From assembly GCA_017448965.1 (NCBI GenBank), contig JAFSKK010000019.1:1-48300 (forward strand): 48,300 bases of DNA, read 5' to 3'. Positions 1 to 48,300 of the stretch are shown here, piece by piece. This DNA is from Bacteroidaceae bacterium (GTDB lineage: Bacteria; Bacteroidota; Bacteroidia; Bacteroidales; Bacteroidaceae). Position 1 is the first letter of the stretch; the number at the start of each line of letters is the position of its first letter. The notes below the pieces were generated by a model that saw only the letters and a program-made list of their open reading frames with translations, searched no databases and was not told where the DNA came from. The position numbers and the translations under genes are program-made.

Positions 1-107
1 AAAATTGTCTAACTTTTTGTTGGAGAAATCATCCACAAACGGAACAAATGTAAGTTCTGAAAACCGATTTCATCAATAATAGGAACTTTGAAATTGACAT
101 TTTGTAA

Positions 108-281
108 GTGATTTTTTCTAATGACCGATTTGGGTTTATTATAAAGGAAGGCTACTCGTCAGTTGAAGGCATCCCAAGCAAGAAGGAGCACGGCACCCAC
201 ATTTACGACTTGCAAGGACGTCAGGTCAATGCTCCTTCGAAGGGAGTGTATCTCCACAAGGGGAGAAAGATGCTATTTTGA
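108..281 (+). pseudogene. C-terminal fragment of a secreted/surface protein
   Basis: A short in-frame stretch after a stop at 105-107 ends in IYDLQGRQV and then KGVYLHKGRKMLF before a TGA at 279-281. This is the C-terminal tail found on many Prevotella secreted proteins, possibly a sorting or anchoring tail. No start codon or upstream domain remains in frame, and the sequence before it is AT-rich with stops in all frames. I read it as the remnant of a larger gene, or the end of a frameshifted one. The same kind of tail closes the esterase (9372-11141) and the GH53 enzyme (32623-33888). Confidence 0.55.
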
Positions 282-327
282 GGGTGTTGACATTAAACAC
301 TTTCTGAGGAAGGACAAACCTGTATTT

Positions 328-1308
328 TTACAGGAAGACGCTGACGGCGAGCAGGAGACCGAAGAGGAAGATGTTGCGGGCGGTGGCTCCGAGCACTTGG
401 TTGAGTGCCTTGCCTTCGAGGGATTTGAGTTGACGGAAAGTGCGGAAATGGAGGATGAGGTAAATAAGCATCAGAGGATAGCGGATGCTGGAGAAGGGGT
501 AAAGAAAGAGGGCGACGAAAGCGAGGATGGTGGAGAAGACTCCCAGCCAAAGGTAGATGTCGGCAGCATCTTGTTCAGTTTCTATGCGCCCCTTTTCCTC
601 GCCATATCGCTTGATGCGCGACTCCATCATGCGGACAACAATGGTGCGCTTGCCACTCACACAGTCCTGGTTGCGGTCGCGGTAGTTGTTGACCATGAGG
701 AGATTGTCGGTCGCCATTCCCATAGCGAAGCCTGCGATGACAAGGGGGATGTTCCATCCGCCATCGGTCATGACGTAGTAGGTGAAGATGACGGGGATGA
801 GTCCGAAGAAGATGAGCACCAGCAGGTCGCCCCAACCGAGGTAGGAAAGGCGTGTGGTGTAGAGGAAGCAGAAGAGGACGCAGAGGATGCCCACGATGAG
901 GAGTTCCCACTGCGTATGGACGAGCAGGATGCCGATGCCCACAAGACAGGAGAGCACGGTCATGATGCCGATGCCCCACTGCATGGCACGTGGAGTGATC
1001 CACCCTTGTGCACAAGCGCGTTCAGGTCCCAGACGGTCTTCGCGGTCGGTGCCTTTGCGGAAGTCGAAATAGTCGTTGATGAGGTTGGCATCAATCTGCA
1101 TAAAGATGGCGAAGAGGAGGCAGAGGAGGAAGGAAGAATTGAAGAATTGAAGAATTGAAGAATTGAAGTCTTGTATAAAGTTGGGGGTGTCGCGGAGGAT
1201 GCGGGCGTATGCAAATGCACCACCAACCAACACGGGGGCGATGGCTCCTGTGAGTGTCTTGGGTCGGGCGGCGAGCACCCATGCTTTGAGAGAGTTGGTC
1301 TTTACCAT
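328..1308 (-). CDS. menA: 1,4-dihydroxy-2-naphthoate polyprenyltransferase
   Basis: MenA attaches the polyprenyl chain to 1,4-dihydroxy-2-naphthoate in menaquinone synthesis, in the inner membrane. The N-terminus KAWVLAARPKTLTGAIAPV and the prenyl-binding NDYFDFRKGTDREDR (first Asp-rich motif, about residues 77-91) are typical, as is the second region NNYRDRNQDCVSGKRT. Multiple hydrophobic helices follow. I chose the Met at 1306-1308 because homologues begin there and it clears the upstream MORN gene by 28 nt; an upstream Met at 1350 would overlap that gene. Residues 47-59 (FNSSILQF repeated) are encoded by four copies of an 8-bp repeat, lengthening the loop between helices 1 and 2. Confidence 0.93.
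   Translation of the reverse strand: MVKTNSLKAWVLAARPKTLTGAIAPVLVGGAFAYARILRDTPNFIQDFNSSILQFFNSSFLLCLLFAIFMQIDANLINDYFDFRKGTDREDRLGPERACAQGWITPRAMQWGIGIMTVLSCLVGIGILLVHTQWELLIVGILCVLFCFLYTTRLSYLGWGDLLVLIFFGLIPVIFTYYVMTDGGWNIPLVIAGFAMGMATDNLLMVNNYRDRNQDCVSGKRTIVVRMMESRIKRYGEEKGRIETEQDAADIYLWLGVFSTILAFVALFLYPFSSIRYPLMLIYLILHFRTFRQLKSLEGKALNQVLGATARNIFLFGLLLAVSVFL
1133..1168. repeat. 8-bp tandem repeat inside menA
   Basis: Four perfect copies of GAAGAATT plus a partial fifth lie within the menA reading frame. The same unit builds intergenic arrays at 5658-5772, 31454-31572 and 46810-46917. Here only one arm is present and it is translated. Four units plus the remnant keep the menA frame open. 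Confidence 0.9.
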
Positions 1309-1336
1309 GTCAGGAAACGCCCTGCGCGTGGGCTGT

Positions 1337-1966
1337 CTATTCGTCTTCACCCTTCCAATACTGGATGGTCAGGGTGTTGTTGGTGAAGAACATGGCGCCA
1401 AAGCCACGACGGTCGTTGTTCTTGTACTTGCCGTAATAGTAGTTACCATTATTATAATAGTAGATGCCGAGTCCGTCGCGCTTGCCATTGACGGTCTCAC
1501 CCACATACTTGTCGCCATTCTGATAGGTGAGCGACTCGAAGCGGTAGGTCTTGCCATAGTCGGCAGGAAGGAGGTATTTGTCGCCGTCCTTCATGATGTA
1601 GAGCGGGTCGCCTGTGGTCAAATCGTAACAAATGTAATGGTCGTTGCTTCCCACCTTGGCCACTTGTGTGCCCAGTTTGATGCCGAAGAGGAAATTGCCC
1701 AGACGGTATTGCCCATAGACAACCCCGTCGTTGTCGGTATAGTATGCCCCGAAGCCATAGACATTGCGAGTGCGGGTGATCTGTCCGAAATACTGCCCAT
1801 AGGATGATTTAGCGACACCGCTGGCGAAGTCTTTCACATAATCGACGAATGCCGCATCGTACTGTGAGGGTATCTGAGGATATTTGTCGAGGCGGGCAAA
1901 CTGAGCCTTTGCCGTCAGCACAAAACAGGTTGGCAACATGATAGCCAAGAATAGTATTTTACGCAT
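1337..1966 (-). CDS. Secreted MORN-repeat protein
   Basis: The protein begins with a signal peptide (MRKILFLAIMLPTCFVLTAKA) and carries MORN-type repeats near the C-terminus, for example YQNGDKYVGETVNGKRDGLG followed by YYYNNGNYYYGKYKNNDRRG. Related but degenerate Y-G-x-Y-x-x-G units lie further upstream. MORN repeats form beta-hairpin rods and do not by themselves give a function. The Met at 1964-1966 is preferred over the one at 1999, because the -7 promoter box at 1997-2004 would fall on the longer start. menA follows 28 nt downstream and is probably cotranscribed; no functional tie to menaquinone synthesis is evident. Confidence 0.85.
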   Translation of the reverse strand: MRKILFLAIMLPTCFVLTAKAQFARLDKYPQIPSQYDAAFVDYVKDFASGVAKSSYGQYFGQITRTRNVYGFGAYYTDNDGVVYGQYRLGNFLFGIKLGTQVAKVGSNDHYICYDLTTGDPLYIMKDGDKYLLPADYGKTYRFESLTYQNGDKYVGETVNGKRDGLGIYYYNNGNYYYGKYKNNDRRGFGAMFFTNNTLTIQYWKGEDE

Positions 1967-1996
1967 GGGATGTATAATTTTACTAAAAAAACTGTG

Positions 1997-2004
1997 CAAA
2001 AGTA
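1997..2004 (-). promoter_or_regulatory. -7 promoter box, MORN protein-menA
   Basis: Minus strand TACTTTTG fits the Bacteroidetes TAnnTTTG box, 31 nt before the chosen start. A TTG (plus-strand CAA at 2028-2030) lies 23 nt upstream. Confidence 0.65.
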
Positions 2005-2047
2005 CACATAAATACTGAATTTTACGACAAGGGATTAAACCTTTTGT

Positions 2048-2055
2048 TAACTTTG
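2048..2055 (+). promoter_or_regulatory. -7 promoter box, outer-membrane barrel gene
   Basis: TAACTTTG matches TAnnTTTG and lies 50 nt before the start at 2106. No convincing -33 element was seen. Confidence 0.6.
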
Positions 2056-2105
2056 CAGTCGATTTAGCTGTATTCTTGAAAAAAACTATAATAACAAATC
2101 ACAAT

Positions 2106-5039
2106 ATGAAGAAATTTTTACTCACTCTGTCCCTCACTTTGGTGGGGCTAAGTGTTACGGCCCAGTCGAAATATAACGTGACAGGATACATCCTGGACGA
2201 AGAGACTGGAGAGGGCATTTTGTCGGCTTCTGTGCGTATTCTTTCTCTGCCAGACAGCACGATGAAAGGTGGTGCAGCAACCGATGCCAATGGTTCTTTT
2301 ACGGTAAAAGACATCGAGAAAGGAAAGTATGTGGCGAAAATCACGTTTGTCGGCTACAAGGAGCGCTTGATGCCTTTCGACACGAGCAGCAAAAAGGGCA
2401 AAAGCGTTGACATTGGCTATATTCTTCTCACACCCGATTCGAAACTGCTGAAGCAGGCAGAAGTAACGGCCAATGCCGCACAAGTGCAGGTGAGCGGAGA
2501 CTCGCTGGTGTATAACGCTTCGGCTTTCCGCACGGCAGAAGGCTCTGTGCTGGAAGAACTGGTGAAGAAACTGCCAGGTGCCAAGGTGGACAGCGAGGGC
2601 AACATCACCATCAACGGAAAGACGGTGAAGAAGATTCTGGTGAACGGAAAAGAGTTCTTCTTGAACGACACGAAAGTGGCCATGCAGAACATTCCGACCG
2701 ACATGATTGAAACGCTGAAGAGTTATGACAGGAAGAGCGACTTCAGCCGTGTGACCGGCATTGACGACGGTGAGGAAGAGACGGTGCTTGACCTGGGTGT
2801 GAAGAAGGGCATGAACAACGGTTGGTTTGGCAACTTCGATGCAGGCTACGGTACGGAGAAGCGCTATTCGGAGCGACTGATGCTGAACCGTTTCACGGAA
2901 CAAGACCGCTACACCTTGCTGGGCGGTGCCAACAACACGGGAGAACGTGGTTTTGGTGGCGGACGCGGCTGGGGCGGCAACAACAATGGTCTGAGAAGCA
3001 TGAAGAATGCGGGCTTCGACTTCAGCACCAACAGAACAAAACTGGAAATGGGTGGAAGCCTCTTCTACCGCTACAATGGAACGGACACGTGGAACCAGTC
3101 AGCGGTGCAGAGTTTCGTCACCTCAAGCGGTGCCTTCAGCAACAGCGAGAGCCTGAGCCGCAGCAGTGCTCACAACTGGAACCTCAATTTCCGCATGGAA
3201 TGGAAACCCGACTCAATGACCAACATCATTTTCCGTCCATCGGGAAGTCTGTCGCGCAGCAAGGGCTACAACACCAACCAGTCGGCCACCTTCAATCAAG
3301 ACCCCAACGACTACACGGATGACCCACTCGCGTATGCTGCAGAGCAGTTTGATGCCGACGAGGTCTTGAACCTGATTGTCAACACCAACACAAGCCTGCA
3401 GCAAACTTACACCGACTCACGCCGCATCGCTGGAGAACTGCAACTGAACCGCCGTCTGAACAACGAGGGACGCAACATCACTTTCCGCGCCACGGGCAAT
3501 GCATCGGGTTCGGACAGCAAGCAACTGTCGGCTGCACAGATCCGCTTTAAGACCGGCGACACAGAGACTACCAACAACCGCTACTACACCACTCCTGGAC
3601 GGAGCAGTGCCTTCAGCGCACAACTGACTTACTCGGAGCCGATTGCCAAGAAGACTTATCTGCAGTTCTCCTACCGATTCAACTACAGCTACAACAAGTC
3701 TGACCGCCAGGCATTCACATTAGACCCAGTTGCCTACACGGATCTGGCTTATGCATTGGGTTCCTATCGCTACGACATCAATGGCGCCATTGACTACATG
3801 CTCTCCAATGGCTACAACCTGAATGGTGCCGAGGAGGATGAGGCTGCCAACAAATTAAGCCAATATTCGGTATATAAGAACTTCGACCACACCATCAGCG
3901 TCAGTTTCCGCAAGGTGACAGATGCCTACAACTTCAGTGCAGGCATCGACCTGCTGCCGCAGCGCAGTGTGCTCGACTATAAGTATATGGGCACACAATA
4001 TCCAACCATCACGCGCAATGTGTTCAACTTCGCGCCTAACGTGGATTTGCGCTACAATTTCGACAAGCAGACGAACCTGCGCGTGTCTTATCGTGGTCGC
4101 ACGTCACAACCCAGCATGACGAACCTGCTCGACATTACAGATGACTCCAACCCTCTCAACATCACCAAGGGTAACCCAGGATTGAAGCCTTCGTTCAGCC
4201 ACAACATCAACTTCAACTACCACTCCTTCAAGATGGAGCACCAACGTGGCATCTTCGCATGGGGAGGTGTGAGCATGACACAGAACAGCATCGCCAACCG
4301 CACCAGCTACGACGCGACAACAGGTGTGAGCACCACACGTCCAGAAAACATCAATGGAAACTGGAACGGCTGGTTTGGTGGCGGCTTCAATACATCGCTC
4401 GACAAGAACAACTACTTCACGTTCGACAACTTCACCTCGCTGAACTACAACCACCGCGTGAGCTATCTTGACCCCAAGCAGTACACAGAGGAGAAGTCGA
4501 AGACCAACACGTTCGGCATCAGCGAAGACATCAGCTTCGGCTTCCGCAAGGACTGGTTTGAAATCAGCCTGAACGGTGATGTGAACTACAACACATCGCG
4601 CAACTCAGTCCTCACAACGGGTAATCTGGACACATGGGACTTCAGCTATGGTGCTGACATGAACCTCAACTTCAACAACGGCATCTCCTTCTCGACGGAC
4701 ATCAGTGAGAACAGCCGTCGTGGCTATGCTTCATCAAGCATGAACACGAACGAACTCATCTGGAATGCGCAAGTGAGCAAATCCTTCCTGAAGGGCAATG
4801 CCTTGACCGTCAGTCTCCAATGGAACGACATCTTGCAGAAGCGCAGCAATATCAGCCGCACTATCGACTCATATCGTAGCAGCGACTCGCGCTACAACGC
4901 CATCTATTCCTACGGTATGGTGCATGTCATCTACAAGCTGAACATCTTTGGCGGCAAGAACGCACACGGCACCAATAACGGTATGCCACCGATGGGTGGT
5001 TGGGGCGGTGGCCGTCCTGGTGGCGGTGGATGGAGATAA
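2106..5039 (+). CDS. Outer-membrane beta-barrel protein with plug
   Basis: A 977-residue protein with signal peptide (MKKFLLTLSLTLVGLSVTAQ), a CarboxypepD_reg-like domain (about residues 22-105, VTGYILDEETGEGILSASV), a plug-like domain (about 115-220, including LPGAKVDSEGNITINGKTVK) and a long barrel rich in alternating aromatics. The barrel resembles the OMP_b-brl_3 family rather than SusC, and no SusD partner is adjacent. The C-terminus is a Gly-Pro-Trp-rich tail after residue 955, unusual for a barrel. I chose the second Met, where the signal peptide starts and which suits the promoter at 2048-2055. It is probably TonB-dependent; the substrate is unknown. The gene is monocistronic and ends at a bidirectional terminator. 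Confidence 0.88.
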   Translation: MKKFLLTLSLTLVGLSVTAQSKYNVTGYILDEETGEGILSASVRILSLPDSTMKGGAATDANGSFTVKDIEKGKYVAKITFVGYKERLMPFDTSSKKGKSVDIGYILLTPDSKLLKQAEVTANAAQVQVSGDSLVYNASAFRTAEGSVLEELVKKLPGAKVDSEGNITINGKTVKKILVNGKEFFLNDTKVAMQNIPTDMIETLKSYDRKSDFSRVTGIDDGEEETVLDLGVKKGMNNGWFGNFDAGYGTEKRYSERLMLNRFTEQDRYTLLGGANNTGERGFGGGRGWGGNNNGLRSMKNAGFDFSTNRTKLEMGGSLFYRYNGTDTWNQSAVQSFVTSSGAFSNSESLSRSSAHNWNLNFRMEWKPDSMTNIIFRPSGSLSRSKGYNTNQSATFNQDPNDYTDDPLAYAAEQFDADEVLNLIVNTNTSLQQTYTDSRRIAGELQLNRRLNNEGRNITFRATGNASGSDSKQLSAAQIRFKTGDTETTNNRYYTTPGRSSAFSAQLTYSEPIAKKTYLQFSYRFNYSYNKSDRQAFTLDPVAYTDLAYALGSYRYDINGAIDYMLSNGYNLNGAEEDEAANKLSQYSVYKNFDHTISVSFRKVTDAYNFSAGIDLLPQRSVLDYKYMGTQYPTITRNVFNFAPNVDLRYNFDKQTNLRVSYRGRTSQPSMTNLLDITDDSNPLNITKGNPGLKPSFSHNINFNYHSFKMEHQRGIFAWGGVSMTQNSIANRTSYDATTGVSTTRPENINGNWNGWFGGGFNTSLDKNNYFTFDNFTSLNYNHRVSYLDPKQYTEEKSKTNTFGISEDISFGFRKDWFEISLNGDVNYNTSRNSVLTTGNLDTWDFSYGADMNLNFNNGISFSTDISENSRRGYASSSMNTNELIWNAQVSKSFLKGNALTVSLQWNDILQKRSNISRTIDSYRSSDSRYNAIYSYGMVHVIYKLNIFGGKNAHGTNNGMPPMGGWGGGRPGGGGWR

Positions 5040-5065
5040 CATCTACAACCCAAGTGAACACAAAA

Positions 5066-5099
5066 AAGGCTCGACTCACGAGATGGTGGGTCGAGCCTT
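5066..5099. terminator. Bidirectional terminator, barrel gene/rsmD
   Basis: A 14-bp stem (AAGGCTCGACTCAC, one G-T wobble) with a 6-nt loop stands between convergent genes. A-rich sequence on the left and T-rich sequence on the right allow termination in both directions. Confidence 0.85.
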
Positions 5100-5121
5100 C
5101 TTTATGTGTTTTTTCAAGCAA

Positions 5122-5652
5122 CTATTTGAAGAACGAAAAGTTCACGCTGCCATAGTTGCGGTGGTCGATGAAACGGGGATGGGCAGAGAAGTCGTAATCT
5201 TTGCCGTGTTCAAGAATGAGGATGCCACCTTCGTTCAACAGCGGCAAGGCTGCATCTGGTATCTCCTTCAAATTCTCCAAGGCATAAGGAGGATCCGCAA
5301 AAATCAAATCGTAACGCTCCTTACACGCACGTACATATTTAAATACGTCACCCTTCAACGGCACCCATTCCTTCGCTTGGAGTTCCTTCTGGACACGTGC
5401 CAAGAACTGCCAATGCTTGAAGTCCTTCTCCACCGACACTACCTTTCCACATCCACGCGAAGCCAGTTCCAAACCGATGGAACCCGTTCCGGCAAAGAGG
5501 TCTAGCGCTGTAGGAGCCTCGTCGAAGTCCACATAGACATTCTCCAAGATATTGAACAGTCCCTCTTTGGCAAAGTCGGTCGTGGGCCTTGCCTTAAAAC
5601 CTGTAGGTGTAGGGATGTGACGTCCCTTGTATTTGCCTCGGATGATGCGCAT
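5122..5652 (-). CDS. rsmD: 16S rRNA (guanine-966-N2)-methyltransferase
   Basis: RsmD methylates G966 of 16S rRNA using S-adenosylmethionine during assembly of the small subunit. The 176-residue protein has the family start MRIIRGKYKGR, the segment RPTTDFAKEGLFN (residues 22-34), the SAM-binding DLFAGTGSIGLE (51-62) and catalytic DPPY (120-123). Length is normal. It is the last gene of a minus-strand unit behind the DUF3822 gene, but a 120-nt spacer of paired repeats separates the two. Confidence 0.95.
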   Translation of the reverse strand: MRIIRGKYKGRHIPTPTGFKARPTTDFAKEGLFNILENVYVDFDEAPTALDLFAGTGSIGLELASRGCGKVVSVEKDFKHWQFLARVQKELQAKEWVPLKGDVFKYVRACKERYDLIFADPPYALENLKEIPDAALPLLNEGGILILEHGKDYDFSAHPRFIDHRNYGSVNFSFFK

Positions 5653-5657
5653 TAAAG

Positions 5658-5772
5658 AGAATTGAAGAATTAAAGAATTGAAAGATTGAAAAGAATATTA
5701 CTCGATAATATTAATGAAAAAGTGGAAGGAAAGACTATTTCAATTCTTCAATCCTTCAATTTTTCAATTTTC
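5658..5772. repeat. Inverted pair of 8-bp tandem arrays
   Basis: The left arm (5658-5693) carries GAATTGAA-like units and the right arm (5737-5772) carries TTCAATTC-like units, separated by about 43 nt. The arms are complementary enough to form a long A-T-rich hairpin filling the DUF3822-rsmD gap. Confidence 0.85.
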
Positions 5773-6582
5773 TCAAAAACCACAAATGAGAAGGGTCTGC
5801 ATGTCGTAGGGAATGAAGCTATTGCCCATAGTCAACCTTTCCTTGAAGTCCTCACTACGGTCGATGACAGAGACGTTCTGCAAGAAATATTTGATTTTCT
5901 TTGAGAGTTCCACCGTTCGCAGCTCCACGTCGCCCACAATGAAGAGCGAGTCATCCACTTGGTCGAAGCCCAATTCTTTCCACACATTGAGCGTGTAATA
6001 CTGGATGTCCGCCACACTCGTGGCCACATAGGTGTTCACAAACAGCATTCGACCTTGTTCAAAAGCGTAGAGCGTCATTTCCTTTTCATGTAGATAGACA
6101 TACATCTTCCTACCAGGGCCAAAGAGGCTTTTTTCGCTGAAGAACTCAATCAGTGTACTGGCCGATGCATAGAAGCGTGCACGTGGAAAATCATCAAGCA
6201 ATAACTGATAGATGTTTTTGTCAAGTCCAAACACGATGGCGATGCCTGAACGGCGTAGCACATTATAACTGACATGACGCAAAGTATCTTTCGGGAATGT
6301 GAACTGATACACATCCTTAATGTCTTCCTTCTTGAAGGCAGCCACCGGCACCGTGGTGAAGCACGGTGTGGCAATGAGCACATTCACACGCTGATATTGC
6401 TGCTGCAACATCGGTTCATGCATCAACGCATCCTTCAGGTTCGCCGCCAACGAGACGGTGTGGTTCACATCCCACGCTTTATATTCAAATGGGGTCTCTT
6501 GACCAGGAGCGTAAGTGCAAAAAGAAAGTCCATTCGAGCAGACCCGAATGGACAAACTTTTATTCAATACTTCATTCATCAT
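5773..6582 (-). CDS. DUF3822 family protein
   Basis: A 269-residue cytoplasmic protein with no signal peptide or membrane segment. Sequence and position match the Bacteroidetes DUF3822 family, which is commonly found just upstream of rsmD. Segments such as KMYVYLHEKEMTLYAFEQG and QYYTLNVWKELGFDQVDDS recall actin-like (ASKHA) ATPase-fold proteins, but I see no clear phosphate-binding motif, so enzymatic activity is not claimed. The start overlaps the stop of the preceding gene by an ATGA, suggesting translational coupling. Function is unknown; the neighbourhood only hints at ribosome or envelope biogenesis. Confidence 0.8.
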   Translation of the reverse strand: MMNEVLNKSLSIRVCSNGLSFCTYAPGQETPFEYKAWDVNHTVSLAANLKDALMHEPMLQQQYQRVNVLIATPCFTTVPVAAFKKEDIKDVYQFTFPKDTLRHVSYNVLRRSGIAIVFGLDKNIYQLLLDDFPRARFYASASTLIEFFSEKSLFGPGRKMYVYLHEKEMTLYAFEQGRMLFVNTYVATSVADIQYYTLNVWKELGFDQVDDSLFIVGDVELRTVELSKKIKYFLQNVSVIDRSEDFKERLTMGNSFIPYDMQTLLICGF

Positions 6583-7328
6583 TCCCAGTTACCTGCCATC
6601 TTGTTGTTAGCGTCTTCGAGGTCACCGATTCGGAGTCCGTACCATTCACCCTCCGTCTGGTCCTCATTGTCAAGCATCAACTCAGCACGGTTTCTGTGAC
6701 GCTTCTTCAAGTCAGCTTTCAGGCTCTTGATTTTCTTCTCGCTCATGCCGTCCATGTAGTCTTCCAGACGAGCACGGAACTCAACCATCATGTCAAACTC
6801 GTTAGACTTCATGTTGAAAGCTGCTTTCTTGCGCAGTTCAATGATGCCCTGATAGACTGTGTCGGACTTGGAAGGATCGAATGTGGAGTGAACCACCATG
6901 AAGGTGCCGTCAGCCTTGCGACCAATGGGCACATACTTCATTGAGTCAGGATTAGCAATGCCCAACTTCTCGGCAGCCGTTATCCATACGGTGTCACGCT
7001 TGATGATGCCTTTAGCCACAGCCTCCCTCTCGGTCATGCCGGCTTCCAGCTGATCGTCAGTCAATTCACCCTCCTTGATGATTTTGTCCACGGTCTTACC
7101 GTTCTTCACATAATCAATCAAAGAGTCAATCGTGCCGCAATACTCGCCAAATGTCATCTTGTACTGCTCTTCCGCATTGCGGATGTCCATCAGACGAGCA
7201 ATAACGAGTTTCTCACGTGCTGCCTTCTCCTCGTCGAAGGCAATGTCGCTGTAGATGCTGTAAAAGCATGCAGCAACGAGGCCCAATGTACAAAGTACCA
7301 GGATACCGTTTACAATACTTTTTTTCAT
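6579..7328 (-). CDS. Membrane-anchored protein, function unknown
   Basis: A 249-residue protein with one N-terminal hydrophobic helix (MKKSIVNGILVLCTLGLVAACFYSI, given here from its two halves: basic start, then a helix of about 18 residues) followed by a charged helix containing AREKLVIARLMDIRNAEEQY. A single helix running into an amphipathic one resembles type II/IV pseudopilins, but no prepilin peptidase site is evident. The C-terminal half is charged, with KKIKSLKADLKKRHRNRAEL. The chosen Met follows the promoter box at 7437-7444. It is translationally coupled to the DUF3822 gene. I do not recognise a function. Confidence 0.75.
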   Translation of the reverse strand: MKKSIVNGILVLCTLGLVAACFYSIYSDIAFDEEKAAREKLVIARLMDIRNAEEQYKMTFGEYCGTIDSLIDYVKNGKTVDKIIKEGELTDDQLEAGMTEREAVAKGIIKRDTVWITAAEKLGIANPDSMKYVPIGRKADGTFMVVHSTFDPSKSDTVYQGIIELRKKAAFNMKSNEFDMMVEFRARLEDYMDGMSEKKIKSLKADLKKRHRNRAELMLDNEDQTEGEWYGLRIGDLEDANNKMAGNWE

Positions 7329-7436
7329 GATATGTTTTGTTAATTTTTTATTGATTACACACCTTTTTACTGTCTTGAAAGCAAGTTTTTCTCCTTCACT
7401 TACAATCCAGTTCATAAATAATCGCTATATTCGTGG

Positions 7437-7444
7437 CAAAAATA
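7437..7444 (-). promoter_or_regulatory. -7 promoter box for 7328-5122 operon
   Basis: Minus strand TATTTTTG fits TAnnTTTG in the divergent gap between the membrane protein gene and the helicase gene. It leaves a leader of about 100 nt. Confidence 0.5.
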
Positions 7445-7495
7445 AGCATAAAATTTTAATTGCAACCACAACTTTCAGCATTTTTTTGAAAAAAG

Positions 7496-8995
7496 ATGAT
7501 AAATGACTACCTAAAGGAGCTGATTTTGCATCATTTCGGGCTAAAACCGACCCAAGACCAAGCAAAAGTCATTGACTCGCTGTGTGATTTCATCCTCACA
7601 CCCGACGCTGACTCCGTGTTCATCCTCCGAGGTTTTGCCGGCACGGGAAAAACAAGTCTTGTCAGCGCTCTGGTCAAGACGATGGAACAACTCGAGCGCG
7701 AGTGTGTGCTCATGGCTCCCACAGGACGTGCCGCCAAAGTTCTCTCTCTCTATGCTGACCATCCCGCTTTCACCATCCACAAGCGTATCTATCGGCAAAA
7801 ATCCATCGACAAGGATAGCATCTTCACCCTCAACTACAACATGAGGCAGAATCTTCTCTTCATCTGCGATGAGGCATCGATGATTGCAAACGACGAATAC
7901 CTCTCTGGAGGCCTCTACGGTACGGGGCGTTTGCTCGACGATCTCATCCACTTTGTCTATGGAGGGAAAGGGTGTCGCCTCATCCTCATGGGAGACACGG
8001 CTCAGTTGCCTCCTGTCGGTGACGACGAAAGCCCAGCGCTGCAAGACGACTACATGAACGGCTACGGACTCAGCGTCGTCAGCCACACCCTCACCGAAGT
8101 GGTGCGACAAGCAGAGCAGTCGGGCATCCTTTGGAACGCCACCCATCTGCGCACCCTTCTCGCCAACGAAGACATTTTCCAGATGCCGCAGATCCGTTTC
8201 AAGGGGTTCCCAGATGTGCGCAATATTCCTGGTAATGAACTCATCGAAGCCCTCGAAGAGTGTTACCATCGCGATGGCGAGGATGAAACCATCGTGGTGA
8301 CACGCAGCAACAAACGTGCCAACATCTACAACAACGGCATCCGTGCCCAAATCCTCTGGCGCGAGGAACTTCTTGAGGGGGGGGATATGCTCATGGTGGC
8401 AAAGAACAATTACTTTTGGACGGAGAAACTGGCTCTCGAACTCATAGCAAAGGCTAAAGCAGAGGGAAAAGCAGTGGAAGAAGCCGAAGTCGTTCCCTTC
8501 GACTTCATTGCCAATGGTGACACAGCCATTGTACGCCGTATCCACAACGAGCGCCACTTCTACGGCTTCACGTTCGCTGATGCCACCCTGGAGTTTCCTG
8601 ACTTTGACAACTATCAGATGGAACTCACCGTGCTCACCGACACACTCCAAGCTGAAGCCCCTGCCCTCACTAAGACGCAGCAAGACACATTATATAATAA
8701 TATCATGGAAGACTACGCCGGCGACCCCACCTTGCGCTCCAAACAGGACAAACTCAAGGCCCTGCGCCAAGACCCTTACTACAACGCCCTGCAAGTCAAG
8801 TACGCCTATGCCGTCACCTGCCACAAAGCCCAAGGCGGCCAATGGACCAACGTCTTCATCGACCAGGGCTACATGACCGAAGAACTCCTCTCCCCCGACT
8901 ACTTCCGATGGCTCTATACCGCCATCACGCGCGCCACCACAAGGGTGTTTTTCGTGAACTGGCCTAAGGAGCAGGTATGGAGAGTTGAGGGTTGA
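7496..8995 (+). CDS. RecD/Dda-like SF1B DNA helicase
   Basis: A 499-residue ATP-dependent helicase. Visible motifs in order are Walker A GFAGTGKTS (46-54), the Q-motif-like TQDQ just before it, APTGRAAKVL (motif Ia), LLFICDEASM (Walker B), MGDTAQLPPVG (motif III), and the C-terminal AVTCHKAQGGQW and YTAITRAT (motifs V/VI). It is shorter than RecD and RecD2 and matches the stand-alone RecD-like helicases common in Bacteroidetes. A role in repair or recombination is inferred. The gene is divergent from the preceding operon, and no -7 box is convincing in front of it. Confidence 0.9.
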   Translation: MINDYLKELILHHFGLKPTQDQAKVIDSLCDFILTPDADSVFILRGFAGTGKTSLVSALVKTMEQLERECVLMAPTGRAAKVLSLYADHPAFTIHKRIYRQKSIDKDSIFTLNYNMRQNLLFICDEASMIANDEYLSGGLYGTGRLLDDLIHFVYGGKGCRLILMGDTAQLPPVGDDESPALQDDYMNGYGLSVVSHTLTEVVRQAEQSGILWNATHLRTLLANEDIFQMPQIRFKGFPDVRNIPGNELIEALEECYHRDGEDETIVVTRSNKRANIYNNGIRAQILWREELLEGGDMLMVAKNNYFWTEKLALELIAKAKAEGKAVEEAEVVPFDFIANGDTAIVRRIHNERHFYGFTFADATLEFPDFDNYQMELTVLTDTLQAEAPALTKTQQDTLYNNIMEDYAGDPTLRSKQDKLKALRQDPYYNALQVKYAYAVTCHKAQGGQWTNVFIDQGYMTEELLSPDYFRWLYTAITRATTRVFFVNWPKEQVWRVEG

Positions 8996-9090
8996 AGAAC
9001 GGAGGCATACAACAGCTTTACACGAGGGTGGCTCTCACGTTCTTCTTGTTCATCGTCTGACGACATGGGTAAGCCCTCATCCCGTTTCTT

Positions 9091-9182
9091 CCACAGCCTC
9101 TAAACCGACGTCCCCGACGTCGGCAAGTCGATGTCCCCGATGTCGGTCGACCGACGTCGGGGACATCGGTTTAGAGGCAGTG
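9091..9182. repeat. Large GC-rich palindrome with reiterated motif
   Basis: The 28-nt arms at 9096-9123 and 9151-9178 are complementary with one mismatch. Inside, the motif CGACGTCCCCGACGTCGG and its variant CGATGTCCCCGATGTCGG recur. The gap 8996-9371 otherwise holds only the promoter of the following gene and no ORF I can support. Confidence 0.9.
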
Positions 9183-9299
9183 GAAGGAGGTCATGAGAAG
9201 CTACGAGGTAGAGACAATGGAGGATGTGTCGTTGAGGGGTGAGCTGTTCATAAAAGAACATGATAATTGTACTCAATGGAACGGAAAAGTCAGCATTTG

Positions 9300-9331
9300 T
9301 TTGCTACATTCCGAATGTTTCAATAAATTTG
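9300..9331 (+). promoter_or_regulatory. Promoter of secreted esterase gene
   Basis: TTTG at 9300-9303 and TAAATTTG at 9324-9331 are separated by exactly 20 nt, matching the Bacteroidetes housekeeping promoter. The start codon follows 40 nt after the box. Confidence 0.75.
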
Positions 9332-9371
9332 CACTCTCAATTAAGAGCAACTCTTATTTTCACCTATTCAC

Positions 9372-11141
9372 ATGAAACATTCATTACTTTTATCAATCCT
9401 TTTTCTTCTCGCGGTGGTGGAAGTCTCCGCCTATAAGCAGGTGTCTATCGACATTACCGTCAATGGTAAAAAAAGAAACATGGTGGTCTTTACCCCCACT
9501 AAGCTACCTGCCAAGTCGCCACTATTCATCGTCACTCACGGCATGAACCAAAGCCCTGAATACCAATACGATTCGGACAAGATGTACGAGATGATAGACA
9601 CAGCTAAGTTTGTTATCGCCTATCTGCGTAGCGATGGTAACATGTGGGATACGGGCGGAACGAACGATCAGGACTTCGTCATCAAAGCCATCGACAAGAT
9701 GGTGGAAATGTATGATATCGACCGGGAACGCGTATATTGGTCAGGATTCTCGATGGGTTCGATGCTCATCCACCACTGTATCGCCAACATGCAGGATAAG
9801 ATTGCTGCCTTTGCCCCAACGAGTGGCATCCAGTTCTCCGAATCGCCCTGGAACAACTGCAAGAAGCCCGTCAATCTGCTGGAGGTCATTGCCTATGGCG
9901 ACCAAGCGTTTGGCTATGAAGAGTATCATATCCATGACTACATAGAGAGCTATGCCACGCACGACAAGCATACAACATACAGCAAGACGACTGGCTACAA
10001 GCCTGTCAGCTCCAGCTGGTATAATGGCGACCTCGAGAAATGGACAGGGGGTGCCAACGGCGGTGAGGTGTGGCTCTATTCCTACAACAACGGCGGACAC
10101 TGGCCCATGGACTTGAACCGCCACCTGATCTGGAACTTCTGCAAGCGTTTCTATCTGAACATGCCGATGGCAAGATTCATCGCCCCTGCAGGCGAAACCA
10201 CCCATCTCTATATGGCTCCGAAGGGAGAGGCCGTATTCCCCGACATCACCCTGAAGGCGACAGCCAAGGCTCCCAACGGGAGTGTCGCCCAGTTTGATTT
10301 CTACGACGGCAACACACTGATAGAATCTCAAACATCTGCTCCCCACATCACAACGCTGGCGGCACCATCGGCCGGCAAGCACAACCTGCGCGTGGAGGTG
10401 ACTGACAACAAGGGCAAGAAGGCACAAACTTCCTGCCTGGTCAACAACGTCACGTCGAGCACGAGTTACGACTTGTTCAAAACGATCAAGAACGAGGGCA
10501 TGGTGCCACAGAACTGGTACGTAAGCAACGGCATAACGAAACGTGTGGGTGGCGGTCTCGCATTCACCAGCGGTCCACGCACCCTGCGCTTCACCAACAC
10601 CACTAAATCCTTTGAATACGGATTGCTTGTACAAAACAACACGTCAAAAGAGAAAGCCGCATGGGCAAAATTTGGTGACAAGAATGGGCGTTCCCAGTTG
10701 ACATTGCACGAAGGACGTTATGCCATCAAGTACAAGGTGTGCAACTGGAATCAGCCGGAGTCTTCGCCCGTCACCCTCTCCATACAGAAGCTCGATGGGG
10801 AAGAAATCGCATCTGAGACTTACACTCCCACCGTCAACATCAATGGCAACACAGCCAACAGGTTTTTAGGAGTCAACCAACGAACCTTCATGTTCGATGT
10901 TCCAGAAACAGGCGACTATGTCATCGTCTTTTACACTGCTGCCGAAAGGAATTCCGACTTTGTGTTGGGGGCAGTCAGCATTCAAGCCGCAAATTTCGCC
11001 CCTGTAGGCATCGCCCATGTTAAAGAGAACAAGAAGGCTGCTGCTCCATACGCTTATGACTTCAACGGCCGAAAGTTCTCAACAGAAAACCTGAAGCCAG
11101 GCCTTTACATCATTAACGGCCAAAAAGTCATGGTTAAATAA
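9372..11141 (+). CDS. Secreted CE1-type esterase with accessory domains
   Basis: A 589-residue secreted alpha/beta hydrolase. It has a signal peptide (MKHSLLLSILFLLAVVEVSA), oxyanion THG (55-57), nucleophile motif GFSMG with Ser127, and a GGHWP segment near residue 240 likely supplying the catalytic His. This resembles polyhydroxybutyrate depolymerase/LpqC and feruloyl or acetyl-xylan esterases (carbohydrate esterase 1). After about residue 275 come an Ig-like domain (VAQFDFYDGNTLIE) and a beta-rich, possibly carbohydrate-binding region. The end, FNGRKFSTENLKPGLYIING, is the Prevotella-type C-terminal tail. Deacylation of plant polysaccharide is inferred; the substrate cannot be told. Confidence 0.82.
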   Translation: MKHSLLLSILFLLAVVEVSAYKQVSIDITVNGKKRNMVVFTPTKLPAKSPLFIVTHGMNQSPEYQYDSDKMYEMIDTAKFVIAYLRSDGNMWDTGGTNDQDFVIKAIDKMVEMYDIDRERVYWSGFSMGSMLIHHCIANMQDKIAAFAPTSGIQFSESPWNNCKKPVNLLEVIAYGDQAFGYEEYHIHDYIESYATHDKHTTYSKTTGYKPVSSSWYNGDLEKWTGGANGGEVWLYSYNNGGHWPMDLNRHLIWNFCKRFYLNMPMARFIAPAGETTHLYMAPKGEAVFPDITLKATAKAPNGSVAQFDFYDGNTLIESQTSAPHITTLAAPSAGKHNLRVEVTDNKGKKAQTSCLVNNVTSSTSYDLFKTIKNEGMVPQNWYVSNGITKRVGGGLAFTSGPRTLRFTNTTKSFEYGLLVQNNTSKEKAAWAKFGDKNGRSQLTLHEGRYAIKYKVCNWNQPESSPVTLSIQKLDGEEIASETYTPTVNINGNTANRFLGVNQRTFMFDVPETGDYVIVFYTAAERNSDFVLGAVSIQAANFAPVGIAHVKENKKAAAPYAYDFNGRKFSTENLKPGLYIINGQKVMVK

Positions 11142-11202
11142 AAGAATACAACTTTCAGAAGTTATCGGTTCTTTGCGAGCAAAGCGCTACGCGATGGCGC
11201 TC

Positions 11203-11311
11203 AGGAGTTAAAGGAGTTATAGGAGTTAAAGCCTATACTCTGTCAACTGTGGAGAGGAGTTTTCACGCCAGCATTACATTCGGCTTTAACTCCTTTAACT
11301 TCTTTAACTCC
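11203..11311. repeat. Inverted pair of 9-bp tandem arrays
   Basis: GGAGTTAAA-type units (three, 11203-11232) and their complement (TTTAACTCC-type, 11282-11311) flank a 49-nt spacer. The design equals that of the 8-bp arrays elsewhere, with a different unit. It lies in the esterase-luxS gap, where I found no clear promoter box. Confidence 0.85.
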
Positions 11312-11383
11312 AAGAAAGTGGAGCTTGCGAAACTTGAATAAAAGAATCAAAGACATATAACATCACCCTAAAAAAGCAACATC

Positions 11384-11878
11384 ATGGAAGTCATACAAAG
11401 TTTCACCATCGACCACACTCACCTGAAACCCGGCATCTACGTATCACGCGTGGACAAGGGCTTCACCACTTTCGACCTTCGCATCACAGAACCCAACCAT
11501 GAACCCGCCGTAGCTCCTGCTGCCATCCACAGCATAGAGCACCTGATGGCCACATGGTTCCGCAATTCAGAGGCAAAGGAAGATGTGGTGTATGTAGGTC
11601 CCATGGGATGCCTCACTGGCATGTACATTATCATGACAGGAACATACACCGTTGAAGACATGCGGCGGCTGACCATCGAGTGCCTTCAGTGGATGCTTAC
11701 ACAAACAGAGGTGCCAGCCACACGTCCAGAAGCCTGTGGCAACTATTTGCTGCACGACCTTCCGATGTGCAAATGGGAATGTGCCCGCTATCTCGACCGG
11801 CTGAAAAACGATTTTCACAGCGAATACACAAAACTGCAAATCACCCTCAACGATGGAAAAGTTTTTGCTGACGCATAA
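11384..11878 (+). CDS. luxS: S-ribosylhomocysteine lyase
   Basis: LuxS cleaves S-ribosylhomocysteine to homocysteine and the AI-2 precursor DPD in the activated methyl cycle. The 164-residue protein has the metal motif HSIEH (His49, His53), with Cys118 in EACGNYLLHDLP as third ligand, the active-site loop GPMGCLTGMY with Cys76, and Glu52 as general base. Length is normal. The gene stands alone and ends at a strong bidirectional terminator shared with alaS. Its presence implies LuxS-type homocysteine recycling; AI-2 signalling is not shown. Confidence 0.96.
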   Translation: MEVIQSFTIDHTHLKPGIYVSRVDKGFTTFDLRITEPNHEPAVAPAAIHSIEHLMATWFRNSEAKEDVVYVGPMGCLTGMYIIMTGTYTVEDMRRLTIECLQWMLTQTEVPATRPEACGNYLLHDLPMCKWECARYLDRLKNDFHSEYTKLQITLNDGKVFADA

Positions 11879-11880
11879 AT

Positions 11881-11932
11881 AAAAGGGAGCTGCGGCCTTC
11901 AACTGATGAGTTGAAGGCCGCAGCTCCCTTTT
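11881..11932. terminator. Bidirectional terminator, luxS/alaS
   Basis: A perfect 23-bp stem (starting AAAAGGGAGCTGCGG) with a 6-nt loop has A and T runs at its ends, between convergent genes. Confidence 0.93.
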
Positions 11933-11950
11933 ATAATAACGTTTATACGA

Positions 11951-14566
11951 TTAAGCCTGTGCTAATTCAACAATCTTATCAACAGCTGATTTCAGACCTT
12001 CAGGGTCTTTACCTCCTGCTGTTGCAAAGTGTGGCTGACCGCCGCCACCACCCTTGATGAGTTTACCAGCCTCTCGGACGAACTGACCGGCATTCTTGCC
12101 TTCTGCCACGAGATCGTCGGAGATAGAAACAGTCAACGTGGGTTTACCTCCCACTTCACTACCAATGACCACGAGCAGGCGTTCTGCGAACTGGCCACGC
12201 AACTGGAAGGCGATATCTTTCGCATGCTGTGGTTCAATCGGCAGCACACCAGCGATGACCTTCACGCCATTCACCTCGCGAGCCTTCTCTATCAGCATCT
12301 TCTTGAACTGCTGTGCCTTCTGCGCCTTGAACTCATCCACCTGTGCCTGCAAATCCTTATTGTCGGCAATCGCCTTCTGGATTGTAGCCATAAGGTCGGG
12401 AGCATTGTTGAGCAAGCCCTTCAAATCGTTCATGAAGTCCTGCATGCGGTCGAGCGTGTCCTCAACAGCCTTGCCTGTAATGGCCTCAATACGACGCACA
12501 CCTGCAGCGATACTGCTCTCGCTCATAATCTTCATCATGCCCAGGCGGCCAGTGCTCTGAGCGTGGCAACCGCCACAGAACTCGACGCTGGTGCCAAATT
12601 GAACTACGCGCACCTTATCGCCGTACTTCTCTCCGAAGAGGGCGATGGCACCGAGTTTCTTGGCCTCCTCAATGGGATAGTCACGATATTCTTTAAGTGG
12701 GATGTCCTCACGAATCTTAGCATTAACGATGTGCTCCACCTCACGGATTTGTTCAGGAGTCACCTTCTCGAAGTGAGAGAAGTCGAAACGCAAGCCCTCA
12801 GCAGTGACAAGTGAACCTTTCTGTTCCACATGGGTGCCAAGCACCTCACGCAGCGCCTCATCCAGCAAGTGCGTACAAGTATGATTGGCTTCAACAGCAC
12901 GACGTTTCTCCACATCCACACAAGCCATAAATTCAGCCGTCGGATCTTCGGGCAACTTGTCAACAATGTGGATGGCCACACCGTTCTCCTTCTTCGTGTC
13001 GAGTACCTTGATTTCTTCGTTCTCGCTGACGAGCACACCTTGGTCGCCAACCTCACCACCCATCTCACCATAGAAGGGGGTCTGGTCGAGAATGACCTCG
13101 TATGCCGTGCGCTTCTTCTGCTGCACCTCTCTATATTTAATAATGTGAGCAGGATACTCCGTGTAGTCGTAACCCACAAACTTGCTTTCAGCCTCGTTCA
13201 CCATCACCCAGTCGCCCATCTTCACTTCGGCAGCGTTGCGAGCACGGTTCTTCTGTTCCTGCATACAAACATCGAAGCCCTTCTCATCCACCGTGAAACC
13301 TTGTTCGCGACAGATGAGTTCAGTCAAGTCGAGTGGGAAGCCAAAGGTGTCGAAAAGCGTGAACGCCTTGTCACCGGCAATCTCAGTCTTGCCAGCCTCC
13401 TTCGTCTCATCAATGACACCCTGCAAGAGCTTGATGCCGTTCTCCAAAGTGCGGAGGAACGAGCTTTCCTCTTCCTGCATCACCTTCATCACAAGTTTCT
13501 GCTGAGCAGCAATCTCTGGGAAGGCATCGCCCATCTCTGCCACAAGGGTGGGCACGAGTTTGTAGATAAATGCCTCTTTCTGACCGAGGAACGTGTAGCC
13601 ATAACGGACAGCACGACGCAAGATGCGACGAATCACATAGCCAGCCTTCGCATTGGATGGCAACTGACCATCAGCAATAGCGAACGCGATAGCACGCAAG
13701 TGGTCAACCACCACACGCATGGCGATGTCCTTCTTCTCATCCTCACCATATTTGCAGCCAGCCATATCGCCCAGCACCTTGATGAGCGGCTGGAACACGT
13801 CAGTATCGTAGTTGGAAGTCTTGCCCTGCAACGTGCGCACCAGACGCTCGAAGCCCATGCCGGTATCAATCACCTTAGCTGGCAGACCCTCCAGAGAGCC
13901 GTCAGCCTTGCGGTTGTACTGCATGAACACAAGGTTCCATATCTCGATGACCTGTGGATGGTCTTTGTTCACCAACTCACGACCAGGCACCTTGGCCTTC
14001 TCTTCCTCAGAACGGCTGTCGACGTGAATCTCTGAGCAAGGGCCACAAGGACCTGTATCACCCATCTCCCAGAAATTGTCGTGCTTGTTGCCGTTGATGA
14101 TATGGTCTTTCGGCAAGAACTGCTCCCAGATGGCAGCAGCCTCATCGTCACGCGAAAGCCCCTCTTCAGGACTGCCCTCAAACACTGTGGCATAAAGGTC
14201 TTTCGGGTCAATCTTCAGCACGTCGACAATGTACTCCCAAGCCCACGAAATCGCTTCCTTCTTGAAGTAGTCGCCAAACGACCAATTGCCCAACATCTCA
14301 AACATGGTGTGGTGGTAGGTGTCATGTCCCACCTCCTCAAGGTCGTTGTGCTTGCCGCTCACACGGAGGCACTTCTGCGAGTCAGCCTGACGTCTGCACT
14401 TCGGAGTGGCATTACCCAAAATGATGTCCTTAAACTGATTCATGCCCGCATTGGTGAACATCAACGTCGGGTCATCCTTCACCACCATCGGAGCCGATGG
14501 CACAATCAAGTGCTCCTTGCTTTCAAAAAACTTCTTGAAAGACTCACGTATTTCTTTTGCTGTCAT
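11951..14566 (-). CDS. alaS: Alanine--tRNA ligase
   Basis: AlaRS charges tRNA-Ala. The 871-residue protein starts [19 protein letters not shown]. It has the class II catalytic core ([32 protein letters not shown]), the editing-domain zinc motif ([12 protein letters not shown], then [13 protein letters not shown]) and the C-Ala glycine-rich segment [16 protein letters not shown]. The frame stays open for 63 codons upstream, but that extension passes through the promoter at 14611-14618 and has no counterpart in the family, so I placed the start at 14566. It is monocistronic. Confidence 0.97.
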
Positions 14567-14610
14567 CGATTTATTGACTATTTGACAATTGAGTATTTTA
14601 TTTCGAGGTG

Positions 14611-14642
14611 CAAAGGTACGACTAAGTGAGAGAAAAACCAAA
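14611..14642 (-). promoter_or_regulatory. Promoter of alaS
   Basis: Minus strand TACCTTTG (14611-14618) has TTTG 20 nt upstream (14639-14642). It fits the consensus fully. Confidence 0.8.
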
Positions 14643-14848
14643 ATTATTTGAGTTTTTCCGAGCGTGAGCATCTTCGGCAAAGCCAACGGTACGAAAAATT
14701 CGGTTAAGTGAATACAAAGAGAACTCGTTTTCATTGTTGAGCGTGAGAATTTCATGATTCTTTTTCAATACACACAAATTTACATCCTTCTTTCTTTTCC
14801 AACCCCACCCCTTTTTCTTCCTCCGACACAAGTTTTTTCACGAATTTG

Positions 14849-14879
14849 TTGTGTGACATAGAAAAGTTTCGTACTTTTG
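14849..14879 (+). promoter_or_regulatory. Promoter of DUF4160-DUF2442 pair
   Basis: TTG (14849-14851), a 20-nt spacer and TACTTTTG (14872-14879). The box lies downstream of the first possible ATG and so sets the gene start at 14915. Confidence 0.75.
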
Positions 14880-14914
14880 CACTTGAGTTTAATAAATCAA
14901 ACCATCAAAAAGAA

Positions 14915-15205
14915 ATGCCCAAAGTCTTATTGTACATTACAGCCAAAATCATGTGGATGTTCCTTTTCTACAACAAGGACTACAATGAAAATCGTGCTCA
15001 TGTACATGTAGGCAAGAGGGACACACAAAAGTTATGCAAGATATGGCTTGAGCCAACAGTTGAGATATCCAAGCAAGGGGATTTGACAGACGCACAAGCA
15101 AAAGAGGTCTTGAAACTGGCAGAGACATACAGAGACAAGTTGTTAAGGCAATGGAAGAACTTTAAGGAAGGTAAAACTATTCGCATCATTAAAATAAAGA
15201 AATAG
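14915..15205 (+). CDS. DUF4160 domain protein
   Basis: A 96-residue protein of the DUF4160 family. Family hallmarks are FYNKDYNENRAHVHVGK (x-x-H-V-H-V core), KIWLEPTVEISKQGDLT and a helical C-terminus (LKLAETYRDKLLRQWKNF). The true start is after the promoter box, so the apparent extension to 14846 is rejected. It is followed 3 nt later by a DUF2442 gene; such pairs recur in many bacteria and have been suggested to be toxin-antitoxin-like, but no activity is established here. Base composition is more AT-rich than in alaS. Confidence 0.85.
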   Translation: MPKVLLYITAKIMWMFLFYNKDYNENRAHVHVGKRDTQKLCKIWLEPTVEISKQGDLTDAQAKEVLKLAETYRDKLLRQWKNFKEGKTIRIIKIKK

Positions 15206-15208
15206 AAT

Positions 15209-15481
15209 ATGTTCAACAAGGAAGGATATTGGGATGTGAAGCCACAGATAAAGTCCGTAGGCTTTCCGAAGCGAGGTAAGTTCCAGGTGGATTTGCAGGA
15301 TGGTCGTGTGATTGTCATGCCTATCTCTGCCTTTCCAAGCATCAAGAAAGTTCCTGTTAAAGAGCGGAAAAACTGGTACTTGATGGGCGGCGGAGTTTCA
15401 TGGGATTCATGCCCAGAAGTGATTCACATTGAACAGATTCTTGGTGACTATCAGAAATATGGGCATGAAGCTTCTGCATAG
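15209..15481 (+). CDS. DUF2442 domain protein
   Basis: A 90-residue protein of the DUF2442 family (NE0471 N-terminal-like fold). The pattern is a beta-strand opening (WDVKPQIKSVGF), LQDGRVIVMPISAFPSIKK and a final helical stretch ILGDYQKYG. It is the likely partner of the DUF4160 protein, from which 3 nt separate it, and both are served by one promoter. It ends before a strong terminator, so the pair forms a self-contained cassette. The partner relationship is inferred from genomic habit. Confidence 0.83.
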   Translation: MFNKEGYWDVKPQIKSVGFPKRGKFQVDLQDGRVIVMPISAFPSIKKVPVKERKNWYLMGGGVSWDSCPEVIHIEQILGDYQKYGHEASA

Positions 15482-15500
15482 CTTCTTGTCCGTAATGAAC

Positions 15501-15546
15501 AATCCCCACAACTTCTAAAGAATAAAGAGATTGTGGGGATTTTTTG
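15501..15546 (+). terminator. Terminator after DUF2442 gene
   Basis: An 11-bp perfect stem AATCCCCACAA / TTGTGGGGATT is followed by a run of T. Confidence 0.85.
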
Positions 15547-15590
15547 ACATTTTAATTTACTTCACGCAAGCCTTAGAAATTTTCCTTTAA

Positions 15591-16073
15591 CTATTTTTTA
15601 TATTGCTTGAAAAATGTTGCACCAGTCACACCTGTATTATAGCCTCCATTTTCATAAATTACTAATGCTGTATTAGTTCCATTTTCTGACATCAAAATGA
15701 TATTCAATGTAAAAGTTGAATACACCCAATGCTTTTCATTAACATCTTCTGTTCCAAACCCATATGGGTATTTTCTGAATTCGTCTACCATTGTCTTATA
15801 CCACATCCGAGGAAAATCATCTTTTGCTTGAACAATCATACATTCCTCGACGACTTTACTATTTTTGAAATAGAAAAAGGTTGCTATACCGTCTTGAGGA
15901 TAACCATCCTCATACTTATCTCCTTTTTCGTCAGTTTTGATGTAACGCAATTGGGGAAAAAGGCTTTTCATTTGAGTCAATGTCTTTCCAATGTTATTCT
16001 TGGGCTCTGTCGTTTGAGCATTGACTGAAATACTTATTAAAAAAATCAGAAAAGTGAAGAATTTTTGTTTCAT
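15591..16073 (-). CDS. Secreted protein, function unknown
   Basis: A protein of about 160 residues with a signal peptide (MKQKFFTFLIFLISISVNAQ) and no recognisable domain. The mature part mixes beta-strand-like and charged segments (VVEECMIVQAKDDFPRMWYK). A Met two codons upstream is also possible. It is the last of three same-strand genes spaced by 2-8 nt, all AT-rich compared with neighbours. Related small exported proteins occur in Bacteroidetes, but I cannot assign a role. Confidence 0.75.
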   Translation of the reverse strand: MKQKFFTFLIFLISISVNAQTTEPKNNIGKTLTQMKSLFPQLRYIKTDEKGDKYEDGYPQDGIATFFYFKNSKVVEECMIVQAKDDFPRMWYKTMVDEFRKYPYGFGTEDVNEKHWVYSTFTLNIILMSENGTNTALVIYENGGYNTGVTGATFFKQYKK

Positions 16074-16081
16074 ATCCATTT

Positions 16082-16534
16082 TTATTTGATTCTACTAATA
16101 TTCTTAAACAATTGACCTTGCACAAGTTTTCCTGTTTGAGCACTATGTATATTTACAATAAAATATTGAGGTATATACTCACTTTCTTTCTTATTATATG
16201 TCTCAAAGATTTGCAATGGTACTTTTTCCCCCTGAAAATCCATAACAACAAGATACACCTTGCACATAGTATTAGGATCACTAGAATCAACCTTACTTTG
16301 GCTTACTTGACCATTGTATAATATTTCGTCACCGATTGTTATCGAAATGAAATTCAGCCCTTGTGCTTCAGAAAAAACTATAACACCTTCAAAATTAAGA
16401 CTCCCAACGGAATTTCCTTTAGAATCCAAATTTTCTACACCATAATACTTAAAAGCAGCCTTTTGTTTGATATTTTGAGAGTGTATCAATAATAAAGGCA
16501 ACAACAATAATAAAATAAAAAATAATTTCTTCAT
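16082..16534 (-). CDS. Secreted protein, function unknown
   Basis: A 150-residue exported protein with signal peptide MKKLFFILLLLLPLLLIHSQ. The mature chain looks like an all-beta fold (NFEGVIVFSEAQGLNFISIT, VYLVVMDFQGEKVPLQIFET). No catalytic motif is visible. The start overlaps the stop of the preceding membrane-protein gene (ATGA), so the two are probably translated together. It belongs to the AT-rich patch at 15500-18060. Confidence 0.75.
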   Translation of the reverse strand: MKKLFFILLLLLPLLLIHSQNIKQKAAFKYYGVENLDSKGNSVGSLNFEGVIVFSEAQGLNFISITIGDEILYNGQVSQSKVDSSDPNTMCKVYLVVMDFQGEKVPLQIFETYNKKESEYIPQYFIVNIHSAQTGKLVQGQLFKNISRIK

Positions 16535-17781
16535 ATTAATAATTTATTTATTCTATTCTCTATTTCTGATAATTCATTATACGTTAACCCATCTTTTGAT
16601 AATTTTGAATATAACTCATTTGCCAATGCAACTTTTTCTGCATTATAAGGTTTCATGTAGTTTTTGGGATTGGCCTTTTCTCGCAGTTCTTTTATCTTTT
16701 CAATATCAACCAGACATATTCCCAAATCTTTTACGGCTGTTTGTTGTAATTCATTTAAGGCATCCATATCATCAGCAGAAATTTCTAATAACCTTTGATA
16801 TATTGTATTTGCTTTATCTACCTTATCTTTATCGTAGTCTTTTAAAAAATTGGACGGGTTACACGAGCGTTTTAGTTTATCGTACAAGGATTCTTCCCTT
16901 ATTCTTTTCTGCTTGACATCAATAATCCAAAGAGGTATAATCACACAGAGAAAAAGAATTGTAAGCCCTATAGCCCAACCTACCCACAGGTTATTCTTTT
17001 CTTTCTCATCAGGATTCCATTTTCGTTTTGTTATTGTCCACGTTGTAGGCTGGGTGGAAGCGATAAATACTTTATAATAGCCATTGTACATAAATCCTCT
17101 TTGATAAGGATATGGTTCTGAATTGTTAGGAAAGTCTTTGGGATATTGTTCAAAAAGAGGTGCGCCCATTTCCATAAATCTAAGACCTTTATCCTTTGCC
17201 ATATAATAATATTCATTTTCAGCAGCATATATTTCAGACCAAGCATTATCAACACATCCTTTTTCAAAAGTTTCATAAAAATCAGACTTTTCATTTGAGG
17301 TATAAAATTGATATGCCTCATTTACTGCTTCTTCGACACTTGGCATATATGTATAACCAAGATTGTATTCTTGCTTAATAAATCCTACCGCATATGGAAA
17401 AATCCAAGATTGGTACACACCTTCATAATCATATTTCAACACACACAAGTTCCACCCATCTTCATAATCATACGGACCAGACCAATCAGAACCTTTATAA
17501 AATATCCTATACATCTTTGTGAGATTTCCATAATTACTTGTCCAATCTTTTGATTTCATTTTATCAGGAATAGCGATATTCTCGTATCCTACCTTGTACC
17601 CACTATAAGCGACATCTACTAATTGACTTCTATCTCCAAATATAGCATATATCTTTTCATGTATTTCATTACACAATCTTTTATCCTTTGCTTCAATGTA
17701 TTTATCTACGCAAATAAACATAGAAATCATTGCAACTATATAAGTTACAAAAAAACATAACATTATAGTATCCCTTTTCAT
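16531..17781 (-). CDS. Membrane protein with duplicated C-terminal domain
   Basis: A protein of about 416 residues with two membrane helices (about 8-26 and 267-290) bounding an extracytoplasmic domain rich in Tyr and Trp. The cytoplasmic tail holds two copies of a helical unit: LKRSCNPSNFLKDYDKDKV (about 305-323) and LREKANPKNYMKPYNAEKV (about 368-386), each followed by A-N-x-x-Y-x-x-L. NP-x-N-[FY]-[ML]-K-x-Y units occur in other Bacteroidetes proteins. Function is unknown. It heads the three-gene unit; two adjacent Met codons (17787 and 17781) are equivalent. Confidence 0.75.
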   Translation of the reverse strand: MKRDTIMLCFFVTYIVAMISMFICVDKYIEAKDKRLCNEIHEKIYAIFGDRSQLVDVAYSGYKVGYENIAIPDKMKSKDWTSNYGNLTKMYRIFYKGSDWSGPYDYEDGWNLCVLKYDYEGVYQSWIFPYAVGFIKQEYNLGYTYMPSVEEAVNEAYQFYTSNEKSDFYETFEKGCVDNAWSEIYAAENEYYYMAKDKGLRFMEMGAPLFEQYPKDFPNNSEPYPYQRGFMYNGYYKVFIASTQPTTWTITKRKWNPDEKEKNNLWVGWAIGLTILFLCVIIPLWIIDVKQKRIREESLYDKLKRSCNPSNFLKDYDKDKVDKANTIYQRLLEISADDMDALNELQQTAVKDLGICLVDIEKIKELREKANPKNYMKPYNAEKVALANELYSKLSKDGLTYNELSEIENRINKLLI

Positions 17782-17798
17782 AATCACAATTTAGTTAA

Positions 17799-17942
17799 TC
17801 ATACACAAAAAGAAAACGTGGACAATTTACTTCGTCTACGTCTTCTGAGGTATCGCCAAACACCTATATTGCTTAAACGGGTAAAAGCCCACGCCCTGCG
17901 GCGTGAACTATCTACTTCTGTTCTTGCAATATCTTTTGACAT
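17799..17942 (-). CDS. Possible Arg-rich 47-residue ORF
   Basis: A short ORF in the leader of the membrane-protein operon starts MSKDIARTEVDSSRRRAWAF and contains YLRRRRRSK. It ends 11 nt before the start of the next gene and lies downstream of a TACTTTTG box at 18071-18078. Its span coincides with a long inverted repeat (17840-17964), so it may instead be structured leader RNA read by chance. No homologue is recognised. Confidence 0.25.
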   Translation of the reverse strand: MSKDIARTEVDSSRRRAWAFTRLSNIGVWRYLRRRRRSKLSTFSFCV

Positions 17943-17964
17943 TTTTGGCGATTTATCAGAAGAC
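17840..17964. repeat. Imperfect inverted repeat with inner hairpin
   Basis: Left arm segments GTCTTCTGA, ATCGCCAAA and TATTGC (17840-17872) return in inverted order in the right arm (17926-17964). At the centre, CACGCC (17890-17895) pairs with GGCGTG (17900-17905). The gap 17788-18359 holds this element, two outward-facing promoter boxes and otherwise AT-rich sequence. Confidence 0.7.
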
Positions 17965-18070
17965 AAGAATCAAAAAGTGGATGTTCATCCTATATGTCCT
18001 TTTTCATTTATAATCTTTCCTTATACCATAGGCATACGAATTTAAGTGATCAATATGAGTTGTTCGTTTG

Positions 18071-18078
18071 CAAAAGTA
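18071..18078 (-). promoter_or_regulatory. -7 box for 17781-15591 operon
   Basis: Minus strand TACTTTTG. It would give a leader of about 290 nt containing the inverted repeat. Confidence 0.5.
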
Positions 18079-18257
18079 GTAATTATTTTCAATACACGCA
18101 TCATCTTTCCCCATTTTTTTTTGCATCCCCCTGAATTTGCCTGATTTCCCCTATATGACACCCCCGTTTTCGTTTGTGGAATATTGAGGCATTGTCACAA
18201 AAAACAAAAACAGGACACCCCATAGGCGAAAGTTGTTTTATATAAATTCGTTAAAAA

Positions 18258-18289
18258 TTTGGTCGGTTACCATTTTTACACTACCTTTG
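18258..18289 (+). promoter_or_regulatory. Promoter of lemA
   Basis: TTTG (18258-18261), 20-nt spacer, TACCTTTG (18282-18289). The lemA start follows 70 nt later. Confidence 0.8.
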
Positions 18290-18359
18290 CGACCAAATAT
18301 GATGAATCGTAAAGAACATCATTACTAATAACTATATACTACTAAACTATCAAACAACT

Positions 18360-18923
18360 ATGGTTACAACTATTATCATCATTGCGGTTGTTATCGTGAT
18401 TATCATTGCCATCATCGGCATGTACAACAACCTTGTGAAACTGCGCAACAACCGCGAGAATGCTTTTGCTGACATCGACGTGCAGCTGAAGCAGCGCTAT
18501 GACCTCGTACCTCAATTGGTGGCTACCGTGAAGGGGTATGCCGAGCATGAGAAGGGACTTCTGGAGAGCATTACCGCTGCCCGTTCTGCAGCCATGAGCG
18601 CTACCAGCATCGATGAGAAAATCAAGGCTGACCAGCAACTCACTTCTGCACTCGCAGGACTGAAGGTGCAAGTGGAGGCATATCCAGACCTGAAGGCCAA
18701 CCAGAACTTCATGCAGTTGCAGGGCGAACTTTCCGACATCGAGAACAAGCTCGCTGCCGTGCGTCGCTACTTCAACTCTGCCACACGCGAACTCAACAAC
18801 GCTGTGCAGACCTTCCCCAACAACCTCCTGGCTGGCATGTTCGGTTTCCACAAAGAGGCCATGTACGAAATCGAGGCATCACAGCGTGCTGCTGTAGAAA
18901 AAGCACCAGAAATCAAGTTCTAA
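18360..18923 (+). CDS. lemA: LemA family protein
   Basis: A 187-residue LemA protein: one N-terminal membrane helix (residues 2-20, Ile/Val-rich), then a helical bundle with the family stretch LVKLRNNRENAFADIDVQLK and QRYDLVPQLVATVKGYAEHE, and FNSATRELNNAVQTFPNNL near the end. LemA is commonly encoded next to an M48 HtpX-like protease, as here. The usual tight junction is broken by the DUF559 element: a palindromic repeat begins at the stop codon. Function of the family is not settled; an envelope-related role is likely. Confidence 0.94.
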   Translation: MVTTIIIIAVVIVIIIAIIGMYNNLVKLRNNRENAFADIDVQLKQRYDLVPQLVATVKGYAEHEKGLLESITAARSAAMSATSIDEKIKADQQLTSALAGLKVQVEAYPDLKANQNFMQLQGELSDIENKLAAVRRYFNSATRELNNAVQTFPNNLLAGMFGFHKEAMYEIEASQRAAVEKAPEIKF

Positions 18924-18958
18924 AAGCCCCCCAGCCCCCAAAGGGGGAGGGCTAACGC
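18922..18958 (-). repeat. GC-rich palindromic repeat, copy 1 (inverted)
   Basis: The sequence CCCCCCAGCCCCCAAAGG and its continuation is the reverse complement of the repeat found at 19019, 19440 and 30851. It starts in the lemA stop codon. Confidence 0.9.
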
Positions 18959-18982
18959 GATGTACGCAAACATCTTGAATAT

Positions 18983-19435
18983 ATGTCCGATTCTAAAGAG
19001 CAACTAATAACTGACACTGCGTCAGCCCTCCCCCTTCGGGGGTCGGGGGGCACAAGATATGGTTATGAAACTGCTCATGGGGAAAATTATACCATACTTA
19101 AGCAGTTTGCAGTTCACCATAGAAGATATCCGACAGAGGCCGAAAGCGCATTATGGTCTTGCATTCAGCATCACGGTCTGAGTCGTCACTTCAGACGACA
19201 ACATATCATCGGAGATTATATTGTGGACTTTGTATGTCTTCAAGAGAAACTCATCATTGAGATTGATGGAGAATACCATTCCCAAGAAGAGCAAATAATT
19301 TTTGACCAAGCACGAACGGAGTGGCTAAACGAGCAAGGATTCAAGGTAATTCGTTTCAAAAATGAGGAAGTGCTTTTCGACACAGATCAAGTTTTGAACA
19401 AGATAAAAAAAGAATTCATCAAACAGAATGACTAA
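18983..19435 (+). CDS. DUF559 endonuclease-like protein
   Basis: A 150-residue protein with a DUF559 domain, a Vsr/restriction-endonuclease-like PD-(D/E)xK fold. Visible motifs are YPTEAESALW (49-58), FRRQHIIGDYIVDFVC, IEIDGEYH (predicted metal-binding Asp/Glu) and WLNEQGFKVIRFKNEEVLF. Residues 13-23 (ASALPLRGSGG) are encoded by copy 2 of the palindromic repeat, and copy 3 starts 4 nt after the stop. DUF559 genes often occur as single-gene insertions beside repeats; nuclease activity is predicted, not shown. It separates lemA from its protease partner, so it is probably a late arrival. Confidence 0.88.
   Translation: MSDSKEQLITDTASALPLRGSGGTRYGYETAHGENYTILKQFAVHHRRYPTEAESALWSCIQHHGLSRHFRRQHIIGDYIVDFVCLQEKLIIEIDGEYHSQEEQIIFDQARTEWLNEQGFKVIRFKNEEVLFDTDQVLNKIKKEFIKQND
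19019..19050 (+). repeat. GC-rich palindromic repeat, copy 2
   Basis: GCGTCAGCCCTCCCCCTTCG and the following GGGGTCGGGGGG form an internal hairpin. The 32 nt are identical to copy 3 at 19440-19471 and are translated as the N-terminus of the DUF559 protein. Confidence 0.95.
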
Positions 19436-20471
19436 CACAGCGTCAGCCCTCCCCCTTCGGGGGTCGGGGGGCTATGTCGGCATCCACACTCAAATTGCAA
19501 GGAACAACTGGAACAGCATCATGCTGCTCCTGATGTTCCCTTGCATCATTCTGGGCATGTTGTGGGTGTTCTGCTGCATCTTCGGCATACAAAGCACCTA
19601 CGACGAATACTATCAGGAGCACTACTATCTTGACACCAACATTGTTAATGAGGTGTGGCTCAGTTGGGCACCGTGGGCAGTCGTCATCGTGGGCATCTGG
19701 CTTCTGATTGCTTATCTGTTCAATGCCCAGATGATTCAGCATGCCACAGGTGCAAAGCCGTTGGAGAGAAAGGAGAACACGCGTGTTTATAACCTGGTGG
19801 AGAATCTCTGCATGAGTTGTGGTATGCCCATGCCAAAGGTGAACATCATCGAAGACCCGCAACTTAATGCCTTCGCATCGGGTATCAACAAAAAATCCTA
19901 CACGGTGACGCTGACACGCGGCATCATTGAATATCTGGACGATGCCGAATTGGAAGGTGTGATTGCCCACGAACTCACCCACATCCGCAATCGCGACACC
20001 AAGGTGCTCATCATCAGCATCGTCTTTGTGGGCATCCTCTCCACCCTGCTCACCTTGCTCACCCGTGGCGTGTTGCGCATCTTCCTGTGGGGCGGTTTCG
20101 GTTCCTCCCGTCGTTCCAACAGCAAGGGAGGCGGAGGTGTGGCCGTCATCGTGGTCATCGTAGCAGCCATCGTCTGTGCAGCCATCGCATATTTCCTCAC
20201 CCTACTCACCCGCTTTGCCATCTCGCGCAAACGTGAGTTCATGGCCGATGCTGGCGGTGCCGAGTTGACTCGCAACCCACGTGCCCTTGCTTCTGCTCTG
20301 CGCAAGATTTCTGCCTATCCCGGGCTTGGTCACATCGACCGCGAGGACATTGCACAACTCTACATCATCCATCCGAAGAAACTCAAACAAAGTTTCTTCG
20401 ACAACCTCCAATCTCTCTTCAGCACCCATCCAAGCACAGAAGAGAGAATCAGGATTCTGGAACAATTCTAA
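19428..20471 (+). CDS. htpX: HtpX-like M48 zinc metalloprotease
   Basis: A membrane-bound M48 protease, probably involved in envelope protein quality control. Zinc motif HELTH (His181, Glu182, His185) and third ligand near Glu270 in SRKREFMADAGG are present, with membrane helices around 31-55, 80-100, 192-220 and 235-262 and a Gly-rich loop between the last two. The family N-terminus would be around YVGIHTQIARNNW (from residue 16). Residues 5-15 (ASALPLRGSGG) come from repeat copy 3, and the ATG overlaps the DUF559 stop by 8 nt. The original start codon seems lost, so translation may depend on coupling. The family name is firm; the symbol is by resemblance. Confidence 0.9.
   Translation: MTNTASALPLRGSGGYVGIHTQIARNNWNSIMLLLMFPCIILGMLWVFCCIFGIQSTYDEYYQEHYYLDTNIVNEVWLSWAPWAVVIVGIWLLIAYLFNAQMIQHATGAKPLERKENTRVYNLVENLCMSCGMPMPKVNIIEDPQLNAFASGINKKSYTVTLTRGIIEYLDDAELEGVIAHELTHIRNRDTKVLIISIVFVGILSTLLTLLTRGVLRIFLWGGFGSSRRSNSKGGGGVAVIVVIVAAIVCAAIAYFLTLLTRFAISRKREFMADAGGAELTRNPRALASALRKISAYPGLGHIDREDIAQLYIIHPKKLKQSFFDNLQSLFSTHPSTEERIRILEQF
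19440..19471 (+). repeat. GC-rich palindromic repeat, copy 3
   Basis: Identical over 32 nt to copy 2. Copies 2 and 3 are direct repeats bracketing most of the DUF559 gene. Read in frame as the start of the protease. Confidence 0.95.
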
Positions 20472-20488
20472 GTCAATCAACAAGACAA

Positions 20489-20526
20489 CAAGAAAGGGGA
20501 TGCATTTTTGTGCATCCCCTTTCTTG
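20489..20526. terminator. Hairpin after htpX-like gene
   Basis: A 16-bp perfect stem, CAAGAAAGGGGATGCA, with a 6-nt T-rich loop stands between convergent genes. It has no long T run, so terminator strength is uncertain. Confidence 0.7.
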
Positions 20527-20544
20527 TGATTTCTATCTTCCTCA

Positions 20545-21444
20545 TCATTTGTTCAAGTAGTTCTTGTAAATCTCCACCAACTGCTGGCGGCGTTCGGGTG
20601 TGACGGTGATGAGACGCGTGTTGGTCTCTTCACTCTTCACCACTGCCCTCTCCTTGTCGCTCCAATTGAAATTGGAAAGAATCTGTCCATGCAGGTCGTC
20701 ATATACTTGGCCATCCTCGCCCAAGAACACCAATTTCTCATCGGGCACATCCGCCATCCAACCCATAAAAGGATACTCCACGTTCCACATTCCCTTGGCA
20801 ATGAGCACATATGGCTTACCGTCAATGATTACCTCCAACAATTTGTTTTCTGCAAACTGCTTATAATCCTCCATCACCTGTTCGTAGAGCATCGCCATCA
20901 CCACATCGGTGTTTTCCGTACCTTGGAAATTTCGACGCACCAAATCCTTCCGGAGTTCGTTCAACCGGTCGGCAGCCTCCAAGTTGCGTTCCATCGTCAT
21001 CTCCAGCACCACCGCCATCGTGTTGACCAACATCGGGGCTGTGCTTTCCTCGTCGTTTGTCACACGAACATAACGATTCATTTCATCACCATAGAACATC
21101 GCACGCTCAGGGTTCTGCTGATCCAATGCTACAAACATCAACGAAATGAAAGCCTCCTGACACACCGAATCAGGCACCGTCTGATTGACATCTGCCACCA
21201 GGTGATAGATGCGCTCGTAGTACTTCCCTGCCCCAGCCTGGTCGTACAGTTCACTATTCTTATCCAACAGCATGTGCGCCGCTTCAAACTGCTTCTGCCA
21301 ATCTGTGGGGTTAGCATCAGCTTCTTTTGCCAATCGTTCATACTTCTGACGCAGGGTCTCATTCGCATTTTGCCCACTCATGTTGAGGCCAAGGGTACAC
21401 ATCACCGTCAGTGCCACCCAAAAAAGTTTCTTTGTAAACATCAT
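20545..21444 (-). CDS. Secreted helical protein, function unknown
   Basis: A 299-residue exported protein (signal peptide MFTKKLFWVALTVMCTLGLN, second of two Met codons). The first 190 residues are helical and resemble irregular TPR-like repeats (LRQKYERLAKEADANPTDWQ). The C-terminal part includes VIIDGKPYVLIAKGMWNVEY and a final helix. No catalytic residues are recognised. It is a single gene with its own -7 box at 21474-21481 (TATCTTTG on the minus strand), convergent with the protease gene. Confidence 0.75.
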   Translation of the reverse strand: MMFTKKLFWVALTVMCTLGLNMSGQNANETLRQKYERLAKEADANPTDWQKQFEAAHMLLDKNSELYDQAGAGKYYERIYHLVADVNQTVPDSVCQEAFISLMFVALDQQNPERAMFYGDEMNRYVRVTNDEESTAPMLVNTMAVVLEMTMERNLEAADRLNELRKDLVRRNFQGTENTDVVMAMLYEQVMEDYKQFAENKLLEVIIDGKPYVLIAKGMWNVEYPFMGWMADVPDEKLVFLGEDGQVYDDLHGQILSNFNWSDKERAVVKSEETNTRLITVTPERRQQLVEIYKNYLNK

Positions 21445-21473
21445 TCTAAGTTTTTTGTTTTTAATTCACGCGC

Positions 21474-21481
21474 CAAAGATA
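21474..21481 (-). promoter_or_regulatory. -7 box for secreted helical protein
   Basis: Minus strand TATCTTTG, 30 nt before the gene start. Confidence 0.6.
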
Positions 21482-21508
21482 CAGAAAAATCTTCAATACA
21501 ATTTTAAA

Positions 21509-21616
21509 ATCTAATAAAAGTCTCGAAATATCTAATAAAATTCGTTAAATCGCTCATTTGAATGTCATTTTTTTCATGTTTTATTTGACATTATCTAAAA
21601 CATTAGATTACCTTTG
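21509..21616 (+). promoter_or_regulatory. blaI promoter with predicted BlaI operator
   Basis: TTTG (21584-21587) and TACCTTTG (21609-21616) are 21 nt apart. Between them lies a perfect inverted repeat ATCTAA-AACA-TTAGAT (21593-21608). Two more ATCTAAT copies are at 21509-21515 and 21530-21536, 21 nt apart, and a TTAGAT half-site follows the box. This is where an autoregulating BlaI-type repressor would bind. Confidence 0.7.
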
Positions 21617-21645
21617 CCGCAGAAAATCGAAAACTTTAGATAAAG

Positions 21646-22032
21646 ATGAAACAGAACAACGAAGAAAGACAATTGACCAAAGCCGAAATGGAAATCATGA
21701 ATGTGCTTTGGGAGAGAGGCAAGGGAATGACCACTCACGAAATCATCGACGAGTATCCTGAACCGAAGCCTGCCTACTCCACCATTGCCACCTTTCTGAA
21801 GATTCTGACGAACAAGGGGTTCATCCAGCCACGCAAGCAGGAAGGAGGCGGCAAGACCTTCGTGTTCTCTCCCCTCATCAGCAGGGAGGCCTATACCAAC
21901 CGCGTGATGAAGGAAGTGAAGAGCACCTTCTTTGGGAACTCCTTGAAGTCCATGCTCTCTTTCTTTGCCAAACAGGAAGATGTGTCAGAAGAAGACCTCG
22001 CAGAAATCGTAGAACTCATCAAAAATAAATAA
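21646..22032 (+). CDS. BlaI/MecI-type transcriptional repressor
   Basis: A 128-residue winged-helix repressor: LTKAEMEIMNVLWERGKGMT, then the recognition region YSTIATFLKILTNKGFIQPR and a C-terminal dimerisation helix. In the BlaR1/BlaI scheme the M56 partner triggers cleavage of the repressor. The M56 gene starts 4 nt downstream. The promoter carries ATCTAA/TTAGAT repeats consistent with autoregulation. No beta-lactamase gene is in the window, so the regulon is probably unrelated to antibiotic resistance, as is usual for this pair in Bacteroidetes. Confidence 0.92.
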   Translation: MKQNNEERQLTKAEMEIMNVLWERGKGMTTHEIIDEYPEPKPAYSTIATFLKILTNKGFIQPRKQEGGGKTFVFSPLISREAYTNRVMKEVKSTFFGNSLKSMLSFFAKQEDVSEEDLAEIVELIKNK

Positions 22033-22036
22033 TGTC

Positions 22037-23806
22037 ATGTTGTACGTCCTCAAAGCAGCCATCACGTTGGCACTCCTATACAGCTGTTTTTTTCTCTTTC
22101 TGAGCAAAGAAACATTCCACAGGTTCAACCGCATCATGCTGGTGGGCATCATGATCGTGTCGCTCGTCATGCCGCTGTTCCACTTCACCACCTCCCACCC
22201 CACGGCGCTGAACGAAGAGGTGTATCTGGTACAGACCTACATAGAGGAAGACACCACGCCCATCATCGTCACAGCACAGCACACACAAAGCTTCACGTGG
22301 ATGCAAGCACTCACGTGGCTCTATCTGGCAGGAGTGGCCATCATGCTCATCCTCACATTGGTGCAAGCATTCTCCCTCATCCGTTTCATGCGTGGAGGAG
22401 TCCGCCACACCGACTCACAAGGCAACACCGTCATCCTGCACAACAGCGACGTACCCCCATTCAGCATCTTCCGCTACATCGTCATGAGTGTGAAGGACTA
22501 CGAAACAAGCCGTCCCTACATCCTCACCCACGAACAGGAGCACATCCGTCTGGGGCACACCTACGACCTCCTGCTGCTCCAATGTGTAAAAACCCTCCAG
22601 TGGTTCAACCCCTTCATCTGGTTCCTCAGCCGCGACCTCAAAGCCGTGCACGAATATGAGGCAGACCAGGCAGTCATCAACCAAGGCATCGATGCAAAAT
22701 CATATCAACAACTTCTCGTGATAAAGGTAGTCGGCGACCGTCTGCAGCCTTTCACCAACAATCTGAATCACGGCTCACTCAAAAAACGTATCGTTATGAT
22801 GTACCAGAAACCCTCCAACCGATGGCTCATGCTCAAAGCACTTTGCGCCATCCCCGTGGCGGCATTGACCATCAATACCTTCGCCACCCCCATTGAGACC
22901 GACCCCATGGAAGATATGGTGAAAACCTTAGAGACAAAGGCTGTGCCTACCTTCAACAAGTCTGAAACTCCCGCCGCTATTGTGACGGAAGAAGCCCCTG
23001 CGCCTGTTGTCACAGAGCAAACTTTGCAAGATGATGATGAACCCCTCATCGTGATTAATGGTCACGAAGTGAAAATCCCTACCGACATCAAGACTATAGA
23101 CAATGCAAGCATCGCCAAACTCCTCAACCTCAATGAGGATGACATCGAGTCCATCACCGTCCTCAAAGACGGAGCCGCCACCGCAATCTATGGCGACAAG
23201 GGAAAGAATGGCGTTATCGAAATCAAACTGAAAGAGGCGAATCAGATTTCCTTCGAAACTATCATTGACAGACTGCCTGGTGCAGAGAAGCATGAGGACG
23301 GCAGCATCACCATCAATGGGAGAACTGTGCAGAAGATAACCATAGAAGGTCAAGAAGTCTATAACGCCAACGAAGAACCCGACGAAGTCTTTGAAGTCTG
23401 CGAAGACCTCGCTAAATACCCAGGAGGTCAAGGAGCCATGATGGAATTCTTCGTCCGCAACCTTCGCTATCCCAAAGAAGCGCATAAGAATGGCATCCAG
23501 ACGCGCGTCATCCTACAGTTCATCGTAGAGAAAGACGGCTCACTCAGCAACTTCAAGGTGCTCGAAAACAAACCAACAGGAGCGAACGGCAGCACCCTTG
23601 ACGACATGATAACCGTTACAGCCGCCAAAATCAAAGATGGCATCGAAGTCGATGCCACACCAGAGGAACTACTTGCATGCAAAAAACTCCTCGAAAACGA
23701 AGCTATCCGCGTGGTGAAACTCATGCCCAAATGGGAACCCGCCAAACAAAGAGGCCATGTGGTCAGGATGAGGTACACCATTCCCGTCACCTTCCGCCTC
23801 CAATAG
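22037..23806 (+). CDS. M56 metallopeptidase-plug-TonB fusion protein
   Basis: A 589-residue BlaR1-like protein. Membrane helices lie near 5-22, 33-50, 93-116 and 262-285. The zinc motif HEQEH (165-169) sits in THEQEHIRLGH and is followed by HEYEAD. The periplasmic part holds two plug-like pieces: DDIESITVLKDGAATAIYGD (368-387), as in SusC-type receptors, and LPGAEKHEDGSITINGRTVQ (413-432), close to the plug of the barrel protein at 2106-5039. A TonB C-terminal-like domain follows (about 467-589: FFVRNLRYPKEA and TIPVTFRLQ). It pairs with the repressor 4 nt upstream. It probably senses an envelope state and inactivates BlaI. Confidence 0.88.
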   Translation: MLYVLKAAITLALLYSCFFLFLSKETFHRFNRIMLVGIMIVSLVMPLFHFTTSHPTALNEEVYLVQTYIEEDTTPIIVTAQHTQSFTWMQALTWLYLAGVAIMLILTLVQAFSLIRFMRGGVRHTDSQGNTVILHNSDVPPFSIFRYIVMSVKDYETSRPYILTHEQEHIRLGHTYDLLLLQCVKTLQWFNPFIWFLSRDLKAVHEYEADQAVINQGIDAKSYQQLLVIKVVGDRLQPFTNNLNHGSLKKRIVMMYQKPSNRWLMLKALCAIPVAALTINTFATPIETDPMEDMVKTLETKAVPTFNKSETPAAIVTEEAPAPVVTEQTLQDDDEPLIVINGHEVKIPTDIKTIDNASIAKLLNLNEDDIESITVLKDGAATAIYGDKGKNGVIEIKLKEANQISFETIIDRLPGAEKHEDGSITINGRTVQKITIEGQEVYNANEEPDEVFEVCEDLAKYPGGQGAMMEFFVRNLRYPKEAHKNGIQTRVILQFIVEKDGSLSNFKVLENKPTGANGSTLDDMITVTAAKIKDGIEVDATPEELLACKKLLENEAIRVVKLMPKWEPAKQRGHVVRMRYTIPVTFRLQ

Positions 23807-23854
23807 CATACACGTGTTAGTAATTAGTTAGATAAGTTAAACAATGTGCGCAAA

Positions 23855-23895
23855 CCCTCTTGCACTGGCAGCGATGCTCGTGCAGAGGGCTTTTT
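23855..23895 (+). terminator. Terminator after M56-TonB gene
   Basis: Stem CCCTCTTGCAC / GTGCAGAGGG with one mismatch or bulge, then CTTTTT. Confidence 0.75.
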
Positions 23896-23934
23896 CGTTC
23901 ATCGCTCCAAAGGCTCTTCCTGCACCACAGAAAC

Positions 23935-24001
23935 GGTCTGAGTCACACCGAGGGTGTCGGTGTGACTCAGACCAGTATAGGCGGTGTGACTCACACCGCC
24001 T
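23935..24001. repeat. Double palindrome with shared GTGTGA motif
   Basis: The first hairpin has a perfect 16-bp stem (GGTCTGAGTCACACCG, loop 7 nt, 23935-23973). The second has a 10-bp stem (AGGCGGTGTG, loop 3 nt, 23979-24001). Both contain GTGTGA/TCACAC. It lies downstream of the fRMsr gene. Confidence 0.9.
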
Positions 24002-24038
24002 GTGAGGTACAGTAAGGAGGATTTTAGAGGCGCTTTCT

Positions 24039-24506
24039 TTACAAAACGCTCACCACTTCCTCCAAGTATTTCTTGTCCACCTCGTCGAAAGTAGCGAGGT
24101 CCTTGCTGTCGATGTCAAGCACAGCTATCACCTCCCCATCTCTCTGGACGGGCACTACAATTTCGCTGCTACTGAGGCTGGAGCAAGCAATGTGGCCGGG
24201 AAAGGCGTCCACATCGGGCACGATGACGGTAGCGGCGCGCTCCCATGCTGTGCCACACACGCCCTTGCCTTTCTTGATGCGAGTGCATGCCAACGGACCC
24301 TGGAATGGCCCCAGCACCAGCTCTCCGTCTAACACCCTATAAAATCCTGTCCACCAGAACCCAAACGTCTCGTGCAGCATGCTGGCCACATTCGCCATGT
24401 TCGCAATCATGTCTGTCTCGCCTTCCACCACCGCACGAATCTGGGGCAGCAGTTGCAGATACTTTTCTTCCTTCGAACCACCTATTACTTTCAGTTCTTC
24501 AGCCAT
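24039..24506 (-). CDS. msrC: Free methionine-(R)-sulfoxide reductase
   Basis: A GAF-domain enzyme that reduces free methionine-R-sulfoxide, with thioredoxin as usual reductant. The three conserved cysteines are Cys74 (PLACTRIKKG), Cys84 (KGVCGTAW) and Cys108 (GHIACSS), with the same 10- and 24-residue spacing as in the E. coli enzyme. ETFGFWWTGFYRV and GELVLGPFQGP are also typical. The family start MAEELKVIGG (24506) is preferred; Met at 24527 is possible. Longer starts would precede the promoter box at 24545-24552. It is a single gene. Confidence 0.93.
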   Translation of the reverse strand: MAEELKVIGGSKEEKYLQLLPQIRAVVEGETDMIANMANVASMLHETFGFWWTGFYRVLDGELVLGPFQGPLACTRIKKGKGVCGTAWERAATVIVPDVDAFPGHIACSSLSSSEIVVPVQRDGEVIAVLDIDSKDLATFDEVDKKYLEEVVSVL

Positions 24507-24544
24507 AACCTTTCCATTTTTGAACATAATCCTTAATTCCTCCA

Positions 24545-24552
24545 CAAAGATA
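24545..24552 (-). promoter_or_regulatory. -7 box for methionine sulfoxide reductase
   Basis: Minus strand TATCTTTG, 39 nt before the chosen start. Confidence 0.6.
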
Positions 24553-24645
24553 AAGTAAAAAGCATGAATTATCCTCAAAAAAAGACAAGAAGAATGGGAA
24601 AAGGGGCACAAGAAGGGCTACTTGTGAAAAAAAGTGCCCAAAAAG

Positions 24646-24676
24646 TTGGCATTAAAGATTTTTTAACGTACATTTG
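24646..24676 (+). promoter_or_regulatory. Promoter of surface lipoprotein cluster
   Basis: TTG (24646-24648), 20-nt spacer, TACATTTG (24669-24676). It is the only clear promoter ahead of the genes from 24722 to 30301. Confidence 0.75.
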
Positions 24677-24721
24677 CCGTCAAATCAATTATTAACATTA
24701 ACCACTTAAAACTGAAAACTT

Positions 24722-25273
24722 ATGAAAACTAAAAAATTCTTTCTTGCACTGGCCACTTTGATGGTGTGTGCAGCGAGTGCTTTCATCTCATGCAGTAGCG
24801 ACGATGACAACAACAATAGCAGCAAAGAGGCGGGCGACAAGGCTGTGGCTTCGCTGAAGGCTTTGCTTCTCGACGATGAGGGCAACCCCGTGTTTGGCGA
24901 GACGAACGAACAGGGGCTTTACCAGATTGGGTTCGAGAATCAGAATGATGCGACGAAACAGGTGGGCAAGTACGTGAACAATGCCGGGTATGCTGGCGAC
25001 GCCACCATCTATCCGTTGCCCGACGAACGAGGCACGGTGCGTGTGGAAAAAGGCGCTAAGGATGGTATCTATTATCAGGTGAAGTTTGCCGTGAAGGACA
25101 TTCCACAAATGACACTGGAAGTGGTGGATGCCAACTACATGGAGAACGAGAATGCCTTGAAGACGCTCACACGTTACCAGTGCAATAACTGCAATCTCAT
25201 ATTCAAACTGCCTAACATGGCGGCGAAGAAGTGCACCTCATGCAGCAGTACGAACATCGAAAAGGCGAATTGA
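24722..25273 (+). CDS. Lipoprotein with C-terminal zinc-ribbon motif
   Basis: A 183-residue lipoprotein: lipobox FISC with Cys24, followed by SSDDD, which resembles the Bacteroidetes surface-export signal. The central part is beta-rich (GLYQIGFENQNDATKQVGKY, VRVEKGAKDGIYYQVKFAV). Four cysteines near the end, Cys154-x2-Cys157 and Cys171-x2-Cys174, look like a rubredoxin/zinc-ribbon knuckle, odd for an exported protein. First gene of a four-gene cluster, 15 nt before the DUF4421 gene. Function is unknown; it may bind metal or respond to redox state. Confidence 0.85.
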   Translation: MKTKKFFLALATLMVCAASAFISCSSDDDNNNSSKEAGDKAVASLKALLLDDEGNPVFGETNEQGLYQIGFENQNDATKQVGKYVNNAGYAGDATIYPLPDERGTVRVEKGAKDGIYYQVKFAVKDIPQMTLEVVDANYMENENALKTLTRYQCNNCNLIFKLPNMAAKKCTSCSSTNIEKAN

Positions 25274-25288
25274 CAACCTGAAGACAGC

Positions 25289-26416
25289 ATGAAAAGAGCA
25301 CTCTTTTACAGTTGCCTGATGCTGATGCCTCTGGCAGGGCATGCCCAGTTGTGGGAAAAGGCAAGAGCTTTTGTGGATTCCCACTCGAAGAAGGCCAATG
25401 TGGACACGCTCTACATCGAGACACCGAAGGAGCCGTGGCGCATCAGCATGGACAGTTATCTGAGCCAGTCGGATTTGCTGATGAAATCGACGGTGGAGGA
25501 TAATGCGATGTTCTCTGACGTGGAGGGCAACCTGGAATGTCATCCACGCATCCGCACCGATGTGTCATCGTCGGTAGGTGTGCGCGTGGGATACAAGGGT
25601 CTTGCGGTACACTATGCACACAACATCACAGGCGACAAGGGCAGAGACCTGTCGGTGAGCGGTTCGGGCACATGGTATTGTGCCCACGTGCGTCTGCATG
25701 AGTTTAAGACAAAGGAGCCACAAGTGCGCTACGAGGGGAAGTTATACCTCGACGACGATGCAGCCCCCGAATGGATGAGTTTCACCAACAAGTGGATGCT
25801 CTCCTCGCCCATCAAGGCAAAGACGGTGGTGGCAGACGGCTATTACATCTTCAACAAACGGCGTTTCTCCTACAAGGCGGCCTATCGGCAGAGTGTCATT
25901 CAGCGACGCTCGGCTGGTTCGTGGCTGGCAGGAGCCATGTTCTACTACTCGGACTTCCGTTATGACAACAATGCCAATGCTGAACTGCTGCTGTACATGA
26001 ACGACGTGGGACGCATCAAGCAGTGGCAAGCAAATGTGGGTGCTGGATATGGCTACAACTATGTGCCCGCAAAGGGATGGCTCATCAGCGCAATGGCGAT
26101 GCCGATGGTGACGGTGTTTAACCGCGTGAAGAGTTATCATTTTGATTCTAATCTTCGCCAATTGGCGCTCGATGAGGAAGAGCACGATATCGACGAACTG
26201 CAACCGCAGGATTACCGCATCTCAAGCATGGGTTCGGAAAGCATGAACAGCCGCATCTCGCTGAACTTCAACGCCCGGCTGTCCATCACCTACAACTGGA
26301 ACCGCTACTTCGTAAACCTGAACGGACAGTTCTACAACTTCAACTATCGGCATCATGGAAACCGAGGCCGACTGAACGACTGGTATGCAAATGCGTCGAT
26401 AGGCGTCAGGCTCTAA
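25289..26416 (+). CDS. DUF4421 outer-membrane protein
   Basis: A 375-residue exported protein (signal peptide MKRALFYSCLMLMPLAGHAQ) with the DUF4421 opening VDTLYIETPKEPWRISMDSY and alternating aromatic strands expected for a small beta-barrel (LAGAMFYYSDFRY, NRYFVNLNGQFYNFNYRHHG). The end, ANASIGVRL, fits a C-terminal barrel strand, though the last residue is Leu rather than Phe. It lies between two lipoprotein genes. The family has no established function; here it could be the membrane component of a surface complex. Confidence 0.83.
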   Translation: MKRALFYSCLMLMPLAGHAQLWEKARAFVDSHSKKANVDTLYIETPKEPWRISMDSYLSQSDLLMKSTVEDNAMFSDVEGNLECHPRIRTDVSSSVGVRVGYKGLAVHYAHNITGDKGRDLSVSGSGTWYCAHVRLHEFKTKEPQVRYEGKLYLDDDAAPEWMSFTNKWMLSSPIKAKTVVADGYYIFNKRRFSYKAAYRQSVIQRRSAGSWLAGAMFYYSDFRYDNNANAELLLYMNDVGRIKQWQANVGAGYGYNYVPAKGWLISAMAMPMVTVFNRVKSYHFDSNLRQLALDEEEHDIDELQPQDYRISSMGSESMNSRISLNFNARLSITYNWNRYFVNLNGQFYNFNYRHHGNRGRLNDWYANASIGVRL

Positions 26417-26442
26417 GAGTTAGGAGTTAGAAGTTATGAGTT
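26416..26442 (+). repeat. Short GAGTTAG-type tandem repeat
   Basis: Three or four GAGTTA-containing units of 7-9 nt fill the 19-nt gap and run into the start codon of the next lipoprotein gene. There is no opposing arm. Confidence 0.6.
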
Positions 26443-27506
26443 GCTATTGGAAGTCTCTTCACTTTTGTCTTCTCGCCGTCATGACCACGCTGCTGGGCTT
26501 TAGCCTAACTGCCTGCAACAGCGACGACGAGCAGACTTTGCCTTCCCCCACTGTATTGCCTGAGGTGACAGTGGTGTTCTCGCTCGATGGTTTGGGCGAC
26601 GGGAGTTACAACGACCAGATTCTGCGCGGCATCAAACTGATGGAGAATGAAAACAGCCAGAAGATGCACATCCGCTTCCTCACGCTTTCGAGCATGGAGG
26701 AGGTGGAGGCTTTTTGTCGGTCGTGGTGGGAGAATATTGACGAACCTGCCGACGGACAAGACATTGCGCCAAGACGACTGCTGGTACTGGCCTCGTCTGA
26801 CTATGTGGATATGGCCCGTCAAGTGTTTGCAGGAGCGGAGATGAACATCAACCGCTGTGTGCTGGCATTTGAAGCGGAGGACAGCGGTGACGAGACAGAG
26901 CAGATTCGCACGTTCAACATCAACATGTATGGTGTCTCGTGGCTGGCTGGCCGCACGGCAAAGGAAATGGGATGCAAGAGTCCGCTCTTGTTGCTCGGCA
27001 ACAGTCAAAACACGACCACTTATGATGCAAGAGACGGCTTTGTGGATGGTTATGGACAGAAGGAGGACGGCTCTCTGGCCGATATAGGTGCGATAGCAGA
27101 TAACTATAGGGGGTATGGAATGCCAACGGAACTGTACCGCATGATGTATGACTATGACGGCAAGTATGATTTCATCTATGCTGTGGCAGGTGGTTCGAAC
27201 ATGGGTGCCTACCGCTATCTGCGCGAGCATCCCGATTGCGGCATCTACACGGCAGGCATGGATGTGGATCAGAGTCCCTACTCCACTTTGATTGTAGGAT
27301 CAATGATGAAGCGCATTGACTTGGTACTTTATGACCATCTGACGAATTGGTATCAGCAGAAAGACTTGCCTCGCTATCAGCACTACGGGCTGGAGAGTGG
27401 CTATATAGATTGGCAAATAGCTGACCGCTACGGCTTCTTGAAAGCAAGCGTGGAGGCGAATCGGCAAGAGGCCATCAGGAAGGAGAAGGAATATGAAGCG
27501 AAATAA
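26436..27506 (+). CDS. BMP-family periplasmic-binding lipoprotein
   Basis: A 356-residue lipoprotein (lipobox LTAC, Cys27, followed by NSDDE). The mature part resembles the BMP/Med (PnrA-like) type 1 periplasmic-binding family: VVFSLDGLGDGSYNDQILRG at the start, GAYRYLREHPDCGIYTAGMD and VGSMMKRIDLVLYDHLTNW later. Such proteins usually bind nucleosides for ABC import, but no permease or ATPase gene is adjacent, and the acidic export-like signal suggests the cell surface. It overlaps the C13 peptidase gene by 14 nt. Ligand binding for sensing is the better guess. Confidence 0.83.
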   Translation: MSCYWKSLHFCLLAVMTTLLGFSLTACNSDDEQTLPSPTVLPEVTVVFSLDGLGDGSYNDQILRGIKLMENENSQKMHIRFLTLSSMEEVEAFCRSWWENIDEPADGQDIAPRRLLVLASSDYVDMARQVFAGAEMNINRCVLAFEAEDSGDETEQIRTFNINMYGVSWLAGRTAKEMGCKSPLLLLGNSQNTTTYDARDGFVDGYGQKEDGSLADIGAIADNYRGYGMPTELYRMMYDYDGKYDFIYAVAGGSNMGAYRYLREHPDCGIYTAGMDVDQSPYSTLIVGSMMKRIDLVLYDHLTNWYQQKDLPRYQHYGLESGYIDWQIADRYGFLKASVEANRQEAIRKEKEYEAK

Positions 27507-29538
27507 ATGGTGGGTGGCGTTGTGCTTGCTGGTGCTGATGGCTTGCAGCGACAACAACGACACCTCTTCAGAAAAACATATCGACTGGCAAGTACGAAAA
27601 GTGGCCGTTGTGCTGCCCATGAGGTATGGACAGCAGCAACACTGGGAACAGACAATTGGAATGGCGGCCGACGGATTGCATGAGATTCAGAAACAGAATA
27701 TCCTGAACACACCCGACGGGTCGGACACTCAACGGGTGAAGCTGGAGTTTGAGTGGTTTGACGAGGAAAAGGAAGACCTGGAGCAGTTAGGTGAGGAACT
27801 GGCTAACCGCGACGACATCGTGGCTGTGATTGGCGGCAAGTTCAGTGCCGACGCTGCCATCCTCGCAGCCCACCTCTGCCGTGCTCACAAACCTCTTTTC
27901 ACCATCGCCACATCTGAAGAACTGGTGCGAGCATACGCTTCGACGGGCTCTCTCTGGGCTATGGTGGAGAGTGACATCACACAATGTGAGATTCTGCTGA
28001 GCCGCGCACTCTACTATGGAGCCAAGACTGTGTCTCTGCTGGCCAACGGCGAAACACTGTATGGCAAGACTTTCGTGGATTGGATTGGTTTTCAAGCAGA
28101 AGAGTTGGGATTGGAAGTGAAGAGCATTCACGATTTCCGCAACGAGACGTTGGCAGAAGAAAGCCGAAAGGCTGCCGAAGAGGATGCCGATGTGGTCATC
28201 TGTGTGTCGAAAGAAGTGGCCACCATCGAATCAGCATTCCAACAGGCAGGCAGCCATTCGCGCCGTCTCTACAGCGACACCGCACATGGAGTGGATGTCA
28301 TCGAGATGTTTGGCGAGAAGGCAGAGGGCATCGAGGGAGTCACTTTCGGCGCTTCACCCGAAACGGGCTTCGACATCCTTTACGAAATCAAATTTGGTGT
28401 GCAACCTACACATAGTGCCGCACAGATTTATGATGCTGTCATCATGCTGGGATGGGCACTCATCAACCAAGTCACAACGCCTAAAGAGGCCACCTTGAAT
28501 GACTATCTGAAAGAAGTGGCCAATGCACACATAGCTGGTGCCTGTGGACCCATCGAGTTTGACCGCATGGTGTACACCACCGTGCTCTCCACCACCTACT
28601 ACCATTACATGCTCTACCAAGGACGTTACATCATCCTCGACTACATCTCTTCTACGGGTTCGCACCGCTCAGATGCCACGCTGGGTGCATGGAACTGGAA
28701 AGCGGAACGGATGCAGGAGTTCAGCGACGACGACAATCCTAACATCTCATACCCTGCTCTTGACCAGAAATGGGCCTTGCTTGTGGCTGGCAGCAGCGGA
28801 TGGAGCAACTATCGCCATCAGGCTGATGTGCTGCAGATTTACCAGATTCTGCGTCAGCAAGGCTACGACGACGACCACATCGTACTCATCATGGAGGACG
28901 ACATTGCCTACAACGCGAACAATCCCCATCAGGGTGTAGTGCAAGTGAGACCGAATGGGGCCAACATGTATCACGATGTTGTGGTTGACTACCACACCAG
29001 TCAATTGAAACCTGAAGATATCAAGCACATCCTCTGCGGCGAACAGAGCGAACGACTGCCGAAGGTCATTCATGCTGATAAGGACGACAATGTGCTCATG
29101 TTCTGGAGCGGACACGGAGAGCCTGGACAAATGGTGTGGCTCGACCAATCAAGCGGCTTCACGACGCAACTGGCCAAAGAAACCTTCGAAGCCATGCATG
29201 CAGGAGAGAAATACCGCAAATTCCTCTGTTTCACGGAGACTTGCTATTCAGGCAGCGTGATGAAGGCCGCTGAGAACATCCCCGGCATTCTCGCGTTCAC
29301 CGCCGCCAGCCCGACAGAAACTTCGAAGGCAGACATCTACAACACCGACCTCCACGTCTGGATGTCGAACCGATTCACAGCCACCTTGCAGGACTGCATT
29401 CTCAACTCGCCAGACATCCCTCTGCGTGACCTCTACTACAAGCTCTTCATCAACACCGTCGGAAGCCACGTGATGACTTATAATGTGGCAAACTACGGCA
29501 ACATCTACCATGAATCGATGAAGGAATTCCTCAAATAG
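27493..29538 (+). CDS. Binding domain-legumain-like C13 peptidase lipoprotein
   Basis: A 681-residue lipoprotein (lipobox LMAC, Cys18, then SDNND). Residues about 35-375 look like a type 1 periplasmic-binding domain (VAVIGGKFSADAAILAAHLC, THSAAQIYDAVIMLGWALIN). Residues about 425-681 are a C13 (legumain/GPI8-like) cysteine peptidase: LLVAGSSGWSNYRHQAD with Asn439 and Arg441, EDDIAYNANNPHQGVV, SGHG with catalytic His541, and ETCYSGS with Glu582 and catalytic Cys584. Human legumain has the same pattern (Asn42/Arg44, His148, Glu187/Cys189), so cleavage after Asn or Asp is expected. It overlaps the BMP gene. The pairing of a binding domain with C13 is unusual. Confidence 0.88.
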   Translation: MKRNKWWVALCLLVLMACSDNNDTSSEKHIDWQVRKVAVVLPMRYGQQQHWEQTIGMAADGLHEIQKQNILNTPDGSDTQRVKLEFEWFDEEKEDLEQLGEELANRDDIVAVIGGKFSADAAILAAHLCRAHKPLFTIATSEELVRAYASTGSLWAMVESDITQCEILLSRALYYGAKTVSLLANGETLYGKTFVDWIGFQAEELGLEVKSIHDFRNETLAEESRKAAEEDADVVICVSKEVATIESAFQQAGSHSRRLYSDTAHGVDVIEMFGEKAEGIEGVTFGASPETGFDILYEIKFGVQPTHSAAQIYDAVIMLGWALINQVTTPKEATLNDYLKEVANAHIAGACGPIEFDRMVYTTVLSTTYYHYMLYQGRYIILDYISSTGSHRSDATLGAWNWKAERMQEFSDDDNPNISYPALDQKWALLVAGSSGWSNYRHQADVLQIYQILRQQGYDDDHIVLIMEDDIAYNANNPHQGVVQVRPNGANMYHDVVVDYHTSQLKPEDIKHILCGEQSERLPKVIHADKDDNVLMFWSGHGEPGQMVWLDQSSGFTTQLAKETFEAMHAGEKYRKFLCFTETCYSGSVMKAAENIPGILAFTAASPTETSKADIYNTDLHVWMSNRFTATLQDCILNSPDIPLRDLYYKLFINTVGSHVMTYNVANYGNIYHESMKEFLK

Positions 29539-29545
29539 CCCCATC

Positions 29546-30301
29546 ATGACACTTGACATACTGATATGCACGATTGACGAAGGCATCAAGAGAGTGCCAA
29601 AGGTATTGATGCCGCCACAAAGCAATGTCAAGTATGTGGTGTCGATGCAATGGACAAGTGAGGACATGAAGAAGCATGCGCCTGCTGTGCTGAAGGAGCG
29701 CGAGGATGTGATGCTGACGTTCTTGGAAGGAAAAGGACTGAGCCGAAACAGGAATCATGCGTTGGAAAAGGCGACGGGAGATGTAGTGCTGATAGCAGAT
29801 GATGACTGCCGATACACAGAGGAACTGATTGGGCATGTGTTTGATGCGTACAACGAGCATCCAGAGGCTGATGTGATTCATTTTCAAGCATTAGACTTAG
29901 AGGGGGAACCGTTGCACCCCTACCCTGTTCCTTATGTGAGTTCGGTGGAGATGACGTTCAGGAGGAAAGTTACAACGAGATTTGACGAGCGGTTTGGTTT
30001 GGGAAGTGAACGTTTTTGTGCTGGTGAGGAGGATGTATGGATGAAGGACACAAAAGAGACTGGGTATCACATTCTCTACGTGGATAAGCCCATCGTGATG
30101 ACTCCCAAAGAAACCACGGGAAAGAACTTTCTGAAGAACAAACAGATGCAAGTAACGAAAGGTGCCGTATTCAAGTATGTGTATGGTACAGTCGGTGCTG
30201 CATGGAGAACGCTGAAAGAGGCAGGATGGTGGTTGGTGCACAAAGGAGCCAACCCGCTACCTATATTATATAATATGTCAAAGGGAATGGTAGAAGTCTA
30301 A
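29546..30301 (+). CDS. Glycosyltransferase family 2 protein
   Basis: A 251-residue GT-A glycosyltransferase. GKGLSRNRNHALEKATGDVV and the metal-binding DDD (about residues 85-87, in LIADDDCRYTEE) are typical of family 2; GEEDVWMKDTKETGY carries a probable acceptor-side catalytic acid. It has no signal peptide and acts in the cytoplasm. It starts 7 nt after the C13 gene, so it may be cotranscribed. Its last 24 nt overlap the end of the convergent glycosyltransferase gene. Donor and acceptor are unknown. Confidence 0.87.
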   Translation: MTLDILICTIDEGIKRVPKVLMPPQSNVKYVVSMQWTSEDMKKHAPAVLKEREDVMLTFLEGKGLSRNRNHALEKATGDVVLIADDDCRYTEELIGHVFDAYNEHPEADVIHFQALDLEGEPLHPYPVPYVSSVEMTFRRKVTTRFDERFGLGSERFCAGEEDVWMKDTKETGYHILYVDKPIVMTPKETTGKNFLKNKQMQVTKGAVFKYVYGTVGAAWRTLKEAGWWLVHKGANPLPILYNMSKGMVEV

Positions 30302-31420
30302 ATACTGCTGAGCCACTTTGATGTAGTCGTGGTGCTTCTTCACATAGTCGATGCTCTGCTGCCTGAGCAAGGGAATACGTTCAGGATGAAGCACAAGTTT
30401 TTCGATTTCTTCATAACAACTATCGTAGGTGGGTAGCACATTGATGATGGGACGCAATTCCTTCTCACCTAAAATCTCATAATTTTCAGGTTCGCCACCA
30501 CCTATGTTGATGATGCCTTTCGACATAGCAAGCAGAGAATTCATGGCTGGCGTGTAACTGTAGAGTTGGTCGAGAATGGCATCAGCACTATTCATCATTT
30601 CCTGATATTGAGCGAAGGGCACATTTTCCGCCACCTGAACCTGCATGTGCTCAGGCCATTTTGCCTGCACGTCTTGTGCGGCACGGAGCATGATGTCAGT
30701 GCCCTTGTAGGCATCGCGGTTCTTGTTGACTCCTGCAAATATCTGCACCTTGCCGCCTTTGGCATAAGAGCCTTCTTTCGCCTTGTCGGGCATCTTGATG
30801 GGGAACGGAATGAATTTCAATTTATCTTCAAACATTCCTTTTCCCTCATTGCGACAGCCCTCCCCTTTTGGGGGCTGGGGGGCTTTATACGTCGCCCAAT
30901 ATTCGTAGAGTCCCGCCACGATGCCGTCACAGTCTTCCGCAATCATCTTGTTCAGCGTCTCTTTCGAGGTACCTATCATGTCCTGACGGAAACGCTCGGC
31001 CTCCCAATCCGTTCGGATGGTGTCTCCAAAGTTGAAGTCGCTGTAACGCAACGGACGCTGGTAAGTGTTGACGTATGCCCAATAATAATCCATCCCAAAC
31101 GCACCCATCACCATCTTGCCATTATGACGGCGCAGATAGCGGTAGAACGGAGCCAAACGCTCTGCCTTCAGCTCGAAAAAAATGGGATTGATGAGTTGCA
31201 CCACATCATATCCCCGCATCTTCGGCAGCGCCTTCATGAGCCTCATCAAGAAACTCGTGTTGCCACAAAGCCCAAACTTACGTTTCAAGTCGATGTCGCG
31301 CGGATAATCCTTCCATTTGTCACCATCGCTTGCCACCACACACTCATGACCCAGAGCCTTCAAGCCCTCGGCAAGTGTGGCATGCACATTGGAATAATCG
31401 CCCAGAAGTAGAATCCGCAT
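30278..31420 (-). CDS. GT4-like glycosyltransferase
   Basis: A 380-residue GT-B-type glycosyltransferase: MRILLLGDYSNVHATLAEGL at the start, KVQIFAGVNKNRDAYKGTDI for the second Rossmann domain, and the donor-site region SLLAMSKGIINIGGGEPENY. About residues 178-190 (APQPPKGEG onwards) are encoded by a copy of the GC-rich palindrome seen near the DUF559 gene, forming an extra linker between the two domains. The frame is preserved, so the enzyme may still work. Substrate unknown; probably surface glycan synthesis with the neighbouring transferases. Confidence 0.83.
   Translation of the reverse strand: MRILLLGDYSNVHATLAEGLKALGHECVVASDGDKWKDYPRDIDLKRKFGLCGNTSFLMRLMKALPKMRGYDVVQLINPIFFELKAERLAPFYRYLRRHNGKMVMGAFGMDYYWAYVNTYQRPLRYSDFNFGDTIRTDWEAERFRQDMIGTSKETLNKMIAEDCDGIVAGLYEYWATYKAPQPPKGEGCRNEGKGMFEDKLKFIPFPIKMPDKAKEGSYAKGGKVQIFAGVNKNRDAYKGTDIMLRAAQDVQAKWPEHMQVQVAENVPFAQYQEMMNSADAILDQLYSYTPAMNSLLAMSKGIINIGGGEPENYEILGEKELRPIINVLPTYDSCYEEIEKLVLHPERIPLLRQQSIDYVKKHHDYIKVAQQYLDFYHSL
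30851..30887 (+). repeat. GC-rich palindromic repeat, copy 4
   Basis: GACAGCCCTCCCCTTTTGGG and the following GGCTGGGGGGCTTTA match the inverted copy 1 (18922-18958) with few differences. It lies inside the GT4-like gene, read on the opposite strand. Confidence 0.92.
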
Positions 31421-31439
31421 GATGACTGGAAAATTTTTG

Positions 31440-31447
31440 CAAAGGTA
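31440..31447 (-). promoter_or_regulatory. -7 box for GT4-like gene
   Basis: Minus strand TACCTTTG, 20 nt before the start codon. Confidence 0.65.
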
Positions 31448-31453
31448 AATAAA

Positions 31454-31572
31454 AAGAATTAAAGAATTAAAGAATTAAAGAATTAAAGGATTGAAGTTGC
31501 TATAAACCATACTTTTTCACACTACATTTCATTTTTTTCAATCTTTCAATTCTTCAATTCTTCAATTTTTCA
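31454..31572. repeat. Inverted pair of 8-bp tandem arrays
   Basis: The left arm has AAAGAATT units (31454-31498) and the right arm AATTCTTC/TCAATCTT units (31528-31572). The pair fills the divergent gap, with each arm abutting a promoter box. Confidence 0.88.
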
Positions 31573-31580
31573 TAACTTTG
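31573..31580 (+). promoter_or_regulatory. -7 box for GT2-GH53 genes
   Basis: TAACTTTG directly follows the right repeat arm and lies 23 nt before the start at 31603. Confidence 0.65.
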
Positions 31581-31602
31581 CTCCCAAATAACATTACTCA
31601 TC

Positions 31603-32607
31603 ATGGAAATAACAGTAATTGTTCCTGTCAAGGACAGACGTGACCACATCGGAAAGACACTTGACAGCATTCTCAAGTCGGGGTTGTCACCCAAAGAAGT
31701 CATCATCGTGGACAACGAAAGCACTGATGGCACCTACCAATTCTGCGAACAATACATCAAGGACAGACCAAACGTCACACTGCTCCGAGAGACTTTCCCC
31801 GGTGCGGCTGCCGCACGTAACAAGGGGCTAAAGTCGTGCAAGACGGAGTGGGTGTATTTCTTCGACAGCGACGACATCTTCGATCACAACTTCATTTCCA
31901 CCTTCAGTTCCTTCATTCCTGATGATTATGATGTCATTGTCGTACCAACCAGACAAACGGTAAAGGGGAAAACGTCAGTTCGCACCTTCATCCCTTCCGA
32001 AGACCCACGCGTACAAATTCTTGCCAATGTGCTCAACACGCAGGGCATGATTTTCCGCACCGAATTCCTGAAAGACATCGGTTCCTGGAACCCTGCATGT
32101 CGTATTTGGAACGACTGGGAGTTGGGATTGCGCGTCATGCTGCATCAGCCTCGGATTCTATGGTTTACAGAAAGGGCATTTCACGATATCATCGTGCACG
32201 ACGACAGCATTACAGGCAAGAACTTCTCCATGAATTACAAGCAATTCATCCGTACCCTCACGGTGGCTGTCAATAATCTGCAATCCTCCATTCTGCAACC
32301 CCTTTCGCACTATCATGCCCAGCATCTCGCGTGCCTCTATCCGCACCTCGACTTGCTCATGTATGCATTGTATTTACGTGCCAACATCCTGCTGGGACAT
32401 CTGCAACACGAGAAGATGACGGGCAAGTGCGGCAAATACAAGATGGCATCGAAGGCACTCACCATCTTCGTCAATGATAACTTCGCCCCCACCCCCTCAC
32501 AGAAATTCAAGGCCAACCTGCTGAGAATCTACACCATGTTGGGCGGAAGAGGTGCTTGGAGATTCGCGCTGAAGTCGGCCTCTAAAAGAGTTTCGCGCCG
32601 CAAATAA
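31603..32607 (+). CDS. Glycosyltransferase family 2 protein
   Basis: A 334-residue transferase with the full GT2 opening: ITVIVPVKDRRDHIGKTLDS, VDNESTDGTY, GAAAARNKGLKSC and metal-binding DSDD (about residues 89-92). WNPACRIWNDWELGLRVMLH holds the likely ND/ED acceptor motif. The C-terminal third is basic and helical and may sit at the membrane face. The GH53 gene follows 15 nt later, an uncommon pairing of a transferase with a secreted galactanase. Donor unknown. Confidence 0.9.
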   Translation: MEITVIVPVKDRRDHIGKTLDSILKSGLSPKEVIIVDNESTDGTYQFCEQYIKDRPNVTLLRETFPGAAAARNKGLKSCKTEWVYFFDSDDIFDHNFISTFSSFIPDDYDVIVVPTRQTVKGKTSVRTFIPSEDPRVQILANVLNTQGMIFRTEFLKDIGSWNPACRIWNDWELGLRVMLHQPRILWFTERAFHDIIVHDDSITGKNFSMNYKQFIRTLTVAVNNLQSSILQPLSHYHAQHLACLYPHLDLLMYALYLRANILLGHLQHEKMTGKCGKYKMASKALTIFVNDNFAPTPSQKFKANLLRIYTMLGGRGAWRFALKSASKRVSRRK

Positions 32608-32622
32608 TCATCCTATTTTTTC

Positions 32623-33888
32623 ATGAAAAAAGCTTTACTACTTTCTTTCTTCTGTGCAACAGGCTTCTTCTGTCATGCGCAGCACACTTTCAATTTGGGT
32701 GGCGACATCTCCATGCTGCCACAATATGAAAGTGCCAAGACTCCTTATTACAGTTCTCAAACCAGCACGACCAATCAGAATGTCATCAACTTTCTGAAGG
32801 GCAACAAGTGCAAGTTCAACTCTATGCGTGTGCGTCTGTTTGTGAACCCAACACCTACAGAGAATGACCCCACTCTCGTGCAAGACCTCGACTATGTGAC
32901 AGCATTGGGCAAGCGCATCAAGAGCGCCAAACTGGACTTCATGCTGGACATTCACTATAGCGACACATGGGCAGATCCAGCAAATCAAACCATCCCTTCC
33001 GCATGGACAACCCAAACCAATGCGGCATTGGCTGATTCCATGTACTCCTACACCAAGCGTGTGCTGGAACACATGAATGCCAATGGAGCCACACCCGATT
33101 TTGTGCAGATTGGCAATGAAATCAGTTACGGCATGCTGTGGCGTGAAGGAGTGGATGGCGACAAACTCTACAAGAGCAACAACAACTGGGGACGCTTATA
33201 CCAATTCCTCAAGGCTGGTGCCAAAGCCGTGCGAGAGGTGACACCTGATGCCAAGATTATCCTTCACATCGAACGTGCAGGCAATACTGATGCTTGCGTC
33301 AACTTCTTCACCAACATCAAGAACAACAGTGTCGATTACGACATCATTGGCCTCTCCTATTATCCTTTCTGGCACAACACATTGGCCCACCTCTCCAGCA
33401 CGCTGAACACACTGGAACAGCGTTTCCCTGAAAAGCCTGTACAGATTGTAGAGACAGCCTACTTCTACTCCTATACAGCAGGCGACCGCAGTTTCGACCC
33501 CGACAATTACTGCTCATGGGATGGAACACCTGAAGGACAGAAACAGTTCATCGAAGACCTCTGCACCGAACTGGCACAGCACAACAACGTGACGGGACTT
33601 TACTACTGGTTCCCTGAGGAAAACGGAAACGGAGCAACCCAAACCGTACAGAAAGCGTGGCTGAACAGAGGTCTTTGGGATAACGAAACTCATGCAGCCC
33701 TCCCCGCATTGTTCTCCATGCAGAACTTCCTCACACAGAAAGAGGCTGTCAACATACAGCAAACAAAGGCCAACAATGCCACAAAGAAGAAAGGCAACAA
33801 TACCTACACGCTTGCTGGGCAAAAAACAGCCGTTCCATCTTCCCATAGCATCTTCCTCAAGAACGGTAAGAAATACATGAAAAGATAA
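32623..33888 (+). CDS. GH53 endo-beta-1,4-galactanase, secreted
   Basis: A 421-residue glycoside hydrolase family 53 enzyme that cleaves beta-1,4-galactan in type I arabinogalactan of plant pectin. It has a signal peptide (MKKALLLSFFCATGFFCHAQ), acid/base Glu166 in QIGNEISYGMLW, nucleophile Glu277 in QIVETAYFY, and VRLFVNPTPTENDP and LDIHYSDTWADPA as family landmarks. The last 30 residues (TYTLAGQK, then IFLKNGKKYMKR) form the Prevotella-type C-terminal tail. No SusC/SusD genes are near, so this is not a classical polysaccharide-utilisation locus. It ends at a terminator. Confidence 0.94.
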   Translation: MKKALLLSFFCATGFFCHAQHTFNLGGDISMLPQYESAKTPYYSSQTSTTNQNVINFLKGNKCKFNSMRVRLFVNPTPTENDPTLVQDLDYVTALGKRIKSAKLDFMLDIHYSDTWADPANQTIPSAWTTQTNAALADSMYSYTKRVLEHMNANGATPDFVQIGNEISYGMLWREGVDGDKLYKSNNNWGRLYQFLKAGAKAVREVTPDAKIILHIERAGNTDACVNFFTNIKNNSVDYDIIGLSYYPFWHNTLAHLSSTLNTLEQRFPEKPVQIVETAYFYSYTAGDRSFDPDNYCSWDGTPEGQKQFIEDLCTELAQHNNVTGLYYWFPEENGNGATQTVQKAWLNRGLWDNETHAALPALFSMQNFLTQKEAVNIQQTKANNATKKKGNNTYTLAGQKTAVPSSHSIFLKNGKKYMKR

Positions 33889-33936
33889 ACATATTGGCAT
33901 CAATGCCAACGACACGCATGCCACACAACAAAAAAT

Positions 33937-33964
33937 GCCCCTCTCCGCCGTAACGGAAAGGGGC
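33937..33964. terminator. Terminator, GH53/phosphatase
   Basis: Stem GCCCCTCTCCG / CGGAAAGGGGC (one mismatch), flanked by A-rich sequence on the left and T-rich sequence on the right, between convergent genes. Confidence 0.8.
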
Positions 33965-33989
33965 TTTCTGTTTTTATTTCTTTTCAATG

Positions 33990-35279
33990 TCACTCACCCT
34001 TCTCATACTCTTCCAGTTTCTTCAGGTAGTATGTTCGAAGGTCATCCCACTTGTAATAGGGATACTGATCTGTTGCAACAGGCAGGGTGGCTTCCTTCTC
34101 GTTGAGCAAGGCCTTGACGAGAATGGGAGCATCCTTCTTCTTGGAGCGATAGAAAACGAGTTGGATGTTGCAAGCCATTGGATAGATGCGGAAGTTGACC
34201 CACTGGTCTTCAAGGTGGTCAAGGTCTTCCACCTGACGGCCACAACTGTCAAGTTCCATCAGACAAGCCAAAGGCATCACACACACCTCATGACCAAAAC
34301 GGAGCGACGCACCATTCTTAAAGGTCTTGCTGGCCATCACAGTGTCTGTAGTCTCAATCATGTTGCGCAACAGGTGATTCTGCAAGAACGGCATGAGACC
34401 CTGCGTCTGAGGTGCTGGGCCATATCCCAAATACCAGTCGATGTTGACGATTTTCCAAAGGTCATAACACTCTTCTTTGGTGAAGAGATTCCACAAGTCT
34501 TCACCGCATCCGTGACTCTGCATGTTGTTAATCACCCCAAACATGCTTCTCATGAAAGAACGTGGACGGAAATCCTCATCGTTCCAAAAACCCTCGTCGG
34601 TGAAGAGCGCACGACAGAAACGCTCTGGATGGGTGTACTTCTTCGCATATTCAGAAACGATCCTGCTACGATTACGACTGGCATCTTTCAAACGGTTTGG
34701 CCATCCTGCGTTGAGATACCACTGGAAGGACTCGCTCACGTCGTTGTGCATCTTGAGGTTGGGATTGAAGGCCGTGATTTCTTCACACTCGGCCGTCATG
34801 CTGAGTATGCAACGGATGACCACCGTGCTTCGTGCATCCACCTGCGCCTCCTTGCCCGAGAAGATTTCGGGGAAGTTTTTCGTCATGCGCTTACCGATGC
34901 CATGATGCTGCTGTTCGCCAATATCGGACAGATCGCCCAAACGCCCTTTGGTGCAGGGATAGAAACGTTCCAGTTTCTCAAGTGCTTCCTTGCCCAGTGG
35001 AGTGAGCACATGCAGCTCATCTGCACGACGGAGAACACGGATGGGGTTCATGTAATCATTGTCGTTCAACAACCAACGGGAACCGTGACGACCATAATGA
35101 GACATATAGAAAGGTTCGTAGCCTTTTGGCGCCTTGGTCAATGGTTGAGTAGGTGCCTGATAGGCCATGTGGTTGGAAGCAGACTTGAGGACATCAGCAT
35201 AGATTTCCTCCTTGGCTGTCTGAGCCGACAAGGACAAAGCAGCGACAAGGAAAGATGATAAAAAAAAGAATTTTCTCAT
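33990..35279 (-). CDS. Secreted histidine-type acid phosphatase
   Basis: A 429-residue exported protein (signal peptide MRKFFFLSSFLVAALSLSAQ) of the branch 2 histidine phosphatase family, which includes MINPP-like phytases of Bacteroidetes. The catalytic SHYGRHGSRW contains RHGxR (64-68, nucleophile His65); the distal motif is RFGHEVCVMP with His330-Glu331. Phosphate release from inositol phosphates or other organic phosphates in the periplasm or outside is inferred. It follows an esterase gene by 34 nt on the same strand. Confidence 0.88.
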   Translation of the reverse strand: MRKFFFLSSFLVAALSLSAQTAKEEIYADVLKSASNHMAYQAPTQPLTKAPKGYEPFYMSHYGRHGSRWLLNDNDYMNPIRVLRRADELHVLTPLGKEALEKLERFYPCTKGRLGDLSDIGEQQHHGIGKRMTKNFPEIFSGKEAQVDARSTVVIRCILSMTAECEEITAFNPNLKMHNDVSESFQWYLNAGWPNRLKDASRNRSRIVSEYAKKYTHPERFCRALFTDEGFWNDEDFRPRSFMRSMFGVINNMQSHGCGEDLWNLFTKEECYDLWKIVNIDWYLGYGPAPQTQGLMPFLQNHLLRNMIETTDTVMASKTFKNGASLRFGHEVCVMPLACLMELDSCGRQVEDLDHLEDQWVNFRIYPMACNIQLVFYRSKKKDAPILVKALLNEKEATLPVATDQYPYYKWDDLRTYYLKKLEEYEKGE

Positions 35280-35313
35280 GTGAGGTGTAAGTGTTATGTG
35301 TAAGTTTTAGGTT

Positions 35314-36114
35314 TTAATCATAGAAAGCCAAATTGGCGTTTCGGCCCAAATCGCGATAGGCGTTATTCATCAATTCAGGTGTGATTTCAAAGTCGCGGTT
35401 GATGGGGCGTCCTTCATCTTTCAGCGAGTGAGAGAACATCCAGTCGTATGTCTGATACATATAGAACACACGCGCCAGACGGCCATGATTGATGCCAGGC
35501 ATACGTGTGTAGATGAGACGTGAATCATCGCCCGTCTTCTTGATGGCTTCCACCACACGGTCAGAACAAGACACCGGAACTTTCTCATCGGCTGTACCAT
35601 GCACAATCCACATAGGGATTCTCGAGAGGCCACTCAAATCCTTCGCTGTAGCACCGCCACACATGGCCAAACCAACAGCAATACGATCGGGATATGCGGC
35701 ACACAGGTCGAGTGTCCCGTAGCCACCCAGACTCATGCCGTAGCAGTAGATGCGGTCGCTGTCAATGTGATAGTTCTTTTCGGCCCACTCCACCAACTTC
35801 ATGATCTTGTCGGGATTCCAAGAGCCACCAGGGTTCTGCGGAGCCAAGATATAGCAATCGATGACACGACCACGCTGCAACGCATCCATCGGGCCATAAC
35901 GCTTCACTTTCGCGAGGTCGCGACCACAAAGACTGCGACCATGCAGGAAAATGAGCAGCGGCCGATGCACTCCGTCGTCTTCATCTTCTTCAGGACGATA
36001 AAACCAAAAGTCATAACTATCACTCACCACGTTGCGAAATGCCTTACTGGTGTCTTTCGCATAACCTGCCAAAGAGCACACAAAGGCAAGCATAACAACA
36101 ATATATCTAAACAT
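35314..36114 (-). CDS. Secreted alpha/beta-hydrolase esterase
   Basis: A 266-residue exported hydrolase. Signal peptide MFRYIVVMLAFVCSLAGYAK, oxyanion FLHGRSLCG (56-64), nucleophile GMSLGG with Ser128, acid in IVHGTADEKVPV and His in GINHGRLARVFY. It resembles CE1-like/phospholipase-carboxylesterase family proteins; the substrate is unknown. It is probably cotranscribed with the phosphatase from the promoter at 36144-36151. Together they suggest removal of ester-linked groups from food-derived substrates, which is an inference. Confidence 0.86.
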   Translation of the reverse strand: MFRYIVVMLAFVCSLAGYAKDTSKAFRNVVSDSYDFWFYRPEEDEDDGVHRPLLIFLHGRSLCGRDLAKVKRYGPMDALQRGRVIDCYILAPQNPGGSWNPDKIMKLVEWAEKNYHIDSDRIYCYGMSLGGYGTLDLCAAYPDRIAVGLAMCGGATAKDLSGLSRIPMWIVHGTADEKVPVSCSDRVVEAIKKTGDDSRLIYTRMPGINHGRLARVFYMYQTYDWMFSHSLKDEGRPINRDFEITPELMNNAYRDLGRNANLAFYD

Positions 36115-36143
36115 AAAAATACGTTTTAATGGAATTTACGGTG

Positions 36144-36151
36144 CAAAGGTA
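36144..36151 (-). promoter_or_regulatory. -7 box for esterase-phosphatase operon
   Basis: Minus strand TACCTTTG, 30 nt before the esterase start. Confidence 0.7.
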
Positions 36152-36183
36152 AGAAAAAAGTTCCCAACTCCCAAGTTTTTTCA

Positions 36184-36191
36184 TAACTTTG
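36184..36191 (+). promoter_or_regulatory. -7 box for DUF819 gene
   Basis: TAACTTTG, 26 nt before the start at 36217. Confidence 0.7.
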
Positions 36192-36216
36192 CAGTTGAAA
36201 TCAATCTTTAGAACCC

Positions 36217-37377
36217 ATGTCCATATTGATCATTCTACTTTGTGTATTCTCTCCCCTCCTCATTCTCTGGCTCACCTACAAAAGCGCATGGCTCAACAAG
36301 GTGGGCAGCATCATCATTGCCTACATCATAGGTTGCACCCTCGGACTCACAGGGGTGATTCCTGACACGGAAGAAATGCATGCCCTGCAAACCACCATCG
36401 CTTCTGTCGCCATCCCCATCGCCATTCCGTTGCTCCTGCTGTCTGCCGACTTGAAAGCATGGGCAAAGTTGGCGCCCAGTTTCATCAAATCCACCCTTTT
36501 CGGACTCCTCGGATGCGCCATCGCCATCACCATCGGTTTTCTGCTTTATGGCAAAAGCAACCCTTCCCTCTTTGCCAATATCGGAGGCATGTTGACAGGA
36601 CTTTACACAGGCGGTAATGCCAATCTCGCCTCGCTGAAAATCGCGTTGGGAGTTGAAGATGCCACTTATATTCTCGTTTCCGCTTATAGCACCCTCATGA
36701 GTGCTGTCTATCTCTTCTTTGTCATCATTGCCGGCAAGCGAGTGTTGCGACTCTTCATGCCCGACTTCAAGGAAGACAAAACCATTGAGGACACCACCAT
36801 CCAAATAGAAAATCACGACCGTGAACTCTTTCTCGGCTTGTTCCGTCGGGACAATCTCAAACACTTAGGGCTAAGCCTCCTGCTCACCATCGGCATCATC
36901 GCCCTTGGTGCCGGCATCGCCTTCCTCTTCCCCAAAGACGCCTTCCAATCCGTCTTCATTCTCAGCATCAGCCTCCTCGCCATCCTTGCCTCGCTCAACA
37001 AGCGTGTGCGCAGTTTGAAACGCACCTTCGAGGCAGGCACCTATTTCATCCTCATCTTCAGCGTGGCAGTGGCATCGCAAGTCAGCCTCAAGACCCTCAC
37101 AGATGTCAATCCCGACATCTTCCTCTTCACCACCGTCGCCACCCTCGGCGCCCTCCTCTTCCACGTGCTTCTCAGCGCTCTCTTCCGCATCGACACCGAC
37201 ACCACGCTCACTACCAGCATCTCCCTCATCTGCTCCCCACCCTTCGCCCCCGTCATGGGCAGTGCCCTCCACAACAAAGCCGTCATCGGTCCAGGCATCG
37301 CCGTCGGCCTTTTTGGCTATGCCATCGGCACCTACCTCGGCTTTGGTATCGCCAAAATGCTGTTAGTTATTGGATAG
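36217..37377 (+). CDS. DUF819 family membrane protein
   Basis: A 386-residue integral membrane protein with about ten helices and no signal peptide. Family landmarks are IPIAIPLLLLSADLKAWAKL (about 71-90), GMLTGLYTGGNANLASLKIA (about 128-147) and the last-quarter SPPFAPVMGSALHNKAVIGP. DUF819 (YjcL-like) resembles secondary transporters, with two repeated halves around Gly/Asn-rich breaks, but no substrate is known. A hydrophilic loop near residues 185-212 divides the halves. It is a single gene. Confidence 0.9.
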   Translation: MSILIILLCVFSPLLILWLTYKSAWLNKVGSIIIAYIIGCTLGLTGVIPDTEEMHALQTTIASVAIPIAIPLLLLSADLKAWAKLAPSFIKSTLFGLLGCAIAITIGFLLYGKSNPSLFANIGGMLTGLYTGGNANLASLKIALGVEDATYILVSAYSTLMSAVYLFFVIIAGKRVLRLFMPDFKEDKTIEDTTIQIENHDRELFLGLFRRDNLKHLGLSLLLTIGIIALGAGIAFLFPKDAFQSVFILSISLLAILASLNKRVRSLKRTFEAGTYFILIFSVAVASQVSLKTLTDVNPDIFLFTTVATLGALLFHVLLSALFRIDTDTTLTTSISLICSPPFAPVMGSALHNKAVIGPGIAVGLFGYAIGTYLGFGIAKMLLVIG

Positions 37378-37418
37378 GGAGACATAGTTCTTCAGCCATC
37401 GCATTGAGAGCCACACAT

Positions 37419-38315
37419 TCAGAACGACTGATGTGACGTTTCCCCGAATTTAATTCGGCAGCAACCAACAAAGTATAAGCCCTCCCATGCTTCTTCACCC
37501 CCTGCCAGTTCACAAACTATTTTGTCCCATTCCCTATTTGCTTCCTCTACATCATGCTGAGAAAAAGGAATCGGTAGCCTTTTGTGTTTACATCCTGCCC
37601 ATAGTAAAAGATTACTATTATCCCAATATATTGTTGCTAATCCAAACTTGCTATAATAGCTAGCTATTTTTAGGATTCTTTTCCAAGAACAATTTACATG
37701 TTTAATATCTTCGTGTTCTCCAAAGTGCGAGTTAATAATGGGAATACAAATTCTAAAAACATATGCCTTATTATCCTTTGAAATCATATCAATAAAAGTG
37801 TTAAGGTAACTTTTTTTGATAATATTTATAACATATTGTTCGAACCTATCTCGTCCAAAATCCACTAATGTACCATCAGCGTTTATACGACTGATACACA
37901 AAGCGGGGTCCTCATCGTCCCATAGCTCGAGAATTCCAGTCACCTTACTACCATCATCCATAATATTTACGGAATGAGGTAGCAATTCATAGGTTACACA
38001 CGGGAACAATTGAACTAAATTAACTCCTTGCCAGTCATTTTCTCTCGCGTATTTGATTGCTTTCCAATGACGGTTGAAAAAATAATAATTCAAAGCAAGT
38101 TGTTGTTTAGTGGTTAAAGGTTTTGGTGTATGATACCACTGATCACATACACAAAAACCTTCGGTAACTTTATTTGTATCTCCATCCATCTCTCTATGAT
38201 AGACGAACTTGTTTCCCGAAACATGCAGAAGGACAGGAAAAAAATCTTTTGATAGTCCTTCGGCATAGCATGTCTCAATAGAAATTGGAGCACTGGCAAA
38301 ATCCTTTCTTCTCAT
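37419..38315 (-). CDS. Protein of unknown function, Trp/Cys-rich
   Basis: A 298-residue protein without signal peptide or membrane helix, starting MRRKDFASAPISIETCYAEG. It is rich in Cys and Trp (FCVCDQWYHTPKPL, FVGCCRIKFGE at the end). The start follows directly after the promoter at 38334-38341, so the extension to 38357 is rejected. Base composition is more AT-rich than the flanking genes. I recognise no family; the isolated position suggests an accessory gene. Confidence 0.65.
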   Translation of the reverse strand: MRRKDFASAPISIETCYAEGLSKDFFPVLLHVSGNKFVYHREMDGDTNKVTEGFCVCDQWYHTPKPLTTKQQLALNYYFFNRHWKAIKYARENDWQGVNLVQLFPCVTYELLPHSVNIMDDGSKVTGILELWDDEDPALCISRINADGTLVDFGRDRFEQYVINIIKKSYLNTFIDMISKDNKAYVFRICIPIINSHFGEHEDIKHVNCSWKRILKIASYYSKFGLATIYWDNSNLLLWAGCKHKRLPIPFSQHDVEEANREWDKIVCELAGGEEAWEGLYFVGCCRIKFGETSHQSF

Positions 38316-38333
38316 CTGTATGTTATTTATTGG

Positions 38334-38341
38334 CAAAAGTA
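38334..38341 (-). promoter_or_regulatory. -7 box for unknown Trp/Cys-rich gene
   Basis: Minus strand TACTTTTG, 19 nt before the start; it implies a very short leader. Confidence 0.65.
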
Positions 38342-38408
38342 CAAACGTTGATGACACGGGGTTCTTTTTTTTGAATATCCAAGCTCTTTGCTGCCCATGC
38401 TGTTTTCC

Positions 38409-38561
38409 TCATTGCTTGGCGGTCATGCCAAACATGGCAACATTGAGCACATCAGTTTCCTCTGCATAAATGAGACTTGCCTGCATGGGAGTGACCTCTT
38501 GGGGAATCAGATGGCTCTTGATGGCATCGGTATGAATGCGATAGTTAAGATTGCCATTCAT
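38409..38561 (-). pseudogene. Truncated KilA-N-like protein remnant
   Basis: Fifty codons starting MNGNLNYRIHTDAIKSHLIP and ending ADVLN-type sequence (ETDVLNVAMFGMTAKQ, then TGA). I recall this as the middle part of KilA-N/phage-antirepressor-like proteins of Bacteroidetes, where TAKQW normally continues into another 100 or more residues. Here the frame closes right at that point, so the gene looks cut short by mutation or deletion. The promoter box TACCTTTG (38573-38580, minus) is still present 12 nt ahead. Confidence 0.5.
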
Positions 38562-38693
38562 GTGTGACATCGCAAAGGTAGGAATAAATTCTAAAACAGA
38601 CAAAAAAACGACAGGAGTTTTTGCGGAGAAACGCAGCAGCCTCTTCTTGCTCACTTCCACTGCCTCGACCACGTTCGTGTAGGTACCAAAAAA

Positions 38694-38781
38694 AATCGCT
38701 TCTTACGATTGATAAACCGTAAGAAGCGATTGATGAGCCGAAACAAGCGATTGATGAATCGGAAGAAGGGATTGATGATTG
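38694..38781. repeat. Hairpin plus three 21-nt tandem repeats
   Basis: AATCGCTTCTTACG (38694-38707) pairs perfectly with 38718-38731. From 38719 three 21-nt units follow (AAGCGATTGATGA core). The motif of the hairpin is the motif of the tandem array. The rest of the 38673-38933 gap contains only the yhcH-like promoter. Confidence 0.88.
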
Positions 38782-38874
38782 AGATTTCCCACATCGGCAT
38801 CACTTCATTCCCTGTTTTTCAGCTGCAAATATACAACTTTTATTCCACATTTCAATACTTTCAGGAAATTTTTG

Positions 38875-38882
38875 TACCTTTG
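38875..38882 (+). promoter_or_regulatory. -7 box for YhcH-tex genes
   Basis: TACCTTTG, 52 nt before the start at 38934. Confidence 0.7.
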
Positions 38883-38933
38883 TAGCAGAATTGGAAACTG
38901 ACATTTTGAAGTATCTTATAACAACTCATCATT

Positions 38934-39572
38934 ATGAAGAAAACAATTATATCCTTGCTATTGGCGGCTGCCCCCTTCGTGGGCATCGTGGCACAGACGT
39001 ACACGAACTCGTATTCAAAGGACGTGACCCGACTTGCCGAGAAGTGGGCAAAGAAGGGCGAATGGCGCAATGGCTTCACAAAGGCCTCTCCTGCTCCAAC
39101 GGTCAACCTGGTGGAGTTCTATCTTCAGTATCAGAAGAATCCTGAACAGTGGAAGGCACTGTTCAAGTGGCTGCAAGAGACGGATTTGCTCGCCATCCCT
39201 GCTGGGCGCACTCCGATTCCTGGCACCACGCTGACCGTGAGTGTGGAAGATGGCGACAATTGGTGCTCGCAGGATGACCTCCGTGCAGGGAAAGGCTCAG
39301 AGAGTCACTACCAGAAGATTGATTTCATGTATGTGGTGAGAGGGACGGAAGGCTTTTGCCGTCTTGACCACGAGACCTCAAAGCCTCGTGCTGACTACAA
39401 GCCCGACCGATTGGAATACACCTTCGAGTACGACCGTCTCCAACAGTTCACATCCATCCCTGGCACATTCAACATCATGTTCCCTTGCGACTGGCATGTG
39501 GCGAAAGTGAAGACCAATGCCGAAAGCCAGAACCTGCGTGTGCTGGTTATCAAGGTGGACAACCAACTATAA
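38934..39572 (+). CDS. Exported YhcH/YjgK/YiaL family protein
   Basis: A 212-residue protein of the YhcH/YjgK/YiaL (EbgC-like, DUF386) cupin family. Landmarks are YQKIDFMYVVRGTEGF and the C-terminal GTFNIMFPCDWHVAKVKTNA followed by LRVLVIKVD. Members have been linked to sialic acid or other sugar processing, with uncertain activity. It has an N-terminal signal sequence (MKKTIISLLLAAAPFVGIVA), whereas many relatives are cytoplasmic. tex follows after 25 nt, probably as a shared transcript without a functional link. Confidence 0.83.
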   Translation: MKKTIISLLLAAAPFVGIVAQTYTNSYSKDVTRLAEKWAKKGEWRNGFTKASPAPTVNLVEFYLQYQKNPEQWKALFKWLQETDLLAIPAGRTPIPGTTLTVSVEDGDNWCSQDDLRAGKGSESHYQKIDFMYVVRGTEGFCRLDHETSKPRADYKPDRLEYTFEYDRLQQFTSIPGTFNIMFPCDWHVAKVKTNAESQNLRVLVIKVDNQL

Positions 39573-39597
39573 TCTAATTGAGACACGAATCATCATC

Positions 39598-41766
39598 ATG
39601 ACGAATATTTTCACAAAACTCATCGCGAAGGCAACAGGCATTGCAGAGAAGCAGGTGGCTGGAACGATAGGGCTGTTGGAGGAAGGATGCACCATCCCCT
39701 TCATCAGCCGATACAGAAAGGAAGTGACAGGTGCGCTAGACGAGGTGCAAGTGGCCAGCGTGAGCGACCAACTGGAGAAGTTGAAGGAACTGGCAAAGCG
39801 CAAGGAAACCATTCTGAGCACGATTGAGGAACAGGGCAAACTGACACCAGAACTGCGGACACGCATCGAAGGATCGTGGGACAGCACAGAACTGGAAGAC
39901 ATCTATCTGCCCTACAAGCCCAAGCGGAAAACCCGTGCAGAAGCAGCTCGGCAAAAGGGATTGGAGCCATTGGCCACTTTCCTGATGCTGCAAAATCCCA
40001 ATGCCGATGTGGACAAGAAGGCCAAGGAGTTTATCAACAAGGAGAAAGGAGTGAATTCAGCCGAAGAGGCCATACAGGGCGCACAGGACATCATCGCTGA
40101 GCAAGTGAGCGAAAGCGAGGAGGCAAGAAACATCGTGCGATTCAACTTCAAGAAAGATGCCACCATTTCTTCCGTGAAGGTGAAGCCGAAAGCCAAAACA
40201 AAGGAGGAAGAAGAGGAGAAAGAACAGCAGGCACAGAAATATCGCGACTACTTCGACTTCTCCGAGAAACTGTCAAGATGTGCCTCCCACCGCCTGCTGG
40301 CCATGCGTCGAGGCGAGGCAGAAGGCTTTCTGCGCGTGAGCATCAGCGGTGACGACGAACGATGCCTTGACCGACTGGACAGACAGTTCCTCCGCAATTC
40401 GAGCAAGAGTGCCGAACTGGTGTGGGATGCCATAGAGGATGGTTTCAAACGACTGCTGAAACCAAGCATCGAGACGGAATTTGCCAACCTTTCAAAGGAA
40501 TTGGCAGACAAGGAGGCCATCCGCATTTTCGTGAAGAATCTGGAACAACTGCTCATGTCGCCCCCATTGGGACAGAAGCGCGTGTTGGCACTCGACCCAG
40601 GTTTCCGTACAGGTTGCAAAGTGGTGTGCCTCGATGCCGAAGGAAACCTGCTGCACAACGAGGCAATCTATCCCCACCCTCCCAAAAACGAACGACGTGC
40701 AGCGGCAGACAAACTTTGGACGCTGACGAAGCAATACAAGATTGAGGCCATCTCCATCGGCAACGGCACCGCCAGCCGTGAAACGGAGGAGTTTGTGCGC
40801 TCCCTTGGCTTACCCAAGGATATTCAGATTTTCGTGGTGAGCGAAGACGGAGCCAGCATCTATTCCGCCTCAAAAGTGGCCAGAGAAGAGTTTCCCGACT
40901 ACGATGTGACGGTGCGTGGTGCTGTCAGCATCGGAAGGCGACTCATGGATCCATTGGCCGAACTGGTGAAGATTGACCCCAATTCCATCGGTGTAGGACA
41001 ATATCAGAAGGATGTGGATCAGAAGGAACTCAAGCACTCGCTCGACCAAACGGTGGAGATGTGCGTGAACAAGGTGGGCGTAAACGTGAACACAGCCAGC
41101 AAGCATTTGCTCACCTACATCTCTGGTCTTGGCCCCGTCATCGCCCAAAACATCGTGAACTACCGTGCTGAAAATGGCGCCTTCACCTCTCGCAACGAAC
41201 TGCTGAAAGTTCCCAAACTGGGTGCGAAAGCATTTGAACAGGCTGCTGGTTTCTTGCGTGTGAGCGGAAGCAAACAACCGCTTGACAACAGCGCCGTACA
41301 CCCTGAGAGCTACCCGATTGTAGAAAAGATGGCCAAAGACCAGCACTGCACCGTTGCGGAACTGATGTCGAACAAGGAACTACGCGCCAAGATAAACATC
41401 CAGCAATACGTTACCGACAAAGTGGGTCTCCCCACCCTGCAAGACATCATGCAGGAACTGGACAAACCGGGTCGTGATCCTCGCCAACAACTGACCGTGT
41501 TTGAGTTCTCGAAGGATGTGAAAGAACTCGAAGACGTGCAGGTGGGCATGGTGCTACCAGGCATCATCACCAACATCACCAATTTCGGTTGCTTCGTCGA
41601 TGTGGGTGTACACACCAAAGGGCTTGTCCACATCAGCGAACTCGCCGACCACTTCGTGAAAGACCCATCCGAAGAAGTTCAGCTACATCAACACGTTACT
41701 GTCCGCGTCATCGGCGTTGACCTCCAACGTGGACGCATGCAGCTAAGCATGAAAGGAATATCGTAA
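39598..41766 (+). CDS. tex: Tex-like RNA-binding protein, S1 domain
   Basis: A 722-residue Tex family protein, an accessory transcription/RNA-binding factor. It has the N-terminal helical domain (IAEKQVAGTIGLLEEGCTIP and FISRYRKEVTGALDEV), a YqgF/RNase H-like domain (RVLALDPGFRTGCKVVCLDA), helix-hairpin-helix region (LLTYISGLGPVIAQNIVNYR) and C-terminal S1 domain (GIITNITNFGCFVDVGVHTK, then GLVHISEL). The start at 39598 matches the family (MTNIFTKLIAKATG); a longer frame upstream overlaps the YhcH gene. The end meets a bidirectional terminator. Confidence 0.96.
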   Translation: MTNIFTKLIAKATGIAEKQVAGTIGLLEEGCTIPFISRYRKEVTGALDEVQVASVSDQLEKLKELAKRKETILSTIEEQGKLTPELRTRIEGSWDSTELEDIYLPYKPKRKTRAEAARQKGLEPLATFLMLQNPNADVDKKAKEFINKEKGVNSAEEAIQGAQDIIAEQVSESEEARNIVRFNFKKDATISSVKVKPKAKTKEEEEEKEQQAQKYRDYFDFSEKLSRCASHRLLAMRRGEAEGFLRVSISGDDERCLDRLDRQFLRNSSKSAELVWDAIEDGFKRLLKPSIETEFANLSKELADKEAIRIFVKNLEQLLMSPPLGQKRVLALDPGFRTGCKVVCLDAEGNLLHNEAIYPHPPKNERRAAADKLWTLTKQYKIEAISIGNGTASRETEEFVRSLGLPKDIQIFVVSEDGASIYSASKVAREEFPDYDVTVRGAVSIGRRLMDPLAELVKIDPNSIGVGQYQKDVDQKELKHSLDQTVEMCVNKVGVNVNTASKHLLTYISGLGPVIAQNIVNYRAENGAFTSRNELLKVPKLGAKAFEQAAGFLRVSGSKQPLDNSAVHPESYPIVEKMAKDQHCTVAELMSNKELRAKINIQQYVTDKVGLPTLQDIMQELDKPGRDPRQQLTVFEFSKDVKELEDVQVGMVLPGIITNITNFGCFVDVGVHTKGLVHISELADHFVKDPSEEVQLHQHVTVRVIGVDLQRGRMQLSMKGIS

Positions 41767-41837
41767 GTGAATGCGGTGAAAGAGAAGGTGTACGTATGAA
41801 GCAGCAGACCTTAGACGCACATCAAATCAACTATAAA

Positions 41838-42042
41838 AAACAAGTGGAATCCGTCACGGACTCCACTGTTTTTTTCACGAGTTTGGTGAAAAAGCACCAA
41901 ACAAATGAACCTAAAATCTTTTTACTAACCTAAAACCTATTGTATAACCTATGTTTCAAACGAATTCTTGTCTTAATCATCCTAAGTAAAACAATCTTCT
42001 TAACCTAAAATTAACCTTGATGAGAACGCTGTCTCTCTTAAG
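41838..42042 (-). ncRNA. Candidate small RNA, antisense-oriented to tex
   Basis: A TACCTTTG box at 42049-42056 (minus) is followed by about 200 nt without a plausible ORF, ending in the hairpin at 41844-41876 and a T run on the minus strand. The predicted transcript has about six AGGTT repeats and a second hairpin (TTTGGTG / CACCAAA, about 41878-41901). No minus-strand gene lies downstream before the end of tex, so this unit stands alone. The family cannot be assigned by eye; 6S-like or another Bacteroidales RNA is possible. Confidence 0.5.
41844..41876. terminator. Bidirectional terminator, tex/candidate sRNA
   Basis: Stem AGTGGAATCCGT / ACGGACTCCACT with one mismatch has A6 on the left and T7 on the right. 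Confidence 0.88.
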
Positions 42043-42048
42043 ACGATG

Positions 42049-42056
42049 CAAAGGTA
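42049..42056 (-). promoter_or_regulatory. -7 box for candidate sRNA
   Basis: Minus strand TACCTTTG. It points away from the histidine kinase gene and toward tex. Confidence 0.65.
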
Positions 42057-42134
42057 CGGCCTTTTCCTCACCCAATAATTATAATTCATTGAAAAACTTA
42101 AAAAAAGGCTTATTTCTTTGACATATATCAATGC

Positions 42135-42150
42135 ATGTGTGCGCACACAT
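42135..42150. promoter_or_regulatory. 16-bp perfect palindrome, possible operator
   Basis: ATGTGTGCGCACACAT is a perfect dyad about 290 nt before the kinase promoter, in AT-rich DNA. The rest of 42057-42435 shows no ORF or structure I can support. Confidence 0.4.
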
Positions 42151-42411
42151 AATAAATGGCACACAATTTTAGTTTTTTGCAATTCCCAAACACATCGCAT
42201 GTCCCGAACTGCTCAACAAACGCAATAATGTGTAATAATGTTTCCATTTATATACGTTTTTGTATTCTAAAAACTCTTGTTATGTTTCTCAAAGCGGTTA
42301 TAAATGTTTCTATTTACAGAAGAAAAAGCACTATAAATAATGTCAAAAACCCTTATTTTAAAGCACTTTTTGGATTTTTTCATCTTTTTTCTTGTTTTTT
42401 TACGAAAAAAG

Positions 42412-42443
42412 TTTGGTTGGAACATAAAGAATACATACCTTTG
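42412..42443 (+). promoter_or_regulatory. Promoter of histidine kinase gene
   Basis: TTTG (42412-42415), 20-nt spacer, TACCTTTG (42436-42443). Confidence 0.8.
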
Positions 42444-42475
42444 TGGCACACTATAACTAAAAAGAAAGGACGTAT

Positions 42476-43282
42476 ATGTTTTCTACATTATCTATTATAA
42501 TCATAGCCACCCTGACCATCGGTATAGGCGTACTGGCTTATCTCTATTACAAAGAGAAAATAAATGGCTACAAATACAAGAAGGGCATGTTGGTACAGAA
42601 AGTGTACCTTCAGAATATGAGTCACGACATACGAACGCCCATGAACGCCATTTGTGGCTTTTCACAAATCCTGTGCAACAAGGATATCCGCGACATGCTT
42701 TCAGAAGAGGAAATCTCTGAATATGGCGTGATCATCCAAAGTAACACTGACCTATTGAGCACCCTCGTTAATGATATTCTCGACATTTCAGACTTTGAAA
42801 GCGGCAAATACCGCATGAACATTGGCACATGCAACGTGAACGATGTTTGCCGCAAGTCCATCAGCACGGTCAAATACCGCTGCCCAGAAAATGTCAAGAT
42901 GTATATGACGACGGATGCGCCTGACGACTATACGATTCAGAGTGATTCCAAGCGTGTGGAGCAGGTCATCATGAACTACCTGACCAACGCTGAAAAGCAT
43001 ACAGACGAGGGGGAAATCCACGTACATGTGTCGCTTGACGAAAATCCTGGCATGGTGACATTCTCAGTAACCGATACCGGCGAGGGTGTTCCGCCAGAGA
43101 ATGCAGAACGCATTTTTGGACGTTTCGAAAAATTAAACACCATCAATGGAGGTACGGGTCTTGGGCTTCCCATCTGCCGCAGAATTGCCACCCAATTGGG
43201 CGGAGAAGCAAAAATGGATCTCACACACACAGGAAAAGGGGCACGTTTCATATTCACCCACCCTGTTGAAAAGGCATCTTAA
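42476..43282 (+). CDS. Small membrane sensor histidine kinase
   Basis: A 268-residue histidine kinase: one membrane helix (about 4-24), HisKA H-box NMSHDIRTPMNAICGF with His50, N-box MNYLTNAEKH, G1 DTGEGVPPEN and G2 GGTGLGL. It lacks a periplasmic sensor domain, PAS or GAF domain; the helix leads straight into the dimerisation domain. No response regulator gene is adjacent, so it is an orphan. Signal and partner cannot be inferred. Its end overlaps the convergent lipoprotein gene by 4 nt. Confidence 0.92.
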   Translation: MFSTLSIIIIATLTIGIGVLAYLYYKEKINGYKYKKGMLVQKVYLQNMSHDIRTPMNAICGFSQILCNKDIRDMLSEEEISEYGVIIQSNTDLLSTLVNDILDISDFESGKYRMNIGTCNVNDVCRKSISTVKYRCPENVKMYMTTDAPDDYTIQSDSKRVEQVIMNYLTNAEKHTDEGEIHVHVSLDENPGMVTFSVTDTGEGVPPENAERIFGRFEKLNTINGGTGLGLPICRRIATQLGGEAKMDLTHTGKGARFIFTHPVEKAS

Positions 43283-44256
43283 GATAGCTTTTTTACATGC
43301 TGCACTATCACACGCACCATGCAGTAAAATAAAGCAACCAGCAAGAAATATCCTACATAGAGCAGCGTTGTCCATGAGATGATAAGATAAACCAGCATGG
43401 CAGCACCAGAGAGTTTTGCCAGATAGGTAATGCCTGGCAGGAAATAGAAATGATGATACACCTCTTCTATCACGGCCAAATAGGTGATAACGACAAGCCA
43501 AAGGACAACCACCAATGCAGCCATCAAAGGAGGGAGGACAAGCGGATTGAGGGTTGGATGGAAATAGTATTCTTGCCAAAATTCTGGCACGAAATTCTGT
43601 ACAGAAGCATAGAGAGAGGCCATCATAGCCACCAGCAACAGAAAAAGAGGTGGATAGATGCTTGTCATCTCGTCAAAGAAATGCAATAGTTGCTGTTTGC
43701 CCATATTCTTTCCTCGACTGAGCAGCAAAGCCAACACACCAATCACCACAAAAGCAGACATCCAGATAGCACGGCTGCTGGAGAGCGCATCTAGTAGTTC
43801 CGATATGGTGTCGTCAGGAGTGGTTCCCTTCAGCAATTCACGCTCACGCAACCAGCCCATCGTCATTTGATTGCTGGCCACCTTCACCCAAATGGAGTCG
43901 ATGGAATCACCAGGCACCACTTTAATGGCTGCCACAGCGACCACATTGCCCTTATGAACCACACAAGTGTCCGTCAGCAGGTCTCCCTCGCGAGGAATGA
44001 GCGTGAGTGAGTCAGCCTTCACCAGAAAGTTGAAGTTTTCAGAATAATGATGTGTCAACCGAAACACCATCGAATCCACCTGTTGAGGGGTGAGGCTCAT
44101 CAACGTTGTATCTTCTGTCGTAGCGGTGTCAACGATTGTAACAATGGTGGGCACAGAATCGCTATCAGCCATAGCAACCTCAGAAGGTGGGGTAACAGTT
44201 CCACCCACACAAGAAGCGACAAGGATGGAAAGGACAATATAAAGCAACTTTCTCAT
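43279..44256 (-). CDS. Lipoprotein-like multi-helix membrane protein
   Basis: A 325-residue protein starting MRKLLYIVLSILVASC (possible lipobox Cys16), then an exported domain with an SH3-like stretch (REGDLLTDTCVVHKGNVVAV to VKVASNQMTMGWLREREL, about 85-140), and about five membrane helices after residue 160. A lipoprotein signal on a polytopic protein is odd; Cys16 may not be lipidated. The start overlaps the U32 stop (ATGA), so it is translationally coupled and ends the metA-U32 unit. Function is unknown. Confidence 0.72.
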   Translation of the reverse strand: MRKLLYIVLSILVASCVGGTVTPPSEVAMADSDSVPTIVTIVDTATTEDTTLMSLTPQQVDSMVFRLTHHYSENFNFLVKADSLTLIPREGDLLTDTCVVHKGNVVAVAAIKVVPGDSIDSIWVKVASNQMTMGWLRERELLKGTTPDDTISELLDALSSSRAIWMSAFVVIGVLALLLSRGKNMGKQQLLHFFDEMTSIYPPLFLLLVAMMASLYASVQNFVPEFWQEYYFHPTLNPLVLPPLMAALVVVLWLVVITYLAVIEEVYHHFYFLPGITYLAKLSGAAMLVYLIISWTTLLYVGYFLLVALFYCMVRVIVQHVKKLS

Positions 44257-45884
44257 GACAAATATAGTTTCATTTGACAATTCTGACAATCGAAGACGAG
44301 TCGGAAAGCGGCACCGTTAGCCAATCGTAACATGAGAGGAACTGGCTTGCCACCTTCTTTCAGGCACATATCCAACTGCCTGCGAACGCAGTATTTGCAC
44401 GCCATCACAGGAACGGAAGGGTCGTGCGTCAGTTCGTAAGGCACTTCCGTTTCAATGTTCACAGGCGTATGATGCTGCTGTTCCAAAGGATAGAAACGGA
44501 GGCGCTCCGCAGTCAGCATATCTGTCAACATGTGCCGCCATTGGCTCAATTGTGAAGAGGGAATGAAGTAGTTCTTTTTCAGCAACACGTTCACGTTGCG
44601 AGCCTCAAAGATAGTGCCCCCAAGTTTGCTCAACTGACGCTGGATGTTCTCTTTCTGATGGGTTCGTGCCAATTCAAAAGACTCACTGATATCAATCGCA
44701 GCGGTCAAGCCGTCCTCATCCGTCATCGTGATGCGGTCATCATACACTTCAATATCAACAGCAATCTTTCGATCCGCGGATGCTTTAGAGAGCATCTTAT
44801 CCCATTCAACATCCTGATTGCGATAATATTGTACACCTTTCACAGGACGGAACATCTCCGCATTATTCACACGGAAACCAACCAGTTTCCCTTTTTCAAG
44901 ATAGCAAAGCCCATCCCCATTGTGAAGCACTGTTTGACGCGTGACAGGCTCTCCCATCGCCTTGGGCGTGTCTATATTTGCATCAGGCTTGCTCACATCT
45001 GCCACAAATCCACGATTGAAACTCTTCTTCACATCAGGCTTAAACGAGAGGTTTACATGTCCAGAAGCAGCACGGCAGAACTCTTTAGGGTGCTTGGCTA
45101 TCACTTTGTCCAATGCTTCCGAATAGGCAGCAGTCACGTTCTTCACGTAGTCAGCCTCTTTCAACCGTCCTTCTATCTTCAACGAAGAGGCTCCAGCCAT
45201 CAGCAAGGCTTCGAGATGGTCGATTTGGCAATTGTCCTTCAACGAAAGCAGGTGTTTATCTTTCACCACCGTCCTTCCATCAGCCAACAGGTCAAAAGCC
45301 ATGCGGCACACCTGGGCACATTCGCCCCTGTTGGCACTCCGTCCGAACAAGGCTTCGCTGGCATTGCACAAGCCACTCATACAAACACATAATGCCCCGT
45401 GCACAAAAACTTCGAGTTTTGTGTCGGGGCATTTATCATGTATTTTCGCAATGTTTTCAAGGGGCAGTTCACGCGCGAGCACCACTTGCCGGAAACCCAA
45501 ATCAGACAATCGCTGCACCTTCTCCTGCGAACGATTATCCATCTGTGTGCTGGCATGCAGCGGGATGGGTGGCAACGGTAACGAGAGCAATCGCAAATCC
45601 TGCACAATCAAGGCATCCACGTGAATGTCGTAAAGCTGCTTGACGAGGTGCTCCACTTCCTGCATCTCCTTTTCAAAGATGAGGGTGTTCACCGTCACAT
45701 ACACCTTTGCCTTGAACAAATGGGCAAACTCCACCAATCTTTCGATATCCTCCACGCTGTTGCTTGCAGCAGCACGGGCACCATGCGATGTGGCACCTAT
45801 ATAGACAGCATCAGCACCGTGGCGTATTGCCTCGATGCCAATGTCTGCGGTCTTTGCTGGAGCGAGGAGTTCAATGCTTCGCAT
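44253..45884 (-). CDS. U32 family peptidase/RlhA-like protein
   Basis: A 543-residue U32 family protein. The N-terminus MRSIELLAPAKTADIGIEAI and HGADAVYIGATSHGARAAAS are typical; the signature EVFVHGALCVCMSGLCNASE and NRGECAQVCR carry conserved cysteines, and a further Cys set lies at the end (CKYCVRRQLDMC, DCQNCQ). Members once called collagenases include TrhP and RlhA, which modify RNA with prephenate-linked chemistry and Fe-S use, so RNA hydroxylation is the better guess. The start overlaps the metA stop by 1 nt (TAATG); the frame upstream is spurious. Confidence 0.88.
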   Translation of the reverse strand: MRSIELLAPAKTADIGIEAIRHGADAVYIGATSHGARAAASNSVEDIERLVEFAHLFKAKVYVTVNTLIFEKEMQEVEHLVKQLYDIHVDALIVQDLRLLSLPLPPIPLHASTQMDNRSQEKVQRLSDLGFRQVVLARELPLENIAKIHDKCPDTKLEVFVHGALCVCMSGLCNASEALFGRSANRGECAQVCRMAFDLLADGRTVVKDKHLLSLKDNCQIDHLEALLMAGASSLKIEGRLKEADYVKNVTAAYSEALDKVIAKHPKEFCRAASGHVNLSFKPDVKKSFNRGFVADVSKPDANIDTPKAMGEPVTRQTVLHNGDGLCYLEKGKLVGFRVNNAEMFRPVKGVQYYRNQDVEWDKMLSKASADRKIAVDIEVYDDRITMTDEDGLTAAIDISESFELARTHQKENIQRQLSKLGGTIFEARNVNVLLKKNYFIPSSQLSQWRHMLTDMLTAERLRFYPLEQQHHTPVNIETEVPYELTHDPSVPVMACKYCVRRQLDMCLKEGGKPVPLMLRLANGAAFRLVFDCQNCQMKLYLS

Positions 45885-46804
45885 TATTCCTTGATATCGT
45901 CGATGTTGAACGGTGTCTCTTGATACACGTAGTAGTTGAGCCAGTTGGTGTATAGCAGATTGGCTGCAGCACGCCATTTCACCACTGGATGCTTCGAAGG
46001 ATCACCTCCTGGATAGTAATTCTGGGGCTTGTTGATGGGCAGTCCTTTCTTCAGGTCACGCTTGTACTCCCCATCCAAGGTCAGAGGCGAGTATTCCAGA
46101 TGGCAAGTGATGAAGAACTCTCTTCCGTTTCTTGCTTCCACAATCGTGACACCTGCCTTTGGACTTTCAGCGATGATGTGCAACCCTGGCACTTTCTCGA
46201 TGTCCTTGCGCAATACGGTGCAATGACGGCTGTGAGGAGCGTAGAACTCATCGTCGAATCCTCTGAAGATGGGGAGTTCTGGTGCCATCATCTGATGTTT
46301 GAACACGCCAAACACCTTGTGCGGTGTGTTATGCTTGGGCACACCATAGAAGTGGTACAACCCCGCAAACGCTGCCCAACACACATAGATGGTGCTAGTC
46401 ACGTGGCTATGTGCCCAATTGAACACCTCCTGTAGCTCTTTCCAGTATGTTACCTCTTCATAGCTGATGAACTCCAAAGGCGCACCTGTCACGATGAGTC
46501 CATCGTACTTCTCCTTCTTCATGTCCTCGAAGTTGCGGTAGAACGCCATCATGTGCTCGATGGGGGTGTTCTTGCTTGTGTGCGACTTGATTTTCATGAA
46601 CTCAACCTTGATTTGTAGCGCCGAGTTAGATAGAATACGAATGAAGTCCGTCTCCGTCGTAATCTTCAGCGGCATGAGGTTGAGCACTGCCAAGCGGAGC
46701 GGACGAATCTGCTGACTGTCCGCCCGTTTGTAGCCCATCGTGAAGATATTCTCCTGCTTCAGTTCATCGATGGCTGGGAGTTGATCGGGTAAGATTAATG
46801 GCAT
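45884..46804 (-). CDS. metA: Homoserine O-acetyltransferase, MetA type
   Basis: A 306-residue MetA enzyme acylating homoserine, first step of methionine synthesis. Catalytic Cys142 (YVCWAAFAGLYHFYG), His235 and Glu237 (CHLEY) are in place. Residue 111 is Glu (TGAPLEF); in characterised MetA proteins Glu111 goes with acetyl-CoA and Gly111 with succinyl-CoA, so O-acetylhomoserine is the predicted product although annotation often says succinyltransferase. Length is normal. It lies 103 nt after leuB and is coupled to the U32 gene. No S-box or other methionine riboswitch was recognised. Confidence 0.94.
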   Translation of the reverse strand: MPLILPDQLPAIDELKQENIFTMGYKRADSQQIRPLRLAVLNLMPLKITTETDFIRILSNSALQIKVEFMKIKSHTSKNTPIEHMMAFYRNFEDMKKEKYDGLIVTGAPLEFISYEEVTYWKELQEVFNWAHSHVTSTIYVCWAAFAGLYHFYGVPKHNTPHKVFGVFKHQMMAPELPIFRGFDDEFYAPHSRHCTVLRKDIEKVPGLHIIAESPKAGVTIVEARNGREFFITCHLEYSPLTLDGEYKRDLKKGLPINKPQNYYPGGDPSKHPVVKWRAAANLLYTNWLNYYVYQETPFNIDDIKE

Positions 46805-46809
46805 AATGT

Positions 46810-46917
46810 AGAATTGAAGAGTTGAAGAATTGAAGGATTGAAGTTTTGGCTGACGCGATGTGAGAACACAACGTATGGCAACTTCAATTTTTCAATTCTT
46901 CAATTCTTTAATTTTTT
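46810..46917. repeat. Inverted pair of 8-bp tandem arrays
   Basis: GAATTGAA-type units (46810-46844) oppose TTCAATTC-type units (46881-46917) across 36 nt. The right arm runs into the last codons and stop region of leuB. Confidence 0.88.
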
Positions 46918-47969
46918 TTGATGTATTCAACGATCCACGCGCCGACTTCCTTTGTGCCGTACTTTGCACCGCCTTCGACCTGAATCTCTGGAGTGCGTAC
47001 ATTCTGGTCGAGCGATGCGTTCACGGCCTCACGAATGAGGGTACCTTCTTCTTTGAGGCCAAAATACTCGTAAAGCATGGCGACAGAAAGAATCTGTGCC
47101 AAAGGATTGGCGATATTCAAGCCTTTTGCCTGTGGCCAACTGCCGTGAATGGGTTCAAACACAGGAGTGTGTTCGCCTGTCGATGCTGATGGAAGCAAGC
47201 CCATCGAACCAGTGATGCATGAACCTTCGTCTGTGAGGATATCGCCAAAGGTGTTCTCAGTCACCATCACGTCGAAGAACTTGGGTTCCTGAATCATGCG
47301 CATGGAAGCGTTGTCCACATACATGAAGTCTGTGGTCACATCAGGATACTGTGGTGCCATTTCTTGAGCGACAGCACGCCACAGACGGCTCGAAGCCAAC
47401 ACGTTGGCCTTATCCACCACAGTCAGATGCTTTCTGCGCTGACGGGCATACTGATAGGCCACCTTCAAGATGCGCTCCACCTCAGCACGAGAGTAGGCGT
47501 TGGTATCGTAGGCATAATCATTACCCTCCTTCTTCTCGCCAAAGTACATACCACCTGTCAACTCGCGGATGCAGATGAAGTCAGCACCACGCACCAACTC
47601 ATCCTTCAGAGGTGATTTGTGTACGAGGCAATCGAAAGTGGTTACAGGACGGATGTTTGCGAACAAACCCAACTTCTTTCTCATAGCAAGAAGACCCTGC
47701 TCAGGACGCACCTTTGCGTTAGGATTGTTGTCAAACCTGGGGTCGCCTACCGATGCGAAAAGCACCGCATCAGCATCCATACATGTCTGGAAGGTCTCTT
47801 CTGGGAACGGGTCACCCACCTCATCGATGGCATGCGCACCGCAGATAGCCTCCTTGTAACTCACTTCATGTCCAAACTTCTCGGCGATGGCACTACACAC
47901 AGCCACGCCCTGTTCCATAATCTCTGGTCCGATACCGTCACCGGCCAGCACTGCAATTTTCAGTTTCAT
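46908..47969 (-). CDS. leuB: 3-isopropylmalate dehydrogenase
   Basis: LeuB oxidises and decarboxylates 3-isopropylmalate with NAD in leucine synthesis. The 353-residue protein has [39 protein letters not shown] (substrate-binding arginines), the family signature near [20 protein letters not shown] and [19 protein letters not shown] for cofactor binding. Length is normal. leuA, leuC and leuD are not in the window; they may lie beyond 48300. It is followed by metA on the same strand. Confidence 0.97.
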
Positions 47970-48009
47970 ATCTTTATTTAACTAAAGTTTCGCAAGCTTT
48001 GTATGCCTT

Positions 48010-48137
48010 GGAGATAAAGGGAGATAGAAGAAGATAGAAGGAGATAGAAGACAAATGTAATGCTAATGGCAAGGTATCGTCCTCTATCTTCCGCCGCTGA
48101 AATGCGGCTATCTTCCTTTATCTTCCTATATCTTCTT
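48010..48137. repeat. Inverted pair of 10-bp tandem arrays
   Basis: GGAGATAGAA-type units (48010-48050) oppose CTATCTTCC-type units (48082-48137). The right arm includes a small hairpin, CCGC-(TGAAAT)-GCGG. The gap 47970-48300 holds no ORF. Confidence 0.85.
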
Positions 48138-48185
48138 AACATCCGAAAGTTGAATTATTTAATTGAAGTTTCGGGAGTTCTTTTT

Positions 48186-48260
48186 CACCACTGATTACAC
48201 AGATTACTCTGATTTTATCCGCTGGTGGATTGGCCATTACACCGATTCTTCCTTAATTTC
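48186..48260. repeat. Degenerate GATTACACAGATT-type direct repeats
   Basis: CTGATTACACAGATTACTCT and later ATTACACCGATTCTT share a G/CATTACAC(A/C)GATT core. Copies are irregular, and the array may continue past the window. Confidence 0.45.
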
Positions 48261-48300
48261 ACAAATTAGAGTCGTGCCGACTCTTAAGGCCATCCGGATG

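Follow-up and report, generated by a model that had tools for sequence, protein, structure and literature searches.

An operon in a 48,300-nucleotide stretch of DNA from a Bacteroidaceae bacterium (the window) encodes a lipoprotein in which a Venus-flytrap binding domain is fused to a C13 peptidase, and this fusion is coupled to a second binding lipoprotein in nearly all its relatives from gut and rumen Bacteroidales. The architecture, fold, catalytic residues, binding motif, gene coupling, lack of a detectable permease and linkage to MACPF (perforin-like) proteins were computed here, and they define a predicted surface cassette that is apparently undescribed. We tentatively favour, as quite possible and somewhat short of probable, a surface module in which a small-ligand-binding receptor-protease acts on co-encoded surface lipoproteins. 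The features concerned are as follows.

24646-24674, + strand: promoter-like site, TTGGCA-17-TACATT followed by TG, 47 bp 5' of gene 1
24722-25273, + strand: gene 1, lipoprotein with a "G1/c3" family domain, then a four-cysteine ribbon at the C-terminus
25289-26416, + strand: gene 2, accessory DUF4421 protein (Pfam PF14391), signal peptide recognised by eye
26436-27506, + strand: gene 3, apparently orphan PnrA/BMP-type binding lipoprotein (Pfam PF02608, PDB profile match)
27493-29538, + strand: gene 4, lipoprotein, fusion of a Venus-flytrap domain and a C13 peptidase
27583-28650, + strand: gene 4 residues 31-386, LivK/mGluR-type flytrap with the motif S118, T140, D161, Y190, D262
28759-29535, + strand: gene 4 residues 423-681, legumain-fold C13 peptidase with N439, R441, H541, E582, C584

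The four reading frames share one strand at exactly the coordinates given in the initial annotation, with gaps of 15 bp between genes 1 and 2 and 19 bp between genes 2 and 3. Genes 3 and 4 are probably translated together, since they overlap by 14 bp. The promoter-like site, which we take to resemble the Bacteroidales -7 element, has its position as its sole support, the region containing three such sites against 4.5 in shuffled sequences and hence no excess. No repeat pair of at least 16 bases was found at both cassette ends within 24400-29800, and among ten other window proteins scanned, those matched were ordinary chromosomal genes, e.g. LemA, alanyl-tRNA synthetase and Tex. A phage or plasmid origin was rejected, since tblastn with gene 4 matched nothing in the phage or plasmid collections. 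A scan of viral contigs left no confirmed relative, and Foldseek against viral proteins returned distant matches, many of them caspase-like and some binding-protein-like or unnamed. Known anti-phage defence was also discarded, PADLOC having given one weak match (DrmB, E 0.0083) to the gene 1 ribbon.

The fusion of a periplasmic-binding-type domain to a C13 peptidase in gene 4, proposed beforehand from the letters alone, was borne out both by Pfam and by structure prediction of 27493-29538, which gave a confident two-domain model (pLDDT 87.8) with a C13 legumain fold and not another one. Peptidase_C13 was matched with E 9e-52 and 176.6 bits (curated cut-off 22.8), human legumain was the top PDB sequence match (E 1.9e-38), and Pfam listed no match to the C11 family at E up to 1. 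The motifs NYRHQAD, SGHG and ETCYSG start at residues 439, 539 and 582, so that the numbering of Asn439, Arg441, His541 and Cys584 is correct. The catalytic His and Cys are present in all 30 alignment rows and the dyad is intact in 95/96 loci, the remaining locus being a gap in a split gene. The description of the active site "as in eukaryotic legumain" holds for this dyad and fails in two places of the alignment with the human legumain chain, where Gly stands in gene 4 before the catalytic His instead of Asn, and Asn626 aligns with an Asp. Taking Arg, Glu and Asp to be the legumain S1 pocket residues, we assigned their equivalents to Arg441, found in 30/30 rows, to Glu582 (Glu in 27/30, Asp in 3/30) and to position 626 (Asn in 21 rows, Asp in 9). 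The peptidase may cleave after Asn or Asp; gene 4 itself has Asn in place of the S1 Asp. Legumain is kept latent by a C-terminal prodomain; in gene 4 the match to the legumain catalytic domain extends to residue 677/681, which leaves no space for one.

The N-terminal part of gene 4 matched Peripla_BP_6 (Pfam E 2.7e-11) and its predicted structure has the LivK/mGluR-type Venus-flytrap fold. The flytrap retains, as STDYD, the five-residue motif for amino acids that was described in mGlu1, and conservation of this motif lends indirect support to a ligand-gated peptidase. It is present in 73/96 loci with close substitutes allowed (54/96 strictly), and the five positions that contact the ligand rank high in conservation, at 9 to 47 of 351 flytrap columns. 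The motif is incomplete in 22/96 loci and gapped in one; these include 5/13 MACPF loci (L035, L052, L055, L131 and L137), which counts against a receptor-protease. Furthermore, confidence is low in part of the interdomain linker (residues 398-403 below 50 in the predicted model), and mechanical coupling of flytrap and peptidase consequently stays putative.

The other three genes were largely as the initial annotation had named them. Gene 2 is a DUF4421 protein (E 9e-41), putatively of the outer membrane, and gene 3 is a BMP-type binding protein by its Pfam Bmp match (E 4.9e-6, 26.2 bits, cut-off 24.1), by a PDB profile match to the PnrA family and by conserved BMP motifs. For gene 1, called a zinc-ribbon lipoprotein, the four-cysteine C-terminus is plain in the sequence and in most closer relatives, whereas the zinc-ribbon family match stays below threshold (Zn_ribbon_8, 14.8 against 34.4 bits). 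Profile searches for the gene 1 family were run with signal peptides removed; a first profile that swelled to 182 ORFs, put down to shared signal peptides, was dropped. By hhalign, gene 1 matches a lipoprotein adjoining the BMP gene in other loci, MACPF operons included (98.4%, E 4.5e-15). The acidic stretches SSDDD, NSDDE and SDNND after the lipoprotein cysteines were seen, as claimed, wherever a strict finder returned a score, and a surface location of the three lipoproteins is putative; SDDDD is the consensus proposed for lipoprotein surface export in B. fragilis (PMC5080379).

The idea that the four-gene order is a conserved unit did not survive a survey of neighbouring genes. Outside the genus it is the BMP lipoprotein and the flytrap-C13 fusion that persist, with or without the gene-1-family lipoprotein; over all 96 distinct C13 loci the pair is found in 92 and that lipoprotein in 40. 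DUF4421 is a widespread family outside the cassette that was recruited in the genus of the window; there the cassette moves as a block of four genes between two sites. Record titles place relatives in the named isolates Bacteroides cellulosilyticus DSM 14838, Phocaeicola sartorii JCM 17136 and Paraprevotella xylaniphila YIT 11841, the last with the MACPF version on its contig. Among the open full-text matches listed, judged by titles and abstract openings, none concerned a bacterial C13 peptidase with a fused binding protein or with a tie to MACPF, and none of the literature matches listed was a paper using the word DUF4421.

The reported absence of an ABC permease could be extended to the whole genome and to relatives for one family: BPD_transp_2 (PF02653), which we assume to serve both types of binding protein found here, was detected in 0/25 C13-carrying genomes at E 0.001, with 12/14 search controls positive. 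Because this permease was found in none of the 25 genomes, the two binding proteins look like orphans, and a role as importers fits less well.

What the initial annotation had overlooked, its gene content being otherwise correct, is the link to MACPF proteins. MACPF lipoproteins are encoded in the same operon in 13/96 loci, mostly as two or three tandem genes with the BMP and C13 genes and some with BACON domains, and all 14 MACPF matches in the 25 C13-carrying genomes lie at most 7.1 kb from a C13 gene. One of these proteins weakly matches the NCBIfam BSAP5a_fam (E 1.9e-5, 23.7 bits, far under the cut-off of 500). The gene 1 family sits between the MACPF genes and the BMP gene in other loci; it is also present at loci with no visible MACPF, and 3/13 MACPF operons (L055, L127 and L128) are without it. 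Two observations count against the favoured receptor-protease acting on such clients: MACPF is lacking in 83/96 operons as drawn (L050 and L054 among them have MACPF nearby), and the genome of the window, in an assembly 85.6% complete, gave no MACPF match. A further 750-aa protein, c6, is found in 9 loci, usually in the upstream slot. It was ruled out as a MACPF protein, having no Pfam match over the cut-off and no PDB profile match, and its structure was modelled poorly (pLDDT 48.0).

From these data we infer surface location, ligand, gating, substrate and outcome as follows. The flytrap domain would bind an amino acid or a derivative and its BMP partner possibly a nucleoside-like ligand, neither of them seeming to feed an importer. 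Ligand binding would control or target the fused peptidase, which could then cut co-encoded surface lipoproteins, activating or releasing them. Clients would include the MACPF pore-forming-type proteins in 13/96 loci and, in the window, gene 1 and the DUF4421 protein as candidates, the gene-1-family lipoprotein often appearing to complete the core. A bolder version, which we regard as rather unlikely, would make the Venus-flytrap protease a new receptor class: a small gut ligand, perhaps an amino acid released when neighbouring cells lyse, would switch on a surface legumain that by cleavage activates co-encoded effectors, perforin-like or other lipoproteins. The effector slot might be interchangeable around a constant sensor-protease core and take MACPF, c6, M15 peptidase lipoproteins or DUF4421. 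Caspase-gasdermin systems, in which a protease triggers pore formation, offer an analogy.

An ungated surface protease, constitutively shedding or trimming lipoproteins like fragipain while the flytrap only docks substrates or a partner, is unlikely in our view yet deserves attention. The missing space for a latency prodomain and the low-confidence linker agree with it, as does one branch that lost parts of the ligand motif yet kept the peptidase dyad; conservation of the five ligand-contact positions and the nearly constant second binding lipoprotein argue against it. Fragipain itself releases many B. fragilis surface proteins (PMC9308784). The cassette could instead destroy or block incoming toxins, with gene 1 as a BcdI-like immunity lipoprotein and the protease cutting foreign pore-formers. 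The window, having a lipoprotein and DUF4421 and no MACPF, would then be immunity-only, and the position of the gene 1 family between MACPF and BMP genes suits such a role. We judge this improbable, given that the family also occurs without MACPF and is lacking from some MACPF operons. The BfCDCL operon has an immunity lipoprotein and a porin too (PMC11169675).

Nutrient capture, in which proteins from the diet or the host would be digested at the surface and the released amino acids and nucleosides scavenged by the binding proteins, would suit the rumen and gut hosts named in record titles and the amino-acid-type flytrap motif. The undetected PF02653 permease makes it distinctly improbable, as does the fact that the part of the operon proteins scanned gave no listed SusC or SusD family. 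Very improbable, finally, is a transpeptidase that would attach proteins to an acceptor at the surface rather than hydrolyse them, cf. GPI transamidase or plant ligases; fold similarity cannot tell hydrolases from ligases, which weakens that proposal.

If the favoured receptor-protease reading is true, a dedicated protease with its own sensor-type domain beside perforin-like proteins would make the control of gut antagonism directly testable, and the named isolates carrying relatives permit experiments without culture of the rumen species. We know of no earlier receptor of the Venus-flytrap fold with a protease output, and this one would be the first. It shares the fold and the five-residue motif with class C GPCRs, Venus kinase receptors and LIV-type binding proteins, and differs in its protease output domain, its lipoprotein anchor and the lack of an importer found. 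Similarly, gene 3 has the family profile and conserved motifs of the PnrA/BMP nucleoside-binding lipoproteins, whereas no permease was found for it and it overlaps a protease gene. Compared with legumain, the C13 peptidase belongs to a bacterial lipoprotein with an N-terminal flytrap and no C-terminal prodomain, with Gly before the catalytic His and Asn626 for legumain's Asp. C11 and C13 peptidases belong to the same clan, and some Bacteroidales toxins are switched on by surface C11 proteases. The cassette resembles the C11 proteases fragipain and doripains with BFT, BcpT and CDCL in its predicted surface lipoprotein cysteine protease and possible pore-forming clients, and differs in the C13 family, the sensor-type fusion and presumed clients within the same operon. 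With the Bacteroidales MACPF toxins of the BSAP family, the related operons have in common MACPF lipoproteins, in part BACON-domain proteins; here these come mostly as two or three tandem genes together with the BMP and C13 genes.

The four open reading frames of the initial annotation were borne out on a single strand, separated by 15 and 19 bp, with the last two overlapping by 14 bp:

24722..29538, forward strand: cassette of genes 1 to 4, encoding a lipoprotein, a DUF4421 protein, a BMP-type lipoprotein and a flytrap-C13 fusion
27493..29538, forward strand: gene 4, a lipoprotein joining a LivK/mGluR-type Venus-flytrap domain to a legumain-fold C13 peptidase

The assignments of gene 2 (Pfam DUF4421, E 9e-41), gene 3 (Pfam Bmp, E 4.9e-6, slightly above the cut-off) and the fusion in gene 4 (Peripla_BP_6, E 2.7e-11; Peptidase_C13, E 9e-52) were likewise upheld, and in profile comparison with solved structures the BMP protein matched the PnrA family. 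The zinc ribbon ascribed to gene 1 stood only in part: a four-cysteine tail is visible, whereas all Pfam zinc-ribbon matches fell below threshold. A promoter-like site lies 5' of gene 1, the frequency of such sites in the region being not above that in shuffles. At 22037-23806 of the window, a BlaR1-type M56 peptidase gene, also encoding TonB_C and a TonB-plug-like segment, adjoins a BlaI-type repressor, and beyond the window the same genome holds a second, weak C13-like match (contig C42, 22633-23067, E 2.8e-5) in a 258-aa frame.

The absence of an ABC permease, claimed initially, holds for BPD_transp_2, the permease family serving LIV- and BMP-type importers: a family search (E 0.001) gave no match in any of 25 C13-carrying genomes, whereas 12 of 14 control genomes did match. 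These are 25 of the 26 family genomes matching gene 4, a fragment (G157) being omitted. Pfam Bmp yielded eight matches in 7 of the 25, none farther than 119 bp from a C13 gene, in a search insensitive enough to miss the window's own BMP, which the protein scan detected. The coupling was also assessed by purpose-built profiles and tblastn in 96 distinct C13 loci, left from 109 fetched (L031-L139) after removal of those with identical last 250 residues. A BMP gene lies 5' of C13 in 92 of them, 86 adjacent by ORF and six added by tblastn, including L113, where about 0.5 kb separates the two genes, and L126, a fragment at a contig edge. Neither profiles nor tblastn found BMP upstream of C13 in L037, L038 and L039; the fourth locus, L068, begins at a contig end. 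Judged from these searches, both binding proteins look like orphans.

The nearest solved relatives of the flytrap domain by profile are LivK-/LivJ-type proteins, the taste receptor T1R3 and metabotropic glutamate receptors. In mGlu1 the alpha-amino acid is held by Ser165, Thr188, Asp208, Tyr236 and Asp318 (PMC2680970). These residues were transferred by hand through profile alignments, with reference to mGlu1 sequence context and with the T1R3 alignment used for Thr, where that of mGluR8 was off by one residue; the equivalents in gene 4 are Ser118, Thr140, Asp161, Tyr190 and Asp262, all five present in the window. With Thr/Ser interchange, Tyr to Phe and a final Asp to Glu accepted, 73 of the 96 loci have all five residues, 22 lack part of the motif and one has a gap there; strict STDYD occurs in 54. 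The five columns rank 9th to 47th among 351 in conservation and are therefore well kept, not exceptional. The fused binding domain thus looks, from its sequence, like an amino-acid receptor. Nine loci (L032, L034, L036, L037, L039, L056-L059) carry longer fusions in frames of 782-833 aa, which have partly lost the motif (Ser118 to Asn in 7/9, Asp262 to an aromatic residue or Leu in 9/9) and retain the peptidase dyad. In L123 (8989-11073) the fusion is spread over two successive ORFs, of 433 and 247 aa, possibly through a frameshift or assembly error.

One group of lipoproteins occurs, in one to three copies, in the unbroken same-strand C13 run of 13 of the 96 loci. Of its 35 proteins, 28 match Pfam MACPF and 14 match BACON, and each of the 13 loci holds at least one Pfam MACPF match. 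The group consensus, FGTHVV....LGG, resembles the MACPF signature. As an independent check, MACPF positions were mapped in the 25 genomes, picked solely for C13: all 14 matches (13 above the Pfam cut-off), in six genomes, lie at a distance of 1.3-7.1 kb from C13. Of the six loci concerned, L050 and L054 are outside the 13 because the operon rule broke there. The chance of six out of six under random cluster placement is about 2e-13, only a rough figure since the genomes are related. MACPF occurs in 14 of 201 family genomes, eight of them outside the 26 with C13, and part of the amino-acid motif is missing in 5 of the 13 MACPF-linked loci.

Also encoded in C13 operons are M15 peptidase lipoproteins 3' of the fusion (L101, 11582-12352; L119, 13626-14369), HlyD/AcrB efflux genes (L114) and an AraC-type regulator (L099), and in L079 (203-2848) a C10 peptidase with BspA-type leucine-rich repeats lies 5' of the gene-1-like, BMP and C13 genes. 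Scanned members of the clustered protein groups c6, c10, c14 and others gave no match above curated cut-offs. The c6 lipoproteins, a conserved family (657-805 aa; L036, L043-L046, L048, L053, L101, L105), with neither a Pfam match above cut-off nor a PDB profile match, occupy the slot of the MACPF genes in eight of nine loci and lie downstream of C13 in L036.

Gene 1 matched c3, the lipoprotein group beside BMP in other loci, in profile-profile comparison (98.4%, E 4.5e-15). In iterated searches run from both sides with signal peptides removed, gene-1 seeds gave 52 hits (31 of 40 c3 proteins, 18 of 18 gene-1-like proteins and three others) and c3 seeds 56 (40 c3 and 16 of the 18); by sequence the two belong together. 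This family is found in the C13 operon of 40 of the 96 loci and anywhere in the locus in 46. Over the 25 genomes its profile had 55 matches at E <=1e-4, of which the best 19 (E <=2e-7, a line set after the table was inspected) are each no more than 13.2 kb away from C13. Among the other 36, 28 stop by position 75 of the 300 in the model, within the N-terminal stretch including the signal peptide; of the remaining eight, three are on C13 contigs and five on other contigs (in G141, G069, G014 and G087) extend to positions 85-105. Unlike this family, DUF4421 is accessory to the cassette: its 46 matches in 20 of the 25 genomes comprise four in the cassette, two otherwise near C13 (G022, G010) and 40 elsewhere. 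The four-gene order initially noted holds in 9 of 9 sampled genus genomes with a copy of at least 77% identity, the window's included.

Gene 4 is matched, in some cases partially, in 26 of 201 sampled family genomes and 18 of 41 genus genomes, and its distribution is therefore patchy. When each species was represented by a single genome, the best 80 of 420 encoding stretches were by record title mostly from gut and rumen Bacteroidales; they also include two Fibrobacter, two Treponema and one Oscillospiraceae MAG, where misbinning is possible. The four-gene cassette moves as a unit. It adjoins an M48 peptidase gene in six genomes (G063, G081, G014, G202, G214, G208) and stands at glycosyltransferase genes, a few genes from the M48 site, in the window, G218 and G205. 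In the window itself, where 73 bp separate M48 from the next gene, this site is closed; both sites are closed in G127, which has no gene 4 match, and the M48 site is closed in G113 and G141, the latter with two distant copies elsewhere. Cassette G+C is 52.3% versus 48-49% in the flanks, and no flanking repeats were found at the searched length.

The acidic stretches reported after the cysteines of the three window lipoproteins (SSDDD, NSDDE, SDNND) are present. For B. fragilis the consensus SDDDD has been proposed as the export signal, and it was shown to function in Capnocytophaga (PMC5080379). A strict lipobox finder, which failed on the window's gene 4, recognised 29 of 98 C13, 27 of 89 BMP, 41 of 61 gene-1 family, 20 of 35 MACPF-group and 11 of 200 other ORFs. 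Among those recognised, positions +2 to +6 hold at least two acidic residues in 24 of 29, 25 of 27, 40 of 41 and 20 of 20, respectively, and in 5 of 11 of the other ORFs, a small control.

The observation of the initial annotation was thus confirmed and its interpretation partly so; the find is of greater interest than was held there because both binding proteins appear to be orphans, the amino-acid motif is conserved and MACPF genes are linked to the fusion. In the window, which lacks MACPF, putative clients of the peptidase would be the gene 1 and DUF4421 proteins, or something elsewhere. The BfCDCL operon, which includes an immunity lipoprotein and a porin (PMC11169675), offers a suggestive parallel, and on it is based the rival, less likely reading of the cassette as an immunity system.

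Among the papers listed by full-text literature searches, none seemed, judged from titles and abstract openings, to describe the system. Activation of the Bacteroidales toxins BcpT and the CDCLs is carried out by C11 lipoprotein proteases of the cell surface, and many surface proteins are released by fragipain (PMC9308784, PMC11169675). A C13 lipoprotein protease co-encoded with MACPF lipoproteins would fit the same logic. Relative to the C11 protease-toxin scheme the binding domain is an addition here and, being fused to the C13 protease, could render it conditional.
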